This document shows, in pieces, positions 1 through 64,000 of a stretch of DNA of 64,000 bases; the first letter of the stretch is position 1, and the number at the start of each line of letters is the position of its first letter. Source of the DNA: Rehaibacterium terrae (GTDB lineage Bacteria > Pseudomonadota > Gammaproteobacteria > Xanthomonadales > Xanthomonadaceae). The stretch lies in NCBI RefSeq assembly GCF_014202935.1, contig NZ_JACHHX010000011.1:1-64000 (forward strand). Reading direction: 5' to 3'. Under the pieces are notes generated by a model, which was not told the DNA's origin, ran no database searches, and was given only the letters and a program-made list of their open reading frames with translations. The position numbers were made by a program, and so were the translations under genes.

Positions 1-79
1 CAAGCAAAGAAAAGTAACCCGGCCGCCGGCAGGCGGACGGAACCCCCGGCCCGAAGGGCCGGCCAGTTAGCGAGATATC

Positions 80-180
80 CACAGACGCACGAAACACCCG
101 GCGCGTAGCGCCGGCAGGTCGCGACGAACTCACAGGCGCACAAACCCCAGCGCGTAGCACCGGAGGATCGCGACGACCCC
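80..180. repeat. Imperfect tandem duplication of a ~50-bp unit
   Basis: Two copies of a ~50-bp unit lie head to tail (80-130 and 131-180). Both begin CACAG.CGCAC, share GCGCGTAGC in the middle and end in TCGCGACGA. The rest of 1-275 is spacer with short GC-rich inverted repeats (for example GGCCCGAAGGGCCGG near 49-63) and I see no gene in it. It may be a decayed dispersed repeat. Confidence 0.5.
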
Positions 181-275
181 ACGAACCCGAGCAACGCCCT
201 CCCCTTGATGTGGAGGGACTGAAAAAGCGGGCGCGGCTGAAGCCGCACCCTGGCAATACGCAAGCCCCAAAACGC

Positions 276-302
276 CGAAGCCCCGCACAGGGCGGGGCTT
301 CG
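276..302 (-). terminator. Rho-independent terminator of the bTHX gene
   Basis: An 11-bp stem (CGAAGCCCCGC / GCGGGGCTTCG, with a short ACAGG-type loop) lies 21 nt beyond the stop codon of the minus-strand bTHX gene. Read on the minus strand it is followed by GCGTTTTG, a short T run. Confidence 0.6.
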
Positions 303-323
303 CAGACCGCAGCGCGGAGCGCG

Positions 324-470
324 TCAGGCCTTCTTCTTGACCGCAGCCTTCTTGGCCACCGGGGCCTTGGTCACGGCGGCGGCCTTCTTGACGGCCTTGT
401 GCGGACGGGCGTTGCCGTAGCTGGAGGCATAACGCTTGCCCTTCGGGGTCTTCCTGTCGCCCTTGCCCAT
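324..470 (-). CDS. 30S ribosomal protein bTHX (48 aa)
   Basis: The 48-residue product begins MGKGDRKTPKGKRYASSYGN, the signature of the bTHX family (MGKGD-kT-rGK followed by SYGN-RP), small basic peptides that sit in the head of the 30S subunit and stabilise it. After residue 25 it becomes an Ala/Lys/Val-rich basic tail (AAAVTKAPVAKKAAVKKKA), which is longer than the ~26-residue Thermus form but of a kind seen in proteobacterial homologues. The start is fixed by AGGAG six bases upstream of the ATG at 470. It is monocistronic, with its own terminator, and is easily missed because of its size. Confidence 0.9.
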   Translation of the reverse strand: MGKGDRKTPKGKRYASSYGNARPHKAVKKAAAVTKAPVAKKAAVKKKA

Positions 471-513
471 GGAATGCTCCTGAAAGTCGAAAAGGTGTGG
501 GAACGGGGGGCGT

Positions 514-543
514 AGCCTACCACCCGCAGGCGGCCGGCCCCAA
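514..543 (-). promoter_or_regulatory. Candidate promoter of the bTHX gene
   Basis: On the minus strand TTGGGG (543-538) and TAGGCT (519-514) are separated by 18 bases and lie about 45 bases upstream of the bTHX start. Both boxes match the sigma-70 consensus only partly. Confidence 0.3.
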
Positions 544-561
544 GCCTGTGGGCGGCGGCCG

Positions 562-984
562 TCAGTCGGGGGAGTCGCCCGACAGCGCCGGGGCGTGGGA
601 CAGCCTGAGGTTGACCACGTGCGCTACCGCCACCAGCAGCGCACCCAGTGTCATCACCAGCGCATGCGGCACGGCTTGGGTGTGCAGCGGTTCGTAGATG
701 GTATCCGCCCACAAGGCCGCCAAGCCGAACAGCAGGATCGGCCAGGCATGGACACGGCGGTGACGGCGATAGCCGAAGGCCAGCGCGGCCAGGCCGAGCA
801 CGGTGGCGAACACGGTGAAGATCGATTCGAAGCTCTCCGACCACAGCACGCCCAGGCTGGCGGTCGGCAGGATGGCCAGCATCACCGGCCCGAGCGCGCA
901 ATGGACGGCGCACAGGAAGGAGCCACTGGCGCCGATGCGGTCGGCGACGGTGGCGGTGATCGATGTCGGGCTCGGAAGCGGCAT
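562..984 (-). CDS. MerC-domain inner-membrane protein, probably Zur-controlled
   Basis: A 140-aa protein with about four hydrophobic helices and the MerC-type metal motif CAVHC (Cys25, Cys29) at the start of TM1. MerC proteins of mercury operons carry metal across the inner membrane; homologues beside Zur or TonB genes are probably zinc-related. I chose ATG 984 (MPLPSPTS) rather than an upstream ATG at 1026, because the longer version would run through the operator region. It is divergent from the znuD-like receptor and shares an 80-bp intergenic region with a Zur-box palindrome. The link to zinc is inferred from the shared operator; the substrate is unknown. Confidence 0.75.
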   Translation of the reverse strand: MPLPSPTSITATVADRIGASGSFLCAVHCALGPVMLAILPTASLGVLWSESFESIFTVFATVLGLAALAFGYRRHRRVHAWPILLFGLAALWADTIYEPLHTQAVPHALVMTLGALLVAVAHVVNLRLSHAPALSGDSPD

Positions 985-1035
985 GACCTTCGGCCGGGTT
1001 GCGTCGATTTCGGAACAGTATAACATTCCCGTTCC

Positions 1036-1048
1036 GTTATTCTATAAC
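1036..1048. promoter_or_regulatory. Zur-box-like palindrome between merC-like and znuD
   Basis: GTTATTCTATAAC is a perfect 5+3+5 inverted repeat with the GTTAT-ATAAC arms typical of proteobacterial Zur operators. A second ATAAC/GTTAT pair (1020-1040) overlaps it. It sits 17 bp upstream of the receptor ATG and 52 bp upstream of the divergent MerC gene, so one operator could repress both. A Zur gene lies 3.4 kb away. Confidence 0.65.
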
Positions 1049-1064
1049 AAAAGCGACGCCCACC

Positions 1065-3155
1065 ATGAACCGCAAGCACCTCCCGCTGCACCCCCTCGCC
1101 GCCGCCCTGGCCCTGACGCTGACCGCCCCCGCCCATGCCGGAATCGCCGCCGATGCCGGCGATCCGCATCGCGAGGCGATCCGTCTGGATGCCCTGATCG
1201 TCACCGCCACCCCGCTGCAGCAGTCGGTCGAGGATCTGGCCCGTCCGGCCGAGGTGCTGGCCGGCGAGGCACTCGATGCCCACAAGAGCAACTCGCTCGG
1301 CGAGACCCTGTCGCGTCTGACCGGCGTGCAGTCCAGCGCCTTCGGCCCCGGTGTCGGCCGGCCGGTGATCCGCGGCCTCGACGGCGCCCGCGTGCAGGTG
1401 CTGGCCAACGGCCTGCCGGCGCTCGACGCCTCCACCGTCAGCGCCGACCACGCCAACAGCATCGAGCCGTTCCTCGCCGACCAGATCGAGGTGCTCAAGG
1501 GCCCGGCCACCCTGCTGTACGGCAGCGGCGCGATCGGCGGCGCGGTGAACGTGGTCGACGGCCGCATCCCGCAGCGCGTGCCCGATACCGACTCCGGCCT
1601 GAGCGGCCGCGCCGAGCTGCGTGGCAACACGGTCAGCGACGAGCGCACCGGCATGCTCCGGCTCGACGGCGGCGGCGGCAACTTCGCCTTCAACGCCAGC
1701 CTGCTCAGCCGCGAGACCGACGACTTCCGGATCCCGGTGCCGGCCGAGGCCGGCCACCATTTCGACGACGGCCATGGCCACGGCGAGCGGCTGGAGAACA
1801 GCGCGATCCGCACCAAGGCGGCCAGCTTCGGCGCGTCGCTGATCGGCGAGCGCGGCTTCATCGGGGCGTCCTACAGCTTCTTCGACACCCTTTACGGCGT
1901 GCCGGGCCACGCCCACGGCCACGACGACGATCACGACGATCACGACGATCACGACCACGACCACGATCACCACGACGAGCACGAGGAAGACGTGCGCATC
2001 GACCTGCGCCAGAAGCGGGTCGATGTGCGCGGCGCGCTCTACCAGCCCTTCGCCGGCCACGAGTCGCTGAGCTTCCGCCTCGCCCGCAACGACTACGAGC
2101 ACGTCGAACTGGAGGACGACGAGATCAGCACCGTGTTCGCCAACAAGGGCACGGAGGGCCGCATCGAGGCGGTGCATGCCGAGCTCGGCGGCTGGCGTGG
2201 CGCCTACGGCCTGCAGTACGGCCGGCGCGACTTCTCGGCCGAAGGCGAGGAAGCCTTCGTGCCGCCTTCGCTCAGCCGCGACCTCGGCCTGTTCCTGCTG
2301 GAGGAGAGGGACTTCGGCGCCTTCAAGCTGGAGCTGGGCGGCCGCCTGGACCGCGTGAAGATCGACGCCGAGGACGAGCCCACCGCCAAGTTCGATACCG
2401 CCAGCTTCTCGCTGGCCGGCAAGTGGCGCGCCGGCGAGGACCTCCACGTCCTGTTCGGCCTCGACCGCGCCGAGCGCGCGCCGACCGCCGAGGAGCTGTA
2501 CTCCGACGGCCCGCACCTCGCCACCCGCAGCTTCGAGATCGGCGACGAGGACCTCGACACCGAAGTCGCCAACCGCATCGAGCTCGGCCTGCACTGGCAC
2601 CACGGCCGTTTCGACGCCAAGGCCTCGGCCTACCACACCCGCTTCAGCGACTTCATCTACCTGGCCGACACCGGCGAGGAGGAAGACCACCTGCCGGTGC
2701 GTCAGTGGACCCAGGCCGATGCCCGCTTCAACGGCATCGAAGCGGAGGCGACGGTCCGGCTGGCCGAGAACGCGCAGGGCACCTGGGATCTGCGTCTGTT
2801 CGGCGATGCGGTGCGCGGCCGTCTGCGCGACGGCGGCGGCGACCTGCCGCGCATCCCGGCCGCACGTCTGGGCGCGGACCTGCGCTGGGAACTGGGCGGC
2901 TGGCGCGCCAGCCTCGGCGCGGTGCGCCACGCCAGGCAGGACCGCGTCGCCGACTTCGAGGACGCCAGCGCCGGCTACACCCTGGTCGACGCCCACCTGG
3001 CCTACCACTGGGACGTGGGCAACGTCGGCTGGGAGGTGTTCCTGGACGGCACCAACCTGACCGACCGCGAGGCCCGGCCGCACACCTCGCTGCTGAAGGA
3101 CCTGGCGCCGCTGCCGGGCCGCGCCATCGCCTTCGGCATCCGCGCGCTGTTCTGA
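1065..3155 (+). CDS. znuD: TonB-dependent zinc receptor, ZnuD type
   Basis: Outer-membrane receptor of 696 aa: signal peptide ending AHA (about residue 25), TonB-box-like DALIVTATPL, plug domain with VIRGLDGARVQVL and LKGPATLLYGSGAIGG motifs, then a 22-strand barrel ending in aromatic/Phe (ALF). A long extracellular loop at about residues 280-309 is almost entirely His/Asp (GHAHGH then repeated DDH/DH), and a shorter His cluster lies near 229-242; such loops bind zinc in ZnuD. The start ATG at 1065 follows the Zur-type palindrome and gives a clean signal peptide. Expected role: energised zinc import across the outer membrane in low zinc, derepressed through Zur. A convergent terminator follows it. 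Confidence 0.9.
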   Translation: MNRKHLPLHPLAAALALTLTAPAHAGIAADAGDPHREAIRLDALIVTATPLQQSVEDLARPAEVLAGEALDAHKSNSLGETLSRLTGVQSSAFGPGVGRPVIRGLDGARVQVLANGLPALDASTVSADHANSIEPFLADQIEVLKGPATLLYGSGAIGGAVNVVDGRIPQRVPDTDSGLSGRAELRGNTVSDERTGMLRLDGGGGNFAFNASLLSRETDDFRIPVPAEAGHHFDDGHGHGERLENSAIRTKAASFGASLIGERGFIGASYSFFDTLYGVPGHAHGHDDDHDDHDDHDHDHDHHDEHEEDVRIDLRQKRVDVRGALYQPFAGHESLSFRLARNDYEHVELEDDEISTVFANKGTEGRIEAVHAELGGWRGAYGLQYGRRDFSAEGEEAFVPPSLSRDLGLFLLEERDFGAFKLELGGRLDRVKIDAEDEPTAKFDTASFSLAGKWRAGEDLHVLFGLDRAERAPTAEELYSDGPHLATRSFEIGDEDLDTEVANRIELGLHWHHGRFDAKASAYHTRFSDFIYLADTGEEEDHLPVRQWTQADARFNGIEAEATVRLAENAQGTWDLRLFGDAVRGRLRDGGGDLPRIPAARLGADLRWELGGWRASLGAVRHARQDRVADFEDASAGYTLVDAHLAYHWDVGNVGWEVFLDGTNLTDREARPHTSLLKDLAPLPGRAIAFGIRALF

Positions 3156-3174
3156 CCGCATCCGCCGGCGCAGG

Positions 3175-3207
3175 AACGAAGAAGGGGCCACCGGCCCCTT
3201 CTTCGTT
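3175..3207. terminator. Bidirectional terminator between znuD and the M14 gene
   Basis: A perfect 15-bp stem (AACGAAGAAGGGGCC / GGCCCCTTCTTCGTT) with a 3-base loop, placed between two convergent genes and flanked by short T/A runs on either side. Confidence 0.75.
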
Positions 3208-3238
3208 TCCGTGTCCATCTCCGCGCCCAGCGCGAGGA

Positions 3239-4522
3239 CTACTCGAAATCGTCCTCGGGGTCGCGCGTGCGCTCGCCGGCGGCCTCGGGGGCGCCGTGCT
3301 CGCCGTCCTCCTCGACCGGCGGCTCGGCGTGGCCGGCGGCGGCCTCCTCGACCGCCTTCTCTTCGCTGGTCTCCTCGCCGAGATGGTAGACGGCGAAGCC
3401 GGGCAGCACCTGCTGGTTCTGCGCCATGCCGAGCACGCGGCCGAAAATCGGCGAGACGATATCGCGCTCGGTGTTGCCGAGCGGGTCGATCACCCGGCCC
3501 AGCCGCTGGCCGCGGCGCACGCGCTGGCCGAGCTCAACGTCGCTGATCAGCAGGCCGCCATGGTCGGCGCGGATCCAGCGCGACTCGTAGAAGATAGGTT
3601 GCGGCTCCTGCTCGATCGACTCGGACTCGACCAGGCCCATCTTGTGCATCAGCCGGGCGATCGCGGCCACCGCGGTCTCGATCTCCTCCGGTTGCAGGCG
3701 CGCCGGCGCGCCGACCTCGAAGGTCACCGCCGGAATGCCCACCGCGGTGGCGGCGACACGCAGCATGCCCGGGTTGCCCTTGCTGTGCAGCACCACGGTG
3801 GCGCCGAAACCGCGGGTGAACTCCAGCACCTCGGGAATGCGCAGGTCGGCGCGCACCTGCGGCAGGTTGCTGCGGTCGAAGCTGCCGGTATGGAAATCGA
3901 CCAGCGCGTCGCAATGACGGACGACGTTCTCGAAGAAGCTGTGGGCGATGCGCGAAGCGACCGAGCCATAGCGCGTACCGGGGAAGAAACGGTTCAGGTC
4001 GCGCCGGTCCGGCAGATAGCGCGAGCCGCGCTGGTAGCCGAACAGGTTGACCACCGGCACGCCGATCACCGTGCCGCTCACCTGCTCCGGGGCCAGCGTG
4101 TTCATCACCCGTCGCACGATCTCCACGCCGTTGATCTCGTCGCCGTGGACGCCGGCGGTCAGGCACAGGGTCGGGCCGGCCTGGGCGCCGTGCACGACGA
4201 TCACCGGCGCGGCCATGTCGTTGCCGGCATAGCCCTGGCTGCCGTTCCAGGTCAGCACCATGCGGGTGCCTGGCAGCACGTGGCGGTCGAGGATGTGCAG
4301 CGGCGTGACCAGCGGCGGCGGCACATGAGCCGGCTCGCCACTCTCGCCCGCCGCCTCGTCCCCGGCCAGCGCCTGCCGCGCGGGCGGTGGCACGGGCGCC
4401 TCGACCGGAAAGTCCTGCGCGGCGGCGGGCGCCGCGAGCGCGGCCAGCGCGGCCGCCAGCGCGCCGGCCAGTGCGGCCGGACGGAAAATGCGGTGTCCGT
4501 TCACTAGGAAGCTTCGCTGCAT
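3239..4522 (-). CDS. Secreted AstE/AspA-type zinc-dependent amidohydrolase
   Basis: Belongs to the succinylglutamate desuccinylase/aspartoacylase family (M14-like zinc enzymes). Visible are a signal peptide (hydrophobic Ala/Leu stretch ending PAAAQ), the zinc ligands GVHGDE and DFHTG, DLNRFFPG, and a C-terminal beta domain with GLLISDVELGQRV. The last 50 residues are acidic and low-complexity (EE, ED, AE), unlike AstE. The first start, ATG 4522, overlaps the end of zur by 19 nt; a GTG at 4504 directly on the zur stop (TAGTG) would also give a good signal peptide. Co-transcription with zur suggests a role in zinc status or a Zur-regulated enzyme; the true substrate is unknown. Confidence 0.8.
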   Translation of the reverse strand: MQRSFLVNGHRIFRPAALAGALAAALAALAAPAAAQDFPVEAPVPPPARQALAGDEAAGESGEPAHVPPPLVTPLHILDRHVLPGTRMVLTWNGSQGYAGNDMAAPVIVVHGAQAGPTLCLTAGVHGDEINGVEIVRRVMNTLAPEQVSGTVIGVPVVNLFGYQRGSRYLPDRRDLNRFFPGTRYGSVASRIAHSFFENVVRHCDALVDFHTGSFDRSNLPQVRADLRIPEVLEFTRGFGATVVLHSKGNPGMLRVAATAVGIPAVTFEVGAPARLQPEEIETAVAAIARLMHKMGLVESESIEQEPQPIFYESRWIRADHGGLLISDVELGQRVRRGQRLGRVIDPLGNTERDIVSPIFGRVLGMAQNQQVLPGFAVYHLGEETSEEKAVEEAAAGHAEPPVEEDGEHGAPEAAGERTRDPEDDFE

Positions 4523-4995
4523 TCGGCGCAGAGGCCGTGTACTTCGAGGGTCTGCGCCTGCGGCTGGAAGCCGAGCGCGCGGGCGCTGGCCTCCAGCATG
4601 TCGGCGACGCGGCTGTCCTCCAGCTCGACCGCGGCATGGCAGCGGTCGCAGATCAGGAACGGCACCGAGTGCTGCTCGGTGGCCGGGTGATGGCAGCCGA
4701 CGAAGGCGTTGATCGACTCGAGCTTGTGGATGAAGCCGTTCTCGAGCAGGAAATCGAGCGCTCGGTACACCGTCGGCGGCGCGACGCTGCCGTGCACCGA
4801 CCGCATCCGGTCCAGCAGGTCGTAGGCCTTGGCGGGCCGGCCGGCCTCGGCCACCAGCCGCAGCACCTCGGCGCGCAGCGGCGTCAGCCGCAGGCCGCGC
4901 TCCAGACAGACGCGCTCGACCTCGCGGATGAAGCCCTCGGCATCATCGACGTGATGCGCCGGGTCGGTGCAGGCATGGCGGTGCGCATGGCTCAT
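4504..4995 (-). CDS. zur: Zinc uptake regulator Zur (Fur family)
   Basis: A 163-aa Fur-family repressor. The N-terminal winged helix contains LRLTPLRAEVLRLV and the recognition segment APPTVYRALDFLLENG. The pattern FIHKLESINAFVGCHHP is characteristic of Zur rather than Fur. Two CxxC pairs (ICDRCH and LCAEC) form the structural zinc site, and a His-rich N-terminus (SHAHRH) may add metal binding. It represses zinc-uptake genes when zinc is sufficient, here presumably through the 1036-1048 palindrome. It lies 31 nt downstream of gltX in the same direction and overlaps the following hydrolase gene, so the latter is probably translated with it. Confidence 0.93.
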   Translation of the reverse strand: MSHAHRHACTDPAHHVDDAEGFIREVERVCLERGLRLTPLRAEVLRLVAEAGRPAKAYDLLDRMRSVHGSVAPPTVYRALDFLLENGFIHKLESINAFVGCHHPATEQHSVPFLICDRCHAAVELEDSRVADMLEASARALGFQPQAQTLEVHGLCAECSEAS

Positions 4996-5026
4996 GACCG
5001 CATCCTACCGCGCCACGGGCGCCGAT

Positions 5027-6439
5027 TCAGCCCTCGGCGCGCCGGCCGATCAGCGCCAGCGCGGCATCGATCCGGCGCAGCGCCTCGTCGCGGCCGGCCA
5101 GATACACGGTGTGATCGATCGAGGGCGACACCTGGGTGCCGGTGATCGCCACGCGCAGCGGCTGGGCGATCTTGCCAAGCCCGATGCCCAGCGCCTGCGC
5201 GGTTTCGCCGAGTGCGGCGTTGACCGCTTCCGGAGTCCAGGCCTTCAGCGCGGCCAGACGCTCGCGCACGTCGGCCAGCGGCGCCTGCGCGGCGGCGCCC
5301 AGGTGCCTGGCCACGGCCGCATCGTCGTACTCGCGCAGCGGGCGGTACCAGACGCTGGCGCGCTCGGCCATCTCCTTGAGCGTCTTGACGCGGTCGGCCA
5401 GCGCCACCAGCACGTCGGCCGGCGCCGGGCCGCTGGCCAGGTCCAGCCCGGCCCGCCTGAGGTGGTACTCCAGCTCCGGCAGTACCATCGCCGGATCACC
5501 GTGCTTGAAATAGTGCTGGTTGAGCCAGCACAGCTTGTCCGGATCGAAGCGCGAGGCCTTCTGGTTGACATCCTCGATCCGGAACAGGGCGACCATCTCC
5601 TCGCGCGAGAAGATCTCCTGGTCGCCATGCGACCAGCCCAGCCGCACCAGGTAGTTGAGCAGCGCGTGCGGCAGGAAGCCGTCCTCGCGGTACTGCATCA
5701 CGCTGACCGCGCCATGACGCTTGCTGAGCTTGGTGCCGTCGGCGCCGAGGATCATCGGCAAGTGGGCGAATGCCGGCACCGGCGCGCCCAGTGCTTCGTA
5801 GATGTTGATCTGGCGCGGGGTGTTGTTGACGTGGTCGTCGCCGCGGATCACGTCGGTGATCTTCATGTCGATGTCGTCGACCACCACCGCGAAGTTGTAG
5901 GTGGGGAAGCCGTCCGAGCGGATCAGCACCAGGTCGTCGAGCTCCTGGTTGCTCCACTCGATCCGGCCCTTGACCTTGTCGTGGAACACCACGCTGCCCG
6001 AGAGCGGGTTCTTGAAGCGGATCACCTTGTTGGGATCGTTGCGCTCGGGCAGGTTCAGGTCGCGGGCACGGCCGTCGTAACGCGGCTTGAGGCCTTTGGC
6101 CATCGCCTCGGCACGCATCGCCTCGATCTCTTCCTTGCTCTCGTAGGCGTAGTAGGCCTTGCCGGCCCTGACCAGATCCTCGGCGACCTGGCGGTAGCGG
6201 TCGAAGCGCAGGGTCTGGTAGTACGGCCCCTCGTCATGCGCCAGCCCGAGCCAGGCCATGCCATCGAGGATGGCCTGCACGGCGGCCTCGGTGGAGCGTT
6301 CGCGATCGGTGTCCTCGATCCGCAGCACGAACTGGCCACCGCGACGGCGCGCCTCCAGCCAGCAGTACAGCGCGGTGCGGGCGCCGCCGATGTGCAGGTA
6401 GCCGGTGGGACTGGGAGCGAAACGGGTACGGCAGGTCAT
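5027..6439 (-). CDS. gltX: Glutamyl-tRNA synthetase
   Basis: Class Ic aminoacyl-tRNA synthetase that charges tRNA-Glu in the cytoplasm. The 470-aa length is normal. The Rossmann signature [11 protein letters not shown] is at residues 9-19 and the KMSKS-equivalent KLSKRHG at about 235-241. DTDRERS, typical of bacterial GltX, follows the first motif. The C-terminal helical anticodon-binding region is complete. The ATG at 6439 places the HIGH motif at the expected distance. It is first in a same-strand run gltX-zur-hydrolase, with 31 nt before zur. Confidence 0.97.
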
Positions 6440-6547
6440 CGGGCCGGAGTTCGTGAGGTCAAAGAGTGCGGATTCTAGCGGACCGCCGGCAGTCCCGGGG
6501 TGCCCGCGCAGGCAGGCCGGTCGTCGAAGCGCGCCGGCGACCGGCGC

Positions 6548-6967
6548 TCAGTCGCGGACGATGACCGTGATGCGCTCGGAGATCACCGGCGGATCGTGCG
6601 GGATATGGGCGTGGTCGCCCAGCAGGAGCTGCAGCGTGTGCCGCCCGGGCGGCAGGCGGATCGTGGCTTCGGTCTGGCCCTGGCCGAAATGCAGGTGCCG
6701 GGCATCGTTGGGAATCGGCCGGTCCAGTGGTGGCAAATCGGTATCGATCAGCAGGTGATGATGGCCGGTATGTGCGGCCACCACGCCGGCCGGCGCCACC
6801 CCCATGCCGGACAGGCCGAAACGGACGGTGAACTCGCTGTCGACGCTGTCGCCGTCCTGTGGGCTGATGAAGTACAGCCGCGCCTCGGCGGGCGCGGAGC
6901 TGCGCGGCAGTCCGGCGGCGGCCACGGACAAGGCGGCGAAGAACAGGCAGGCGGTGAGCAGACGCAT
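6548..6967 (-). CDS. Secreted DUF4399 protein
   Basis: A 139-aa exported protein: signal peptide MRLLTACLFFAALSVAAAG, then an Ig-like beta domain. The family signature is visible in FISPQDGDSV, HTGHHHLLID, HLHFGQGQTEATI and LLGDHAHIPHDPP. The many conserved histidines suggest a metal site, but function in DUF4399 proteins is not established. Start ATG 6967 is preceded by GGGAG, and a longer upstream frame lacks a signal sequence. It diverges from the cyclophilin at 7077 across about 110 bp. Confidence 0.75.
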   Translation of the reverse strand: MRLLTACLFFAALSVAAAGLPRSSAPAEARLYFISPQDGDSVDSEFTVRFGLSGMGVAPAGVVAAHTGHHHLLIDTDLPPLDRPIPNDARHLHFGQGQTEATIRLPPGRHTLQLLLGDHAHIPHDPPVISERITVIVRD

Positions 6968-7076
6968 GGCGGGGTCTCCCGGAAATGAACGGCCGCGACC
7001 GCGCTCCGGAGGGCAGGAACGGGCCGGCGGCCTGCTAATATGCCAGCCTCGCAAGCTTCTCCGCATGGAGTCCCGG

Positions 7077-7697
7077 ATGCTCGAGCGTCTGCTGGTTCTC
7101 GCCGCCCTGCTGCTGCCCCTGCCCCTGTCCGCCCAGACCGCCCCCGCCGCGGCCGAAGCCACGCCCGCGCCCGGGCCACGCGTGCTGCTGACCACCACGC
7201 TCGGCGAGATCACGATCGAGCTGTACCCGGACAGGGCCCCGCGCACGGTCGAGAACTTCCTGCAATACGCCCGCGAGGGCCACTACAACGGCACCATCTT
7301 CCACCGGGTGATCGACAACCTGCTGATCCAGGGCGGCGCCTTCACGCCGGACCTGCGCCAGAAGCCGACGCGCGCGCCGATTCCCAACGAGGCCAACAAC
7401 GGTCTGAGCAACCTGCGCGGCACCGTCGCCGCCGCGCGCATGCCCAGCGACCCGCATTCGGCGACCTCGCAGTTCTTCATCAACGTGGTCGACAACCCGC
7501 GTCTGGACTTCAGCAGCGAGACCAGCGCCTACACCTGGGGCTATGCAGTGTTCGGTCGTGTGGTGCAGGGCATGGAGGTGGTCGATCGCATCCGCGCGGT
7601 CGAGACCGGCCCGCAGGAACCGTTCCCGCGCGACGTGCCGAAGACACCGGTGGTCATCGAGCGGGTCACCATCCTGGCGCCTGCCGGCGGCGAGTGA
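7077..7697 (+). CDS. ppiA: Periplasmic peptidyl-prolyl cis-trans isomerase (cyclophilin)
   Basis: Cyclophilin fold with an N-terminal signal peptide ([19 protein letters not shown]), so a periplasmic PPIase that speeds proline isomerisation during folding of exported proteins. Motifs: [13 protein letters not shown] (catalytic Arg), [10 protein letters not shown], and [16 protein letters not shown] chose ATG 7077 rather than 7065 because GGAG at 7067-7070 is spaced six bases from it. The stop codon overlaps the GTG of lpxH, so the two are translationally coupled. Product about 206 aa. Confidence 0.88.
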
Positions 7698-8434
7698 ACC
7701 AGCCGCTCCGCACCGTGGCCACCCTGTTCGTTTCCGACCTGCACCTGGACGACGCGCGTCCGGAAGCGACCGCCCTGTTCCTCCGCTTCCTGCGCGAGGA
7801 GGCGATGCACGCCGATGCGCTGTACATCCTCGGCGACCTGTTCGAAGCCTGGGTCGGCGACGACGACCCGTCCGCGGTCGCCGCCGCCGTCGCCGGCGGC
7901 CTGCGCGCCGTCAGCGACCACGGGGTGCCGGTCTATTTCATCCGCGGCAACCGCGACTTCCTGCTCGGGCCGGGCTATGCCCGCCGCTGCGGCATGCGGC
8001 TGCTGCCCGATCCCTGCGTGACGATGCTGTACGGCCGCCCGGCGCTGCTGATGCACGGCGACCTGCTGTGCAGCGACGACCAGGCCTACCAGGCCTTCCG
8101 CCGCCAGGTGCGCGACCCGGCCTGGCAGCGCGACTTCCTCCGTCAGCCGTTGCCGCAACGGCAGGCCTTCGCCGCCCAGGCCCGTGCCGCCAGCAAGGCC
8201 CACATGCAGGGCGTGCGCGAGGAGATCACCGATGTCACGCCGGCCACGGTGGAGGCCACCCTCGCCCGCTTCGGCGTCGGCCTGCTGATCCACGGCCACA
8301 CCCACCGCCCGGCGGTGCACTCGCTGGTCGCCGCCGGCCATCCGCGCAAACGCATCGTGCTCGGCGACTGGTACCGGCAGGGCTCGGTGTTGCGGGTCGA
8401 TACCGACGGCTTCGAGCTGGCCGCGCTGGGTTGA
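7694..8434 (+). CDS. lpxH: UDP-2,3-diacylglucosamine diphosphatase
   Basis: Calcineurin-type metallophosphoesterase of 246 aa that cleaves UDP-2,3-diacylglucosamine to lipid X and UMP in lipid A synthesis, at the inner face of the inner membrane. Motifs in order: [37 protein letters not shown] and [10 protein letters not shown], which together supply the di-manganese site. The start is a GTG whose last two bases are the TG of the preceding TGA. The ppiA-lpxH pairing is common in gammaproteobacteria. Confidence 0.95.
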
Positions 8435-8467
8435 TCGGCGCGCTTCCGGAGCTTGGCTTGGCTTGTC

Positions 8468-8590
8468 GGTTTCGGTAACCGGTAGCCGGTAGCCGGAAAT
8501 CGGAGAGCGCGTGCGAGGGCTGTTCCGATTGTCGATCGAGCCGCCGCAAGCGGCAGCCGGTTACCGGTTACCGATTTCCGGTTACCGGCT
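8468..8590. repeat. Inverted CCGGTTACCGG-type intergenic repeat
   Basis: The left arm (about 8468-8503) is built of CGGTAACCGG/TAGCCGG units and ends GCCGGAAATCGG. The right arm (about 8555-8590) carries CCGGTTACCGGTTACC and CCGATTTCC. Bases 8484-8503 pair with 8571-8590 with one mismatch, which would form a large hairpin. A related sequence of CGGAAACCGGAAACC units lies at 41892-41922. This looks like a dispersed repeat or REP-like element after lpxH. Confidence 0.6.
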
Positions 8591-8596
8591 CCCGAC

Positions 8597-9313
8597 TCAG
8601 CCACCGGCCTCGAACCGCGCCGGCGCGTAGCCGCCGACCTCGAAGGTCAGCGTGCGCGTGCCGCCCTTGACCGGTACCTCGATGCGCATCGTCTTGGCCT
8701 TGGCCAGCGCAGCGAGAAAGGCGGCCTTGTCGTCGATGAACAGGGCCGGGTTCTGCGGATCGGCCGCCTTGGTCGCGGCGAAGCGGCGCGGCGCGGCCGC
8801 ATCGAAGGCGATGCCGACCTGGCAGCGCCGGCAGTCGAACACGTCGGCATCCGGCAGCAGGAAGGTGCTCAGCCCCCATTCGCTGTGCTGGCGCAGCACC
8901 AGCCGGATGTTCGGCTGGCCGCCGTCGCTGCTGTGGATCACCGCCGTCTTCTGGATGCCGCCGGCCATCGGCGCGGTCTGGTAGCGCCACAGCGACGCCA
9001 GCCGGCGCGCCTCGCGGGCCTCGGCGGCCTGCTGGCGCACCTCGTCGATGATGGGGACCAGTGCCCTGGCCGCTTCGGTAGCCGGGTAGCGCGCCACGAT
9101 CAGCTCGGCATAGGCGGCGGCGAGTTCGATGTTGCCGTCCTCGCGGTTTTGCTCGTACAGCCGCCACTGCTCGGCGGCCTCGGCCTCGGCGCGCTGCGCC
9201 GCGGCGGCCTGCGCCGCCGCGCGGCGCTCCTCCGGCGAGGGACCGCAACCAGACGATGCGATGACGCACCAGGCGAGAACGAAACCGGGCGCGAAACGGT
9301 GGAATGTATTCAT
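8597..9313 (-). CDS. Predicted lipoprotein of unknown function
   Basis: A 238-aa protein with a lipoprotein signal peptide (ATG 9313; lipobox IASSGC, mature Cys). After it comes an Ala/Glu-rich helical stretch (about 30-60, possible coiled coil) and a C-terminal domain with FDCRRCQVGIAFD, ALFIDDKAAFLAAL and TLTFEVGGYAPARF. This C-terminal pattern recurs in uncharacterised proteobacterial envelope proteins. An upstream ATG at 9340 would add nine residues and weaken the signal sequence. It lies 44 nt downstream of the DUF455 gene in the same direction. No function can be given. Confidence 0.6.
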   Translation of the reverse strand: MNTFHRFAPGFVLAWCVIASSGCGPSPEERRAAAQAAAAQRAEAEAAEQWRLYEQNREDGNIELAAAYAELIVARYPATEAARALVPIIDEVRQQAAEAREARRLASLWRYQTAPMAGGIQKTAVIHSSDGGQPNIRLVLRQHSEWGLSTFLLPDADVFDCRRCQVGIAFDAAAPRRFAATKAADPQNPALFIDDKAAFLAALAKAKTMRIEVPVKGGTRTLTFEVGGYAPARFEAGG

Positions 9314-9357
9314 CCGCCGAGCATACCGCCGAAACACCATTTCGTAGAGCGGCTCTG

Positions 9358-10161
9358 TCAGCGGATCAGCGCCTCCAGCGCCGTCAGTTCCCCGGCATCG
9401 AAGCCGGCAGCCATCCTCGCCTCGTGGTTGAACGGTCCGCGCAGCGCGGCGCGGGCATGCTGCGCGATCAGCCGGGCGAAGGTTTCGTCCGGATCGACGC
9501 CCTCGCGTGCGCAGCACCAGCGGAACCAGCGGCTGCCGGCAGCGACGTGGGCCACTTCCTCGCGCAGGATCAGTTCCAGCACGGCCACGGTGCGCTCGTC
9601 GCCGAGATGGCGCAGCCGCTCGATCATGCCCGGGGTCACGTCCAGCCCGCGCGCCTCCAGCACGCGCGGCACCAGCGCCATCCGCTCCAGACACGAGTGC
9701 GCGGTCTTCTCGGCCATCTCCCACAGCCCGTTGTGCGCGTCATGATCGCCGTAAGCGGCGCCGAGCTCGGCCAGACGCGCGGCGAGCAGCTGGAAATGTC
9801 GCGCCTCATCCACCGCCACCCCCACCCAGTCGGCATAGAAGCCGGCGGGCATGCCGCGGAACCGGTACACCGCGTCCCAGGCCAGGTTGATGGCATTGAA
9901 CTCGATGTGGGCGATGGCGTGGACGAAGGCGATGCGCCCCTCCGGCGTACCCAGACCGCGCTGCGGCAATGCACGCGGGGTGACCAGGCGCGGGCGTTCC
10001 GGACGCCCCGGCGCGCCGATCGGCAATGGCGGTGTGTCGTCGGCGGCAGGCGCCAGCTCTCCACGCGCGAACGCCGCGCCGGCGGCGAGGGTCAGCGCGA
10101 CCTTCTCCTGCGGGTCGCAGGCGTCGAGACAGCGGCGGGCGGCGGCGTGGATCGAATTCAT
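9358..10161 (-). CDS. Ferritin-like DUF455 protein
   Basis: A 267-aa all-helical protein of the DUF455 family, which has a ferritin-like fold. Probable di-iron ligands are seen in HIEFNAINLAWD, VDEARHFQLL (E-x-x-H) and REEVAHVAAG (E-x-x-H). MiaE-type tRNA hydroxylases share this architecture, but the substrate here is not known. ATG 10161 is chosen because the 42 residues upstream in the same frame are low-complexity and unlike the family. It lies 122 nt downstream of purF on the same strand, and the lipoprotein gene follows. Confidence 0.75.
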   Translation of the reverse strand: MNSIHAAARRCLDACDPQEKVALTLAAGAAFARGELAPAADDTPPLPIGAPGRPERPRLVTPRALPQRGLGTPEGRIAFVHAIAHIEFNAINLAWDAVYRFRGMPAGFYADWVGVAVDEARHFQLLAARLAELGAAYGDHDAHNGLWEMAEKTAHSCLERMALVPRVLEARGLDVTPGMIERLRHLGDERTVAVLELILREEVAHVAAGSRWFRWCCAREGVDPDETFARLIAQHARAALRGPFNHEARMAAGFDAGELTALEALIR

Positions 10162-10283
10162 CCGGAGCGGGAGGCGAGAAGAGTCAAGAGGGTTGAGAAG
10201 CGAGGGGAGAACGGATGCGTCCGGCGCGATGCCGCTCCCTCGTCCCACTCCTCCGCACGCGTTTCTGCCTTGCTCCGGCCGAT

Positions 10284-11753
10284 TCACGACGCGCGGCGCT
10301 TGCGCTTGGCCTCATCGGAACGCTGCTGCCTGATGCGCTCGAAGTAGTCCGGCTCGATGCCGGTGACGTACCTGCCGGTGAAGCAGGACGAGTCGAAGGT
10401 GGTCAGCCGCCGCTTCGGCCCCGCCACCGCGTCCTCCAGGTCGGCGATGTCCTGGTAGACCAGCCAGTCGCAGCCGAGCAGGCTCTGCACCTCCTCCTCG
10501 CTGCGGCCGTGTGCGACCAGCTCCTCGGCGGCCGGCATGTCGATGCCGTAGACGTTCGGATAGCGCACCGGTGGCGCGGCCGAGGCCAGATAGACCTTCC
10601 TGGCGCCGGCATCGCGGGCCATCTGGATGATCTGGCGGCTGGTGGTGCCGCGCACGATCGAGTCGTCCACCAGCAGCACCACCCGGTCCTTGAACTCCAG
10701 CGGGATCGGGTTGAGCTTGCGGCGTACGGATTTCACCCGCTCGCCCTGCCCCGGCATGATGAAGGTGCGGCCGATGTAGCGGTTCTTGATGAAGCCCTCG
10801 CGGTACTTCACGCCCAGCACGTTGGCCAGTTCCATCGCCGAGGTGCGCGAGGTGTCGGGGATCGGGATGACCACGTCGATGTCGTGGTCGGGCCTGAGGC
10901 GCTGGATCTTCTCGCCGAGCTTGATGCCCATCCGCATGCGCGCCTTGTGCACCGAGACGTCCTCGATCATCGAATCGGGACGGGCGAAATAGACGTATTC
11001 GAAGATGCACGGCGCGTGCTCGGCCGGCGGCGCGCAGACCTCGGCGTGCAGATCGCCGCGCGCGGTCACCACCACGCACTCACCCGGCCGGACGTCACGC
11101 AGGCGCTGGAAGCCGAGGATGTCCAGCGCCACGCTCTCGGAGGCCACCGCGTACTCGAAACCGTCGGCGGTCTCGCGCCTGCCCAGCACCAGCGGACGGA
11201 TGCCGTGCGGGTCGCGGAAGGCGACCAGACCCAGCCCCAGCACCACGCTCACCACCGCGTAGCCGCCGACGCAACGCCGGTGCACGCCGGCTACCGCGGC
11301 GATCGCCGCCTGCGGGGTCAGCGCGTGCTGCTCGGCCAGCTCGTGGGCGAAGACATTGAGCAGCACCTCGGAGTCGGATTCGGTGTTGATGTTGCGGCGG
11401 TCGGTCTCGAACACCTGCCGGCGCAGCGCCTCGGTGTTGATCAGGTTGCCGTTGTGCGCCAGGGCGATGCCGTAGGGCGAGTTGACGTAGAACGGCTGCG
11501 CCTCGTCCGAACCTTCCGAGCCGGCGGTCGGGTAGCGGCAGTGGCCGATGCCGACGCGGCCGGTGAGCAGGCGCATGTGCTGTTCGCCGAACACGTCCTT
11601 GACCAGGCCGTTGCCCTTGTGGATGCGGATACGGCTGCCATCGACGGTGGCGATGCCGGCCGCGTCCTGGCCACGGTGCTGCAGGACGGTCAGGCCGTCG
11701 TAGAGCGCCGCCGCGACCTCGCTGGTGCCGACGATTCCGATGATTCCGCACAT
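10284..11753 (-). CDS. purF: Amidophosphoribosyltransferase
   Basis: First committed step of purine synthesis: PRPP plus glutamine gives 5-phosphoribosylamine. The 489-aa sequence starts MCGIIGIVG, so Cys2 becomes the N-terminal nucleophile of the glutaminase domain, with no propeptide. The PRTase domain shows the PRPP loop VVLLVDDSIVRGTTS, and the family-specific CFTGRYVTG lies near the C-terminus. The start is fixed by the need for Cys at position 2. It lies four bases after cvpA, closing the folC-dedD-cvpA-purF operon known from other gammaproteobacteria. Confidence 0.97.
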   Translation of the reverse strand: MCGIIGIVGTSEVAAALYDGLTVLQHRGQDAAGIATVDGSRIRIHKGNGLVKDVFGEQHMRLLTGRVGIGHCRYPTAGSEGSDEAQPFYVNSPYGIALAHNGNLINTEALRRQVFETDRRNINTESDSEVLLNVFAHELAEQHALTPQAAIAAVAGVHRRCVGGYAVVSVVLGLGLVAFRDPHGIRPLVLGRRETADGFEYAVASESVALDILGFQRLRDVRPGECVVVTARGDLHAEVCAPPAEHAPCIFEYVYFARPDSMIEDVSVHKARMRMGIKLGEKIQRLRPDHDIDVVIPIPDTSRTSAMELANVLGVKYREGFIKNRYIGRTFIMPGQGERVKSVRRKLNPIPLEFKDRVVLLVDDSIVRGTTSRQIIQMARDAGARKVYLASAAPPVRYPNVYGIDMPAAEELVAHGRSEEEVQSLLGCDWLVYQDIADLEDAVAGPKRRLTTFDSSCFTGRYVTGIEPDYFERIRQQRSDEAKRKRRAS

Positions 11754-11757
11754 GCTC

Positions 11758-12291
11758 TTACTCTCCGGTGGGCGCACGCGGCGCCGGCAGCTCGTCCGCG
11801 CCGAAGCGGACGTATTGGGCGGCCGCGTCCGGCAGCCAGGACTTCATCCATTCCGCGCCCCGCTGGAAGCCGGGCAACAGTCGCGACTCCTGCCACCACG
11901 GATCGCGCGGCAGCGGAGTGAACCCGAGCAGCAGCACCAGCAGGCAGCCCAGCGCAGCGCCACGCACCAGCCCGAACAGCAGTCCGAGCAGACGGTCGGT
12001 GCCGGACAGGCCGGTGCCGGCGACCAGCCGTCCGACCAGCCAGGTGACCAGGCCGCCGGCCACCAGCGCGCCGATGAACAGCATGGCGTGCGCCAGGAAC
12101 AGCCGCGCCGACGGCGTGTCGATGTGGCCCTCGAACAGCTCCGACACCGGCTTGCCGAACTGGAACGCGACCCAGAACGCGACCGCCCACACGCCCAGCG
12201 ACAGCGCCTCGACGATGAAGCCGCGCCACAGGCCCACCAGCGTGGACAACGCGACGATGGCGAGCAGGACGATGTCGGCCCAGTTCAGCAT
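11758..12291 (-). CDS. cvpA: CvpA family membrane protein
   Basis: A 177-aa inner-membrane protein with four hydrophobic segments (about residues 5-50, 65-90 and 100-125), beginning LNWADIVLLAIVALSTLVG as in CvpA. In E. coli it is needed for colicin V production and affects envelope tolerance; the biochemical role is unknown. It is followed after four bases by purF and preceded by dedD after 19 bases, the conserved order of this operon. The hydrophilic C-terminus is normal for the family. Confidence 0.92.
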   Translation of the reverse strand: MLNWADIVLLAIVALSTLVGLWRGFIVEALSLGVWAVAFWVAFQFGKPVSELFEGHIDTPSARLFLAHAMLFIGALVAGGLVTWLVGRLVAGTGLSGTDRLLGLLFGLVRGAALGCLLVLLLGFTPLPRDPWWQESRLLPGFQRGAEWMKSWLPDAAAQYVRFGADELPAPRAPTGE

Positions 12292-12310
12292 GCGGGCAGC
12301 GGCGTGCCGT

Positions 12311-13270
12311 TCAAGGATGCGCCACGACCATGCCGTTCAGCCGGAACCGCTCGTTGACCCGGTCGCGCAGGCGTTCGGCGGCGGCACGGTCGGGCTCGGG
12401 GCCGACACGCACCCGGTACAGCGTGCCGCTCTCGGTCTGCACCCGCTCGCTGAAGGCGACGAAGCCGCCGTTGCGCAGGCGGTCGCGCAGGGCGATGGCA
12501 TCGGCCTCGGTGCGGAAGGCGCCGACCTGCACGGCGAAGCCGGCAGCGACGCCACCGGCGGCGGCCTGCGACGGCGCCGGCGTCGCGGCATCGAGCGCGA
12601 CGACGGTCGCCGGCACGTCGTCGCGCACGCGCAGCGCGCGCAGGCGGGCCGACTCGGCGCTGGCACGCTGCTCGTAGGGGCCGACGCGCACGCGCAGACC
12701 GCGCTGGCTGCCGATCGTGACCTCCTCGGCGTATGCCGGCAGCTGCGAAGCCTTCAGCGCGTCGACCAGCGCGCGCGCATTGGCCTGGTTGGTGTAGCTG
12801 CCGAGGTTGACCACGTAGCGGCCACCGGCCTGGGCGGCGTGCAGCATCTCGGCGGCAGGCGGCGTGGGGGCCGGGGCGGCGGGCGCCGGGGCGGCAGACT
12901 GTGGCTGCGGTTGCGGCGTGGCCGGCGCGGGCGCGGTGACACGGGCGGTGAGATCGACCGGCGCGGTGGCCGGGTCGTCGGCCAGCGCATCCTGGCGCGG
13001 CGCGTCGTCGGCATCGACGGTGACGATGCGGTTCGGATCGTCCGGATCGGCCGCGGGTGCCGCCGGGGCGGCATCGCCGACCGGCGTCGGCGGCACCAGT
13101 GGCAGCTCGCGGGTCTCGAACCGGCGATCGGCCGGCGCCGGCATCTCCAGCGGCACGTGGCTGGCGCCGCCGTCCGGCGCCGGGCCTTCGAGCAGCATCG
13201 GCAGGAAGATCACGGCCAGCGCCACCAGGACGGCGGCGCCGATCAGGCGCTGTTTCAGGGCGGTATCCAT
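12311..13270 (-). CDS. dedD: DedD-like cell-division protein with two SPOR domains
   Basis: A 319-aa bitopic protein: short cytoplasmic N-terminus, one TM helix (LIGAAVLVALAVIFLPMLL, about 9-27), a long Pro/Ala-rich periplasmic linker (about 40-165), then two SPOR domains. The first contains YVVNLGSYTNQANARALVDAL, truncated here as YVVNLGSYTNQANA; the second contains FAVQVGAFRTEADA. SPOR domains bind denuded septal peptidoglycan, so the protein should localise to the division site. E. coli DedD has only one SPOR domain; the duplication here is notable. It sits in the folC-purF operon. Confidence 0.88.
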   Translation of the reverse strand: MDTALKQRLIGAAVLVALAVIFLPMLLEGPAPDGGASHVPLEMPAPADRRFETRELPLVPPTPVGDAAPAAPAADPDDPNRIVTVDADDAPRQDALADDPATAPVDLTARVTAPAPATPQPQPQSAAPAPAAPAPTPPAAEMLHAAQAGGRYVVNLGSYTNQANARALVDALKASQLPAYAEEVTIGSQRGLRVRVGPYEQRASAESARLRALRVRDDVPATVVALDAATPAPSQAAAGGVAAGFAVQVGAFRTEADAIALRDRLRNGGFVAFSERVQTESGTLYRVRVGPEPDRAAAERLRDRVNERFRLNGMVVAHP

Positions 13271-13376
13271 CGAGGGCGTCGGCCGGCGGAAGCGTGGCGG
13301 GAATTATAGCCCTCCGCGGCCGGCGAACCTTGATGGACCTTAAGGACGCACCCTTGCCGGAACGACACGCGTGTTC

Positions 13377-14645
13377 CTACGCACCGGCTTCGAGCACTTC
13401 CAGCGCCGCGGCGGCGGTGAAGAAGGAACCGTAGACCAGGATGCGGTCGCCGGCGTGCGAGGCGGCCAGCGCGGCACGCAGCGCCGTCGCGACATCGTCT
13501 TCGCGCAGTGCCTGCGCCCCGAGCACCCCGCCGATGCGTTCGGCCAGCCCCCGCGCATCCAGACCGCGCTCGCTGCGCGCCGCCAGCCCGGCCAGCCACC
13601 AGCCGGCCACCAGTGGGCGCAGCGGCGTCACCAGGCCAACCAGGTCCTTGTCGGCCAGGGCGCTGAACACCACCCGGGTGACGCCGGCCGCGGGATGCGC
13701 CGCCAGCCAGTCGGCCAGCTGCCGGGCCGCCTGCGGGTTGTGGCCGACATCGACCACGACCTCCACGCCATCACGCTCGAAACGCTGCAGGCGGCCACGG
13801 ATGCGCGCCTCGCGCACGCCGCGGGCGAAGGCGGTGTCCGGCAGCTCGTCGGGCAGCGCGCGCAGCGCGGCGATGGCGGTGGCGGCATTGGCGAGCTGCA
13901 CCGGTGCGGCCAGCCCCGGATACGGCAGGCTAAGCTCGCAGCCCGGCTCGCGCCAGACCCAGTGATCGTCGAAGCGGTCCACCAGGTAGTCGCAGCCGGC
14001 GCGGATGGCGAAGGCGCCGATCCGGTAGGCGTGGCCGAGCACGCTCGACGGCGGATCGGCCTCGCCCAGCACCGCCGGCAGGCCGGGACGCAGGATGCCG
14101 GCCTTCTCCATGCCGATGGCCTCGCGCTCGGCGCCGAGCCAGTCCTGGTGGTCGAGGTCGACAGTGGTGATCACGGCGACATCGGGATCGACGATGTTCA
14201 CCGCGTCGAGCCGGCCGCCGAGGCCGACTTCCAGCACGGCCAGATCCAGGTCGGCGCCGGCGAACACCGCCAGCGCCGCCAACGTGCCGAATTCGAAATA
14301 GGTCAGCGGAGTGTCGCCGCGCGCCGCCTCGACCCGCTCGAACGCCGCCACCAGCGCGGCGTCATCGACTTCGTGGCCATCCACCCGCACGCGCTCGTTG
14401 TAGCGCAGCAGGTGCGGCGAGGTGTAGGCACCCACCCGCCAGCCGGCGGCGCGGGCGATGGCCTCGATGAAGGCCACGGTCGAGCCCTTGCCGTTGGTGC
14501 CGGCGACGGTGATCACCCGCCGCGCCGGCCGCGGCAGTCCCATCCGCGCGGCGACCACACGGACGCGCTCCAGGCCGAGATCGACGGCGCGGGGGTGCTG
14601 GCGCTGGATGTACTCCAGCCAGTCGGGAAGGGATCGGACGGACAT
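13377..14645 (-). CDS. folC: Bifunctional folylpolyglutamate/dihydrofolate synthase
   Basis: ATP-dependent Mur-ligase-fold enzyme of 422 aa that adds glutamate to dihydropteroate and to folates. The P-loop GTNGKGST is at residues 49-56, followed by [16 protein letters not shown], the folate-loop region, [14 protein letters not shown] and [12 protein letters not shown], all diagnostic of FolC. The C-terminal domain shows [12 protein letters not shown]. It is the first gene of the folC-dedD-cvpA-purF operon, about 106 nt upstream of dedD. Confidence 0.95.
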
Positions 14646-14693
14646 GCGGAAATTCTACGGCCTGCGGCGCGCGGCAAGCGCGGTGCCGGGCGG

Positions 14694-14728
14694 AAAACGC
14701 GAAGGCCGGGATCGCTCCCGGCCCTCGC
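14694..14728 (-). terminator. Terminator after the S46 peptidase gene
   Basis: A hairpin with arms GCGAAGGCCGGGA and TCCCGGCCCTCGC (14699-14711 and 14716-14728, one internal mismatch, 4-base loop) lies 21 nt past the peptidase stop. On the minus strand it is followed by GTTTTCC. Confidence 0.7.
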
Positions 14729-14749
14729 ATTTCCGGCGGATGCCGCGGC

Positions 14750-16909
<2,160 letters not shown>

Positions 16910-17032
16910 CTGCGATATCCCCCTGTGGTCGGCAAAGGGCCGAGTATATCGGCCACTGCCCGCCAGCCGCCCCATGACTTCCAGCATAGGGCGCGGGACA
17001 GACCGACCGCCGGGCGCGACGGAAGGGCCGCG

Positions 17033-17038
17033 TATAAT
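17033..17038 (+). promoter_or_regulatory. Consensus -10 box upstream of tdh
   Basis: A perfect TATAAT lies 48 bases before the tdh ATG in an otherwise very GC-rich spacer. No convincing -35 hexamer is seen at 16-18 bp. Confidence 0.5.
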
Positions 17039-17086
17039 TCGCACTTTCCCTTTCCGGGGCCCGGCGCCCCCTCAGCGGTGATTTCC

Positions 17087-18121
17087 ATGGCGCAGACGAT
17101 GAAGGCGCTGGTCAAGCGCGAACCGGCCAAGGGCATCTGGATGGAACGGGTGCCGGTGCCGACCCCCGGCCCCAACGAGGTGCTGATCAAGCTGGAGAAG
17201 ACCGCGATCTGCGGTACCGACCTGCACATCTACAAGTGGGACGAGTGGAGTCAGCGCACGATCAAGCCGGGGCTGGTGATTGGCCACGAATTCGTCGGCC
17301 GCATCGTCGCGATGGGCCCAGGCGTGACCGGCTACAAGGAAGGCGACCGCGTCTCGGCGGAAGGCCACATCGTCTGCGGCCACTGCCGCAACTGCCGCGC
17401 CGGCCGCCAGCACCTGTGCCCGAACACCGTCGGCATCGGTGTCAACCGCCACGGCGCCTTCGCCGAGTACATCGTGATGCCGGCCAGCAACCTGTGGCCG
17501 ATCCCGGACGAGATCCCGTCCGAGCTGGCGGCGTTCTTCGACCCGTTCGGCAACGCCGCGCACTGCGCGCTGGAGTTCGACGTGGTCGGCGAGGACGTGC
17601 TGATCACCGGCGCCGGCCCGATCGGCATCATCGCCGCCGGCCTGGTCAAGCACATCGGCGCGCGCCACGTGGTCATCACCGACGTCAACGACTACCGCCT
17701 GAACCTGGCCAAGGACATGGGCGCCACCCGCACCGTCAACGTCGCCCGCGAGAACATCCACGACGTGATGAAGGAAATCGGCATCGAGGGCTTCGACGTC
17801 GGCCTTGAGATGTCCGGCCATCCGGTCGCCTTCAACGACATGCTCGATGCCATGTACCACGGCGGCAAGATCGCCCTGCTCGGAATCCTGCCCAAGGGCT
17901 CGGGCGTGGACTGGGACCGCATCATCTTCAAGGGCCTGACCGTGCAGGGCATCTATGGCCGCAAGATGTACGAGACCTGGTACAAGATGACCCAGCTGGT
18001 GCGCGGCGGCTTCCCGCTGCACAAGGTGCTCACCCACCAGATCCACATCGACGACTTCCAGCAGGGCTTCGACCTGATGGACGCCGGCCAGTGCGGCAAG
18101 GTGGTGTGCAGCTGGGATTGA
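17087..18121 (+). CDS. tdh: L-threonine 3-dehydrogenase
   Basis: Zinc-dependent medium-chain dehydrogenase that oxidises L-threonine to 2-amino-3-ketobutyrate with NAD+, the substrate of Kbl. Visible are the catalytic-zinc Cys42 (ICGTDLHIY), GHEFVG, the four-Cys structural zinc lobe [15 protein letters not shown], the Rossmann motif GAGPIG and the TDH-specific [11 protein letters not shown]. Start ATG 17087 gives 344 aa; a second ATG at 17099 (MKALVKRE) matches the E. coli start and is a real alternative. The partner gene kbl is 6.8 kb downstream on the same strand instead of adjacent. Confidence 0.95.
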
Positions 18122-18128
18122 TCCGCCT

Positions 18129-18156
18129 GGCAGGCGCGGCCCGCGCCACGCCTGCC
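18129..18156. terminator. Hairpin between convergent tdh and membrane-protein genes
   Basis: The 8-bp arms GGCAGGCG and CGCCTGCC, with further inner GC pairing, lie between two convergent stop codons. There is no T tract on either strand, so this is a possible rather than clear terminator. Confidence 0.4.
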
Positions 18157-18158
18157 GC

Positions 18159-18839
18159 TCACTGCAGCCCCACCCGCAGCCCCTCGCGCCGCCAGCGCCA
18201 GGCGAACACCGCGAACATCGCGGTCAGCCACAGGCCGAGGTTCCACTCGAGGATGTTCTCCAACCGCTCCTTCAGCGCGCGGTCCGCGACCGTGGCGTCG
18301 ATCGCCACGCTGGCGATGCCGAGCGAGAGCATCCCCAGCGCCACCGTCAGCAGCAGCCGATAGGCCGGCTCGCCAGGCCAGCGCGCCAGCCGCCGCAATG
18401 TCGCCATCAGCGCGAGGAAGGTGCCGGCGAAGTACATGTGCACGCCGTAACGGCGCAGCACCTGGTAGATCGCCCCCTCGGTGCCGAGGAAGGTGACATA
18501 GACGGCGAGGAAGCCGGCACCGATCACGCCCAGCCACAGCACCCATGGGCCGACATCCGGGTCGTGTCGGCGCAGCCAGCGGTGCGCGGCCAGCCAGAAC
18601 AGCGCCTGCAGCGTCGCGCAGGGCAGCATCGCCATGCGGAACAGGTCGTTGCCGAGGCCGTGGCGGGCGGCGCGACTGATCGAGGTGCAGCCCTCCAGGT
18701 ACGGATTGCACAGCGGGATGTAGTCGCCCTGCACCGACAACCACCAGGCCAGGTGGGTGGCCAGCACCGGCAACGCCGCCACCAGCAGCGGCAACGGCCA
18801 CAGTGGAACCCCAAGGGCGACGCGATCGGCTGCGCTCAT
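18159..18839 (-). CDS. Six-TM membrane protein, FRAG1/DRAM-like pattern
   Basis: A 226-aa protein with about six hydrophobic helices (starting near residues 12, 60, 92, 125, 155 and 200). The first periplasmic loop reads CNPYLEGCTSISRAARHGLG, with two cysteines and a short motif reminiscent of FRAG1/DRAM/Sfk1-type proteins (a PYxSxx-like loop before an LFR segment). That resemblance is weak and by eye. ATG 18839 is used; an upstream ATG would add a hydrophilic extension. It converges on tdh and diverges from the secreted protein at 18930. Function unknown. Confidence 0.55.
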   Translation of the reverse strand: MSAADRVALGVPLWPLPLLVAALPVLATHLAWWLSVQGDYIPLCNPYLEGCTSISRAARHGLGNDLFRMAMLPCATLQALFWLAAHRWLRRHDPDVGPWVLWLGVIGAGFLAVYVTFLGTEGAIYQVLRRYGVHMYFAGTFLALMATLRRLARWPGEPAYRLLLTVALGMLSLGIASVAIDATVADRALKERLENILEWNLGLWLTAMFAVFAWRWRREGLRVGLQ

Positions 18840-18929
18840 GCTCCCGATGCTAACCTGTCCGTGCGGCGACGGTTCAGGCGCCAGCCGGATCATGGGCGGC
18901 CGCTGTACCGTCCACACCTCGCCCCGTCG

Positions 18930-20285
18930 ATGTCGCTGTCGCGCCGCCTCCTGCCGTTCGTGCTCGCGCTTTGCGCGGGCGCCCCAGCGCACGCCGAACA
19001 GGAACCGGTGCTGCCGGCGGCCGAGCTGGTCGCGCCCGCCCTGCTGGCCGGCCCCGGGTACCGGGTCGAGGCCCGGGCCGAGGTGCGCGGCTACCAGGCG
19101 CGCTTCCGCCTGCACACGCCGTGGGGCGAGTTGCAGGCCGAGAGCGTGGAGATGCTGGCGATCCGCGTCGGCGAGATGCCGGCGCTGGAGGCGCTGTACT
19201 CGGAAAGCGTCGGCGAAACGCTGCGCGCCAGCGGCCTGGAGGCGGTTGCCGCGCCGGTGAAGGCGATCGCCAACGTCGCCAGCCACCCGGTGCAGAGCGT
19301 GGTCGGACTGCCGCAGGGCGTGCTGCGCTACTTCGGCGAGAGGCTGTCGAAACTGGGCGCACAGGCGCGCAAGCTCGGCCACCGCATCGACGAGCGCATC
19401 AGCCATGAAGGCTCGCCCTACCAGGAGGTCGACGGCCCGCTGGCCGCCACCCGCGATCCCACCCCGGCCGAAGACCGGCCCTGGTGGGACAAGCCCGCGC
19501 GCGAGCTGGGCCGGCTGATCAAGAACGAGGCCGGCTACGGCAAGGCGCGCCGCGAGATCGCCGAGCGGCTCGGGGTCGACCCCTACACCAGCAATCCGCT
19601 GCTCAAGGAGCGCCTGGACGCGCTGGCCTGGGCCGCCAGCAGCGGCAAGCTCGGCATCAACCAGGCGCTGGCCCTGGCCACCGGCGGCGCCAGCGAGGTG
19701 CTCGGCTACGTGCAGCAGGTCGACCGCCTGGTGCTGACCATGGCGCCCGAAGACGTGCGTGCGCGCAACGAGGACCAGCTCGCGCGCGTATGCGCCGACG
19801 AGGAGCTGCGCTACGCTTTCCTGCACAAGGGCACCTATACGCCGACCCTGCAGACCGCGCTGGTCGACCTGCTGGTCGGGCTGCGCCCGGCCGGCGGCTG
19901 CGAGGCCTTCCTGGAAACCGCGCTGATGGCGGCGAGCGAGGTCGAGGCGCGCTTCGTGGTCAACAGCCTGCGCCTGCTCGACCACTACCTGCGCGACGAG
20001 GCACACGGCGGCCACTTCGTGCCGGTCGGCGCGCTGCCGGCCTACCTGACCCGCGGCGGCGAATTCGTGCTGCCGCTGCCGGTGGATTACCTGAGCTGGA
20101 CGCCGCAGATCCGGCAGTGGTTCGACCGCCCCGGCATCGGCGACCGCCGCTACCGCACCCTGCTGGTGAGTGGCCGGCTCAGCCCGCGCAGCGAGCGCAT
20201 GCTGACCCGCCGCGGCTGGAGCCTGGTGCCGCACGTACGCTACGCCGGCGCCCCGCCCTACGTGGCTTCGCCGGTTTCGCCCTGA
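18930..20285 (+). CDS. Secreted protein of unknown function (451 aa)
   Basis: A signal peptide (MSLSRRLLPFVLALCAGAPAHA) is followed by a 430-residue mature part with no family I recognise. The first third is mixed; the middle (about 120-300) is helical with PQGVLRYFGERLSKLG and NPLLKERLDALAWAAS; the end is mixed with VDYLSWTPQIRQWFDRPG. Cys pairs near 290 and 325 could form a disulphide. It lies 85 bp upstream of the SLOG-domain gene on the same strand and may be co-transcribed with it. The start is the first ATG giving a signal peptide. Confidence 0.6.
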   Translation: MSLSRRLLPFVLALCAGAPAHAEQEPVLPAAELVAPALLAGPGYRVEARAEVRGYQARFRLHTPWGELQAESVEMLAIRVGEMPALEALYSESVGETLRASGLEAVAAPVKAIANVASHPVQSVVGLPQGVLRYFGERLSKLGAQARKLGHRIDERISHEGSPYQEVDGPLAATRDPTPAEDRPWWDKPARELGRLIKNEAGYGKARREIAERLGVDPYTSNPLLKERLDALAWAASSGKLGINQALALATGGASEVLGYVQQVDRLVLTMAPEDVRARNEDQLARVCADEELRYAFLHKGTYTPTLQTALVDLLVGLRPAGGCEAFLETALMAASEVEARFVVNSLRLLDHYLRDEAHGGHFVPVGALPAYLTRGGEFVLPLPVDYLSWTPQIRQWFDRPGIGDRRYRTLLVSGRLSPRSERMLTRRGWSLVPHVRYAGAPPYVASPVSP

Positions 20286-20370
20286 GCCTGCGTTGGAAAG
20301 ACGATGCGCATGCCGCGCATCGTGCCCGGCGACGGCCGGGCCACCCATCCCTGCGATTCGAGGCGCACCC

Positions 20371-22077
20371 GTGCCCGTCAGCGAACAGCCCGCGCAACTG
20401 GTCATCGGCGTGGTCGCGCATCGCGACCTGGTCGATGCGGAGCAGCCGGCCTTGCGCGGAACCGTGCGTGCGCTGCTCGAACGCCTGCGGCGCGACTATC
20501 CGGGCACGCCGCTGCGCCTGCTGTGCGCACTGGCCGAGGGCGGCGACCTGCTGGTGGCGGAAGTGGCGCGCGAACTGCGCATCCCGCTGACGGCCCCCCT
20601 GCCGATGCCGCTGCCCGACTACGAGCGCGACTTTTCCGACCCGGCGACGCTGGCGCGCTTCCGCGCGCTGATCGCCGATGCCGATGTCCTGGAATTGCCG
20701 CTGGCGCCGGGCGACACCGCCGCCGGCCTCGCCTCCAAGCCCGTCCGCGACCGTCAGTACGCGCAGCTCGGCCTGTTCATCTCCAGCCACTGCCAGATCC
20801 TGCTGGCGCTGTGGGACGGCAGGCCCACCGACGCGCCCGGCGGCACCGGCCAGGTGCTGCACTTCCACCTGCACGAGGAGCTGCCTGGCCTGCGCCGCGC
20901 CAGCGACGCGCCCAACCTGTTCGCCGACGACGACAGCGACCTCGTGTACCACGTCGTCTGTTCGCGACGCGGCGAAACGCCGTCGACGAAAGCGGGCGAC
21001 GCCTGGTGGCTCACCGCCGAGAGCCGCGTGCCCGGCGACGGTCCGGTGCCCAACGGCTACGACCGCATGTTCCGCCAGATGGCGGCGTTCAACGCCGATC
21101 TCGCACGCTACCGGATGCGGATCGATCGCGCGCGCACGACCCTGCTGCCGGCGCGCCCACCGGCATCGCCGACCGCGGTCGCGCTGCGCATCGACCGCCT
21201 GTTCGCCACCGCCGACTGGCTGGCGGTGCATTTTCAGCGCCGCGTGCACCAGTCGCTGCTGGCGATCCACGTGCTGGCCGTGCTGATGGGGCTGTCCTTC
21301 CTGGCCTACTCCGAACTGGACGCCTCGAAGTGGTTCATCGCCGTCTTCCTCGGCCTGTTCGCGCTCGGCTTCGCGCTCTGGCGCATCGGCGAATCGCGGC
21401 AATGGCATCGGCGCTACCTGGATTACCGCGTGCTCGCCGAAGGCCTGCGTGTGCAGTTTCACCTCGCCCTGGCCGGCGCCGCCAACCGTGACTCGCCGAG
21501 CTTCGCCTACGACAGCTTCCTGCAGAAGCAGGACATCGAGCTGGGCTGGATCCGTCACGTCATGCGCATGCCCAGCCTGTACGGCAACCCCGGCGAACGG
21601 CCGCATCCGGCCTGGCTGGACTGGGTGATGCAGCACTGGGTCGGCAGTCGCGAGTCCGGCCAGTTCGACTACTTCCGCCATCGCGCCGACGAGCGCGCCC
21701 GCCACTACCTGCGCACCCGCAAGGTCGGCCACGCCTGCCTGGCCCTGGGGCTGCTCACCGCGGTGGCCCTGCTGGCCTTCAATCCGTGGATCGACGAGCC
21801 GCTCGAGGGCTGGCTGCTGGTGCTGATGGGCATGCTGCCGCTGATCGCCGGCGTGCGCGAAGCGTATTCCCACAAGAAGGCCGACAAGGAGCTGATCAAG
21901 CAGTACCGCTTCATGGCGCGCATCTACGGCAACGCCCGCCAGCGGCTGGACCGCGCCCGCGACGACGACGAGCGCCGCCGCATCCTGCAGGCGCTGGGCG
22001 CCGCCGCGCTGGAGGAGCACGCCGAGTGGACCCTGCTGCACCGCGACCGGCCGCTGGAGCACAGCCAGCTTGGATGA
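20371..22077 (+). CDS. SLOG-domain protein with four transmembrane helices
   Basis: A 568-aa protein. Residues about 9-190 form a Rossmann-like domain of SLOG type: IGVVAHRD (12-19), the ALAEGGDLLVAEVA turn (53-66), LPMPLPDYERDF, then QYAQLGLFISSHC and LLALWDGRP with GGTGQ (about 130-160). SLOG domains bind nucleotides such as ADP-ribose derivatives in several immune systems. Two TM hairpins follow (about 294-313 with 319-336, and 457-475 with 480-497), each trailed by charged helices (WHRRYLDYRVLAEGLRVQF; KELIKQYRFMARIYGNA), a layout like SLATT-type membrane effectors. The start is GTG 20371, preceded by GAGG; an upstream ATG at 20293 adds an unlikely Cys/Pro-rich tail. Role as nucleotide-gated membrane protein is inference. 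Confidence 0.7.
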   Translation: MPVSEQPAQLVIGVVAHRDLVDAEQPALRGTVRALLERLRRDYPGTPLRLLCALAEGGDLLVAEVARELRIPLTAPLPMPLPDYERDFSDPATLARFRALIADADVLELPLAPGDTAAGLASKPVRDRQYAQLGLFISSHCQILLALWDGRPTDAPGGTGQVLHFHLHEELPGLRRASDAPNLFADDDSDLVYHVVCSRRGETPSTKAGDAWWLTAESRVPGDGPVPNGYDRMFRQMAAFNADLARYRMRIDRARTTLLPARPPASPTAVALRIDRLFATADWLAVHFQRRVHQSLLAIHVLAVLMGLSFLAYSELDASKWFIAVFLGLFALGFALWRIGESRQWHRRYLDYRVLAEGLRVQFHLALAGAANRDSPSFAYDSFLQKQDIELGWIRHVMRMPSLYGNPGERPHPAWLDWVMQHWVGSRESGQFDYFRHRADERARHYLRTRKVGHACLALGLLTAVALLAFNPWIDEPLEGWLLVLMGMLPLIAGVREAYSHKKADKELIKQYRFMARIYGNARQRLDRARDDDERRRILQALGAAALEEHAEWTLLHRDRPLEHSQLG

Positions 22078-22092
22078 GCCGGACGCCCGTCC

Positions 22093-22569
22093 TCAGCGGA
22101 TGCTGACACCCTCGTTCTCGACCATCGGATCGAACTGCCCGACCGCGCTGCCGCTGGCGGTGGCCACGGTCAGGCGGTAGTCGAGCTTGGACGGACGGCG
22201 GTTGGCGTCGCTGATGGTGACCGATGCGCGGCGCTCGGACGGGTCGAACTGCAGCTGGCCGGTGACGCGGTTGAAACCGCGCCCCCCGGCGCTGAAATCG
22301 GCTTCCTCGCCTGCGGTCAGCGCCGGCTTGCCGCCCAGCCCATCCCATTTGCCTACCTTGTGGCCCTTCAGGGCGACCGCGGTGATGCCCCAGCGGCTGG
22401 CCGAGGCCTGGTCGAGCGAGAACACCAGGTCGGCCGTGCGGTCGCGCAGGACCTTGACGTTGCCCTTGGCATCGACGCTGGCGCCGTTGCCGGCGACGGC
22501 CGCGCTGGCCAACGAGACCTTGCCCTGGCCGGACACGCTGAAAACGAGGGAAACGGTGGCATCGCTCAT
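22093..22569 (-). CDS. Small all-beta protein of unknown family (158 aa)
   Basis: A 158-aa protein with no signal peptide, no TM helix and no cysteine. The alternating polar/hydrophobic pattern (ATVSLVFSVSG, DLVFSLDQ, LDYRLTVATASG) and many Gly/Asn turns suggest a beta-sandwich. Motifs include WGITAVALKGHKVGKWDG and a C-terminal DPMVENEG. The start is supported by GGAG eight bases upstream of ATG 22569. It follows the TIR-TPR gene by 120 nt on the same strand and converges with the SLOG gene (15 nt between stop codons). I do not recognise it. Confidence 0.6.
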   Translation of the reverse strand: MSDATVSLVFSVSGQGKVSLASAAVAGNGASVDAKGNVKVLRDRTADLVFSLDQASASRWGITAVALKGHKVGKWDGLGGKPALTAGEEADFSAGGRGFNRVTGQLQFDPSERRASVTISDANRRPSKLDYRLTVATASGSAVGQFDPMVENEGVSIR

Positions 22570-22689
22570 GACTGTGGCTCCAGGGCGGCGCGGGACGGAC
22601 CGAGGCGGCGCCGCCCACGCCGACCCGGTGGCCTGCCGTCCCCTCGGGGCCGCCTGCGCGGCCCTTCCGCCAGGCCCTGCCTCCGGAGT

Positions 22690-24789
22690 TCAACGCCTGT
22701 CCGTCGTGGCGCCGGCCACCACCTCGGGCCCGGACGTGCAGAGGCCGGCATGCCGGCAGGCGCGCAGGAATGCGGCTTCGGCGAAGCCTTGCGCGTGCAG
22801 CGTGTCCACAGAGGCCTGCGCCCGGTCCGGGCGGCCGGCGGCGATCCACAATCGCGCCAGCGCGGCACGTTCGGCCAGACCGAGCCGGGCATCGTCGACA
22901 TCCGCCTCCAGCATTTCGACTCGCGCGGGCGACAGCCAGTCCGGTTCGGTCGCTTGGCGCAGCAGCGCCACCTCGACGTAGTGTCGGCCGATCGTAGTGT
23001 CCTGCGGGTGCGCCGCGCGCAGCCCTTCCAGGAAGCGCCAGGCGCTGTCTAGCTGCGCCTGCGCTGCCTCGCGCTCGCCCATGCGCGCCGCGCGCCAGGC
23101 CAACAGCGCACGTGCCTGCGCACGCGCGGCGGCGTGCTCGGGCACGCTGTGCTCGAGCGGGTCGGCCATCGCCTGCAGTCGCGCCAGCACCGGGGCCGGG
23201 AAGTCGTCCGGACGCTGCAGGTCGACCCAGGCGCGGGCGTGATCGACGCTGGCGTTGGCGAGTACGCGCGCCCAGCCGGCATTGTCCGGATCGTGCGCGA
23301 CCAGCCGGGCCAGCCGCGTCATGGTCTCGCCATAGGCGGCCAAGGCCTCCTCGCCGCGTCCCAGCCACAGCAGGGCGGTGGCCTCGCCACGCCAGGCGTA
23401 GGCCAGCTTCTGCTCGATGCGCAGGTCGCCGGGATGCGCACGCGCCTGCGCTTCCCAGCTTTCTCGCACTTCGACACGGCTGCGCCAGGCATCGTGCAGC
23501 TGGCCGGCATTGCCCTGGATGGTGCCCAGCCAGGCGACCGCTTCGATCACCTCGCGCTGCAGCGTCTCGTCGTCCGGTCGCAGGGCGATGGCCTGGCGCT
23601 GATGGTGGACGCCGCGTTCGGCGTGCTCCAGGGCCAGGGCATGATTGCGCGCGCCGCTGTGCGCGCTGGCCAGGTTGACGTGCGCATAACCCAGCTCCAT
23701 CAGCCACTCGGGCCTGTCGGGCGCGCTCCGTACCAGCCGCGCGGCGGCATCGCGGTAGGCCTGGAAGGCGAGCAGCGCCTCGCCGTAGCGGTTGCGGCGG
23801 AAGTGCACGTTGCCGACCCAGAACTCGCTTTGCGCCAGGTCGAAGATGCGCTGCGTATCGTCCGGCGCACGCGCCAGTCGTTCGGCGTCGATGTCGCGCG
23901 CGCGGACGAAGGCCGCCAGCGCCTCGTCCCACTGGCCGCGGCGCATGCGCAGGTCGCCGAGCTGGCGCAGGGCCTGCGCCGAACGCGCCAGCGCGTCCTC
24001 GTCCAGGTCGCGCGGCGGCAGCGCGTCGAAGTACTCGCGCGCCTTGTCGGCGGCGGCGTCGAGCACGTCCAGCCGCTGCAGGCCCTCCAGCCGCTCCTTG
24101 AGGTCGGTGAGCATGAACTCGATCAGGTCCTCGGCCTGGTCCTGCCGGCGGCGCGCATCGTCGCGGGCCACGCTGGCGGTCCAGGCCAGCCAGCCGGTCA
24201 GCATCATCCCGGCCAGCGAGGCGGCCACCACTGCCAGCATGCGGCGATGACGGCGCTGCGCATCGCGCTGGCGCAGCGCATCCAGTTCGACACCGAGCAG
24301 GCCGGCGAGCAATTTGAGCCGCGCCAGCGCATGACCGTCGCCGCCGGGGCGCGCATCGGCGGCGATCGGTTCCAGCGGCGGCAAGCCGTCGGCGCCGTCG
24401 CGCAATGCCGGCGGGAAGCATTCGCGCGCATCGCCGGTGTTGGGCTCGCCGTCGACGATCAGCGCATACAGCCGCGCATCACGACCGAGGCGGCGGAAGG
24501 CAAGCACCTCCTGGTTCACCCAGCGCGAGGTGGCGGCGGCCGGCGAGCAGATCACCACCAGCGCCTCGGACGCCACCAGCGCGTCCTTCACACGCTGGCC
24601 GAGGTCGGCGGCGGAGGCCAGTTCGTCGCGGTCGCGGAACACCGGCCGCAGGCGTGACGGCACCGGGCCGAACTCGCCGGCCGCGCCGACCAGCCGGCGC
24701 GGCACCGCGTAGCCTTCCAGCGCACGGTGCAGCCAGCGCGCCCAACGGGCATCGCGATGGCTGTAGCTGATGAAGGCGCGGTAGCGCAT
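22690..24789 (-). CDS. TIR-domain protein with one TM helix and TPR-like repeats
   Basis: A 699-aa protein. Residues 1-150 are a TIR domain: RAFISYSHRD (4-13), VFRDRDELASAADLG (50-64) and VICSPAAATSRWVNQEV, where Glu94 is at the catalytic position of NAD-cleaving TIR enzymes. A TM helix follows (about 184-206, MLAVVAASLAGMMLTGWLAW). Then comes a linker QAEDLIEFMLTDLKERL and RLDVLDAAADKAREYFDAL, shared by many TIR-TPR and kinase-TPR proteins, and about 430 residues of helical TPR-like repeats facing the periplasm. The start at 24789 is fixed by GGAGG upstream. Possible NADase immune or signalling sensor; enzymatic activity is not shown. Confidence 0.82.
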   Translation of the reverse strand: MRYRAFISYSHRDARWARWLHRALEGYAVPRRLVGAAGEFGPVPSRLRPVFRDRDELASAADLGQRVKDALVASEALVVICSPAAATSRWVNQEVLAFRRLGRDARLYALIVDGEPNTGDARECFPPALRDGADGLPPLEPIAADARPGGDGHALARLKLLAGLLGVELDALRQRDAQRRHRRMLAVVAASLAGMMLTGWLAWTASVARDDARRRQDQAEDLIEFMLTDLKERLEGLQRLDVLDAAADKAREYFDALPPRDLDEDALARSAQALRQLGDLRMRRGQWDEALAAFVRARDIDAERLARAPDDTQRIFDLAQSEFWVGNVHFRRNRYGEALLAFQAYRDAAARLVRSAPDRPEWLMELGYAHVNLASAHSGARNHALALEHAERGVHHQRQAIALRPDDETLQREVIEAVAWLGTIQGNAGQLHDAWRSRVEVRESWEAQARAHPGDLRIEQKLAYAWRGEATALLWLGRGEEALAAYGETMTRLARLVAHDPDNAGWARVLANASVDHARAWVDLQRPDDFPAPVLARLQAMADPLEHSVPEHAAARAQARALLAWRAARMGEREAAQAQLDSAWRFLEGLRAAHPQDTTIGRHYVEVALLRQATEPDWLSPARVEMLEADVDDARLGLAERAALARLWIAAGRPDRAQASVDTLHAQGFAEAAFLRACRHAGLCTSGPEVVAGATTDRR

Positions 24790-24913
24790 GAGGGCATCCT
24801 CCGCCGCAACGCGGCCTGCCGCGTTCGCGCACCGTGCGCGCCCCCTCGCGCATCGGACCGTACAGACAGGCAACGCCGCGGCGTCATCGAAACGGCCACG
24901 CTCCCGGCTGGGC

Positions 24914-24919
24914 TAAAAT
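24914..24919 (+). promoter_or_regulatory. -10-like box upstream of kbl
   Basis: TAAAAT lies 36 bases before the kbl ATG and is the only AT-rich hexamer in the 166-bp divergent spacer to the TIR gene. A clear -35 is not visible. It suggests that kbl has its own promoter. Confidence 0.4.
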
Positions 24920-24955
24920 CCGCGCTCCCCGCACAGCCACGCCCCGGAACCGCCC

Positions 24956-26149
24956 ATGTCCACCGCCATCCAGCGTTACGCCGCCGAGCTCGAATCCATC
25001 CGCGCGCAGGGGCTGTTCAAGTCCGAGCGCGTCATCACCAGCCCGCAGTCGGCGGAGATCGAGCTGGCCGATGGCCGCCGGGTGCTGAACTTCTGCGCCA
25101 ACAACTACCTCGGGCTGGCCGACCACCCGGAGGTGATCCAGGCCGCCAAGGACGCGCTCGACACGCACGGCTTCGGCATGGCCTCGGTGCGCTTCATCTG
25201 CGGCACCCAGGATCTGCACAAGCGGCTGGAAGCGAAGATCGCCGACTTCTTCGGCAAGCAGGACACGATCCTCTACGCCGCCTGCTTCGATGCCAACGGC
25301 GGCCTGTTCGAGCCGCTGCTGGGCGAGAACGACGCCATCGTCTCCGACGCCCTCAACCATGCCTCGATCATCGACGGTGTCCGCCTGTGCAAGGCGCGCC
25401 GCTACCGCTATGCCAACTGCGACATGGCCGACCTGGAGAAGCAGCTCCAGCAGGCCCGCACCGACGGCGCGCAGACGATCATGATCACCACCGACGGCGT
25501 GTTCTCGATGGATGGCTTCATCGCGCCGCTGGACGAGATCACCCGGCTCGCGGCCAAGTACGACGCGCTGGTGCACATCGACGAATGCCATGCCACCGGC
25601 TTCCTCGGCGCCACCGGCCGTGGCTCGGCCGAGGTCAAGGGCGTGCTGGACCGGATCGACATCATCACCGGCACGCTCGGCAAGGCGCTGGGCGGCGCGC
25701 TCGGCGGCTTCACCACTGGTCGCAGGGAGGTGATCGAGATGCTGCGCCAGCGCTCGCGACCGTACCTGTTCTCCAACTCGCTGCCGCCGCACGTGGTGGC
25801 CGCCGGCATCAAGGTGTTCGACATGCTGGCCGCGGCCGGCGACCTGCGCGAAACGCTGGCCGACAACACCCGTTACTTCCGCGAGCGGATGACGGCCGCC
25901 GGCTTCGATCTCAAGCCCGGTGAGCACCCGATCGTGCCGGTGATGCTGTACGACGCGCCGCTGGCGCAGAAGTTCGCCGAGCGGCTGCTGGAGGAAGGCA
26001 TCTACGCAATCGGCTTTTTCTATCCGGTGGTACCCAAGGGCCAGGCCCGCATCCGCACCCAGATGAGCGCCGCCCACACCCGCGAGCACCTGGACCGCGC
26101 CATCGCCGCCTTCACCCAGGTTGGTCGCGAACTGGGCGTGATCCGGTGA
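24956..26149 (+). CDS. kbl: 2-amino-3-ketobutyrate coenzyme A ligase
   Basis: PLP enzyme of the alpha-oxoamine synthase family (397 aa) that cleaves 2-amino-3-ketobutyrate with CoA into glycine and acetyl-CoA, completing the Tdh pathway. Motifs: [34 protein letters not shown] and the Schiff-base Lys243 in [14 protein letters not shown]. Length matches E. coli Kbl (398 aa). The 3' end overlaps the convergent pseudouridine synthase gene by 38 nt. It is separated from tdh by the TIR/SLOG region. Confidence 0.96.
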
Positions 26150-26945
26150 CCGGAAGCCGCCGCGGCGCGCGGCGCACTCCGCCGCCGCCGGCCTTCCCCG
26201 CCGCCAGTGACGCGACTTCCTCGGGATGCAGCAGGCGCCACTGGCCCTTGCCCAGATCCCCCAGCACCAGTGAGCCGATGCCGACCCTGACCAGCCGCAG
26301 CACACCGATGTCGAAGGCGGCGAGCAGGCGACGGATCTGCCGGTTGCGGCCCTCGTCGAGCACGATCTCCAGCCAGGCGTTCTTCGCGCCGACGCGCAGC
26401 GACCGCGCCGACTTCGCGGCCAGGTGCTCGCCGCCATCGTCGATGCCGGCGCACAGCGCCGCCAGCAGCGCATCATCGGGAATCGTGTCGACCTGCACGT
26501 GGTAGGTCTTGTCCGGGCCGGTGTCCGGATCGGCGATGCGCGCCGCCCATTCCGGGTCGTTGCTGAACAGCAGCAGCCCTTCACTGGCCTTGTCGAGCCG
26601 GCCGACCGGCGCGATCCAGGGCAGTCCGGCGCCGTCGAAACAACGGTAGACGGTGTCCCGCCCGCGCTCGTCGGCGACGGTGGTGACCAGCCCGCGCGGC
26701 TTGTTGAGCAGCAGGTACACGCGCTCGGCCGCCTCGACCGGCCGGCCGTCCACCGTGACCCGGTCGCGCCCCTCCACCACCGGATGCTCCGGGTCGCGCA
26801 CGATGCGCCCGTTCACACCCACCCGCCCGGCGCGCACCCACTCGGCCGCCCGGGTGCGCGAGCACAGCCCGGCCTTGGACAGCACGCGGGCGACGCCAAG
26901 GCGGCGGGCGACGGCGGCAGTGCGCAGGGACGATGGTGTTTTCAT
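26112..26945 (-). CDS. RsuA/RluB/RluE/RluF-family pseudouridine synthase
   Basis: A 277-aa enzyme that converts a uridine in rRNA to pseudouridine. It has an N-terminal S4 RNA-binding domain ([18 protein letters not shown], about 21-38), [12 protein letters not shown], and the catalytic Asp in [18 protein letters not shown], followed by KTYHV and [12 protein letters not shown]. The S4 domain and GRLD(K/Y)xSEGLL pattern place it in the RsuA/RluB/E/F group, but the exact target cannot be decided here. ATG 26945 is preferred; an in-frame ATG four codons upstream is possible. The C-terminal tail is Arg/Gly-rich and its coding end overlaps kbl. Confidence 0.88.
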
Positions 26946-27011
26946 CGGCGGAAGCATGGCGCAGCCGGGGGCGAAATGGCTACGCTTGCCCTGCCATTCC
27001 GGGAGCACGCC

Positions 27012-27458
27012 ATGTCCGAACACACCGCCGTCGTCCGCTGGTCGCGCGGCGATCACGAGTTCACCTACGAAAAGTACAGCCGCGACCACACGCTGGAATT
27101 CGACAACGGCGCGACGGTGAAAGCCTCTTCGGCGCCGGCCTGGTTCGGCGACCCGGCCGGCGTCGACCCGGAGGAGATGCTGGTCGCGGCCCTGTCGTCC
27201 TGCCACATGCTCACCTTCCTGGCCGTGGCCGCCAAGAGCGGCTACCTGGTCGAGCGCTACGAGGACCACCCGGTCGGCTTCCTGGAGAAGAATGAACAGG
27301 GCCGGCTGGCGATCACCCGGGTCAGCCTGCGTCCGCGCATCGACTTCGGCGGTGACAGACGGCCCGACCCGAGCACGATCGAGCGCATGCACGCCAAGGC
27401 GCACGCCAACTGCTTCATCGCCAACTCGGTGCGTACCGCCGTCAGCATCGCCCTCTGA
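27012..27458 (+). CDS. OsmC/Ohr-family peroxiredoxin-like protein
   Basis: A 148-aa OsmC-fold protein. The two redox cysteines are in AALSSCHMLTFLAVAA and AHANCFIANSV, as in organic-hydroperoxide-reducing family members. The start is set by GGGAG six bases upstream. It probably protects against organic peroxides, a role that would fit the unsaturated and cyclopropane lipid genes that follow, though a terminator-like hairpin separates them. It diverges from the pseudouridine synthase across about 66 bp. Confidence 0.88.
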   Translation: MSEHTAVVRWSRGDHEFTYEKYSRDHTLEFDNGATVKASSAPAWFGDPAGVDPEEMLVAALSSCHMLTFLAVAAKSGYLVERYEDHPVGFLEKNEQGRLAITRVSLRPRIDFGGDRRPDPSTIERMHAKAHANCFIANSVRTAVSIAL

Positions 27459-27471
27459 GCGGACACCTCGC

Positions 27472-27498
27472 CGTCACGGCCGCGTGAAAGCCGTGACG
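27472..27498 (+). terminator. Hairpin after the OsmC gene
   Basis: The perfect 9-bp arms CGTCACGGC and GCCGTGACG with a 9-base loop start 14 nt after the OsmC stop. No T tract follows. Confidence 0.45.
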
Positions 27499-27547
27499 CC
27501 TCGCGGATTCACTGCCCCATCACCGCGCGCCCGGCAATGTCTGGCGC

Positions 27548-28516
27548 ATGGATGGATCGCACGACACCCGTTCCCTGACCTCCCCCCGGCCCGACCGCTG
27601 GCTGGCGCTGCGGCGCTGGTTCGACAGCGGCGATGCCACCGCGCCGGTGCCCGAGGGCAGCCCCGACCGCATCGACTGGCTGCGGGTGTTGCCGTTCATC
27701 GGCCTGCATGCGGCCTGCCTGGGCGTGCTGTGGGTCGGGTTCTCCTGGTTCGCACTGTCGGTGGCGCTCGCGCTGTACGCGCTGCGAATGTTCGCGATCA
27801 CCGCCTTCTACCATCGCTACTTCTCGCACAAGGCGTTCCGCACCTCGCGTCCGGTGCAGTTCGCGTTCGCCCTGCTGGGCGCTTCGGCGGTGCAGCGCGG
27901 GCCGCTGTGGTGGGCGGCACACCATCGGCACCATCATCGCCATTCGGACACTGCGCAAGACCTCCACTCGCCGGTGACACGCGGATTTTTCTGGAGTCAT
28001 GTCGGCTGGTTCCTCAGTGAGCGCGGCTTCCATACCGACCACCGGGCCATCCGTGACCTCGCCCGCTATCCCGAACTGCGCTGGCTCGACCGCTACGACA
28101 TCGTGGTGCCGGTCGCGCTGGCGGCAGGGCTGTACTTCCTCGGCAGCTGGCTCGAACGGGCCTATCCGGCGCTGCAGACCAACGGGCCTCAACTGCTCGT
28201 CTGGGGTTTCTTCGTTTCGACGGTGGCGCTGTTTCACGTCACCTTCACCATCAATTCGCTCGCCCACCGCTGGGGCAGCCGACGCTTCGCCACCCGCGAC
28301 AACAGCCGCAACAACTGGCTGCTGGCGCTGCTGACCTTCGGCGAGGGCTGGCACAACAACCATCACCACTATCCCGGCTCGGCACGACAGGGCTTCCGCT
28401 GGTGGGAGATCGACCTGACCTACTACGGCCTGCGCCTGCTGGCGCTGCTCGGCCTGGTGCGCGACCTCAGGCCCGTGCCCGCGGCGGTGCTCGGATCGCG
28501 TCGGGAGCGTGCATGA
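27548..28516 (+). CDS. Membrane acyl-CoA/fatty-acid desaturase
   Basis: A 322-aa di-iron membrane desaturase. The three histidine boxes are present: [16 protein letters not shown] and the C-terminal [13 protein letters not shown], the delta-9 stearoyl-CoA desaturase arrangement, with about four TM helices around them. It introduces a cis double bond into an acyl chain and so could supply the unsaturated substrate for the Cfa enzymes downstream. It is the first gene of a seven-gene run; its stop overlaps the next start (ATGA). Confidence 0.92.
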
Positions 28517-29757
28517 GGATCGCGGTGGTCGGCAGCGGCATCGCCGGGCTGGGCGCGGCCTGGCTGCTGTCGCGAAAACACGAGGTGGTGCTGTTCGAGC
28601 GCGAGGCGCGGCTTGGCGGGCATACCCACACCCACGCCGTCGAGCGCGGCGGGCACGTGTACCACGTGGACTCGGGCTTCATCGTGTTCAACCCGGTCAA
28701 CTACCCGCTGTTGTGCCGGTTGTTCGGCGAGCTGGAGGTGGGCTCGCAGCCGACCACGATGAGCTTCTCGGTGCAGGACGCGCGCAACGGGCTCGAATAC
28801 AACGCGAGCAGCCTCGACGGCCTGTTCTGCCAGCGCCGCAACCTGCTGCGACCGCGCTTCTGGCGGATGGTGCGCGAGATCCTGCGCTTCTACCGCGAGG
28901 CACCCACGCTGCTCGACCTGCCGGATGATGGCCCGACGATCGGCGACTACCTCGCCGCCAACGACTACTCGGCGATGTTCGCCGAGGACCATCTGATCCC
29001 GATGGCCAGCGCCCTGTGGTCCTCACCGACAGCGACGGTGATGAGGTTTCCCGCCAAGTACCTGGTGCAGTTCATGGCCAACCACCACATGCTCCAGGTC
29101 GAGGGACGGCCGCAGTGGCGGGTGGTACGCGGCGGCTCCAGCCGCTACGTGGAGGCGATGCGGTCACGCTGGGATGTGCAGGTCCGCACCGCCACCCCGG
29201 TATATGCCGTGCGCCGGCTCACCGATGCGGTGGAGGTGGACAGCGCCGCCGGCAGCGAGCGTTTCGACCAGATCGTGCTGGCCTGCCACAGCGACCAGGC
29301 CCTGCGCCTGCTGCGCGACGCCGACCAGCGCGAGCAGGACATCCTCGGCGCCATCCCCTACCAGGCCAACGACACCATCCTGCACACCGACGCCCGCCTG
29401 CTGCCGCGCCGGCGCAAGGCGTGGGCCGCATGGAACGCCTTCGTTCCGGCCACGCCCGAGGCGCAATGCACCGTCAGCTACTGCATGAACCTGCTGCAGT
29501 CGTTCGACTCGCCCGAACCGTTCGTGGTCACGCTGGGCCGGAGCGCGGATATCGACCCGGACAGGATCATCGCGCGAATGGTCTACCACCACCCGGTGCT
29601 CACCCATGCCAGCATCGCCGCGCAGGCACGTCGCGACGAGATCAACGGCCGCAACCGCACCTGGTACTGCGGCGCGTACTGGGGATTCGGCTTCCACGAG
29701 GACGGCCTGCGCAGCGCGGTGGACGTGGCTCGCGGGCTGGGGGCGGCATGGGACTGA
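28513..29757 (+). CDS. FAD-dependent amine-oxidase-like oxidoreductase
   Basis: A 414-aa flavoprotein: N-terminal dinucleotide-binding motif [15 protein letters not shown] (about 5-19), [14 protein letters not shown], and C-terminal [13 protein letters not shown], which matches the conserved end of this NAD/FAD-binding family. Such proteins are almost always encoded beside DUF1365 and Cfa genes and are thought to act on lipid acyl chains, perhaps as saturases or desaturases. The start ATG overlaps the desaturase stop by four bases, and its end overlaps DUF1365 by ten. Confidence 0.88.
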
Positions 29758-30524
29758 ACAGCGCCATCTACGAGGGCTGGGTCCGGCACCGCCGCTTCGC
29801 GCCGCGCGAGCATGCATTCGGCTACCGGATGTTCCAGCTCTATCTGGATCTGGCCGAGCTCGACCAGGTCTTTCGCGATCGCTGGCTGTGGTCGGCGGAC
29901 CGCCCCAACCTGGCCTGGTTCCGCCGCGCCGACTACCACGGTGATCCCAGCCGCCCGCTCGACGCCTGCGTGCGCGACACCGTGGCCGCCAGGACCGGCC
30001 GGCGCCCGGCCGGGCCGATCCGGTTGCTGACGCACCTGCGCTACTTCGGCCACTGCTTCAACCCGGTGAGCTTCTACTACGGCTTCGCCGCGGACGGAAA
30101 AACCCTGGACTGGGTGATGGCGGAGATCAACAACACCCCCTGGAACGAGCGCCACGCCTACGTGCTGCCGGCACGGGAAGCGAAGGCGCACGGCAAGGCG
30201 CTGGGCTGGCGTTTCGACAAGCGTTTCCACGTCTCGCCGTTCATGGCGATGGCGCGCGAGTACGACTGGCGCTTCACCGTGCCGGGCGACCAACTGCGCG
30301 TGCACATGACCGTCCGCGAGCGCGACTGTCGTGAGTTCGACGCCACCCTCGTGCTGGTGCGCCGTCCGCTCGACGGCCCGAACCTGGCGCGCTGTCTGGC
30401 GCGCTACCCGGCGATGACCCTGCGGGTGCTCGCCGGCATCTACTGGCAGGCCCTGCGCCTGAAGCTCAAGGGCGTGCCGGTGCACGACCACCCCGACACC
30501 GCCGCGAGGAACGCTACCCGATGA
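29748..30524 (+). CDS. DUF1365 protein
   Basis: A 258-aa protein of the DUF1365 family. Conserved features: IYEGWVRHRRFAPREHAFGY at the N-terminus, THLRYFGHCFNPVSFYYGF in the middle (about 93-111) and KRFHVSPFMAM near 160. The biochemical role is unproven; it co-occurs with the FAD protein and Cfa methyltransferase, including in the sigma-E/ChrR singlet-oxygen regulon of Rhodobacter. It overlaps the upstream gene by ten bases and the downstream Cfa by four, so expression should be tightly coupled. Confidence 0.9.
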   Translation: MGLNSAIYEGWVRHRRFAPREHAFGYRMFQLYLDLAELDQVFRDRWLWSADRPNLAWFRRADYHGDPSRPLDACVRDTVAARTGRRPAGPIRLLTHLRYFGHCFNPVSFYYGFAADGKTLDWVMAEINNTPWNERHAYVLPAREAKAHGKALGWRFDKRFHVSPFMAMAREYDWRFTVPGDQLRVHMTVRERDCREFDATLVLVRRPLDGPNLARCLARYPAMTLRVLAGIYWQALRLKLKGVPVHDHPDTAARNATR

Positions 30525-31804
30525 GTACCCCCGCCGATTCCCTGCCCCGCGACATCGACCGCGACAGCGCGCGTTACGGCAGCCTCGACCGTTTCCTGCG
30601 TGAGCGCCTGCTGGCCCGGCTCGCCGGATTGCGCGGTCGACTGACCGTACACGACGCGCTCGGCGAAACCGAGCTCGGCCGCGCCGACCCCGATACGACC
30701 GAGCCGCTGCAGGCCTGCGTGCGCGTATACACGCCGGACTTCTACCGGCAGGTTGCGCTCAACGGCAGCGTCGGTGCCGGCGAGGCCTACATGGACGGCC
30801 ATTGGGATTGCGACGACCTGGTTGCACTGGTGCGACTGCTGGTGCGCAACCGCGACCTGCTCGACGGCATGGAGACCGGCGGCGCGCGGCTCGGCGGGCT
30901 GGCCATGAAGCTGCTGCACGCGCTGCACCGCAACACCCGCGCCGGCAGCCGGCGCAACATCGCCGCCCATTACGACCTCGGCAACGAGTTGTTCCAGCTG
31001 TTCCTCGACGACAACCTGATGTACTCGTCGGCGATATTCGCCGAGCCGGACGAGCCGCTGGAATCGGCCTCGGTCCGCAAGCTCGACCGCATCTGCCGCA
31101 AGCTCGACCTCAAGCCCGCCGACCACGTGATCGAGATCGGCACCGGTTGGGGCGGCTTCGCGCTGCACGCGGCACGGCATTACGGCTGCCGCGTCACCAC
31201 CACGACGATCTCGAAGGAGCAGCACGCCCTGGCCAGCGAGCGCATCGCCGCCGCCGGCCTGTCCGACCGCGTCACGCTGCTGCTGGAGGACTACCGCGAC
31301 CTCACCGGCCGCTACGACAAGCTGGTGTCGATCGAAATGGTCGAAGCCATTGGTCACCAGTACCTCGACACCTACCTGCGCAAATGCGCCTCCCTGCTGA
31401 AGGACGATGGCCTGGCGCTGGTCCAGGCCATCACCATCGAGGACCACCGCTACGCGAAGGCATTGCGCGAGGTGGATTTCATCAAGCGCCATGTCTTCCC
31501 TGGCAGCTTCATTCCCTCGGTGAGCGCGATCCTGTCCTCGATGGCGCGCGTCACCGACCTGCGCCTGCTCAACATGGAGGACATCGGCCCCAGCTACGCG
31601 CTCACGCTGCGCCATTGGCGCGAGCGCTTCCTGGCTGCGCGCGAGCGGGTGCGTGCACTCGGCCATGACGCGCGCTTCATCAGACTGTGGGTGTTCTATC
31701 TGTGCTACTGCGAAGGCGGATTCCTGGAGCGCAGTATCGGCGATGCCCAACTGCTGTTCGCCAAGCCGGGCAATCGTCGCGCGCAGTTCGTTCCCGACGC
31801 ATGA
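30521..31804 (+). CDS. Cfa-family SAM methyltransferase 1 (altered active site)
   Basis: A 427-aa homologue of cyclopropane-fatty-acyl-phospholipid synthase. The N-terminal region has GEAYMDGHWDCDDL; the SAM site is IEIGTGWGGFALH (about 205-217), followed by LEDYRDLTGRYDKLVSIEMVEA. Compared with E. coli Cfa, the bicarbonate ligands Cys139 and His266 correspond to Ser170 (MYSSAIF) and Gln302 (LVQAIT), while the Glu and late Tyr are kept. This suggests methyl transfer to an unsaturated acyl chain with a different outcome from plain cyclopropanation. It is in the middle of the lipid operon with ATGA overlaps on both sides. Confidence 0.88.
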   Translation: MSTPADSLPRDIDRDSARYGSLDRFLRERLLARLAGLRGRLTVHDALGETELGRADPDTTEPLQACVRVYTPDFYRQVALNGSVGAGEAYMDGHWDCDDLVALVRLLVRNRDLLDGMETGGARLGGLAMKLLHALHRNTRAGSRRNIAAHYDLGNELFQLFLDDNLMYSSAIFAEPDEPLESASVRKLDRICRKLDLKPADHVIEIGTGWGGFALHAARHYGCRVTTTTISKEQHALASERIAAAGLSDRVTLLLEDYRDLTGRYDKLVSIEMVEAIGHQYLDTYLRKCASLLKDDGLALVQAITIEDHRYAKALREVDFIKRHVFPGSFIPSVSAILSSMARVTDLRLLNMEDIGPSYALTLRHWRERFLAARERVRALGHDARFIRLWVFYLCYCEGGFLERSIGDAQLLFAKPGNRRAQFVPDA

Positions 31805-32358
31805 CCCGCGCGCCCACCATGTTGTCCACGCTCGCCAACGCCATCGGTTTCCAGCTCGTCTGGTTCGCCGCCGTGATCGGCGCGGCGAACGGGCTGTCCT
31901 GGCTCGGGCCGCTGGCGGCGCTGGCGTTCGCTGCGGCCGTACTGACTTGGGGCGGACGCCGGCGCGAGGACTTGTCGCTGCTGGCCGTGGCGCTGCCGCT
32001 CGGCTTCGCGCTCGACACCCTGTGGGTACGTGCCGGCCTGGTCGTCTTCGCCGCGCCCTGGCCGGAAAGCGTGGCGCCGCCGTGGATCATGGCGATGTGG
32101 CTCGGCTTCGCGCTCACCCTCAATCACTCGCTGGCGCGACTGCGCGGCCTGCCCTGGCTGGCTGCCGCGCTGGGCGCAGCCGGCGCCCCCCTGGCCTACC
32201 TGGCCGCCGCACGTGGCTTCGGTGCGGTGCAATTCGTCGGCGACCCGCTGCCGGCGCTGCTGGCGGTGTCGCTGGCGTGGGCGCTGGTGGTGCCATTGCT
32301 GCTGCGGGTGGGCCGCATCCACAGGACGCGCATCGGCGCGAAGGTGGCCGGGCGATGA
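31801..32358 (+). CDS. DUF2878 membrane protein
   Basis: A 185-aa hydrophobic protein with five to six TM helices. DUF2878 is recognised from the pattern ANAIGFQLVWFAAVIGAANG, ALPLGFALDTLWVRAGLVVF and MWLGFALTLNHSLA. Function is unknown; the gene is a regular companion of DUF1365/Cfa operons. The ATG overlaps the Cfa stop (ATGA); a second ATG six codons later (31819) is possible. Its own stop overlaps the DUF1295 start. Confidence 0.8.
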   Translation: MTRAPTMLSTLANAIGFQLVWFAAVIGAANGLSWLGPLAALAFAAAVLTWGGRRREDLSLLAVALPLGFALDTLWVRAGLVVFAAPWPESVAPPWIMAMWLGFALTLNHSLARLRGLPWLAAALGAAGAPLAYLAAARGFGAVQFVGDPLPALLAVSLAWALVVPLLLRVGRIHRTRIGAKVAGR

Positions 32359-33137
32359 TCCTCACCGGGCTGCTCATCGTCTGGATCGCCTCGGCGCTGG
32401 TCATGGCGGCGGCGTGGTGGGTGTGCCGACGGATCGGCAACGCCGGCTACGTCGATGTGGTCTGGGCCGGCCTGATGGCGGCGGCAGCGCTGTTCGCCGG
32501 CGCCTTCGGCGACGGCGCGGCACTGCCGCGCGGGCTGGTCGCGATGATGGGCAGCCTGTGGGGAGCGCGGCTGTGCCTGCACCTGCTGCATCGCGTGCTG
32601 CACGAACCCGAGGACGGCCGTTACCGCTTCCTGCGTGAGCACTGGCAAGGCAACCAACGCTATTTCTTCGTGTTCTTCCAGGCGCAGGCCGTGTTCGTCG
32701 CGATCTTCGCGCTGCCGATGCTGGTGGCGGCCGGCAACCCCGAGCGCGACTTCACCGTGTGGACGGCGCTTGCGCTGGCGATCTGGGCGCTGGCCGTCGG
32801 CGGCGAGGCACTGGCCGACCGCCAGCTCGCGCGCTTTCGCGCCAACCCCGCCAATCGGGGCGAGGTCTGCCGCGATGGGCTGTGGGGCTGGTCGCGCCAC
32901 CCGAACTACTTCTTCGAATGGCTGCACTGGTTCGCCTACGTGTTGCTCGCCATCGGCGCGCCGCAGTGGTGGCTGAGCCTGGCCGGACCGCTGCTGATGC
33001 TGCTCTTCCTGTACCGCTTCACCGGCATTCCATGGACCGAGCAGCAGGCCCTGCGCAGCCGCGGCGAGGCCTACCGCCGCTACCAGCGCGAAGTCAGCCC
33101 CTTCATCCCCTGGCCGCCGCGCCGCCCGAGGAACTGA
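32355..33137 (+). CDS. DUF1295 (steroid 5-alpha-reductase-like) membrane protein
   Basis: A 260-aa protein with about six TM helices. The C-terminus carries the isoprenylcysteine-methyltransferase/5-alpha-reductase-like signature: GLWGWSRHPNYFFEWLHWF and YRRYQREVSPFIPW. Such enzymes reduce double bonds using NADPH or methylate in the membrane; the role of bacterial DUF1295 proteins in Cfa operons is not known but a lipid-reductase function is plausible. It overlaps DUF2878 by four bases (ATGA) and is followed after four bases by the second Cfa gene. Confidence 0.85.
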   Translation: MILTGLLIVWIASALVMAAAWWVCRRIGNAGYVDVVWAGLMAAAALFAGAFGDGAALPRGLVAMMGSLWGARLCLHLLHRVLHEPEDGRYRFLREHWQGNQRYFFVFFQAQAVFVAIFALPMLVAAGNPERDFTVWTALALAIWALAVGGEALADRQLARFRANPANRGEVCRDGLWGWSRHPNYFFEWLHWFAYVLLAIGAPQWWLSLAGPLLMLLFLYRFTGIPWTEQQALRSRGEAYRRYQREVSPFIPWPPRRPRN

Positions 33138-33141
33138 ACCG

Positions 33142-34170
33142 ATGTCGCCGATCGCCCTGGCCGAACGTGGCCTGATTCCCGACGCGCTGATCCGTCACGG
33201 CATCCGCCGCCTGTGCGCGCGACGCCTGCGCGAGGAGCACATCGACGACCCCGCCCGTGCCGATGCCCGCTTCCGCGCGCTGCTCGACACGTTGCGGCGC
33301 AGCCCGATCGCCATCGAGACGGAAGCCGCCAACGCCCAGCACTACGAGGTGCCGACACGATTGTTCGAACTGTGCCTGGGCAAGCGCCTCAAGTACAGCT
33401 GCGCCTACTATCCGCGCGGGGACGAGACCCTGGACCAGGCCGAGGAAGCCATGCTGGCGCTGTACGAAGAACGCGCCGGGCTGGCTGATGGCCAGCGCAT
33501 ACTCGAACTGGGTTGTGGCTGGGGTTCGCTCACGCTGTGGATGGCCGAGCGTTACCCGAATGCGCGCATCACCGGCGTTTCCAACTCACGCACGCAGCGC
33601 GAGCACATCCTGGCTCAAGCCCGCGCGCGCGGCCTGGGCAACGTCGAGATCATCACCTGCGACGTGAACCGGCTGGCGCTGGACACACGCTTCGACCGCG
33701 TCGTCTCGATCGAGATGTTCGAGCACATGCGCAACTACCGGCATCTGCTCGCCAACATCGCCGGCTGGCTGGAGGACGACGGCAGGCTGTTCGTGCACAT
33801 CTTCTGCCACCGCTTCCTGATGTACCCGTTCCAGACCGAGGGCGAGGACAACTGGATGGGGCGGTACTTCTTCACCGGCGGCCTGATGCCCGCGGCCGAC
33901 ACATTGCTGCATTTCCAGGAGCATCTGGCATTGGAGCAGCGCTGGCTGCTACCGGGCACGCACTACCAGAAAACCGCCAACCACTGGCTGGCGAACCAGG
34001 ACGCGAACCGCGGGGAGGTGCTGGCCGTGCTGCGCGCCGCCTGCGGCGAGCGCGAGGGCGCACTGTGGGCGCAACGCTGGCGGATGTTCTGGATGGCCTG
34101 CGCGGAACTGTTCGGCTGGGAGGGCGGCAGCCAGTGGCTGGTCGCCCACTACCGCTTCAGCAAGCGCTAG
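33142..34170 (+). CDS. Cfa-family SAM methyltransferase 2
   Basis: A 342-aa SAM methyltransferase: EAANAQHYEVPTRLFELCLG, YSCAYYPRG (keeps the Cys that Cfa-1 lacks), the SAM motif ILELGCGWGSLTLWMA (about 120-135), SIEMFEHMRNY and LFVHIFCH. It is about 85 residues shorter than Cfa-1 at the N-terminus and belongs to the branch that also includes coclaurine-N-methyltransferase-like proteins, so its acceptor may differ. It is the last gene of the operon and its end overlaps the convergent secreted-protein gene by 14 nt. Confidence 0.86.
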   Translation: MSPIALAERGLIPDALIRHGIRRLCARRLREEHIDDPARADARFRALLDTLRRSPIAIETEAANAQHYEVPTRLFELCLGKRLKYSCAYYPRGDETLDQAEEAMLALYEERAGLADGQRILELGCGWGSLTLWMAERYPNARITGVSNSRTQREHILAQARARGLGNVEIITCDVNRLALDTRFDRVVSIEMFEHMRNYRHLLANIAGWLEDDGRLFVHIFCHRFLMYPFQTEGEDNWMGRYFFTGGLMPAADTLLHFQEHLALEQRWLLPGTHYQKTANHWLANQDANRGEVLAVLRAACGEREGALWAQRWRMFWMACAELFGWEGGSQWLVAHYRFSKR

Positions 34171-34663
34171 CGGCACCCTGCGCGCACTGCGTCGTCGCAG
34201 TGGCCGCGGCCGGCTGCGCTGCGGCCTCGGCCGGTTGCGGCGCACCGCCGATCACGGCGCGACCGTTGACGATGCGGATGCCCTTTTCCTTCATCCACGC
34301 CTCGAACTCGGCGGCAGTGAAGCCCTTGCGCGCGTTGAAGCGATAAGGCGTGTTGTCGAATTCGGTCCGGGGGGTGTAGCCGGCGCCGGGATCGGCGGCA
34401 GCCGCCTGCCGACAGGCCTTCAGACGGGAGCGCATCAGCACGCGGTCGACCGACTGCGATTCGTCACTGTAACGCGCCAGCAGGCCGCGCGGTTCACCGA
34501 GCTGGCTGCCAGTGCCTGGCAGTTCGTGGGCGACGGGAGGAATCGCCGTCGGCCGCACCGGCAGCGGCAACGGCACGGCGCTGCCGGCGCAATCCGTCGC
34601 CACCGCCTCCGTCGTACCCAGTGAGAACAGGATCAGCGCGGCAACGAAAGCGGTGCGTGGCAT
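34157..34663 (-). CDS. Secreted protein of unknown function (168 aa)
   Basis: A signal peptide (MPRTAFVAALILFSLGTTEA, from ATG 34663) is followed by a Pro-rich stretch and a small conserved-looking core around TPRTEFDNTPYRFNARKGFT and FEAWMKEKGIRIVNGRAVIGG, then an Ala/Gln-rich tail ending in Cys. No family is recognised. It converges with Cfa-2 (14-nt overlap of coding ends) and lies about 120 bp past the OmpA terminator. Confidence 0.55.
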   Translation of the reverse strand: MPRTAFVAALILFSLGTTEAVATDCAGSAVPLPLPVRPTAIPPVAHELPGTGSQLGEPRGLLARYSDESQSVDRVLMRSRLKACRQAAAADPGAGYTPRTEFDNTPYRFNARKGFTAAEFEAWMKEKGIRIVNGRAVIGGAPQPAEAAAQPAAATATTQCAQGAASAC

Positions 34664-34785
34664 GAGCGGCGGGTGTCCGGCAACGAAGTCCGCCGCAGTG
34701 TAGGCAATCGCGCCGCGGCGATTCAAGCGCGGCGCCTGAACCCGCTGAACGGCCGGGCCGACACGGGACACCGGCACGCGGAAAG

Positions 34786-34814
34786 ACGAAGCCCGGCACT
34801 GGGCCGGGCTTCGT
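34786..34814 (-). terminator. Terminator of the OmpA-family gene
   Basis: A perfect 12-bp stem (ACGAAGCCCGGC / GCCGGGCTTCGT, 5-base loop) lies 26 nt after the stop codon and is followed on the minus strand by CTTTCC. Confidence 0.75.
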
Positions 34815-34840
34815 GGTCACGCGAGGCGGGACGTGCGGTA

Positions 34841-35884
34841 TCAGTTCTGCACGTTCAGCTCGGTGCGGCGGTTGGTCTCGCTCTTGCACGCCGGGAAGGT
34901 CTGCGGCGTGGGCTCGAGCGGGCGGCTCTCGCCATAACCGACCGGGCCGACCAGGCGCGAAGCCGAGATGCCGTTGCTGGTGAGGTACTCGTACACCGCG
35001 CGGGCACGGCTCTCCGACAGGCGCTGGTTGTAGCTCTCCGGGCCGCACAGGTCGGTGTGGCCGGCCACTTCCACGCGCAGGTCCGGATACTTCTTCAGGA
35101 TCTCGATCGCCTCGTTGAGGATGGCGATCGCGTCCGGACGCAGGGTGGCGCGGTCGAAGTCGAAGTTGACGCCACGCAGGTCGATGGTCAGCGGCACCGG
35201 GCAGCCGTCCGGCCCCATCACCGAACCATCCGGGCAGTACTGCACCGGCGGCGGCGGCGGCGGCGGCGGAGCGACCGGCTCGGGCTCGACCGGCTTGGCC
35301 GGCTCGGGGCCGAGGGCGATCGTGATGCCGACCGAGAGCAGCAGGTCGCTGAACCGGTCACGGGTCGGCGCCGCCACGCTGCTGTCGTTGAAGTCAAAAC
35401 GGTAACCGAGCTCGGCCCGGCCGCTGGCACGGCCATAGCTGGCCTGCAGGCCGACCACCGGCTGCACGAAGAGGTTGTTGGTCTTGTTCTCACCGGGCGA
35501 GTTCGGGTTCGGGAAAGCATCGAACTCCTCCTCGCTGCGCAGCACGCCGCCACCGATACCGACATACGGCCACCAGCCGCGATCGGCATTGCGGAAGTGG
35601 TAGCGTCCGGTGACGCTGGCACCGTACATGCTCCACAGAAGCTCATTGGCCTCGAAGCGCGGATTGGTGTAGGTCAGATCGAAATCAACCGACCAACGCG
35701 GGCTGAAGAACTTGCCCAAGCCGATGGTGCCGAACGCGGCATCCTTCAGCTCACGCTTGCTGTCGAACCCGATCTGCCCGGCAGAAGCACTCACATACCA
35801 GCGATCATCGTAATCCTGGGCCACAACGGCTTGAGCCGCACCCAGCGCACCGAGCAGGGCACAGCACAGGAGTTTCTTCTTCAT
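34841..35884 (-). CDS. OmpA-family outer-membrane porin/anchor
   Basis: A 347-aa protein: signal peptide MKKKLLCCALLGALGAAQA, an eight-stranded beta-barrel (about 20-215), a Pro-rich hinge (EPEPVAPPPPPPPP), a short Cys-containing loop (YCPDGSVMGPDGCPV) and a C-terminal OmpA/peptidoglycan-binding domain. The latter has FDFDRATLRPDA, VEVAGHTDLCG, LSESRARAVYEYL and ETNRRTELNV. It anchors the outer membrane to peptidoglycan. AAGGAG seven bases before ATG 35884 confirms the start. It is monocistronic with a strong terminator, and 212 bp of upstream spacer presumably holds its promoter. Confidence 0.93.
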   Translation of the reverse strand: MKKKLLCCALLGALGAAQAVVAQDYDDRWYVSASAGQIGFDSKRELKDAAFGTIGLGKFFSPRWSVDFDLTYTNPRFEANELLWSMYGASVTGRYHFRNADRGWWPYVGIGGGVLRSEEEFDAFPNPNSPGENKTNNLFVQPVVGLQASYGRASGRAELGYRFDFNDSSVAAPTRDRFSDLLLSVGITIALGPEPAKPVEPEPVAPPPPPPPPVQYCPDGSVMGPDGCPVPLTIDLRGVNFDFDRATLRPDAIAILNEAIEILKKYPDLRVEVAGHTDLCGPESYNQRLSESRARAVYEYLTSNGISASRLVGPVGYGESRPLEPTPQTFPACKSETNRRTELNVQN

Positions 35885-36096
35885 GGTCAGCTCCTTGATG
35901 ATGGAATTCAGCCGCCTCTCGAGAAGCAGGCTCACCAACGCGACGGCCATTGTTTGCACGCCATCTTGTCCAGCTTACAACGCATCCGTGAAAGCTGCGT
36001 TAACCAAACTCTAACAAAGGCTGCGCACAGGCGCCACACCGGGCCGAAACCAAGCCTGGCAGGACACCAGGCCTTGCCGGCACACCCGCCCGGGCG

Positions 36097-36987
36097 TCAG
36101 CGGGAACCCGGCGCCCGCAGCCGCGGATCGGCCCGCAGCCGCTCGGCCAGATAGTCGGAAAATACCCGGATCCGCGCCACATGGCGCAGGTCCGGGTGGG
36201 TGAGAAGCCACAGTCCGGCCTCGAAATTCGGCGTCACCGGAAACAGCGGCAGCAGCCCGGGCATCTGCTGGTCGATCGGCAGCAGCGCCAGCCCCAGCCC
36301 GGCCGCCGCCAGCGCCGCCATCGTGTTGAGGTCGCTGGCGCGCACGGTGAAGGCGGACTCGCCGTGGCGGCCCTCCAGCCAGGCGAACACCGGCACACGC
36401 AGGAAACTGGCCTCGGCGCCGATCAACGGGTGCTGCCCGAGCTCGTCCATGTCGCGCGGTGGCGCACGCCGGGCGAGATAGGACTCGCCGACGAACACCC
36501 ACCACGGCACCTCGCACACGCGCCGTCCGACCAGGTACTCGGGTGGCGTGGAGGTGGCGCGCAGGGCGAGATCGGCCTCGCGACGGGCGAGGTCGAAATC
36601 GCGGTCGCCGGCGGCGATCTCGATGCGGATGTCGGGGTACATCGCCAGGAAGTCCGGCAGATAGCCGGCGACGAAGTCGGCCGCCAGGTTCGGAGCCGTG
36701 GTCAATCGGATCCGGCCGGCCAGCCGGTAGTCCTTGCCGGCGACGGTGCGCTCCAACGCCAGCACCGCTTCGTCGGCCGCCTCGGCGTGACGCAGGATCT
36801 CCTCGCCTTCGGCGGTGGGCACATAGCCCGCCGGCAGCCGCTCGAACACGCGCACGCCGATCTTTTCCTCGAAGGCATTGAGCCGGCGGAACACGGTGGA
36901 GTGGTTCACCCCGAGCGCACGGGCGGCGCCGGCCAGCGTGCCGGCGCGGGCGATGGCAAGGCAGTAGCGGAGGTCGTCCCAGTCCAT
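36097..36987 (-). CDS. LysR-family transcriptional regulator
   Basis: A 296-aa LysR regulator with the N-terminal winged helix (LAIARAGTLAGAARALGVNHSTVFRRL cut here to AGAARALGVNHSTVFRRL, about 18-35) and a C-terminal effector-binding domain (RLAGRIRLTTAPNLAADF onwards). The serine-variable HTH (NHSTVFRR) is typical of the subgroup with single-gene divergent targets. I chose ATG 36987; a TTG two codons upstream is less likely. It is divergent from the DoxX gene, with a palindrome at the boundary, so DoxX and perhaps the downstream dioxygenase are probable targets. Confidence 0.9.
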   Translation of the reverse strand: MDWDDLRYCLAIARAGTLAGAARALGVNHSTVFRRLNAFEEKIGVRVFERLPAGYVPTAEGEEILRHAEAADEAVLALERTVAGKDYRLAGRIRLTTAPNLAADFVAGYLPDFLAMYPDIRIEIAAGDRDFDLARREADLALRATSTPPEYLVGRRVCEVPWWVFVGESYLARRAPPRDMDELGQHPLIGAEASFLRVPVFAWLEGRHGESAFTVRASDLNTMAALAAAGLGLALLPIDQQMPGLLPLFPVTPNFEAGLWLLTHPDLRHVARIRVFSDYLAERLRADPRLRAPGSR

Positions 36988-37001
36988 TTGCAATCATGCA
37001 A
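36988..37001. promoter_or_regulatory. Palindrome between lysR and doxX, candidate operator
   Basis: TTGCAATCATGCAA has perfect arms TTGCA/TGCAA around ATCA and touches the LysR start codon. The 104-bp divergent spacer is otherwise AT-rich (TTTTCGTTTTTTG at 37008-37020). The position suits LysR autoregulation; binding is inferred. Confidence 0.4.
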
Positions 37002-37097
37002 TCAAAGTTTTCGTTTTTTGTCGATTTACTTGCTGTTTGGCACTGGCGAAGCTATGCCCACACCGGCACCCGCCGGCCCCTGATCGAGGATATCGCC

Positions 37098-37505
37098 ATG
37101 ACTTCCACCCTCCGGCCCCAAGACTACGCCGCCACCCTGCTGCGCCTCTCGCTGGGCATCCTGTTCCTGGCCCATGCCGGCCTGAAGCTGTTCGTGTTCA
37201 CGATCCCGGGCACGGTCGGCTATTTCGAGTCGATCGGCTTTCCGGGCTTCCTCGCCCACCTGGTCATCGCCGGCGAACTGATCGGCGGCCTCGCCCTGCT
37301 CGCCGGCGTGATGACCCGCTGGGCTTCGCTGGGCCTTGCCGTGATCGCCTTCGGCGCGATCTACCCGCATGCCGGCAACGGCTGGGTGTTCAGCGCGCCG
37401 GGTGGCGGCTGGGAGTTCCCGCTGTTCCTGGGCATCACCGCGCTGGTGCAGGCCCTGCTCGGCCCGGGCGCCTTTGCGCTGAAGCTCAACGCCGCCCGCG
37501 CCTGA
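37098..37505 (+). CDS. DoxX-family membrane protein
   Basis: A 135-aa protein with four TM helices in the DoxX pattern: LLRLSLGILFLAHAGLKLFV, FPGFLAHLVIAGELIGGLAL, AVIAFGAIYPHAGNG and a final helix before GPGAFAL. DoxX-type proteins are linked to redox or thiol stress and respiration, but roles differ widely. It starts at ATG 37098 and runs divergently from the LysR gene. The dioxygenase gene follows 48 nt later on the same strand. Confidence 0.85.
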   Translation: MTSTLRPQDYAATLLRLSLGILFLAHAGLKLFVFTIPGTVGYFESIGFPGFLAHLVIAGELIGGLALLAGVMTRWASLGLAVIAFGAIYPHAGNGWVFSAPGGGWEFPLFLGITALVQALLGPGAFALKLNAARA

Positions 37506-37553
37506 CTCCCATCCGGGGCCGCCGTCCCGGTGGCCCCGCCGGCTTTGCGTGCC

Positions 37554-40425
<2,872 letters not shown>

Positions 40426-40725
40426 ACGCCGGCGGAACGCTCCGCGCAGCGGGCAAACCTGAATGGAATCAATCGGTTCTGACGCCACGTTCAGCTGGCG
40501 TTCGGTTTCTGGCCGTTAGGGTGCGCCCCCGAACCGCCCCCGCGCCCATGGCCGCGCGGGGGTGCCGGACCGGATCCACCGGCCGGCGGCCGGGCCGAAA
40601 AGCCCGTCCGTCCCCATCACGCCAGGCCGACTGTCCCGTCCCCTTCCCTTCCCCCGTTGGCAGGTTGGGTGGCCGTTTCCGAGCGGCCGCGGGCAATGCG
40701 GCGCAACGGAGCAAGGAGTACCGCC
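40426..40725. other. 300-bp spacer upstream of the SleB-type gene
   Basis: No gene is visible. The segment near 40487-40520 contains TTCAGC...TTCGGTTTCTGGCCGTTAGGGT, a possible promoter, and 40535-40570 has inverted GC-rich arms (CCCCCGCGC / GCGCGGGGG, at about 40538-40563) that can form a hairpin. The rest is GC-rich with no clear signal. Confidence 0.4.
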
Positions 40726-41172
40726 ATGAAGCTGGCCTGGATTCTCTGGCTTGCCCAGGTCCTGCCGCAGCCGGCCGCCGAGCCGCTGTGCCTCGCCACC
40801 ACCATCTACCTGGAGGCGCGCAACCAGTCCGAAGCCGGGCAGCGCGCCGTCGCCGAAGTGGCCCTGCGCCGCCGCGACAGCGGCCTGTGGGGCGAGAGCG
40901 TCTGCGAGGTGGTCACTGCCCGTGGGCAGTTCGCGCCGACCCTCATCCACCCCGGCCACCGGCTGAAGAACGTCACGGCCTGGGAAAAGGCGGTACGGAT
41001 CGCCTTCCAGACCCAGCGCGAGTGGTCGCTGCCGCCCGGCCAGCGCAGGGAGATCGTGCCCGGCGCCAGCCACTTCGCCGCCCATGATCTGGCCAACCCC
41101 GCCTGGGCGACCCAGCCGGTCGCGGTCATCGGCGATCACAGCTTCTACCGGGTGATGCGGCTGGCGCCGTAA
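40726..41172 (+). CDS. SleB-type cell wall hydrolase (Hydrolase_2)
   Basis: A 148-aa protein with a short signal-like N-terminus (MKLAWILWLAQVLPQPAAEP) and a SleB-like lytic domain: the catalytic-type segment TTIYLEARNQSEAGQRAVAE contains the conserved Glu, and later VCEVVTARGQFAPT matches the family (V-C-x-V-V-x-x-x-x-Q-F). Such enzymes cut peptidoglycan; Gram-negative members are found in growth and lysis contexts. AAGGAG seven bases before ATG 40726 fixes the start. A hairpin follows the gene. Confidence 0.8.
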   Translation: MKLAWILWLAQVLPQPAAEPLCLATTIYLEARNQSEAGQRAVAEVALRRRDSGLWGESVCEVVTARGQFAPTLIHPGHRLKNVTAWEKAVRIAFQTQREWSLPPGQRREIVPGASHFAAHDLANPAWATQPVAVIGDHSFYRVMRLAP

Positions 41173-41202
41173 ACCCGACGCCCCATTCCACACGCAGCGT
41201 TC

Positions 41203-41234
41203 CAGCGCCCCGGCTTGTTCGAGCCGGGGCGCTG
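41203..41234 (+). terminator. Hairpin after the SleB-type gene
   Basis: The 13-bp arms CAGCGCCCCGGCT and AGCCGGGGCGCTG with a 6-base loop start 30 nt after the stop. There is no T tract, but the stem is strong. Confidence 0.55.
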
Positions 41235-41276
41235 TCGCATGGTGGGCGCTCCCGTCGATGAGCCCCACCTCCCACC

Positions 41277-41891
41277 ATGAAGCTTTACTTCATCCCCGGC
41301 ACTTGCTCGCTGGCCGACCACATCGTGCTGGAGTGGATCGGCTGCCCGTACGACACCCGGCAAGTCGCCCGCGATGCCTTGCGCTCGCCCGAGTATCTGA
41401 AGATCAACCCGGCCGGCGTGGTGCCGACCCTGGAAGACGACGACGGCTGGGTGCTGACCGAGAACGTCGCCATCCTCAACTACCTGCTCGACCGCTTCCC
41501 GGAGGCGGGCCTGGGCGGCGACAACGGCCTGCGCGACCGCGCCGAGACCAACCGCTGGCTGGCCTACCTGAACTCGGACGTGCACAAGGCCTTCGGGCCG
41601 ATCTTCAGCCCGGCGCGCTTCCATCCCGACCCGTCGCAGCACGACGCTCTCAAGCAGGCCGCCCGCGCGCGCATCGCCCTGCTGCTGGGCCCGGTCGAGA
41701 GCCGCCTGACCGACCGCGACTGGCTGGCCGGCCACCGGTCGCCGGCCGATGCCTACCTGTTCGTGATCCTGCGCTGGGCGATGGCGCACGGCATCGATCT
41801 CGCCGACAAGCCCAGGCTGCAGGCCCACTTCGCCCGGATGAAGGCGGATGCCGGCGTGCAGCGGGCGCTGAAGGCGCAGGGGCTGGAGTAA
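41277..41891 (+). CDS. Glutathione S-transferase, beta-class-like
   Basis: A 204-aa GST. The N-terminal thioredoxin-fold domain begins KLYFIPGTCSLADHIVLEW with the catalytic-type Cys10, and has NPAGVVPTL and TENVAILNYL for glutathione contact; the C-terminal helical domain carries DWLAGHRSPADAYLFVILRW. Beta-class GSTs conjugate or reduce electrophiles with glutathione in the cytoplasm. Nothing in the context indicates a substrate. Confidence 0.9.
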   Translation: MKLYFIPGTCSLADHIVLEWIGCPYDTRQVARDALRSPEYLKINPAGVVPTLEDDDGWVLTENVAILNYLLDRFPEAGLGGDNGLRDRAETNRWLAYLNSDVHKAFGPIFSPARFHPDPSQHDALKQAARARIALLLGPVESRLTDRDWLAGHRSPADAYLFVILRWAMAHGIDLADKPRLQAHFARMKADAGVQRALKAQGLE

Positions 41892-41922
41892 GGCCGGAAA
41901 TCGGAAACCGGAAACCGGAAAG
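41892..41922. repeat. Short CGGAAACCGG repeat after the GST gene
   Basis: Units GGAAATCGGAAACCGGAAACCGG follow the GST stop directly. They share GCCGGAAATCGG with the inverted repeat at 8468-8590 and appear to be one arm of the same dispersed element. Confidence 0.5.
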
Positions 41923-41936
41923 GCGTCGCCCTGCTG

Positions 41937-42818
41937 TCACTCCGGTGCAAGCGAGTCCTGCGTCGCATCGTGGGCCAGCACCCAGGCATCGATGCACTCG
42001 CGCATGGCGTCGGGCTGTTCGGTGGGAATCCAGTGCCGGGCATCGAGCTCGACGAACTCGATGCCCGGCAGTATCGCCAGCGCCGCCCGGGTCCGCGCCG
42101 GATCGGCCATCAGCCGGCCGCGCGAGAGCACGGCCAGGCCCGGGCTGCGTACCCGCGCCAGCGGCAGCGGCCGCAGCACTTCCAGCAGGTTGGCCAGGTA
42201 CTGCGCGCTGGGCAGTGTCCTGAGGTCGTGCCAGGGCGAGCCGTAGCGGCGCAGCATCGCGGACGAGCCGATCGCCCCCTGCACACTGCGGTCGAGCGCC
42301 TCCAGATCCAGCGGTCGAAGGTGGCGCCGGTGCAGGCCCAGCCGGTTGCCGCCGCGCAGCAACGCCACCAGCAGCCGCAGCAAAGGCGTCAGCGGTCGCA
42401 GCCGCGCCAGCGTGCCGACCAGCGCCGACCTGACCATCGGCTCGATCAGCACCAGTCCGGCGCAGCGCCCCGGATGGCGGGCGGCGAAGTGCAGTGCCAG
42501 GTTCGCGCCCAGGCAATGCCCCCCGATGTGGGCGCGCGGGATCCGTTCCTGATCCAGCAGTTCGGCCAGATCGTCGCTCCAGCGGGCCATGTCCGCCGGC
42601 CCGCGCCACAGCGACAGGCCGTGGCCGCGCAGATCGGGGCGGATCAGCCGATGCCCGTGCCGCAACGTGGTGGTGGCGACGAAATGCCACCAGCGGGTGC
42701 CGTTGCTGGCGGCGCCATGCAGCAGCACCAACGGCATCCCCCGCTCGGCCCGGGGTCGCCAGCGGCGATAGCCCAACTCGACGCCATCGGCGGCACGGAA
42801 GCGGCAGACCGCGTCCAT
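41937..42818 (-). CDS. Alpha/beta-hydrolase with a Cys at the nucleophile position
   Basis: A 293-aa alpha/beta-fold protein: oxyanion-type LLHGAASNG, DLRGHG, the nucleophile elbow GGHCLGANLALH (Cys102 where most members have Ser), a helical cap (about 125-200) and a C-terminal DARHWIPTEQP giving the catalytic His. A Cys elbow is found in dienelactone-hydrolase-type enzymes and in some inactive or acyl-transfer members, so function cannot be assumed. It is followed after one base by the convergent-free MFS gene upstream on the same strand, forming a likely two-gene operon (MFS then hydrolase). Confidence 0.8.
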   Translation of the reverse strand: MDAVCRFRAADGVELGYRRWRPRAERGMPLVLLHGAASNGTRWWHFVATTTLRHGHRLIRPDLRGHGLSLWRGPADMARWSDDLAELLDQERIPRAHIGGHCLGANLALHFAARHPGRCAGLVLIEPMVRSALVGTLARLRPLTPLLRLLVALLRGGNRLGLHRRHLRPLDLEALDRSVQGAIGSSAMLRRYGSPWHDLRTLPSAQYLANLLEVLRPLPLARVRSPGLAVLSRGRLMADPARTRAALAILPGIEFVELDARHWIPTEQPDAMRECIDAWVLAHDATQDSLAPE

Positions 42819-42819
42819 G

Positions 42820-44139
42820 TCAGCCGCCCGTCTCGGCCGCCGCCTCGCCGCGCCCCTGGTCCACCCGCAGGCTGACCAGCCAGGCCGCGAAGAACAGCAG
42901 CGCGCAGAACAGCACCGCCGTGCGCAGACCGAGCCAGGCCTGCAGCAGTCCGACCGCGACCAGGCCGAAGGCGCCGGCCAGCTTCAGGCTCAGGCCCCAG
43001 AAGCCGAAGAATTCGGCGCTGCGCGAAAGCGGCGAGAACAGCCCGACCAGCGTGCGCGTCGCCGACTGGCAGGCCCCCAGGCTCATGCCCGCCGCGCAGC
43101 CGACCACGAGGAACACCTGCTGCGCCTGCCAGTCGATGCCCATGCTCCGCAGCAGCACGCTCAGCTCGGGCGTGAGGTGGATCAGCAGCACCGCCAGCAC
43201 CCAGGTCCACAGCGTGATGCGATAGGTCCGCAGCGCGCCGATGCGGTCCTGCAGCCAGCCGAAGCCGAGCGCGCCGGCGGCCGCGGTGATCTGCACCAGC
43301 ACGAACATCACCACCCGCACCGGTTCGTCCCAGCCGATCACCTGCGCGCCGTAGATGAAGGCATAGGCGATCACGATGTAGATGCCGCTCATGGCGAAGA
43401 ACACCGACACCAGCAGCACCGCCAGGTCGCGATGCAGGCGCAGGCGCGAGAGCGTGCCGCGCACCCGCCCGAAACCGGTCGCCAGCGCATCGCGCAGCGT
43501 CGGCAACGGCCTTGGCGTGCCGCGCTCGCGCAGCCACAGGAAGGTGGGGATCGCCGCCACCAGGAAGAACCCGCCGGCGAACGGCCCGACCCAGCGGATG
43601 CGCTGGAAGTTCTCCTCACTGACCTCGCCCAGCGCCAGCAGCGCAAACACCGTCGCCACCAGCCCGCCGACATAGCCCAGCGCCCAGCCGAAGCCGGAAA
43701 TCTTGCCCAGATCGCGCGGCGGCCCCAACCCGGGCAGGAAGCTGGCGATGAAGGCTTCGCCGATCGAATAGGCGAAGTTCGAGACGATCAGCAGCAGTAC
43801 GCCGAGTGCCGCATAGCCGGGCGCGACGAAGTACAGCGCCGCGGTGGCGACCACCGTCAGCAGGTAGCTGGCGAACAGGAAGCGCTTCTTGGCCGAAGCC
43901 GCGTCCATCACTGCGCCGGCCACCGGCGCGCAGACCACCACCAGCAGGTAACTGGTGGCCAGCGACAGGCTCCACAGCAGGTTGCCGAGGCGGTAGTCGG
44001 GCGCGTCGCCGACCACGATGCGGGTGAACAGGTCACCGAAGACGACGGTGATGATCAGCAGCGTGTAGGCCTGGTTGGCGAAGTCGAACATCGCCCAGCC
44101 CAGGATCTCCCGCCGCGATGCGCGCACCCGTTCGTTCAT
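42820..44139 (-). CDS. MFS transporter, UMF1/Atg22-like family
   Basis: A 439-aa, 12-TM transporter. The family signature is AMFDFANQAYTLLIITVVF near the N-terminus (about 14-33), with LGKISGFGWALGYVGGL (about 150) in the middle and LVGLFSPLSRSAEFFGFWG later. UMF1 proteins are related to yeast Atg22 amino-acid effluxers; bacterial substrates are not known. ATG 44139 is chosen because the 28 upstream in-frame residues are Arg/Ser-rich and not family-like. The downstream hydrolase gene starts one base after the stop. Confidence 0.85.
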   Translation of the reverse strand: MNERVRASRREILGWAMFDFANQAYTLLIITVVFGDLFTRIVVGDAPDYRLGNLLWSLSLATSYLLVVVCAPVAGAVMDAASAKKRFLFASYLLTVVATAALYFVAPGYAALGVLLLIVSNFAYSIGEAFIASFLPGLGPPRDLGKISGFGWALGYVGGLVATVFALLALGEVSEENFQRIRWVGPFAGGFFLVAAIPTFLWLRERGTPRPLPTLRDALATGFGRVRGTLSRLRLHRDLAVLLVSVFFAMSGIYIVIAYAFIYGAQVIGWDEPVRVVMFVLVQITAAAGALGFGWLQDRIGALRTYRITLWTWVLAVLLIHLTPELSVLLRSMGIDWQAQQVFLVVGCAAGMSLGACQSATRTLVGLFSPLSRSAEFFGFWGLSLKLAGAFGLVAVGLLQAWLGLRTAVLFCALLFFAAWLVSLRVDQGRGEAAAETGG

Positions 44140-44272
44140 GCGGCCGATTCTGACCGAAGCGGGGCAAACCCGCGAACTCCCCGCATGACGGCGCCCCACC
44201 CCCGCCCGCCGCCATGACGGCAACGGGCCGCGCGCGGCGGCCCGTTGTGCGCACTGTCCGGGAACGCGATGC

Positions 44273-45421
44273 TCAGCCGCGCTTTTCCAGCGGCACGAAC
44301 TCGCGGTCCTCGGGACCGATGTAGTTGGCGCTGGGGCGGATGATCTTGCCGTCGATGCGCTGCTCGATCACGTGCGCGCTCCAGCCGGAGGTGCGGGCGA
44401 TCACGAACAGCGGCGTGAACATCGCCGTCGGCACGCCCATCATGTGGTAGGCCGAGGCGCTGTACCAGTCCAGGTTGGGGAACATCCGCTTCATGTCCCA
44501 CATCAGCGTCTCGATGCGCTCGGACACGTCGAACAGCACCTGGTTGCCGCCCTCCTTGCAGAGCTTGCGGCTGATCTCCTTGATGATCGGATTGCGCGGG
44601 TCGCCCACCGTGTAGACCGGATGGCCAAAGCCGATCACGATCTCCTTGCGCTCGACCCGGGCGCGGATGTCGGCCTCGGCCTCGTCGGCACTCTGGTAGC
44701 GGGCGATGATCTCCATCGCCACCTCGTTGGCTCCACCGTGCTTGGGGCCGCGCAGTGCACCGATCGCACCGGTGATGCACGAGTACATGTCCGAGCCGGT
44801 GCCGGCGATCACGCGGGCGGTGAAGGTGGACGCATTGAACTCGTGTTCGGCGTACAGCACCAGCGACTTGTCCAGCGCGTCGGCGTGCAGCTGGCTCGGC
44901 GGGTGGCCGTGCAGCAGGTGCAGGAAATGCGCGGCGATCGAGTCGTCGTCGGTCTCGACCTCGATGCGGCGGCCGTTGTGGGTGAAGTGGTACCAGTACA
45001 GCAGCATCGAGCCGAAACTGGCCATCAGCCGGTCGGCGATGTCGCGCGCGCCAGGCACGGCATGGTCGTCCTTCTCCGGCAGTACGGTGCCCAGCACCGA
45101 GCAGCCGGTGCGCAGCACGTCCATCGGATGCGCATTGGCCGGGATCAGCTCCAGCGTCTCCTGCACCAGCGCCGGCAGGCCGCGCAGCGACTTGAGCTTG
45201 CGCCTGTACGCCTGCAGCTCGCTGAAGGTCGGCAGGTGGCCGTACACCAGCAGGTAGGCGACTTCCTCGAACGTGGCCTTCGTCGCCAGGTCCTTGATGT
45301 CGTAACCGCGGTAATGCAGGTCATTGCCGCTGCGGCCGACGGTGCACAGGGCAGTGTTGCCGGCGGCGGTGCCGGACAGGGCGACGGATTTCTTCGGCTT
45401 GGGCGTGGTCGATTCGCTCAC
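44273..45421 (-). CDS. prpC: 2-methylcitrate synthase / citrate synthase family
   Basis: A 382-aa citrate-synthase-fold enzyme. Motifs: [19 protein letters not shown], catalytic-type [12 protein letters not shown] and [16 protein letters not shown]. The short length and pairing with prpB identify it as the propionate-pathway enzyme, which condenses propionyl-CoA with oxaloacetate. The start is a GTG at 45421 (SESTTPKP follows), with GGGA upstream. A TATAAT lies 28 bases before it, so it has its own promoter although it shares strand and cluster with prpB. Confidence 0.92.
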
Positions 45422-45448
45422 GGTGCAGTCCCGGGTGTGAAAACAGCG

Positions 45449-45454
45449 ATTATA
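45449..45454 (-). promoter_or_regulatory. Consensus -10 box for prpC
   Basis: TATAAT on the minus strand, 28 bases upstream of the GTG start of prpC, in the sequence CCAATATAATCGCTG. No good -35 is visible. Confidence 0.5.
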
Positions 45455-45529
45455 TTGGCTCCGTCCCCGCCACGCCGGCCGCCCTCGCCCCCCGGGCCCC
45501 ACGGCGGCAGGTCCGCCCGGCCGCGAGCA

Positions 45530-46759
45530 TCAACCGAAGAAGAGGTAGCAGACGGCGATGGCGGCAAGGATGCCGGCAACGTCGGCCACCAGTGCACAGC
45601 CGACGGCATGACGGGCACGGCGTATGCCGACCGCGCCGAAATACACCGCCAGCACGTAGAACGTGGTCTCGGTACTGCCCTGCACGGTGGCAGCCAGCAA
45701 CGCCGGGAAGCTGTCCACCCCGAAGTGCTGCATGGTTTCGATCAGCAGTGCCCGTGCCGCGCTGCCGGAGAAGGGCTTGGCCAGGGCGGTCGGCAAGGCA
45801 TCCACGAAACGGGTGTCGGTTCCCAGCCAGGCGACCGCGGCGCGCACCCCCTCGAGCGCGAAGTCCAGGGCCCCGGAGGCGCGCAAGACGCCGATGGCGC
45901 AGAGCATGGCGACCAGATAGGGCAGCAGGTCGCGGGCAACCTCGAAACCCTGGCGCGCCCCCTCGACGAAGGCCTCGTACACCGGCACCCGGCGCCAGGC
46001 GCCGGCCAACAGGAAGGCCAGCACCGCGGCCAGCAGCAACAGGTTGCCGGCCAGGCTGGACAGGGTCGCCAGCGCGACCGCGGTCATTCCGGCCAGCAGC
46101 CACAGCAATGCCCCCAGCAGCAGCGCCGCGCCCCCCAGCCAGGCCAGCACCACCGGGTCGCCCAAGCGCAGCCGCTGCACCCAGGCCACCGCCAGCAGTC
46201 CGGCCAGAGTCGAGGCGGTGGTGGCCAGCAGGATGGGCAAGAACACCAGGGTCGGGTCGCTGGCGCCCTGCTGCAGCCGGTACATGAAGATGCTGACCGG
46301 CAACAGGGTCAGCGAGGAGGTGTTGAGCACCAGGAACAGGATCTGGGCGTTGCTGGCGCGCTCGGGCTCGGGGTTCAGCGCCTGCAGCTCGCGCATCGCC
46401 TTCAGCCCGATCGGTGTGGCGGCGTTGTCCAGACCGATGCCGTTGGCGGCGAAGTTGAGCGTGACCAGCCCCAGTGCCGGGTGCCCACGCGGCACCTCCG
46501 GCATCAGGCGGGCGAACAGCGGCGCCAAGGCACGCGCCAGCCAATCGATCACACCGGCACGCTCACCGATCCGCAGCAGCCCCAGCCACAGGGTGAGCGT
46601 GCCGAACAGCAGCACCATCACCTCGACCGAGAGCCGGGCCATGTCGAACAGCGCCGCCACCATGGCGGCGAAGACCTCCCCTTCCCCGGCCAGCAGCCAG
46701 CGCGCCAGACCGGCGACGGCCGCCACCAGGAAAAAGCCGAGCCAAAGCCCGTTCAGCAC
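45530..46759 (-). CDS. Fused SpmA-SpmB nucleoside-recognition membrane protein
   Basis: A 409-aa protein with about ten TM helices that joins the equivalents of Bacillus SpmA and SpmB. The N-terminal half has GLVTLNFAANGIGLDNAATPIGLKA (given in part: LNFAANGIGLDNAATPIGLK) and the C-terminal half the SpmB-like GSTETTFYVLAVYFGAVGI (Gate domain). Such proteins occur in many non-spore-forming bacteria and may transport or recognise a small metabolite; function is unproven. It lies between prpB (17 nt upstream) and prpC (108 nt downstream). Confidence 0.85.
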   Translation of the reverse strand: MLNGLWLGFFLVAAVAGLARWLLAGEGEVFAAMVAALFDMARLSVEVMVLLFGTLTLWLGLLRIGERAGVIDWLARALAPLFARLMPEVPRGHPALGLVTLNFAANGIGLDNAATPIGLKAMRELQALNPEPERASNAQILFLVLNTSSLTLLPVSIFMYRLQQGASDPTLVFLPILLATTASTLAGLLAVAWVQRLRLGDPVVLAWLGGAALLLGALLWLLAGMTAVALATLSSLAGNLLLLAAVLAFLLAGAWRRVPVYEAFVEGARQGFEVARDLLPYLVAMLCAIGVLRASGALDFALEGVRAAVAWLGTDTRFVDALPTALAKPFSGSAARALLIETMQHFGVDSFPALLAATVQGSTETTFYVLAVYFGAVGIRRARHAVGCALVADVAGILAAIAVCYLFFG

Positions 46760-46776
46760 GGCCTGGGCCGGCCCGC

Positions 46777-47664
46777 TCAGCCGGGCCTGCGGGCGAACAG
46801 GGCATCCAGCCGCTGCTCGTAGTCGTGATAGCCGATCCGCTCGTACAGCTCCTCACGGGTCTGCATGCTGTCGAGCACGGCCCGCTGATGGCCGTCGCGG
46901 CGAATCGCCTCGTACACCGCCTCGGCGGCCTTGTTCATGGCGCGGAAGGCCGACAGCGGGTAGAGCTGGATGGCGACGCCGACCGAGGCCAGCTCCTCGC
47001 GGGTGAACAGCGGCGTCTTGCCGAACTCGGTGATGTTGGCCAGCACCGGCACCTTCACCGCGTCGACGAAGCGCTTGTAGGTGTCCAAATCGTAGGCGGC
47101 CTCGGCGAAGATGCCGTCGGCGCCGGCCTCCACGCAGGCCACGGCGCGCTCGATGGCGGCGTCCACGCCGTGCACGGCGATGGCATCGGTGCGGGCGATC
47201 AGGAAGAAGTCGGGATCGGTCTTCGCGTCGGCCGCCGCCTTCACCCGGTCGACCATCTCCTCGGTGGAGACGATCTCCTTGCCCGGGCGGTGGCCGCAGC
47301 GCTTGGCGCCGACCTGGTCCTCGATATGACAGGCGGCGGCGCCGGCCTTGATCAGTGACTTGACGGTGCGCTCGATGTTGAAGGCGCTCGGCCCGAAGCC
47401 GGTGTCGATGTCGACCAGCAGCGGCAGGTCGCAGACATCGGTGATGCGACGGGTGTCGATCAGCACGTCCTCGAGCGTATTGATGCCGAGGTCGGGCATG
47501 CCCAGCGAGCCGGCGGCGACGCCGCCGCCGGACAGGTAGATGGCGCGGTAGCCGGCGCGTCTGGCGAGCAGGGCGTGGTTGGCATTGATGGCGCCGATCA
47601 CCTGCAGCGGCGACTCGGCGGCCAGGGCGGCGCGGAACTTCGCGCCCGGGCTGGGCTGGCTCAT
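46777..47664 (-). CDS. prpB: 2-methylisocitrate lyase
   Basis: PEP-mutase/isocitrate-lyase superfamily enzyme (295 aa) that splits 2-methylisocitrate into pyruvate and succinate. Motifs: [19 protein letters not shown], the Mg-binding DIDTGFG, the catalytic loop [11 protein letters not shown] with Cys123, and ARTDA. All are diagnostic of PrpB. It is followed 17 nt later by the SpmAB gene and then prpC. No acnD/prpF or prpD is present in this window, so the middle steps of the cycle must be encoded elsewhere. Confidence 0.95.
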
Positions 47665-47688
47665 GCGTACTCCCGGCGGAAAAGCGGC

Positions 47689-47694
47689 ATTTTA
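47689..47694 (-). promoter_or_regulatory. -10-like box for prpB
   Basis: TAAAAT on the minus strand, 25 bases before the prpB ATG, within GGGCTAAAATGCC; no clear -35. Confidence 0.4.
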
Positions 47695-47736
47695 GCCCAG
47701 TCGGCGTGCCGCCCCCGTGCCGTCGCCGCAAGCGCG

Positions 47737-47771
47737 GAAAAAACGACGGGCGGCCGGAGGCCGCCCGTCGT
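47737..47771 (-). terminator. Strong intrinsic terminator of mdh
   Basis: A perfect 13-bp stem (ACGACGGGCGGCC / GGCCGCCCGTCGT, 3-base loop) is followed on the minus strand by TTTTTTCC. It lies 20 nt beyond the mdh stop and separates mdh from prpB. Confidence 0.9.
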
Positions 47772-47791
47772 CGCAGCGATCGCGTCGCGGC

Positions 47792-48778
47792 TCAGCCCAG
47801 CAGATGGGCGACGCCGGCGCGCTCTTCCTCCAGCTCGGCCAGCGTCTTGTTGATGCGCTCGCGGCTGAACTCGTCGATCTCCAGGCCCTGCACGATCTCG
47901 TACTCGCCGTCCCTGCAGATCACGGGGTAGCCGAACATCACGTCCTGCGGGATGCCGTAGCTGCCGTCGGACGGGATGCCCATGGTGACCCACTTGCCAT
48001 CGGTGCCCAGCACCCAGTCGCGGATGTGGTCGATGGCGGCGTTGGCGGCCGAGGCGGCCGAGGACAGGCCGCGCGCCTCGATGATCGCCGCACCGCGCTT
48101 GCCGACGGTGGGAATGAAGACCTCGCGGTTCCAGGCTTCGTCGCCGATCTTCGCCTTCAGGCTCTCGCCCTTGGCGGTGGCGAAGCGGTAGTCCGGATAC
48201 ATGGTCGGGCTGTGGTTGCCCCACACGACGAGCTTCTCGATGTCGGCCACGGCCACGCCGGCCTTGGCGGCCAGTTGGCTGAGCGCGCGGTTGTGGTCCA
48301 GGCGCAGCATCGCGGTGAAGTTCTTCTTCGGCAGGTCCGGCGCCGACTTCATCGCGATGTAGGCATTGGTGTTGGCCGGGTTGCCGACCACCAGCACCTT
48401 GACGTCGCGCGAGGCGACGGCATTGAGCGCCTTGCCCTGCACGGTGAAGATCTCGGCGTTCTTGAGCAGCAGATCCTTGCGCTCCATGCCCGGACCGCGC
48501 GGCATCGCGCCGACCAGCAGCGCCACGTCGGCATCCTTGAACGCGACCATCGGGTCGTCGGTGCCGACCATGCCGGCCAGCAGCGGGAAGGCGCAGTCCT
48601 CCAGCTCCATCATCACGCCGCGCAGCGCGGCCTGGGCCTTTTCCATCGGCAGCTCGAGCATCTGCAGGATGACCGGCTGGTCCTTGCCGAGCATCTCGCC
48701 GGAGGCGATGCGGAACAGCAGGGAGTAGCCGATCTGGCCGGCGGCGCCAGTGACAGCAACACGGAGGGGGGTCTTCAT
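47792..48778 (-). CDS. mdh: Malate dehydrogenase
   Basis: A 328-aa NAD-dependent malate dehydrogenase of the TCA cycle, of the cytosolic type-2 form. The NAD motif [13 protein letters not shown] is at about 9-21; substrate-binding [15 protein letters not shown] and the catalytic-His region [13 protein letters not shown] follow. ATG 48778 gives the standard N-terminus. It lies 19 nt after hicA, at the end of a run aminotransferase-hicB-hicA-mdh, and is closed by a strong terminator. The 57 coding bases upstream in frame belong to hicA. Confidence 0.95.
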
Positions 48779-48797
48779 GGTTTTATCCAACGTGTGG

Positions 48798-49028
48798 TTA
48801 CGGTGACTGTTCTTCGAAAACACTGCGCTCGACACCCGACTGGCGGATGATGGAAAGCAGGGTACCGATGCGTAGTTCTTTGTGGTCGGGGACCGGGACC
48901 GTCGTCGTGGTATCTGCCTGACGCCGCTGCATCACGACATGGCTGCCTCGCTGTCTCACCTGCACGAAGCCGTGCGCGGCGAGAATCTCGCAGATCTCTC
49001 GGCCCGAGAGCCGCCTGAGTCTAGGCAA
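48798..49028 (-). CDS. hicA: HicA mRNA-interferase toxin
   Basis: A 76-aa HicA-type toxin with the dsRBD-like fold: [20 protein letters not shown] and the catalytic His30 in RGSHVVMQR. It cleaves mRNA when free of HicB. No ATG or GTG fits; the only start is TTG at 49028, which overlaps the last eight bases of hicB. That gives low, coupled translation, as expected for a toxin. hicB comes first in the transcript, the less common but known order. Confidence 0.85.
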
Positions 49029-49242
49029 CGGCGACCTCGACCTGGGTAATGTAGACCTCGTCGTGCATGCGCTCGCGGATTTCCTGCTCGGATGCCGTTT
49101 CGAAAAACAGCTCGAGCGCCTCGATGAGGTTGGTGCGCGCCTCCTCGATGCTCCCGCCTTGGCTGACGATGTCCAGCTCCGGGCAGAGCGAGACGTACCC
49201 GTCGCCCTCGCGCTCGATGATCGCAGTCAGCTGTCGGGTCAT
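49021..49242 (-). CDS. hicB: HicB antitoxin (short form)
   Basis: A 73-aa protein with the HicB core: TAIIEREGDGYVSLCPELDI and GSIEEARTNLIEALELFFE. It has no C-terminal DNA-binding (RHH or HTH) domain, so it may not autoregulate and could depend on readthrough from the upstream aminotransferase gene nine bases away. It neutralises HicA by direct binding. Confidence 0.85.
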   Translation of the reverse strand: MTRQLTAIIEREGDGYVSLCPELDIVSQGGSIEEARTNLIEALELFFETASEQEIRERMHDEVYITQVEVAVA

Positions 49243-49251
49243 GACGGTCTC

Positions 49252-50451
49252 CTAGACAAGCTCGGCAAAGAATTCCTCGATGCGCCGCATGCCCGGCAGC
49301 AGCTGCGGCGTCGGGCAGGTATAGCTGATGCGGATCGAGCGCGGCTCGCCGAAGGCCGAGCCGGGGACGCAGGCCACGCCCTTGGCTTCGAGCAGGGCGT
49401 TGCAGAAGTCGACGTCGTTGCCGATGCGGCGGCCGTCGTGCGACTTGCCGAAAGCGCAGGAGATGTCCGGGAACACGTAGAACGCACCCTGCGGACGCGG
49501 GCAGACCACACCCGGGATGCGCGCCAGCACCTCCATCACCTGGTCGCGCTTTTGCTGGAACTCGGCGCACTTGGCCGCCGGCACGTCCTGCGGACCGCTC
49601 AGCGCGGCGATGGCGGCGGCGGTGACGATCTCGGGGACGTTGGTGATGTGGTTGGAGTTGAGCGTGACCACCGCGCGGATCGCGTCCGCCGGGCCGGCGA
49701 GGAAGCCGGCGCGCCAGCCGGGCATGCCGTAGGTCTTGGAGATCGAGTCGGTGAAGATCACCCGGTCGCGCAGTTCCGGGCGGAACTGCACGAAGTTGTG
49801 GTAGCTCAGGCCGTCGAACACCATCCGGTTGTAGATGTCGTCGGTGATGACCCAGGTGTCCGGATGGTTCGCCAGCACGTCGGCCAGCGCGGCGATCTCG
49901 TCCTGCGTGTACACCATGCCCGTCGGGTTGGACGGGTTGTTGAACATGAACAGGCGCGGCCTGCTCCCGAGCGCCGCGTCGAGCTGGGCCGGGGTGAGCT
50001 TGTAGTTCTGCTCCGGCGGGCACGGCAGCAGGGTGACGCGGGCGCCGAGGATCTCGGCGATGTCGAGGTAGCTGGTCCAGTACGGGGTCGGGATCAGCAC
50101 TTCGTCGCCCTCGTCCACCAGGGCTTCGAACAGGTTGTACAGGCCGTGCTTGGCGCCGATGGTGACGACCACGTTCTCGCGCGTGTAGCCGGTCATGCCG
50201 ATGCCTTCCATGTGCTTGAGGAAGGCGTCGAGCAGGGCGGTGTCGCCGCGGTTGGAGCCGTACTGGCCGCTGTCGTGGTCGAGCGCCTTGCGCACCGCGT
50301 CGTAGACGTGCGGACCGGGCAGGAAGTTGGGGACGCCGATGGAGAAGCTGATGATGTCGCGGCCCTCGGCCCTGAGCTGCTTGGCTTTGTCGGCGACCTG
50401 CATGATCGCGCTGGGCTTGGCGCGACCCACGCGCGCAGCGAGCTTCGGCAT
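49252..50451 (-). CDS. Class I/II PLP aminotransferase (aspartate-type)
   Basis: A 399-aa fold-type-I PLP enzyme. Motifs: FSIGVPNFLPGPHV, NNPSNPTGMVYT, the Schiff-base Lys239 in SISKTYGMPGWRAGF, and the carboxylate-binding Arg in GEPRSIRISYTCP. The sequence fits the aspartate aminotransferase subfamily; 2-oxoglutarate and aspartate are likely substrates, consistent with mdh further along, but the specificity is not certain. GAGGAA upstream supports ATG 50451. hicBA and mdh follow it. Confidence 0.88.
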   Translation of the reverse strand: MPKLAARVGRAKPSAIMQVADKAKQLRAEGRDIISFSIGVPNFLPGPHVYDAVRKALDHDSGQYGSNRGDTALLDAFLKHMEGIGMTGYTRENVVVTIGAKHGLYNLFEALVDEGDEVLIPTPYWTSYLDIAEILGARVTLLPCPPEQNYKLTPAQLDAALGSRPRLFMFNNPSNPTGMVYTQDEIAALADVLANHPDTWVITDDIYNRMVFDGLSYHNFVQFRPELRDRVIFTDSISKTYGMPGWRAGFLAGPADAIRAVVTLNSNHITNVPEIVTAAAIAALSGPQDVPAAKCAEFQQKRDQVMEVLARIPGVVCPRPQGAFYVFPDISCAFGKSHDGRRIGNDVDFCNALLEAKGVACVPGSAFGEPRSIRISYTCPTPQLLPGMRRIEEFFAELV

Positions 50452-50571
50452 CGGTGGTTCCTCGACGGGAAGTGGCCGGAAACGAGGCCGGGAAGGATAG
50501 CACAGCCCCCGATTCCGCCGAGCCCGCCGGTCTGGCTATGCTGGTCCGGGCCACCATCACGGAGCGCGCGC

Positions 50572-51129
50572 ATGAGCCTGCTGATCCTCGGACTGGCCCT
50601 GTTCTTCGCCATCCACGCCCTGCCCTGGCTGCCGCCGCTGCGCCGGCGACTGATCGAGCGGCTCGGCGCCCTGCCCTACCGGGGTCTGTTCGCGCTGGTG
50701 TCGGCCCTGGGTTTGCTATTGATCGTGCTCGGCCATGCCAGGGCGCCCCACGAACCGCTCTGGCTGCCACCGGCGTGGGGCCGGCCGCTGGTCTACCCGC
50801 TCTTGTTCGCCGCCTTCGTGCTGCTCGCCGCGGCTTACCTGCCGGGCAACCTCAAGCGCTACACCCGCCACCCGATGTTGTGGGGCGTGGTGCTCTGGGG
50901 CGTCGGCCATCTGCTGGTGCGCGGCGACCTGTCCTCGCTGCTGCTGTTCGGCGGCTTCATCGGCTACGCGCTGCTGGCGATGGCCTCGGCCAACCTGCGC
51001 GGGGCACGCAAGACCGAGCAGCGGCAGCCGCTGTGGAAGGACGCACTCGTGCTGGTGGCCGGTGCGGCGGCTTACGCCGGCTTCGCACTGGCCCACCCCT
51101 GGCTGATCGGCGTGGCGGTGCTGCCGTGA
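50572..51129 (+). CDS. NnrU-family membrane protein
   Basis: A 185-aa, five-TM protein. The NnrU motif appears as LPGNLKRYTRHPMLWGVVLWGVGHLL (in part: RYTRHPMLWGVVLWG, about 100-115), with conserved His. In denitrifiers NnrU is linked to nitric-oxide reduction, while other members act as carotenoid or heme-related isomerases (Z-ISO). No denitrification gene lies nearby. The start is fixed by GGAG. It converges on the P-type ATPase with 15 nt between stops. Confidence 0.85.
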   Translation: MSLLILGLALFFAIHALPWLPPLRRRLIERLGALPYRGLFALVSALGLLLIVLGHARAPHEPLWLPPAWGRPLVYPLLFAAFVLLAAAYLPGNLKRYTRHPMLWGVVLWGVGHLLVRGDLSSLLLFGGFIGYALLAMASANLRGARKTEQRQPLWKDALVLVAGAAAYAGFALAHPWLIGVAVLP

Positions 51130-51144
51130 CCGGTCGCCCGCCGG

Positions 51145-53763
51145 TCAGTTCATCCACCGTCGCAGCCAGGCCTTCTCCAGCTCGACCACGATGAACAGGG
51201 CCGCCGACAGCGCGGCGATCCAGCCCCATTCGCGCCAGCCCAGCCCTTGCGTGCCGAACACCGCCTGCGCCGGCGGCCAGTAGGTGACCGCCGCCTGCAA
51301 CAGCGCCAGCACCGCCACCGACAGCCAGGCCCAGGGGTTGGCCAGCAGCGCTTCCGGCGTCCAGCCGGGCGCGGTCCAGCGGCGGCTGTTGAACAGATAC
51401 GCGACCGAGCCGGCGACGAGCATGTTCAGCGCCACCGTGCGCGCCAGGGCCGGTTCGCCGCCACCGTCCACCCACAACAGGAAACCGGCGAAACTCATCG
51501 CGGTGAGCAGCGCGCCGACGAACACGACGCGCCAGACGATGTAGCCGCCCAGCAGACCCTGCGTGGGCGAGCGCGGCGCACGTTTCATCACGCCCGCTTC
51601 CAGCGGCTCGAAGGCCAGCGACAGCGCCAGCGTGACGGAAGTGACCAGGTTCACCCACAGGATCAGCACCGGGGTCAGCGGCAGCACGGCCAGACCCGCC
51701 AGCACCGCCAGCAGGATGATCAGCGCCTGTGCGGCATTGGTCGGCAGGATGAACATCAGCGCCTTGCGGATGTTGTCGTAGACGCCGCGCCCCTCCTCGA
51801 CGCCGGCGACGATGGTGGCGAAGTTGTCGTCTGCCAGCACCATCTCGGCGGCCTGACGGGCCGCCTCGGTACCCTTGATGCCCATCGCCACGCCGATGTC
51901 GGCGCGCTTGAGCGCCGGCGCGTCGTTGGCGCCGTCGCCGGTCATCGCCACGACCCGGCCGCACGCCTGCAGGGCGGTCACCAGCCGCAGCTTGTGCTCG
52001 GGCGTGGCGCGGGCATAGACGTTCACCGCCTCCACCCGCTCTGCCAGCGCCCGGTCGTCCAGACGGTCGAGCTCCGGCCCGGTGAGCACCCCATCGTCGC
52101 CGGCGATCTCCAGCGCGCGCGCGATCGCGGCGGCGGTGGCGGCATGGTCGCCGGTGATCATCTTCACCGCGATGCCGGCGCTGCGGCAGGCGGCGATGGC
52201 GTCCGGCACCTCCGGCCGCGGCGGGTCGATGAAGGCGACCAGCCCGAGCAGGCACAGCCCCCGTTCGACCATCGCCAGGTCCAGGCACGCCGCATCGTCG
52301 TCCAGGCGCTTTTCGGCCAATGCCAGCACGCGCAGCCCATCGCGCGCCATCGCATCGAGCAGTGCATGCCAGTGGTCGGTATCGAGCGGCTGCTCGTCAT
52401 CGCCGACGCGCTGGCGGTCGCAGCGCGCCAGCACGGTTTCCGGCGCGCCCTTGAGGCAGATCCGGCCCGGATGCCGCGTCGCCATGAACTTGTAGTCCGA
52501 CGAGAACGGCAGCAGCGCCAGTCGCGGATGCGCTTCGCGCCGGGCGGCGACATCCACGCCAGCGGCCTGCGCCAGCCGGATCAGCGCCCGCTCGATCGGG
52601 TCGCCGTCGTGGCCATCGGCAGCGGCTTCGTTGCACAGCACGGCGGCTTCGAGCAGGGCCGGCGCCCGCGCCCCGGCCTGCTCCGCCGCCCAGGCAGCAT
52701 CGGCGAGTCCGATCCGGGCGGCGACCAACTCATTACAGGTCAGGGTGCCGGTCTTGTCGGTGCAGATGACACTGACCGCGCCCAAGGTCTCCACTGCCGG
52801 CAGGCGGCGGATCACCGCCTGTCGTGCCGCCATCCGCCGCACGCCCATGGCCAGGGTGATGGTGATGATCGCCGGCAGGCCCTCCGGAATCGCTGCCACC
52901 GCCAAGGCGACCCCAGCCATGAAACCGGCCAGCAGCGGGGTGTCGTGCAGCAGCCAGCCCAGCACCACCATTGCCACCGCCAGCGAGACGATCACTACCG
53001 ACAACCGGCGTCCGAAGTGCTCGATCTGGCGCAACAGCGGCGTGGTCAGCGGCTGCACGCGACCGAGCAGGGCGCTGATGCGGCCGAGTTCGGTGGCGTT
53101 CGCGGTCGCTACCACGACGCCCACCCCCTGCCCGCCGGCCACCATGGTGCCGGCGTAGGCCATGCCGACCCGCTCGGCCAGCGCAGTATCCTCCGCCACC
53201 GTCGCGGTGCATTTCTCCACCGGCACCGACTCGCCGGTGAGCGCCGCCTCGTCGATGCGCAGGCCTTGGCTCTCGATCAGCCGCAGATCCGCCGGCACCC
53301 GGTCGCCGGCCTTGAGCAGCACCACATCGCCTGGCACCAGACATTCGGCATCGAGCGTGCGCCGATGGCCATCGCGCAGCACCCGCGCCTTGGGCGCCAG
53401 CATCCGGCCGATGGCCTCCATGGCGTGCTGGGCCTTGCCCTCCTGCACGAAACCGATCAGCGCATTGACCACCACCACGCCGAAAATCACCGCCGCGTCC
53501 ACCGGATGGCCGAGCGCCGCCGCCGCCACGCCCGCCACCAGCAGCAGGTGGATCAGCACGTTGTGGAACTGGGCCAGCAGACGCCGCCAGGCCGGACGAC
53601 GCGGCGGCGACGGCAGGGCATTGGGGCCGAGGTCGGCCAGGCGACGCTCGGCATCGTCCGCGGTCAGACCGCCACGATGGGTACACAGGACCGACAGGCA
53701 CTCGTCGACCGGCAACGCGTGCCAGACGGGCGGGGAAGCGCGTGATGCTGACGACTCGGGCAT
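51145..53763 (-). CDS. P-type cation-transporting ATPase, P2-like
   Basis: An 872-aa pump with ten TM helices. Motifs in order: TGES (actuator), PEGLPA in M4, DKTGTLT (phosphorylated Asp), KGAPE, and GDGANDAPALKRADIGVAMG. The N-terminal domain is of the SERCA/PMR1-like type. In M6 the usual Asp-containing ion site is replaced by NLVTSVTLALSLAFEP, so calcium transport is doubtful and monovalent cations or Mg2+ are possible. It is monocistronic; a palindrome-rich spacer precedes it. Confidence 0.9.
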   Translation of the reverse strand: MPESSASRASPPVWHALPVDECLSVLCTHRGGLTADDAERRLADLGPNALPSPPRRPAWRRLLAQFHNVLIHLLLVAGVAAAALGHPVDAAVIFGVVVVNALIGFVQEGKAQHAMEAIGRMLAPKARVLRDGHRRTLDAECLVPGDVVLLKAGDRVPADLRLIESQGLRIDEAALTGESVPVEKCTATVAEDTALAERVGMAYAGTMVAGGQGVGVVVATANATELGRISALLGRVQPLTTPLLRQIEHFGRRLSVVIVSLAVAMVVLGWLLHDTPLLAGFMAGVALAVAAIPEGLPAIITITLAMGVRRMAARQAVIRRLPAVETLGAVSVICTDKTGTLTCNELVAARIGLADAAWAAEQAGARAPALLEAAVLCNEAAADGHDGDPIERALIRLAQAAGVDVAARREAHPRLALLPFSSDYKFMATRHPGRICLKGAPETVLARCDRQRVGDDEQPLDTDHWHALLDAMARDGLRVLALAEKRLDDDAACLDLAMVERGLCLLGLVAFIDPPRPEVPDAIAACRSAGIAVKMITGDHAATAAAIARALEIAGDDGVLTGPELDRLDDRALAERVEAVNVYARATPEHKLRLVTALQACGRVVAMTGDGANDAPALKRADIGVAMGIKGTEAARQAAEMVLADDNFATIVAGVEEGRGVYDNIRKALMFILPTNAAQALIILLAVLAGLAVLPLTPVLILWVNLVTSVTLALSLAFEPLEAGVMKRAPRSPTQGLLGGYIVWRVVFVGALLTAMSFAGFLLWVDGGGEPALARTVALNMLVAGSVAYLFNSRRWTAPGWTPEALLANPWAWLSVAVLALLQAAVTYWPPAQAVFGTQGLGWREWGWIAALSAALFIVVELEKAWLRRWMN

Positions 53764-53840
53764 GGCGGGCAGGTGCGGAAGCCGAAGAACCTGCCCGCAG
53801 TCTAGCCGCGGTCGTGCGCGCCACCCCGACCTGGATCAAA

Positions 53841-53977
53841 GGAACCGCTGATCAATTCAGAGGTTCCGCCGGCCAGCAATGGCCGGCCCGCGAATCAAGC
53901 ACGCCAGTGCCTGATTCGTCGCAGCCGCGTCCGGACACGCGCCGGATGCGGCGTGGGCTGACAAGTCCAGGATGGAC
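53841..53977. repeat. Row of four palindromes in an intergenic spacer
   Basis: The spacer before the P-type ATPase holds four successive inverted repeats: arms GGAACC/GGTTCC with inner CTGA/TCAG (53841-53867); GCCGGCCA/TGGCCGGC (53868-53887); CGAATCA with inner GCAC, then GTGC/TGATTCG (53891-53918); and GTCCA/TGGAC (53965-53977). GTCCGGAC is also a perfect palindrome at 53929-53936. No gene is visible in 53764-54022. Confidence 0.65.
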
Positions 53978-54022
53978 GTGTTCAGACCTTCCCGAACGGG
54001 GCGATTTGCCGCCCCCGGCCGG

Positions 54023-54523
<501 letters not shown>

Positions 54524-54653
54524 GGGCAGGGTCCGGGACGAAGGTTGCGGGGTTGCGGAAATGGCCGCCGCGGCGCGGCGGGCGGGCGGGCCTGGAAACC
54601 GCATAGGGTGCCACAGGTTCCGGGGCGACAGGCAGGCACCCACCCGGGACGGC

Positions 54654-54659
54654 TATAAT
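54654..54659 (+). promoter_or_regulatory. Consensus -10 box upstream of typA
   Basis: A perfect TATAAT (in GGCTATAATGATC) lies 53 bases before the typA ATG in a GC-rich spacer; no -35 at the right distance. Confidence 0.5.
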
Positions 54660-54711
54660 GATCGGCTACCTTCCCAGCAGCCTTGGCGCCCGGCCTCCGG
54701 CGCCCGCCCGC

Positions 54712-56556
<1,845 letters not shown>

Positions 56557-56561
56557 GAGCC

Positions 56562-57380
56562 ATGCGCTTCCGCCTGCCGGCGCTCCTGCTTGCGACGCTG
56601 CTGCCGGCCGCCACGCCGGCCGCGGACGGCTTGCTGCACGAGCGCTGGAGCCTGGCCTTCGGCGGCTACGGCAACCGGCTCGGGCTCGACGGCCGGATCG
56701 ACGGCAACACCGACGTCCGCGGCACGCCCTTCGATTTCGACGACAGCTTCGGCTTCGACCGGCACGAGCGGTTGCGCATGGCCGAACTCACGCTTGCGCC
56801 CACCCAGGACCACGAGCTGCGCCTGCGCGGTTTCCGCGACCGCCGCCGCCACGACACCACGCTGACCGAGGAGCTGGTCTTCTCCGGCGTCGTTTTTCCG
56901 GTCGACGCCGACGTGCGCGGCCGCTTCGGGCTGGACGTGCTCGATCTGGACTACACCTGGTGGCGCTGGCGCCAGGCGACGCGCGCCAGCGGCCTGGTGC
57001 TGGGGCTGACCCGCCTGCGCGCCGGCATCGACCTGGACGGCGAGGCGCGCAACGACGGCGGCCCGCCCGAGCCGCTGCGCGCCGACTATGCGCGCCATCT
57101 CTATGCGCCGAGCCTCGGCCTCGCCTTCAAGGCCGCGCCGGGCGAGCGCTGGCGCTACCGGCTCGACGCCGGCGCCATGCGCCTGCGCCACGCCGGCATC
57201 CATGGCACGATCCTCGAAGCCAGCGCCGCCGCCGAATACTTCCCCGCGCATCGACTCGGCATCGGCCTGCGCTACACCTGGACCCGGCTCGAAGCCGAAG
57301 GCCGGCGCGGCGACACGCTGCGCGGCGAGCTCGACCTGGACTACGCCGGCTGGCAGCTCTACCTGCGCCTGCGCAGTTGA
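56562..57380 (+). CDS. Predicted outer-membrane beta-barrel protein
   Basis: A 272-aa protein with signal peptide (MRFRLPALLLATLLPAATPAAD) and alternating amphipathic strands typical of a small beta-barrel, such as RWSLAFGGYGNRLGLDGRI, LDYTWWRWRQATR and a C-terminal LYLRLR. No specific family recognised. ATG 56562 is preferred; GTG 56553, overlapping the typA stop as GTGA, is an alternative that adds three residues. It is probably co-transcribed with typA. Confidence 0.65.
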   Translation: MRFRLPALLLATLLPAATPAADGLLHERWSLAFGGYGNRLGLDGRIDGNTDVRGTPFDFDDSFGFDRHERLRMAELTLAPTQDHELRLRGFRDRRRHDTTLTEELVFSGVVFPVDADVRGRFGLDVLDLDYTWWRWRQATRASGLVLGLTRLRAGIDLDGEARNDGGPPEPLRADYARHLYAPSLGLAFKAAPGERWRYRLDAGAMRLRHAGIHGTILEASAAAEYFPAHRLGIGLRYTWTRLEAEGRRGDTLRGELDLDYAGWQLYLRLRS

Positions 57381-57453
57381 CGGCGGCCGCGACCCGGCGG
57401 CCACGGCCGCCACGCGCTAGCATCGGCGGCACCGCCGCCCCGGAGCCGCCGCC

Positions 57454-57831
57454 ATGCCCACCGCACCGCGCGAGATCGCCCAGATCGCTGTCGCCTGCCG
57501 GGACGTCGCCCGCGCCACCGCCTTCTACCGCGATGTCCTCGGCCTGCCGCTGCTGTTCGAAGCCGGCGGCATGAGCTTTTTCCAGTGCGGTCCGACCCGG
57601 CTGATGCTGTCCCTGCCCAGCTCGCCCGACCTCGCCCCTCCCGGCTCGATCCTGTACTTCCGCAGCGACGACATCGCCGCACAGCTCGCCACGCTGCGCG
57701 CCGGCGGCGCGCAGATCCTGCGCGAACCCGCACTGGTCCACCGTGACGCGCACCACGCACTGTGGCTGGCCTTCTTCCGCGACACCGAAGGCAACATGCT
57801 GGCGCTGATGGAAGAACGCCCCGCCGCCTGA
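57454..57831 (+). CDS. VOC-family (glyoxalase/bleomycin-resistance) protein
   Basis: A 125-aa vicinal-oxygen-chelate fold protein with two beta-alpha-beta-beta-beta modules: QIAVACRDVARATAFYRDVLG at the start (in part: VARATAFYRDVLGLPLLF) and AFFRDTEGNMLALMEE at the end, where metal-binding Glu and His are expected. The substrate cannot be predicted. The gene lies 10 nt upstream of the amidase gene on the same strand. Confidence 0.85.
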   Translation: MPTAPREIAQIAVACRDVARATAFYRDVLGLPLLFEAGGMSFFQCGPTRLMLSLPSSPDLAPPGSILYFRSDDIAAQLATLRAGGAQILREPALVHRDAHHALWLAFFRDTEGNMLALMEERPAA

Positions 57832-57841
57832 GGACCTGCCG

Positions 57842-59419
57842 ATGCACCGACTCGCACCCTGCCTGCTGCCCCTGCTGCTCGCCGCCTGTGCGCACGAGGC
57901 CGTGCCGCCACCCGCCGCCGGGTCGCCCTTCGCGCTCGACGATGCGAGCGTGGCCGAGCTACAGGCCGCCATGCGCGACGGCCGGCTGAGCGCCCGGCAA
58001 CTGACCACGCTCTACCTCGAGCGCATCGCCGCGCTCGACGACGACGGCCCGCGCCTGAACGCGGTGATCGAGATCAACCCCGACGCCCTCGCCGAGGCCG
58101 AACGCCTCGACGCCGAGCGCACCGCGGGCCGCGTGCGCGGTCCGCTGCACGGCATCCCGGTGCTGCTCAAGGACAACATCGACGCGACCGGCATGGCCAA
58201 CTCGGCCGGCTCGCTGGCACTGGCCGAACACCGCCCGGCGCGGGACGCGCACCTGGTCGCGCGGCTGCGCGAGGCCGGCGCGGTGATCCTGGGCAAGACC
58301 AACCTCAGCGAATGGGCCAACTTCCGCTCCACCCGCTCGGTCAGCGGCTGGAGCGGGCGCGGCGGACAGACCCGCAATCCCTACGTCCTGGACCGCAACC
58401 CCTGCGGCTCCAGCGCCGGCTCGGGCGTGGCCGTGGCCGCCGGCCTGGCGCCGCTGGCGGTCGGCACCGAAACCAATGGTTCGATCATCTGCCCGGCGGC
58501 GGTCAACGGCGTGGTCGGCATCAAGCCCACGGTCGGCCTGGTCAGCCGCCACGGCATCATCCCGATTTCGCCTTCGCAGGACACCGCAGGCCCGATGGCG
58601 CAGCGCGTCGCCGATGCCGCCGCCCTGCTCGGCGCGCTGGCCGGCGCCGACCCGCGCGACCCGGCGACCGAAGCCGCCGAAGCGCACCTCGTACCCGACT
58701 ACACCGCGTTCCTCGACGCCGACGCACTGCGCGGCGCGCGCATCGGCGTGATGCGCAAGGCGATGGGCTTCCACAGTGAAGTCGATCGCGTGATGGAAGC
58801 CAGCATCGCCGCCCTGCGCGTGGCCGGCGCCGAGATCGTCGACCCGGCCGACCTGCCCAGCCATGGCCGGTTCGGCAAGCACGCGTTCGAGGTGCTGCTG
58901 TACGAGTTCCGCCCCGCGCTGGAGGACTACCTCGCCGACAGCGGCGCACCGCTGCGCACCCTGGAGGCGCTGATGGCATTCAACACGGCGCATGCCGAGC
59001 ACGAGCTGCGCTGGTTCGGCCAGGAGCTGTTCGAGATGGCGGCGAAGAAAGGCCCGCTGACCGAGGCCGCCTACCTCGAAGCGCGCGACAGCGCCCGCCG
59101 CCTCGCCGGCCGCGAGGGCATCGACGCGGCCATGGACGCGCATCGACTGGACGCACTGCTGACCACGGCCGTCGGCCCGGCCTGGCCGATCGACCCGGTC
59201 AACGGCGACCACTTCCTCGGTGCCGGCTATTCCGCCGCCGCGGTGGCCGGCTACCCGAGCATCACCGTGCCGGCCGGCGAGGTGCACGGCCTGCCGGTCG
59301 GCGTGGTGTTCATCGGCCGCGCCTTCAGCGAACCCCGGCTGATCGCGCTGGCCCACGCCTTCGAGCAGGCCACCCGGGCGCGCCGACCGCCGCGCCTGCT
59401 CCCCACCCTGGCGCCCTGA
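57842..59419 (+). CDS. Amidase-signature lipoprotein
   Basis: A 525-aa amidase-signature enzyme exported as a lipoprotein (lipobox LLAAC, Cys16). The Ser-cisSer-Lys triad is Lys110 (LLKDNID), Ser190 (NPCGSSAGSG) and Ser214 (TETNGSI). Family-specific GIPVLLKDNID and GPMAQRVADAAALLG are present. It should hydrolyse an amide bond in the periplasm; the substrate (peptide, nitrile-derived amide or aryl amide) is unknown. It follows the VOC gene after 10 nt and converges on the DAHP synthase gene. Confidence 0.9.
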   Translation: MHRLAPCLLPLLLAACAHEAVPPPAAGSPFALDDASVAELQAAMRDGRLSARQLTTLYLERIAALDDDGPRLNAVIEINPDALAEAERLDAERTAGRVRGPLHGIPVLLKDNIDATGMANSAGSLALAEHRPARDAHLVARLREAGAVILGKTNLSEWANFRSTRSVSGWSGRGGQTRNPYVLDRNPCGSSAGSGVAVAAGLAPLAVGTETNGSIICPAAVNGVVGIKPTVGLVSRHGIIPISPSQDTAGPMAQRVADAAALLGALAGADPRDPATEAAEAHLVPDYTAFLDADALRGARIGVMRKAMGFHSEVDRVMEASIAALRVAGAEIVDPADLPSHGRFGKHAFEVLLYEFRPALEDYLADSGAPLRTLEALMAFNTAHAEHELRWFGQELFEMAAKKGPLTEAAYLEARDSARRLAGREGIDAAMDAHRLDALLTTAVGPAWPIDPVNGDHFLGAGYSAAAVAGYPSITVPAGEVHGLPVGVVFIGRAFSEPRLIALAHAFEQATRARRPPRLLPTLAP

Positions 59420-59449
59420 CCGCCCTGACCACCCTGACCGCCCGGCCGG

Positions 59450-60877
<1,428 letters not shown>

Positions 60878-60926
60878 GGCATCATGCCACAGCGCACCGA
60901 CGCCGCAAGCCCGGCGGCACGCAGGC

Positions 60927-61433
60927 TCAGCGCCGGCGGAAACCCGCCCACAGCGCGGCCGTGCCCAGCGCCATGAACCAGATCAGCGTCCAGGCCGGCA
61001 TCGACAGGCCGAGGAAGGTCCAGTCCACCTCGGCGCACTCGCCCGAACCGCTGAACACCCTGACCAGCACCTCGCGCAGCGGGAAGGCCTCCAGCATGTA
61101 TTCCAGCCCCGGCCCGCAGGCCGGCACCTCGTCGGCGGGCAGCGACTGCAGCCACACATGCCGCCCGGCGACCGTCATGCCGCCCGCCGCCGCCAGCGCC
61201 GCCAGCACGCCGTAGGCACGCCGCCCGCCGGCGGACTTCGGCCCATGGATCGCACCGAGCAGGAACACCGCCCCCAGCACCATGAACGCCACCCGCTGGA
61301 AGATGCACAGCGGGCACGGGTCGAGGAACATCACATGCTGCGCGTACAGCGCATAACCCAGCAGTGCCGCGCACAGCAGCGCGCCCAGCAGGTACTGCGC
61401 ACGGAACGGCCAGGCAAAGGGATTGAAGCTCAT
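60927..61433 (-). CDS. dsbB: Disulphide bond formation protein DsbB
   Basis: A 168-aa inner-membrane quinone reductase partner of DsbA, with four TM helices. The first periplasmic loop has CPLC (Cys40, Cys43) and the second the pair Cys106 (VPACGPGLEYML) and Cys133 (SGECAEV), the complete electron-relay set. It re-oxidises DsbA and passes electrons to ubiquinone. ATG 61433 is chosen because the in-frame 29 residues upstream lack hydrophobic character. It lies 49 nt upstream of the DAHP synthase gene on the same strand. Confidence 0.92.
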   Translation of the reverse strand: MSFNPFAWPFRAQYLLGALLCAALLGYALYAQHVMFLDPCPLCIFQRVAFMVLGAVFLLGAIHGPKSAGGRRAYGVLAALAAAGGMTVAGRHVWLQSLPADEVPACGPGLEYMLEAFPLREVLVRVFSGSGECAEVDWTFLGLSMPAWTLIWFMALGTAALWAGFRRR

Positions 61434-61544
61434 CGGACAGCGAACTCTGGCGAACAAGGCGGGGACGGTAGCGCATCCTCCGACCGCTGGCGAGCCGGAA
61501 CGTTCAGGCGCGACTGGCAAACGGACCCGGCACGAATTACCATC

Positions 61545-61559
61545 TGACCATTCTAGTCA
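61545..61559 (+). promoter_or_regulatory. Inverted repeat upstream of the Phd/VapC module
   Basis: TGAC and GTCA arms with a 7-base spacer (TGACCATTCTAGTCA), 17 bp before the antitoxin ATG. This position suits autoregulation by the antitoxin. Confidence 0.35.
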
Positions 61560-61576
61560 TATCGCGGAATATCCCG

Positions 61577-61828
61577 ATGCGCGCGTGGCAGATCCAGGAA
61601 GCGAAAGCCCACTTCTCCGAACTCGTGCGCGAAGCCGAGCAGGACGGCCCCCAGGAGATCACCTGGCACGGCCGGCCGGTCGCGGTAGTGCTCTCGCGCA
61701 GCGAATACGAACGGCTCACCGGCACCGGCCAGTCGCTGGTCGAATTCATGCGCCGCTCGCCGCTGCATGGTGCCGAGGACATCGACCTCGACCGCGATCG
61801 CAGCCCCACGCGCGAGGTGCCGCTTTGA
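61577..61828 (+). CDS. Phd/YefM-type antitoxin
   Basis: An 83-aa Phd/YefM-family antitoxin: WQIQEAKAHFSELVREAEQD at the N-terminus (DNA-binding fold), then PVAVVLSRSEYERLTG, both highly characteristic. The C-terminal 30 residues, which wrap the toxin, are charged (GAEDIDLDRDRS). Its stop overlaps the toxin start, so the pair is translationally coupled. Confidence 0.88.
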   Translation: MRAWQIQEAKAHFSELVREAEQDGPQEITWHGRPVAVVLSRSEYERLTGTGQSLVEFMRRSPLHGAEDIDLDRDRSPTREVPL

Positions 61829-62238
61829 GCTATCTGATCGACACCAATGTGCTCTCGGAGCTGCGCCGGCGCGAGCCCGATGTCAACGTGAGCCGCTGGC
61901 TGGCCGAACGCCCGGCCACGACGCTGCACCTGAGCGTGCTCACCCTGGGCGAGCTGCGCAAGGGCATCGAGGCGCTGCCCGAGAGTCCCCGCAAGCGCAC
62001 CCTGCTCGATTGGCTGGAAGTGGACCTGCCGGGATTCTTCGCCGGCCGCATCCTGCCGGTGGACGCGGCCGTGGCGGATCGCTGGGGCCGTCTGCTGGCG
62101 AGCGCGAGCCGCCCCATGCCCGCCATCGACAGCCTGCTCGCCGCCACCGCGATCACGCACGGGCTGACGCTGGTGACGCGCAACCTGCGCGATTTCGCGC
62201 ACGCCGGGCTTCAACTGCTCGACCCTTGGCAGGCGTAG
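61825..62238 (+). CDS. vapC: VapC-family PIN-domain toxin
   Basis: A 137-aa PIN-domain ribonuclease. The acidic metal-binding residues are in YLIDTNVLSELRR (Asp6), the LGELRKGIE segment (Glu), PAIDSLLAATA (Asp) and TRNLRDF (Asp). The only start for a complete protein is TTG at 61825, which overlaps the TGA of the antitoxin (TTTGA). VapC toxins usually pair with VapB; the Phd-type partner here is a known mixed combination. It cleaves RNA when released. Confidence 0.88.
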   Translation: MSYLIDTNVLSELRRREPDVNVSRWLAERPATTLHLSVLTLGELRKGIEALPESPRKRTLLDWLEVDLPGFFAGRILPVDAAVADRWGRLLASASRPMPAIDSLLAATAITHGLTLVTRNLRDFAHAGLQLLDPWQA

Positions 62239-62257
62239 CCGAGCGCCTCAACTGCCC

Positions 62258-63541
62258 TCACCCCTGATGCCGCAACGCCTCGATCGGGTCGAGCCGGGCG
62301 GCCTTGCGCGCCGGGTAGTAGCCGAAGAACAGGCCGGTGGCGACCGAGAAGCCGGTCGCCAGGGCGATCACGTTGAGGTTCAGCTCGACCGGAAGCGCGC
62401 CGAAGCGGCTGGTCAGCAGGGCGCCGGCGATGCCGATGGCGATGCCGATCACGCCGCCGCCGAGCGAGAGCATCATCGCCTCGGCCAGGAACTGCGCCTG
62501 CACCTGGCGCGGGCCGGCGCCGACCGCCATGCGCAGGCCGATCTCGCGGGTCCGCTCGGTCACCGAGACCAGCATGATGTTCATGATGCCGATGCCGCCG
62601 ACGATCAGCGAAATGGAGGCGACCGCGCCGAGCAGCAGCGACATCAGCCGGGTGGTCTGGGTGCGGGCGCTGACGATCTCGGTGAGGTTGCGCACGACGA
62701 AGTCGTCCTCGCCGCCGGGCGGGATGCGGTGGCGCTGGCGCAGCAGTTCGACGAGCTCGCGCTCGACGTGCGGCAGATCCTCGGCGCGGGCGGTGCTGAC
62801 CGAGATCTGCATCACTCGCCCGGGGCCGATGTTGAGGTTGCTCATCAGCCGGCGGCGCGCGGTTTCCAGCGGCACGACGATGACATCGTCCTGGTCGCCA
62901 CCCCAGCCGCTCTGCCCGCGTGGCGACAGCACGCCGGCGACGGTGAACGGCACGCGGCCGACGCGGATCGTGGCGCCGGTGGGATCGGCATCGCCGAACA
63001 GCCGCTCGCGTACGGTCTGCCCGAGCAGCACGCGCTTGGCGGCGGCGCCGTAGTCGCGTTCGTCGAAGTGTTCACCCAGCGCGACTTCCCAGCCGTTGAT
63101 CGGAAACCAGTCCGGCTGCACGCCGACCCACTGTGTGGACCAGTTCTGCTCGGCATTCACCACCTGGGTGCCGCCGCGCAGGCTGGCGGCGACGTACTGC
63201 ACCTCGGGGATGTCGGCGCGGATGGCGTCGGCATCGCCCTCGGTCAGCGACATGATGCTGCCGGCGCCGATGCGCACCGCGCCCTGTCGGCCGGAGCCGG
63301 GGAAGATCTCGATCCGGTTGGAGCCCAGCCGCGAGATGGTGCGGTCGAGCTCGGCCTGGGTGCCCTGCCCCACCGACACCATCACGATGACCGCGGCGAT
63401 GCCGATGATCACGCCCAGCGCGGTCAGGACGCTGCGCAGCCAGTTGCCGCGCAGGGCGAAGGCGGCCATGCCGAGGATGTCGAGCAGGGTCGCGCTGGCG
63501 ATGCCAGGCGCGGAGCGGGTGTGACCACCATCTGCGCTCAT
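62258..63541 (-). CDS. MacB-type ABC transporter permease (FtsX-like)
   Basis: A 427-aa permease of the MacB/FtsX family. An N-terminal TM helix (about 33-53) is followed by a large periplasmic MacB-PCD domain (about 55-290) and three C-terminal TM helices (around SLLLGAVASISLIVGGIGI, in part, and later). The end of the protein, KAARLDPIEALRHQ, is the family C-terminus. The start overlaps the ATPase stop (ATGA). With an ATPase and probably an adaptor beyond the window it would form a MacAB-like exporter; the substrate cannot be told. Confidence 0.92.
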   Translation of the reverse strand: MSADGGHTRSAPGIASATLLDILGMAAFALRGNWLRSVLTALGVIIGIAAVIVMVSVGQGTQAELDRTISRLGSNRIEIFPGSGRQGAVRIGAGSIMSLTEGDADAIRADIPEVQYVAASLRGGTQVVNAEQNWSTQWVGVQPDWFPINGWEVALGEHFDERDYGAAAKRVLLGQTVRERLFGDADPTGATIRVGRVPFTVAGVLSPRGQSGWGGDQDDVIVVPLETARRRLMSNLNIGPGRVMQISVSTARAEDLPHVERELVELLRQRHRIPPGGEDDFVVRNLTEIVSARTQTTRLMSLLLGAVASISLIVGGIGIMNIMLVSVTERTREIGLRMAVGAGPRQVQAQFLAEAMMLSLGGGVIGIAIGIAGALLTSRFGALPVELNLNVIALATGFSVATGLFFGYYPARKAARLDPIEALRHQG

Positions 63542-64000
63542 GCGGCCTCCCGGGTCGCTTCGTGCAGCTCGCCGTCGCGCATGTGGAACACGCGGTCGGC
63601 GTAAGCGGCGATGGGCGGCTCGTGGGTGATGACCACGATGGTGTGACCGGCCGCCTGCAGACGCTTGAACAGGGCCATGATCTCTTCGCTGGTCCGGGTG
63701 TCGAGCGCGCCGGTGGGCTCGTCGGCGAGGATGATCGGCGCGGCGTTGATCAGCGCGCGGGCGATGGCGACACGCTGCTGCTGGCCGCCGGACAGCTCGC
63801 TCGGCTTGTGCCGGGCACGCTCGGCCAGGCCGACCTCGGCCAGCGCGCGTTCGGCGCGCGGGCGGCGTTCGGCGCGCGGCACGCCGGCGTAGATCAGCGG
63901 CATCATCACGTTGTCCAGCGCGCTCATCCGTGCGAGCAGGTGGAAGCCCTGGAAGACGAAGCCGATCTTTTCCAGCCGCAGCCGCGCGCGCTGCTCGGCG
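63538..64000 (-). CDS. MacB-type ABC transporter ATP-binding protein (partial)
   Basis: The C-terminal part of an ATPase cut by the window end. Visible are the Q-loop [13 protein letters not shown], the signature [15 protein letters not shown], Walker [12 protein letters not shown] and the switch His in VVITHE. The Walker A motif and the start are beyond position 64000. An ATG at 63927 lies inside the domain and is not the true start. It overlaps the permease by four bases and supplies the energy for it. Confidence 0.9.

Follow-up and report, generated by a model that had tools for sequence, protein, structure and literature searches.

A predicted dimethyl furan fatty acid operon in Rehaibacterium terrae and its candidate two-component regulator

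Background

Among membrane lipids, furan fatty acids act as radical scavengers (PMC12700039; Lemke 2014, by its title as cited in PMC10940516); how they are controlled and distributed is poorly known. Experimental tests of the functions of UfaM, UfaD, UfaO and FufM have been published (Lemke et al. 2020, PMC7380195); PMC10940516 gives the UniProt accessions Q3J4I7 (UfaM), Q3IYV7 (UfaD), Q3IYV8 (UfaO) and Q6NBA4 (FufM). In R. sphaeroides and R. palustris the corresponding genes lie at separate places, and loss of ChrR raises the product in R. sphaeroides (PMC7380195). In Halomonas sp. YLGW01, a gammaproteobacterium, ufaM, ufaD and ufaO stand in a row and UfaM was tested in E. coli; a desaturase and FufM are not reported in that account (PMC12089945). 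Pseudomonas mendocina carries an inducible operon with an FAD oxidoreductase and ufaM, controlled by a class II, light-responsive LitR-type regulator with TGTACA-like sites, and no desaturase is named in the accessible account (PMC9758184).

A longer arrangement has been published from Stenotrophomonas maltophilia, where smlt2375-smlt2367 are jointly 165- to 697-fold up in a chrR mutant (PMC11832516). By annotation alone the order is desaturase, FAD oxidoreductase, hypothetical protein, Cfa, two inner-membrane hypothetical proteins and Cfa, with two extra genes (a periplasmic protein and a lipocalin) making nine under sigmaEc-ChrR control. The terms furan, UfaM, FufM and DUF1365 are absent from the main text of that paper.

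The locus considered here lies in a 64,000-nucleotide stretch of Rehaibacterium terrae DNA (contig NZ_JACHHX010000011.1, positions 1 to 64,000; hereafter the window). An initial annotation, made from the letters alone, had described a seven-gene lipid-modification operon akin to the singlet-oxygen (sigmaE-ChrR) gene set, and that kinship is upheld. The enzyme set is that of R. sphaeroides and R. palustris, second methyltransferase included, but here it is united in one operon with DUF2878 and a desaturase, and no ECF/ChrR pair is adjacent. With P. mendocina it has in common the FAD oxidoreductase and the ufaM-type gene. The nine-gene Stenotrophomonas version being already published as a sigma-Ec/ChrR target with no furan assignment, it is regulation that is the new element. 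Our joint reading, which we consider likely, is that one operon, switched by an OmpR-family two-component system, makes dimethyl furan fatty acids on phospholipids.

Organization and distribution of the operon

Seven consecutive plus-strand open reading frames fill 27548-34170 in the window's ORF calls, and every family named in the initial annotation scores above its Pfam cut-off; with the order recurring in relatives, the row is real. Five of the six junctions overlap as had been described, four through a 4-base ATGA and the FAD/DUF1365 junction by 10 bases, but DUF1295 and Cfa-2 are separated by a 4-base gap (33137 to 33142).

The first gene (27548..28516, plus strand) encodes a stearoyl-CoA-type fatty acid desaturase (PF00487) with His boxes HRYFSH, HRHHH and HNNHH; its match among solved structures is acyl-CoA desaturase 1 (4ymk, E 5e-28). 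As the predicted supplier of the cis double bond, it would produce the cis-monounsaturated chain with which the pathway starts. There follow, all on the plus strand, a UfaD-like FAD fatty-acyl desaturase (28513..29757; PF01593), a UfaO-like DUF1365 protein, the predicted furan-forming oxygenase (29748..30524; PF07103), and the UfaM-like fatty-acyl methyltransferase Cfa-1 (30521..31804; PF02353). Two membrane proteins come next, DUF2878 (31801..32358; PF11086) and DUF1295 (32355..33137; PF06966 and Steroid_dh), and the row ends with a second PF02353 methyltransferase, the FufM-like Cfa-2 (33142..34170).

The structure model of DUF2878 is confident and helical, a fold search with it yielded no match at E <= 0.001, and the protein may tentatively be regarded as an accessory. 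A sequence search of solved structures gave no match for DUF1295; its model is faintly similar to delta14-sterol reductase and to steroid 5-alpha-reductase (best E 2.1e-3), suggesting a membrane C=C reductase as its probable function. As FufM was sufficient by itself in R. sphaeroides (PMC7380195), DUF1295 may not be required.

All seven genes occur in the window's order at 18 of 34 relatives' loci, and the desaturase comes first in 29 of the 34, with or without an ECF pair. Order and head are thus kept too often for the arrangement to be put down to chance. Beyond the taxonomic order the desaturase-headed row is rare, with two cases in 60 loci fetched; these came from 60 of the 89 DUF1365 genomes there, mostly better-scoring ones, the other 29 (including the two weakest) being left out. 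The proposal that a desaturase heads this operon in place of the regulators does not hold up, since it heads relatives' loci regardless of the ECF pair, and in Stenotrophomonas desaturase and sigmaEc-ChrR occur together (PMC11832516).

Regulation

The reported absence of the singlet-oxygen regulators is borne out for the whole contig. A genome profile search for sigma region 2 listed 16 matches, 15 above the cut-off, none of them on this contig (C11); nor does the contig have a ChrR-type cupin or a photolyase match, the genome's only photolyase match being on contig C30. The genome-wide search for ECF/ChrR genes that had been suggested turned up two cupin matches, one fused to an ECF domain on C1 and the other, small and sub-threshold, on C4, but again none on the operon's contig. 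Both cupins were rejected as regulators: the fusion sits by CHRD-like genes on another contig, and the C4 cupin, small and solitary, is separated from an ECF by intervening genes.

At the window's operon, then, the adjacent ECF sigma and ChrR-type anti-sigma that mark the sigmaE-ChrR (ECF11) regulon are not found. Relatives are diverse in this respect. Some have ECF/anti-sigma pairs, and in three (L036, L047 and L066, the cupin being Pfam-confirmed in L047) an ECF with a ChrR-like gene lies near the operon. The motif TGCATCC-N-CGTA stands at -56 to -59 in eight relatives' promoters; this one ECF motif was examined before the window's operon and is absent there.

Regulators are nonetheless not altogether missing, as a likely one is encoded on the same contig. 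Just beyond the window, 31.7-33.8 kb downstream of the operon, lie genes for a histidine kinase (HK; contig 65911-67218) with HisKA/HATPase domains and an OmpR-type response regulator (RR; contig 67265-67987) with receiver and winged-helix domains, the domain make-up of an OmpR/PhoB-family pair. Neither reaches an NCBIfam equivalog at its cut-off. A homologous HK adjoins the operon at six of the 34 relatives' loci.

The proposed target of this pair is a direct-repeat box, TTCACTGCCCCATCACCG (TTCAC-N7-TCACCG), at 27508..27525 on the plus strand, which has an 11-bp period and starts 40 bases 5' of the desaturase ATG. Direct repeats of 11 bp are the form of OmpR/PhoB-family sites. A candidate -10 element, CAATGT (27535..27540, plus strand), was read by eye 11 bases after the second TCAC, and visual inspection likewise showed similar spacings (10-11) at the RR promoter, in relatives and on Acinetobacter plasmids. 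The box is fixed at -39/-40 in the window and in seven relatives from seven genera; nine of 30 desaturase promoters lack both the box and the ECF motif.

A box of this kind also precedes the genome's own RR gene (contig 68054-68037, minus strand). More broadly, the operon-defined pattern occurs before the RR gene in 11 of 26 RR-bearing loci, counting that of R. terrae itself; at the pattern's rate in the fetched loci, about 0.2 would be expected. The survey took in 30 loci, four without an RR found and three with a shortened upstream stretch. The first, operon-only version of the pattern gave 14 matches, one of them an RR promoter (relative G039). Five relatives have the box at the RR but not the operon (G032, G046, G047, G048 and G056) and three at the operon but not the RR (G035, G049 and G057), the RR promoter of G004 being unreadable. 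A further count over nine genomes merely restates these operon and RR counts, because eight were picked for the operon box and one (G032) for the RR box, and the pattern's last base was widened after the RR survey. Elsewhere in the R. terrae genome, three near-identical matches (two on C2, one on C13) lie beside unrelated genes and resemble members of a dispersed repeat family. Another match, on C9, has no recognisably related gene downstream. The 11-bp period had also prompted consideration of CarH/LitR as regulator, which was dropped once the box was found before the OmpR-type RR.

A related constellation travels on plasmids. A FufM-type gene was present in 44 plasmid records, of which six were examined (one, L328, being unannotated). 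Seven of the 44 come from Acinetobacter, and in all four of these that were read (e.g. pYH12207-1, NZ_CP048660.1) a desaturase-FAD-DUF1365-Cfa-DUF1295-FufM row is followed by HK and RR. In all four the box stands at -61 relative to the first gene of the operon and at -63/-65 relative to an NTF2-like gene. These loci differ from the window's in that a lipocalin comes first, DUF2878 is not annotated, chalcone-isomerase-like and NTF2-like genes are nearby and, in three of the four, so is a photolyase; HK and RR are 27-28% and 47-53% identical to the R. terrae pair.

Could the repeat be an ECF promoter that went unrecognised, or be bound by some other regulator common to both promoters? Its position is as fixed as that of a core promoter, and the genome does not want for sigma factors, with its 15 region-2 matches. 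Against this stand the OmpR/PhoB-like form of the repeat, its place before the RR gene itself and its company with HK/RR on the Acinetobacter plasmids, and we regard this explanation as unlikely. Transcription of the operon is most likely switched on by the OmpR-family pair, whose RR would bind the predicted site at 27508-27525, the part played in other lineages by an ECF sigma with a RskA- or ChrR-type anti-sigma.

Two-component control of furan fatty acid genes did not turn up in a search of the openly accessible literature, most subscription papers falling outside it; the likeliest paper describes an effect of NtrYX on lipid secretion, with the furan level following chrR (PMC5442454). On the sequence evidence the balance tips modestly toward a broader proposal: a dedicated furan fatty acid two-component regulator that binds TTCAC-N7-TCAC repeats and has no relation to sigmaE-ChrR or LitR. 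It would move together with the operon on plasmids, and within one order ECF/anti-sigma pairs and this regulator would have replaced each other in evolution, so that the same dimethyl-furan pathway in sister genera would answer different membrane signals.

The predicted product

FAD, DUF1365 and Cfa-1 match UfaD, UfaO and UfaM, enzymes of furan fatty acid synthesis whose roles have been established by experiment. All five named Rhodopseudomonas genomes have the FAD-DUF1365-Cfa row in the order seen here, together with a DUF1295 gene beside a FufM-type methyltransferase. In the window an amine-oxidase-type FAD protein, DUF1365 and a UfaM-clade methyltransferase occur together, at 35-43% identity to the Rhodopseudomonas row (40-43% for the FAD protein, 35-37% for DUF1365). 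In a tree of 42 proteins Cfa-1 falls with Rhodopseudomonas UfaM at 100/100. The tree took Cfa-1 and Cfa-2 from the window and 14 of the 34 relatives' loci, plus a lone CMAS gene, chosen from three that scored highly, whose position is unsure, and the tree tool flagged meeting long branches. By analogy with the homologues in R. sphaeroides and R. palustris, Cfa-1 would methylate the monounsaturated chain and shift its double bond, the FAD protein would form the methyl-diene, and DUF1365 would insert O2 and close the furan ring.

Cfa-2 is 46-48% identical over 334-339 residues to the Rhodopseudomonas DUF1295-linked methyltransferase, taken as FufM because it adjoins DUF1295 and is 27% identical to the UfaM of the same genome, rather than from RPA locus numbers; the published figure for FufM against R. 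sphaeroides UfaM is 26% (PMC7380195). In the tree Cfa-2 clusters with this type at 100/100, apart from UfaM and Cfa; the Cfa-2 sequences without the FufM type form a clade with support of just 72/60. In the structure search it matches coclaurine-type N-methyltransferases best (E 4e-76, versus 4e-26 for Cfa), which fits the 37.9% match of FufM to Arabidopsis LIME1 (PMC10940516).

Those N-methyltransferase kin, and an identity to FufM of only 46-48%, would also suit an operon that ends at a 9M5-type mono-methyl furan, with Cfa-2 acting on another substrate such as an amine. Such an outcome is distinctly improbable, given that Cfa-2 shares its locus with ufaD-O-M homologues in 31 of the 34 relatives' loci and that Rhodopseudomonas has the same DUF1295-FufM pairing. 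Least probable of all are cyclopropane or simple methyl-branched lipids made by two true cyclopropane synthases, for although both proteins match PF02353, both counterparts in Stenotrophomonas are annotated as CFA synthases in the published account (PMC11832516) and Halomonas ufaM overexpressed in E. coli gave a methyl-branched fatty acid, cyclopropanes being detected as well (PMC12089945), Cfa-1 and Cfa-2 fall below the curated NCBIfam cyclopropane synthase cut-offs (best 279 bits against 600 and 150 against 400), the tree places them with UfaM and FufM, and homologues of the DUF1365 and FAD partners have demonstrated furan roles (PMC7380195).

Cfa-2 is therefore most likely of the FufM type and predicted to make the dimethyl form by adding the second ring methyl, as demonstrated for R. 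palustris FufM; the step would be a SAM-dependent conversion of 9M5-FuFA to 9D5-FuFA. The earlier suggestion of a path that starts at a saturated chain and ends in an unusual membrane lipid is plausible and can be refined: because UfaM, UfaD, UfaO and FufM have been tested experimentally (PMC7380195), the product can be named as a methyl and then a dimethyl furan fatty acid. The operon is most likely a route from a saturated chain, via the desaturase, to dimethyl furan fatty acid on membrane lipids.

Significance

If these predictions are true, many genera of one order, probably non-phototrophic, make the dimethyl form from one operon, and the "CFA" cluster of Stenotrophomonas acquires a product. 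The operon would offer a compact cassette for producing dimethyl furan lipids in laboratory strains, and the two-component sensor would be a direct handle on the signal that calls for furan lipids.

A probable furan fatty acid operon and its conservation

The seven plus-strand open reading frames described in the initial annotation occupy positions 27548-34170 of the window, and all seven named families (desaturase, FAD oxidoreductase, DUF1365, Cfa-1, DUF2878, DUF1295 and Cfa-2) give Pfam matches over their cut-offs. The four 4-base ATGA overlaps and the one 10-base overlap were described correctly, but the overlap claimed between DUF1295 and Cfa-2 is really a 4-base gap. Of the 59 relatives searched (own genome apart), 34 have DUF1365, and all 34 loci were fetched for gene-order counts. 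Twenty-nine of these rows begin with the desaturase, five have no desaturase, and all seven genes occur in the window's order in 18. DUF2878 alone went undetected in three loci, the row lacks DUF1295 in six, and Cfa-2 was not seen in two, one of them at a contig end. With start codons picked by script, the four-base overlap is the commonest junction at each of the first five places in these loci.

The FAD-DUF1365-Cfa core is UfaD-UfaO-UfaM, to whose product R. palustris FufM is reported to add the second ring methyl (Lemke et al. 2020, PMC7380195). Pathway membership was assessed in five named Rhodopseudomonas genomes searched for the CMAS family. All five contain the FAD-DUF1365-CFA row (FAD 40-43%, DUF1365 35-37% and Cfa-1 39-41% identical to the window's proteins) and a separate DUF1295-CFA pair (DUF1295 39-43%, Cfa-2 46-48%), whose CFA member is 27% identical to the same genome's UfaM. 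The published account names RPA0923 and RPA0924 (fufM) as neighbouring deletion targets and gives 26% identity between FufM and UfaM (PMC7380195); both particulars fit the DUF1295-CFA pair, as judged from the five named genomes. The other published candidate, RPA3082, is 38% identical to R. sphaeroides UfaM (PMC7380195), and its match to the lone Rhodopseudomonas CMAS gene is looser, since that gene shares 31% identity with R. palustris UfaM.

In a tree of 42 proteins, Cfa-1 falls into one group with UfaM and Cfa-2 into another with the DUF1295-linked type, both at 100/100 support, though the program warned of long branches meeting. Among solved structures, coclaurine-type N-methyltransferases match Cfa-2 better (E 4e-76) than Cfa does (E 4e-26). 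An Arabidopsis homologue of FufM, LIME1, is reported to share 37.9% identity with it (PMC10940516), and Halomonas ufaM expressed in E. coli is reported to yield the predicted methyl intermediate (PMC12089945). The predicted product of the operon is a dimethyl furan fatty acid.

The desaturase has three His boxes and resembles acyl-CoA desaturase 1 among solved structures (E 5e-28); the genome has three FA_desaturase matches, this gene included. Its presumed role would be to introduce the cis double bond that UfaM needs. The predicted DUF1295 structure (mean pLDDT 95) has no fold match at E 0.001, its nearest folds being delta14-sterol reductase and steroid 5-alpha-reductase (best E 2.1e-3, probability 1.0, TM about 0.5), and the model suggests that DUF1295 is likely a membrane C=C reductase. 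The DUF2878 model (pLDDT 95) returned no fold match at E <= 0.001.

Distribution and a published counterpart

Across the phylum, DUF1365 was found in 94 of 299 genomes drawn, and 60 of the 89 DUF1365 loci outside the window's order were sampled. FAD precedes DUF1365 in all 60 and DUF1365 precedes Cfa-1 in 53, while Cfa-2 occurs in five and a desaturase lies upstream of FAD in only two, L304 and L312, both from one genus, the desaturase there being a close one (58% identity). The desaturase-FAD gap in these two is roughly 1.2 kb, room for about one gene. Given this rarity, the desaturase-headed, FufM-containing operon marks the window's order in these samples, plasmids excepted.

A nine-gene version, likened to the window's operon by annotation and order, is smlt2375-2367 of Stenotrophomonas maltophilia. 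Mutation of chrR is reported to raise its expression 165- to 697-fold via sigmaEc, and its removal to almost revert the menadione tolerance of the chrR mutant (PMC11832516). The word "furan" is absent from the main text of that paper. The likeness to this cluster would point to Xanthomonadales/Lysobacterales as the window's order.

Promoter types before the desaturase

Thirty desaturase promoters, from 29 relatives and the window, were surveyed. Eleven carry a type A motif, TGCATCC-N-CGTA or one variant, at -56 to -59 in eight and -76 to -108 in three. By clustering, an ECF sigma factor lies near seven of these loci and an RskA-like anti-sigma factor near eight (one of each Pfam-confirmed). 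An ECF gene with a ChrR-like gene is found nearby in loci L036, L047 and L066. Type B is the direct repeat TTCAC-N7-TCAC, hereafter the box, which lies at 27508-27525 (plus strand) in the window. It stands at -39/-40 in the window and seven relatives, two further relatives have it at -71 and -88, and no type B locus belongs to the ECF cluster. Nine of the 30 promoters have neither element, which counts against a regulatory reading. Inspection by eye places a -10-like hexamer 10-11 bases downstream of the second TCAC in the window, in the response regulator promoter discussed below and in the plasmids.

A perfect inverted repeat, GTCACGGC-N9-GCCGTGAC, lies at 27473-27497, between the box and an upstream OsmC-like gene (named by eye), and has no T run. 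Near-identical copies of TTCACCG(C/T)ACCCTCACCC, with CTCTCCC close behind, occur beside unrelated genes elsewhere in the genome (C2:5683, C2:40931 and C13:47995) and are probably a dispersed intergenic repeat.

The initial annotation had remarked on missing ECF/ChrR regulators. On another contig of this genome (C1, 207685-208953; L001 580-1848), a single reading frame joins the sigma regions 2 and 4 of an ECF factor to a ChrR-type cupin domain at its C-terminal end. A CHRD-like gene lies beside it, and inspection by eye revealed no zinc anti-sigma domain in the frame.

A candidate two-component regulator

A first box pattern, made from the operon alone, matched 14 times in nine genomes, eight of them at the operon; the backwards pattern matched once. 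Matches away from the operon led to a candidate regulator: in one relative, G039, one such match lies 64 bases before genes for an OmpR-family response regulator (RR) and a histidine kinase (HK). All 34 genomes searched for this HK have a homologue of it. In Rehaibacterium the pair lies past the window's end on the minus strand of the same contig, with HK at 65911-67218, its OmpR-family partner RR at 67265-67987 and a box match before RR at 68054-68037. Among the 26 loci with an RR found, 11 have the pattern before it, where about 0.2 would be expected. With the pattern widened slightly, nine genomes yielded 27 matches (seven at the operon, seven before RR; six for the backwards pattern), a count that restates the result and adds nothing independent because those genomes were chosen for these boxes.

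HK is 58-65% identical to the G039 kinase in the own genome and the seven relatives with a box at -39/-40, and 35-48% in eight of the 11 type A genomes, the exceptions being G046 (61%), G032 (62%) and G055 (a partial match). Several observations count against regulation by this pair: the box precedes RR yet not the operon in five relatives, the reverse holds in three, and G049, with its box at -88, is a further mismatch with an HK only 45% identical. In four other families HK adjoins the operon, at six loci altogether; four of the six have a desaturase, and those four promoters have neither a type A nor a type B element. No HK or RR homologue above 150 bits was found in the 60 out-of-order loci. 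We infer that RR binds the box and that the pair answers a signal.

Directly behind HK on the same strand (62258-65765, as far as 64000 inside the window) are genes for an HlyD-type adaptor, an ABC ATPase and a MacB-type permease, and an adaptor homologue also follows HK in L114, L118 and L119. The two-component system may also serve an efflux pump.

Plasmid-borne versions

Named plasmids give a separate line of evidence, with FufM-type genes on 44 plasmid records. The four Acinetobacter plasmids read (L326, L329, L330 and L331) carry lipocalin-desaturase-FAD-DUF1365-Cfa-DUF1295-FufM, then HK, then RR on the other strand; identity to the own genome's pair is 27-28% for HK and 47-53% for RR (the RR match being partial in one plasmid). 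All four have TTCAC-N7-TTCAC at -61 before the lipocalin gene, and an NTF2-like gene is likewise preceded by it, at -63 or -65. In a Burkholderia anthina plasmid (L327) the genes are paired instead with an ECF sigma factor and an anti-sigma factor, so the same pathway occurs with either kind of regulator. Plasmid typing labels the Acinetobacter plasmids mobilizable and the Burkholderia plasmid conjugative, and the fetched stretches contain transposase genes.

Gene content and order, their conservation, the grouping in the tree, the box positions and the linkage to HK/RR are direct observations; the dimethyl furan product, the desaturase's substrate role, RR binding and the signal are predictions. 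Taken across the order, we lean towards HK/RR being a dedicated two-component regulator of furan fatty acid synthesis, exchanged with ECF/anti-sigma pairs and predicted to bind TTCAC-N7-TCAC. With rather more assurance, we consider the seven genes to be a dimethyl furan fatty acid operon, in this lineage most likely switched on by RR through its predicted binding to the box.
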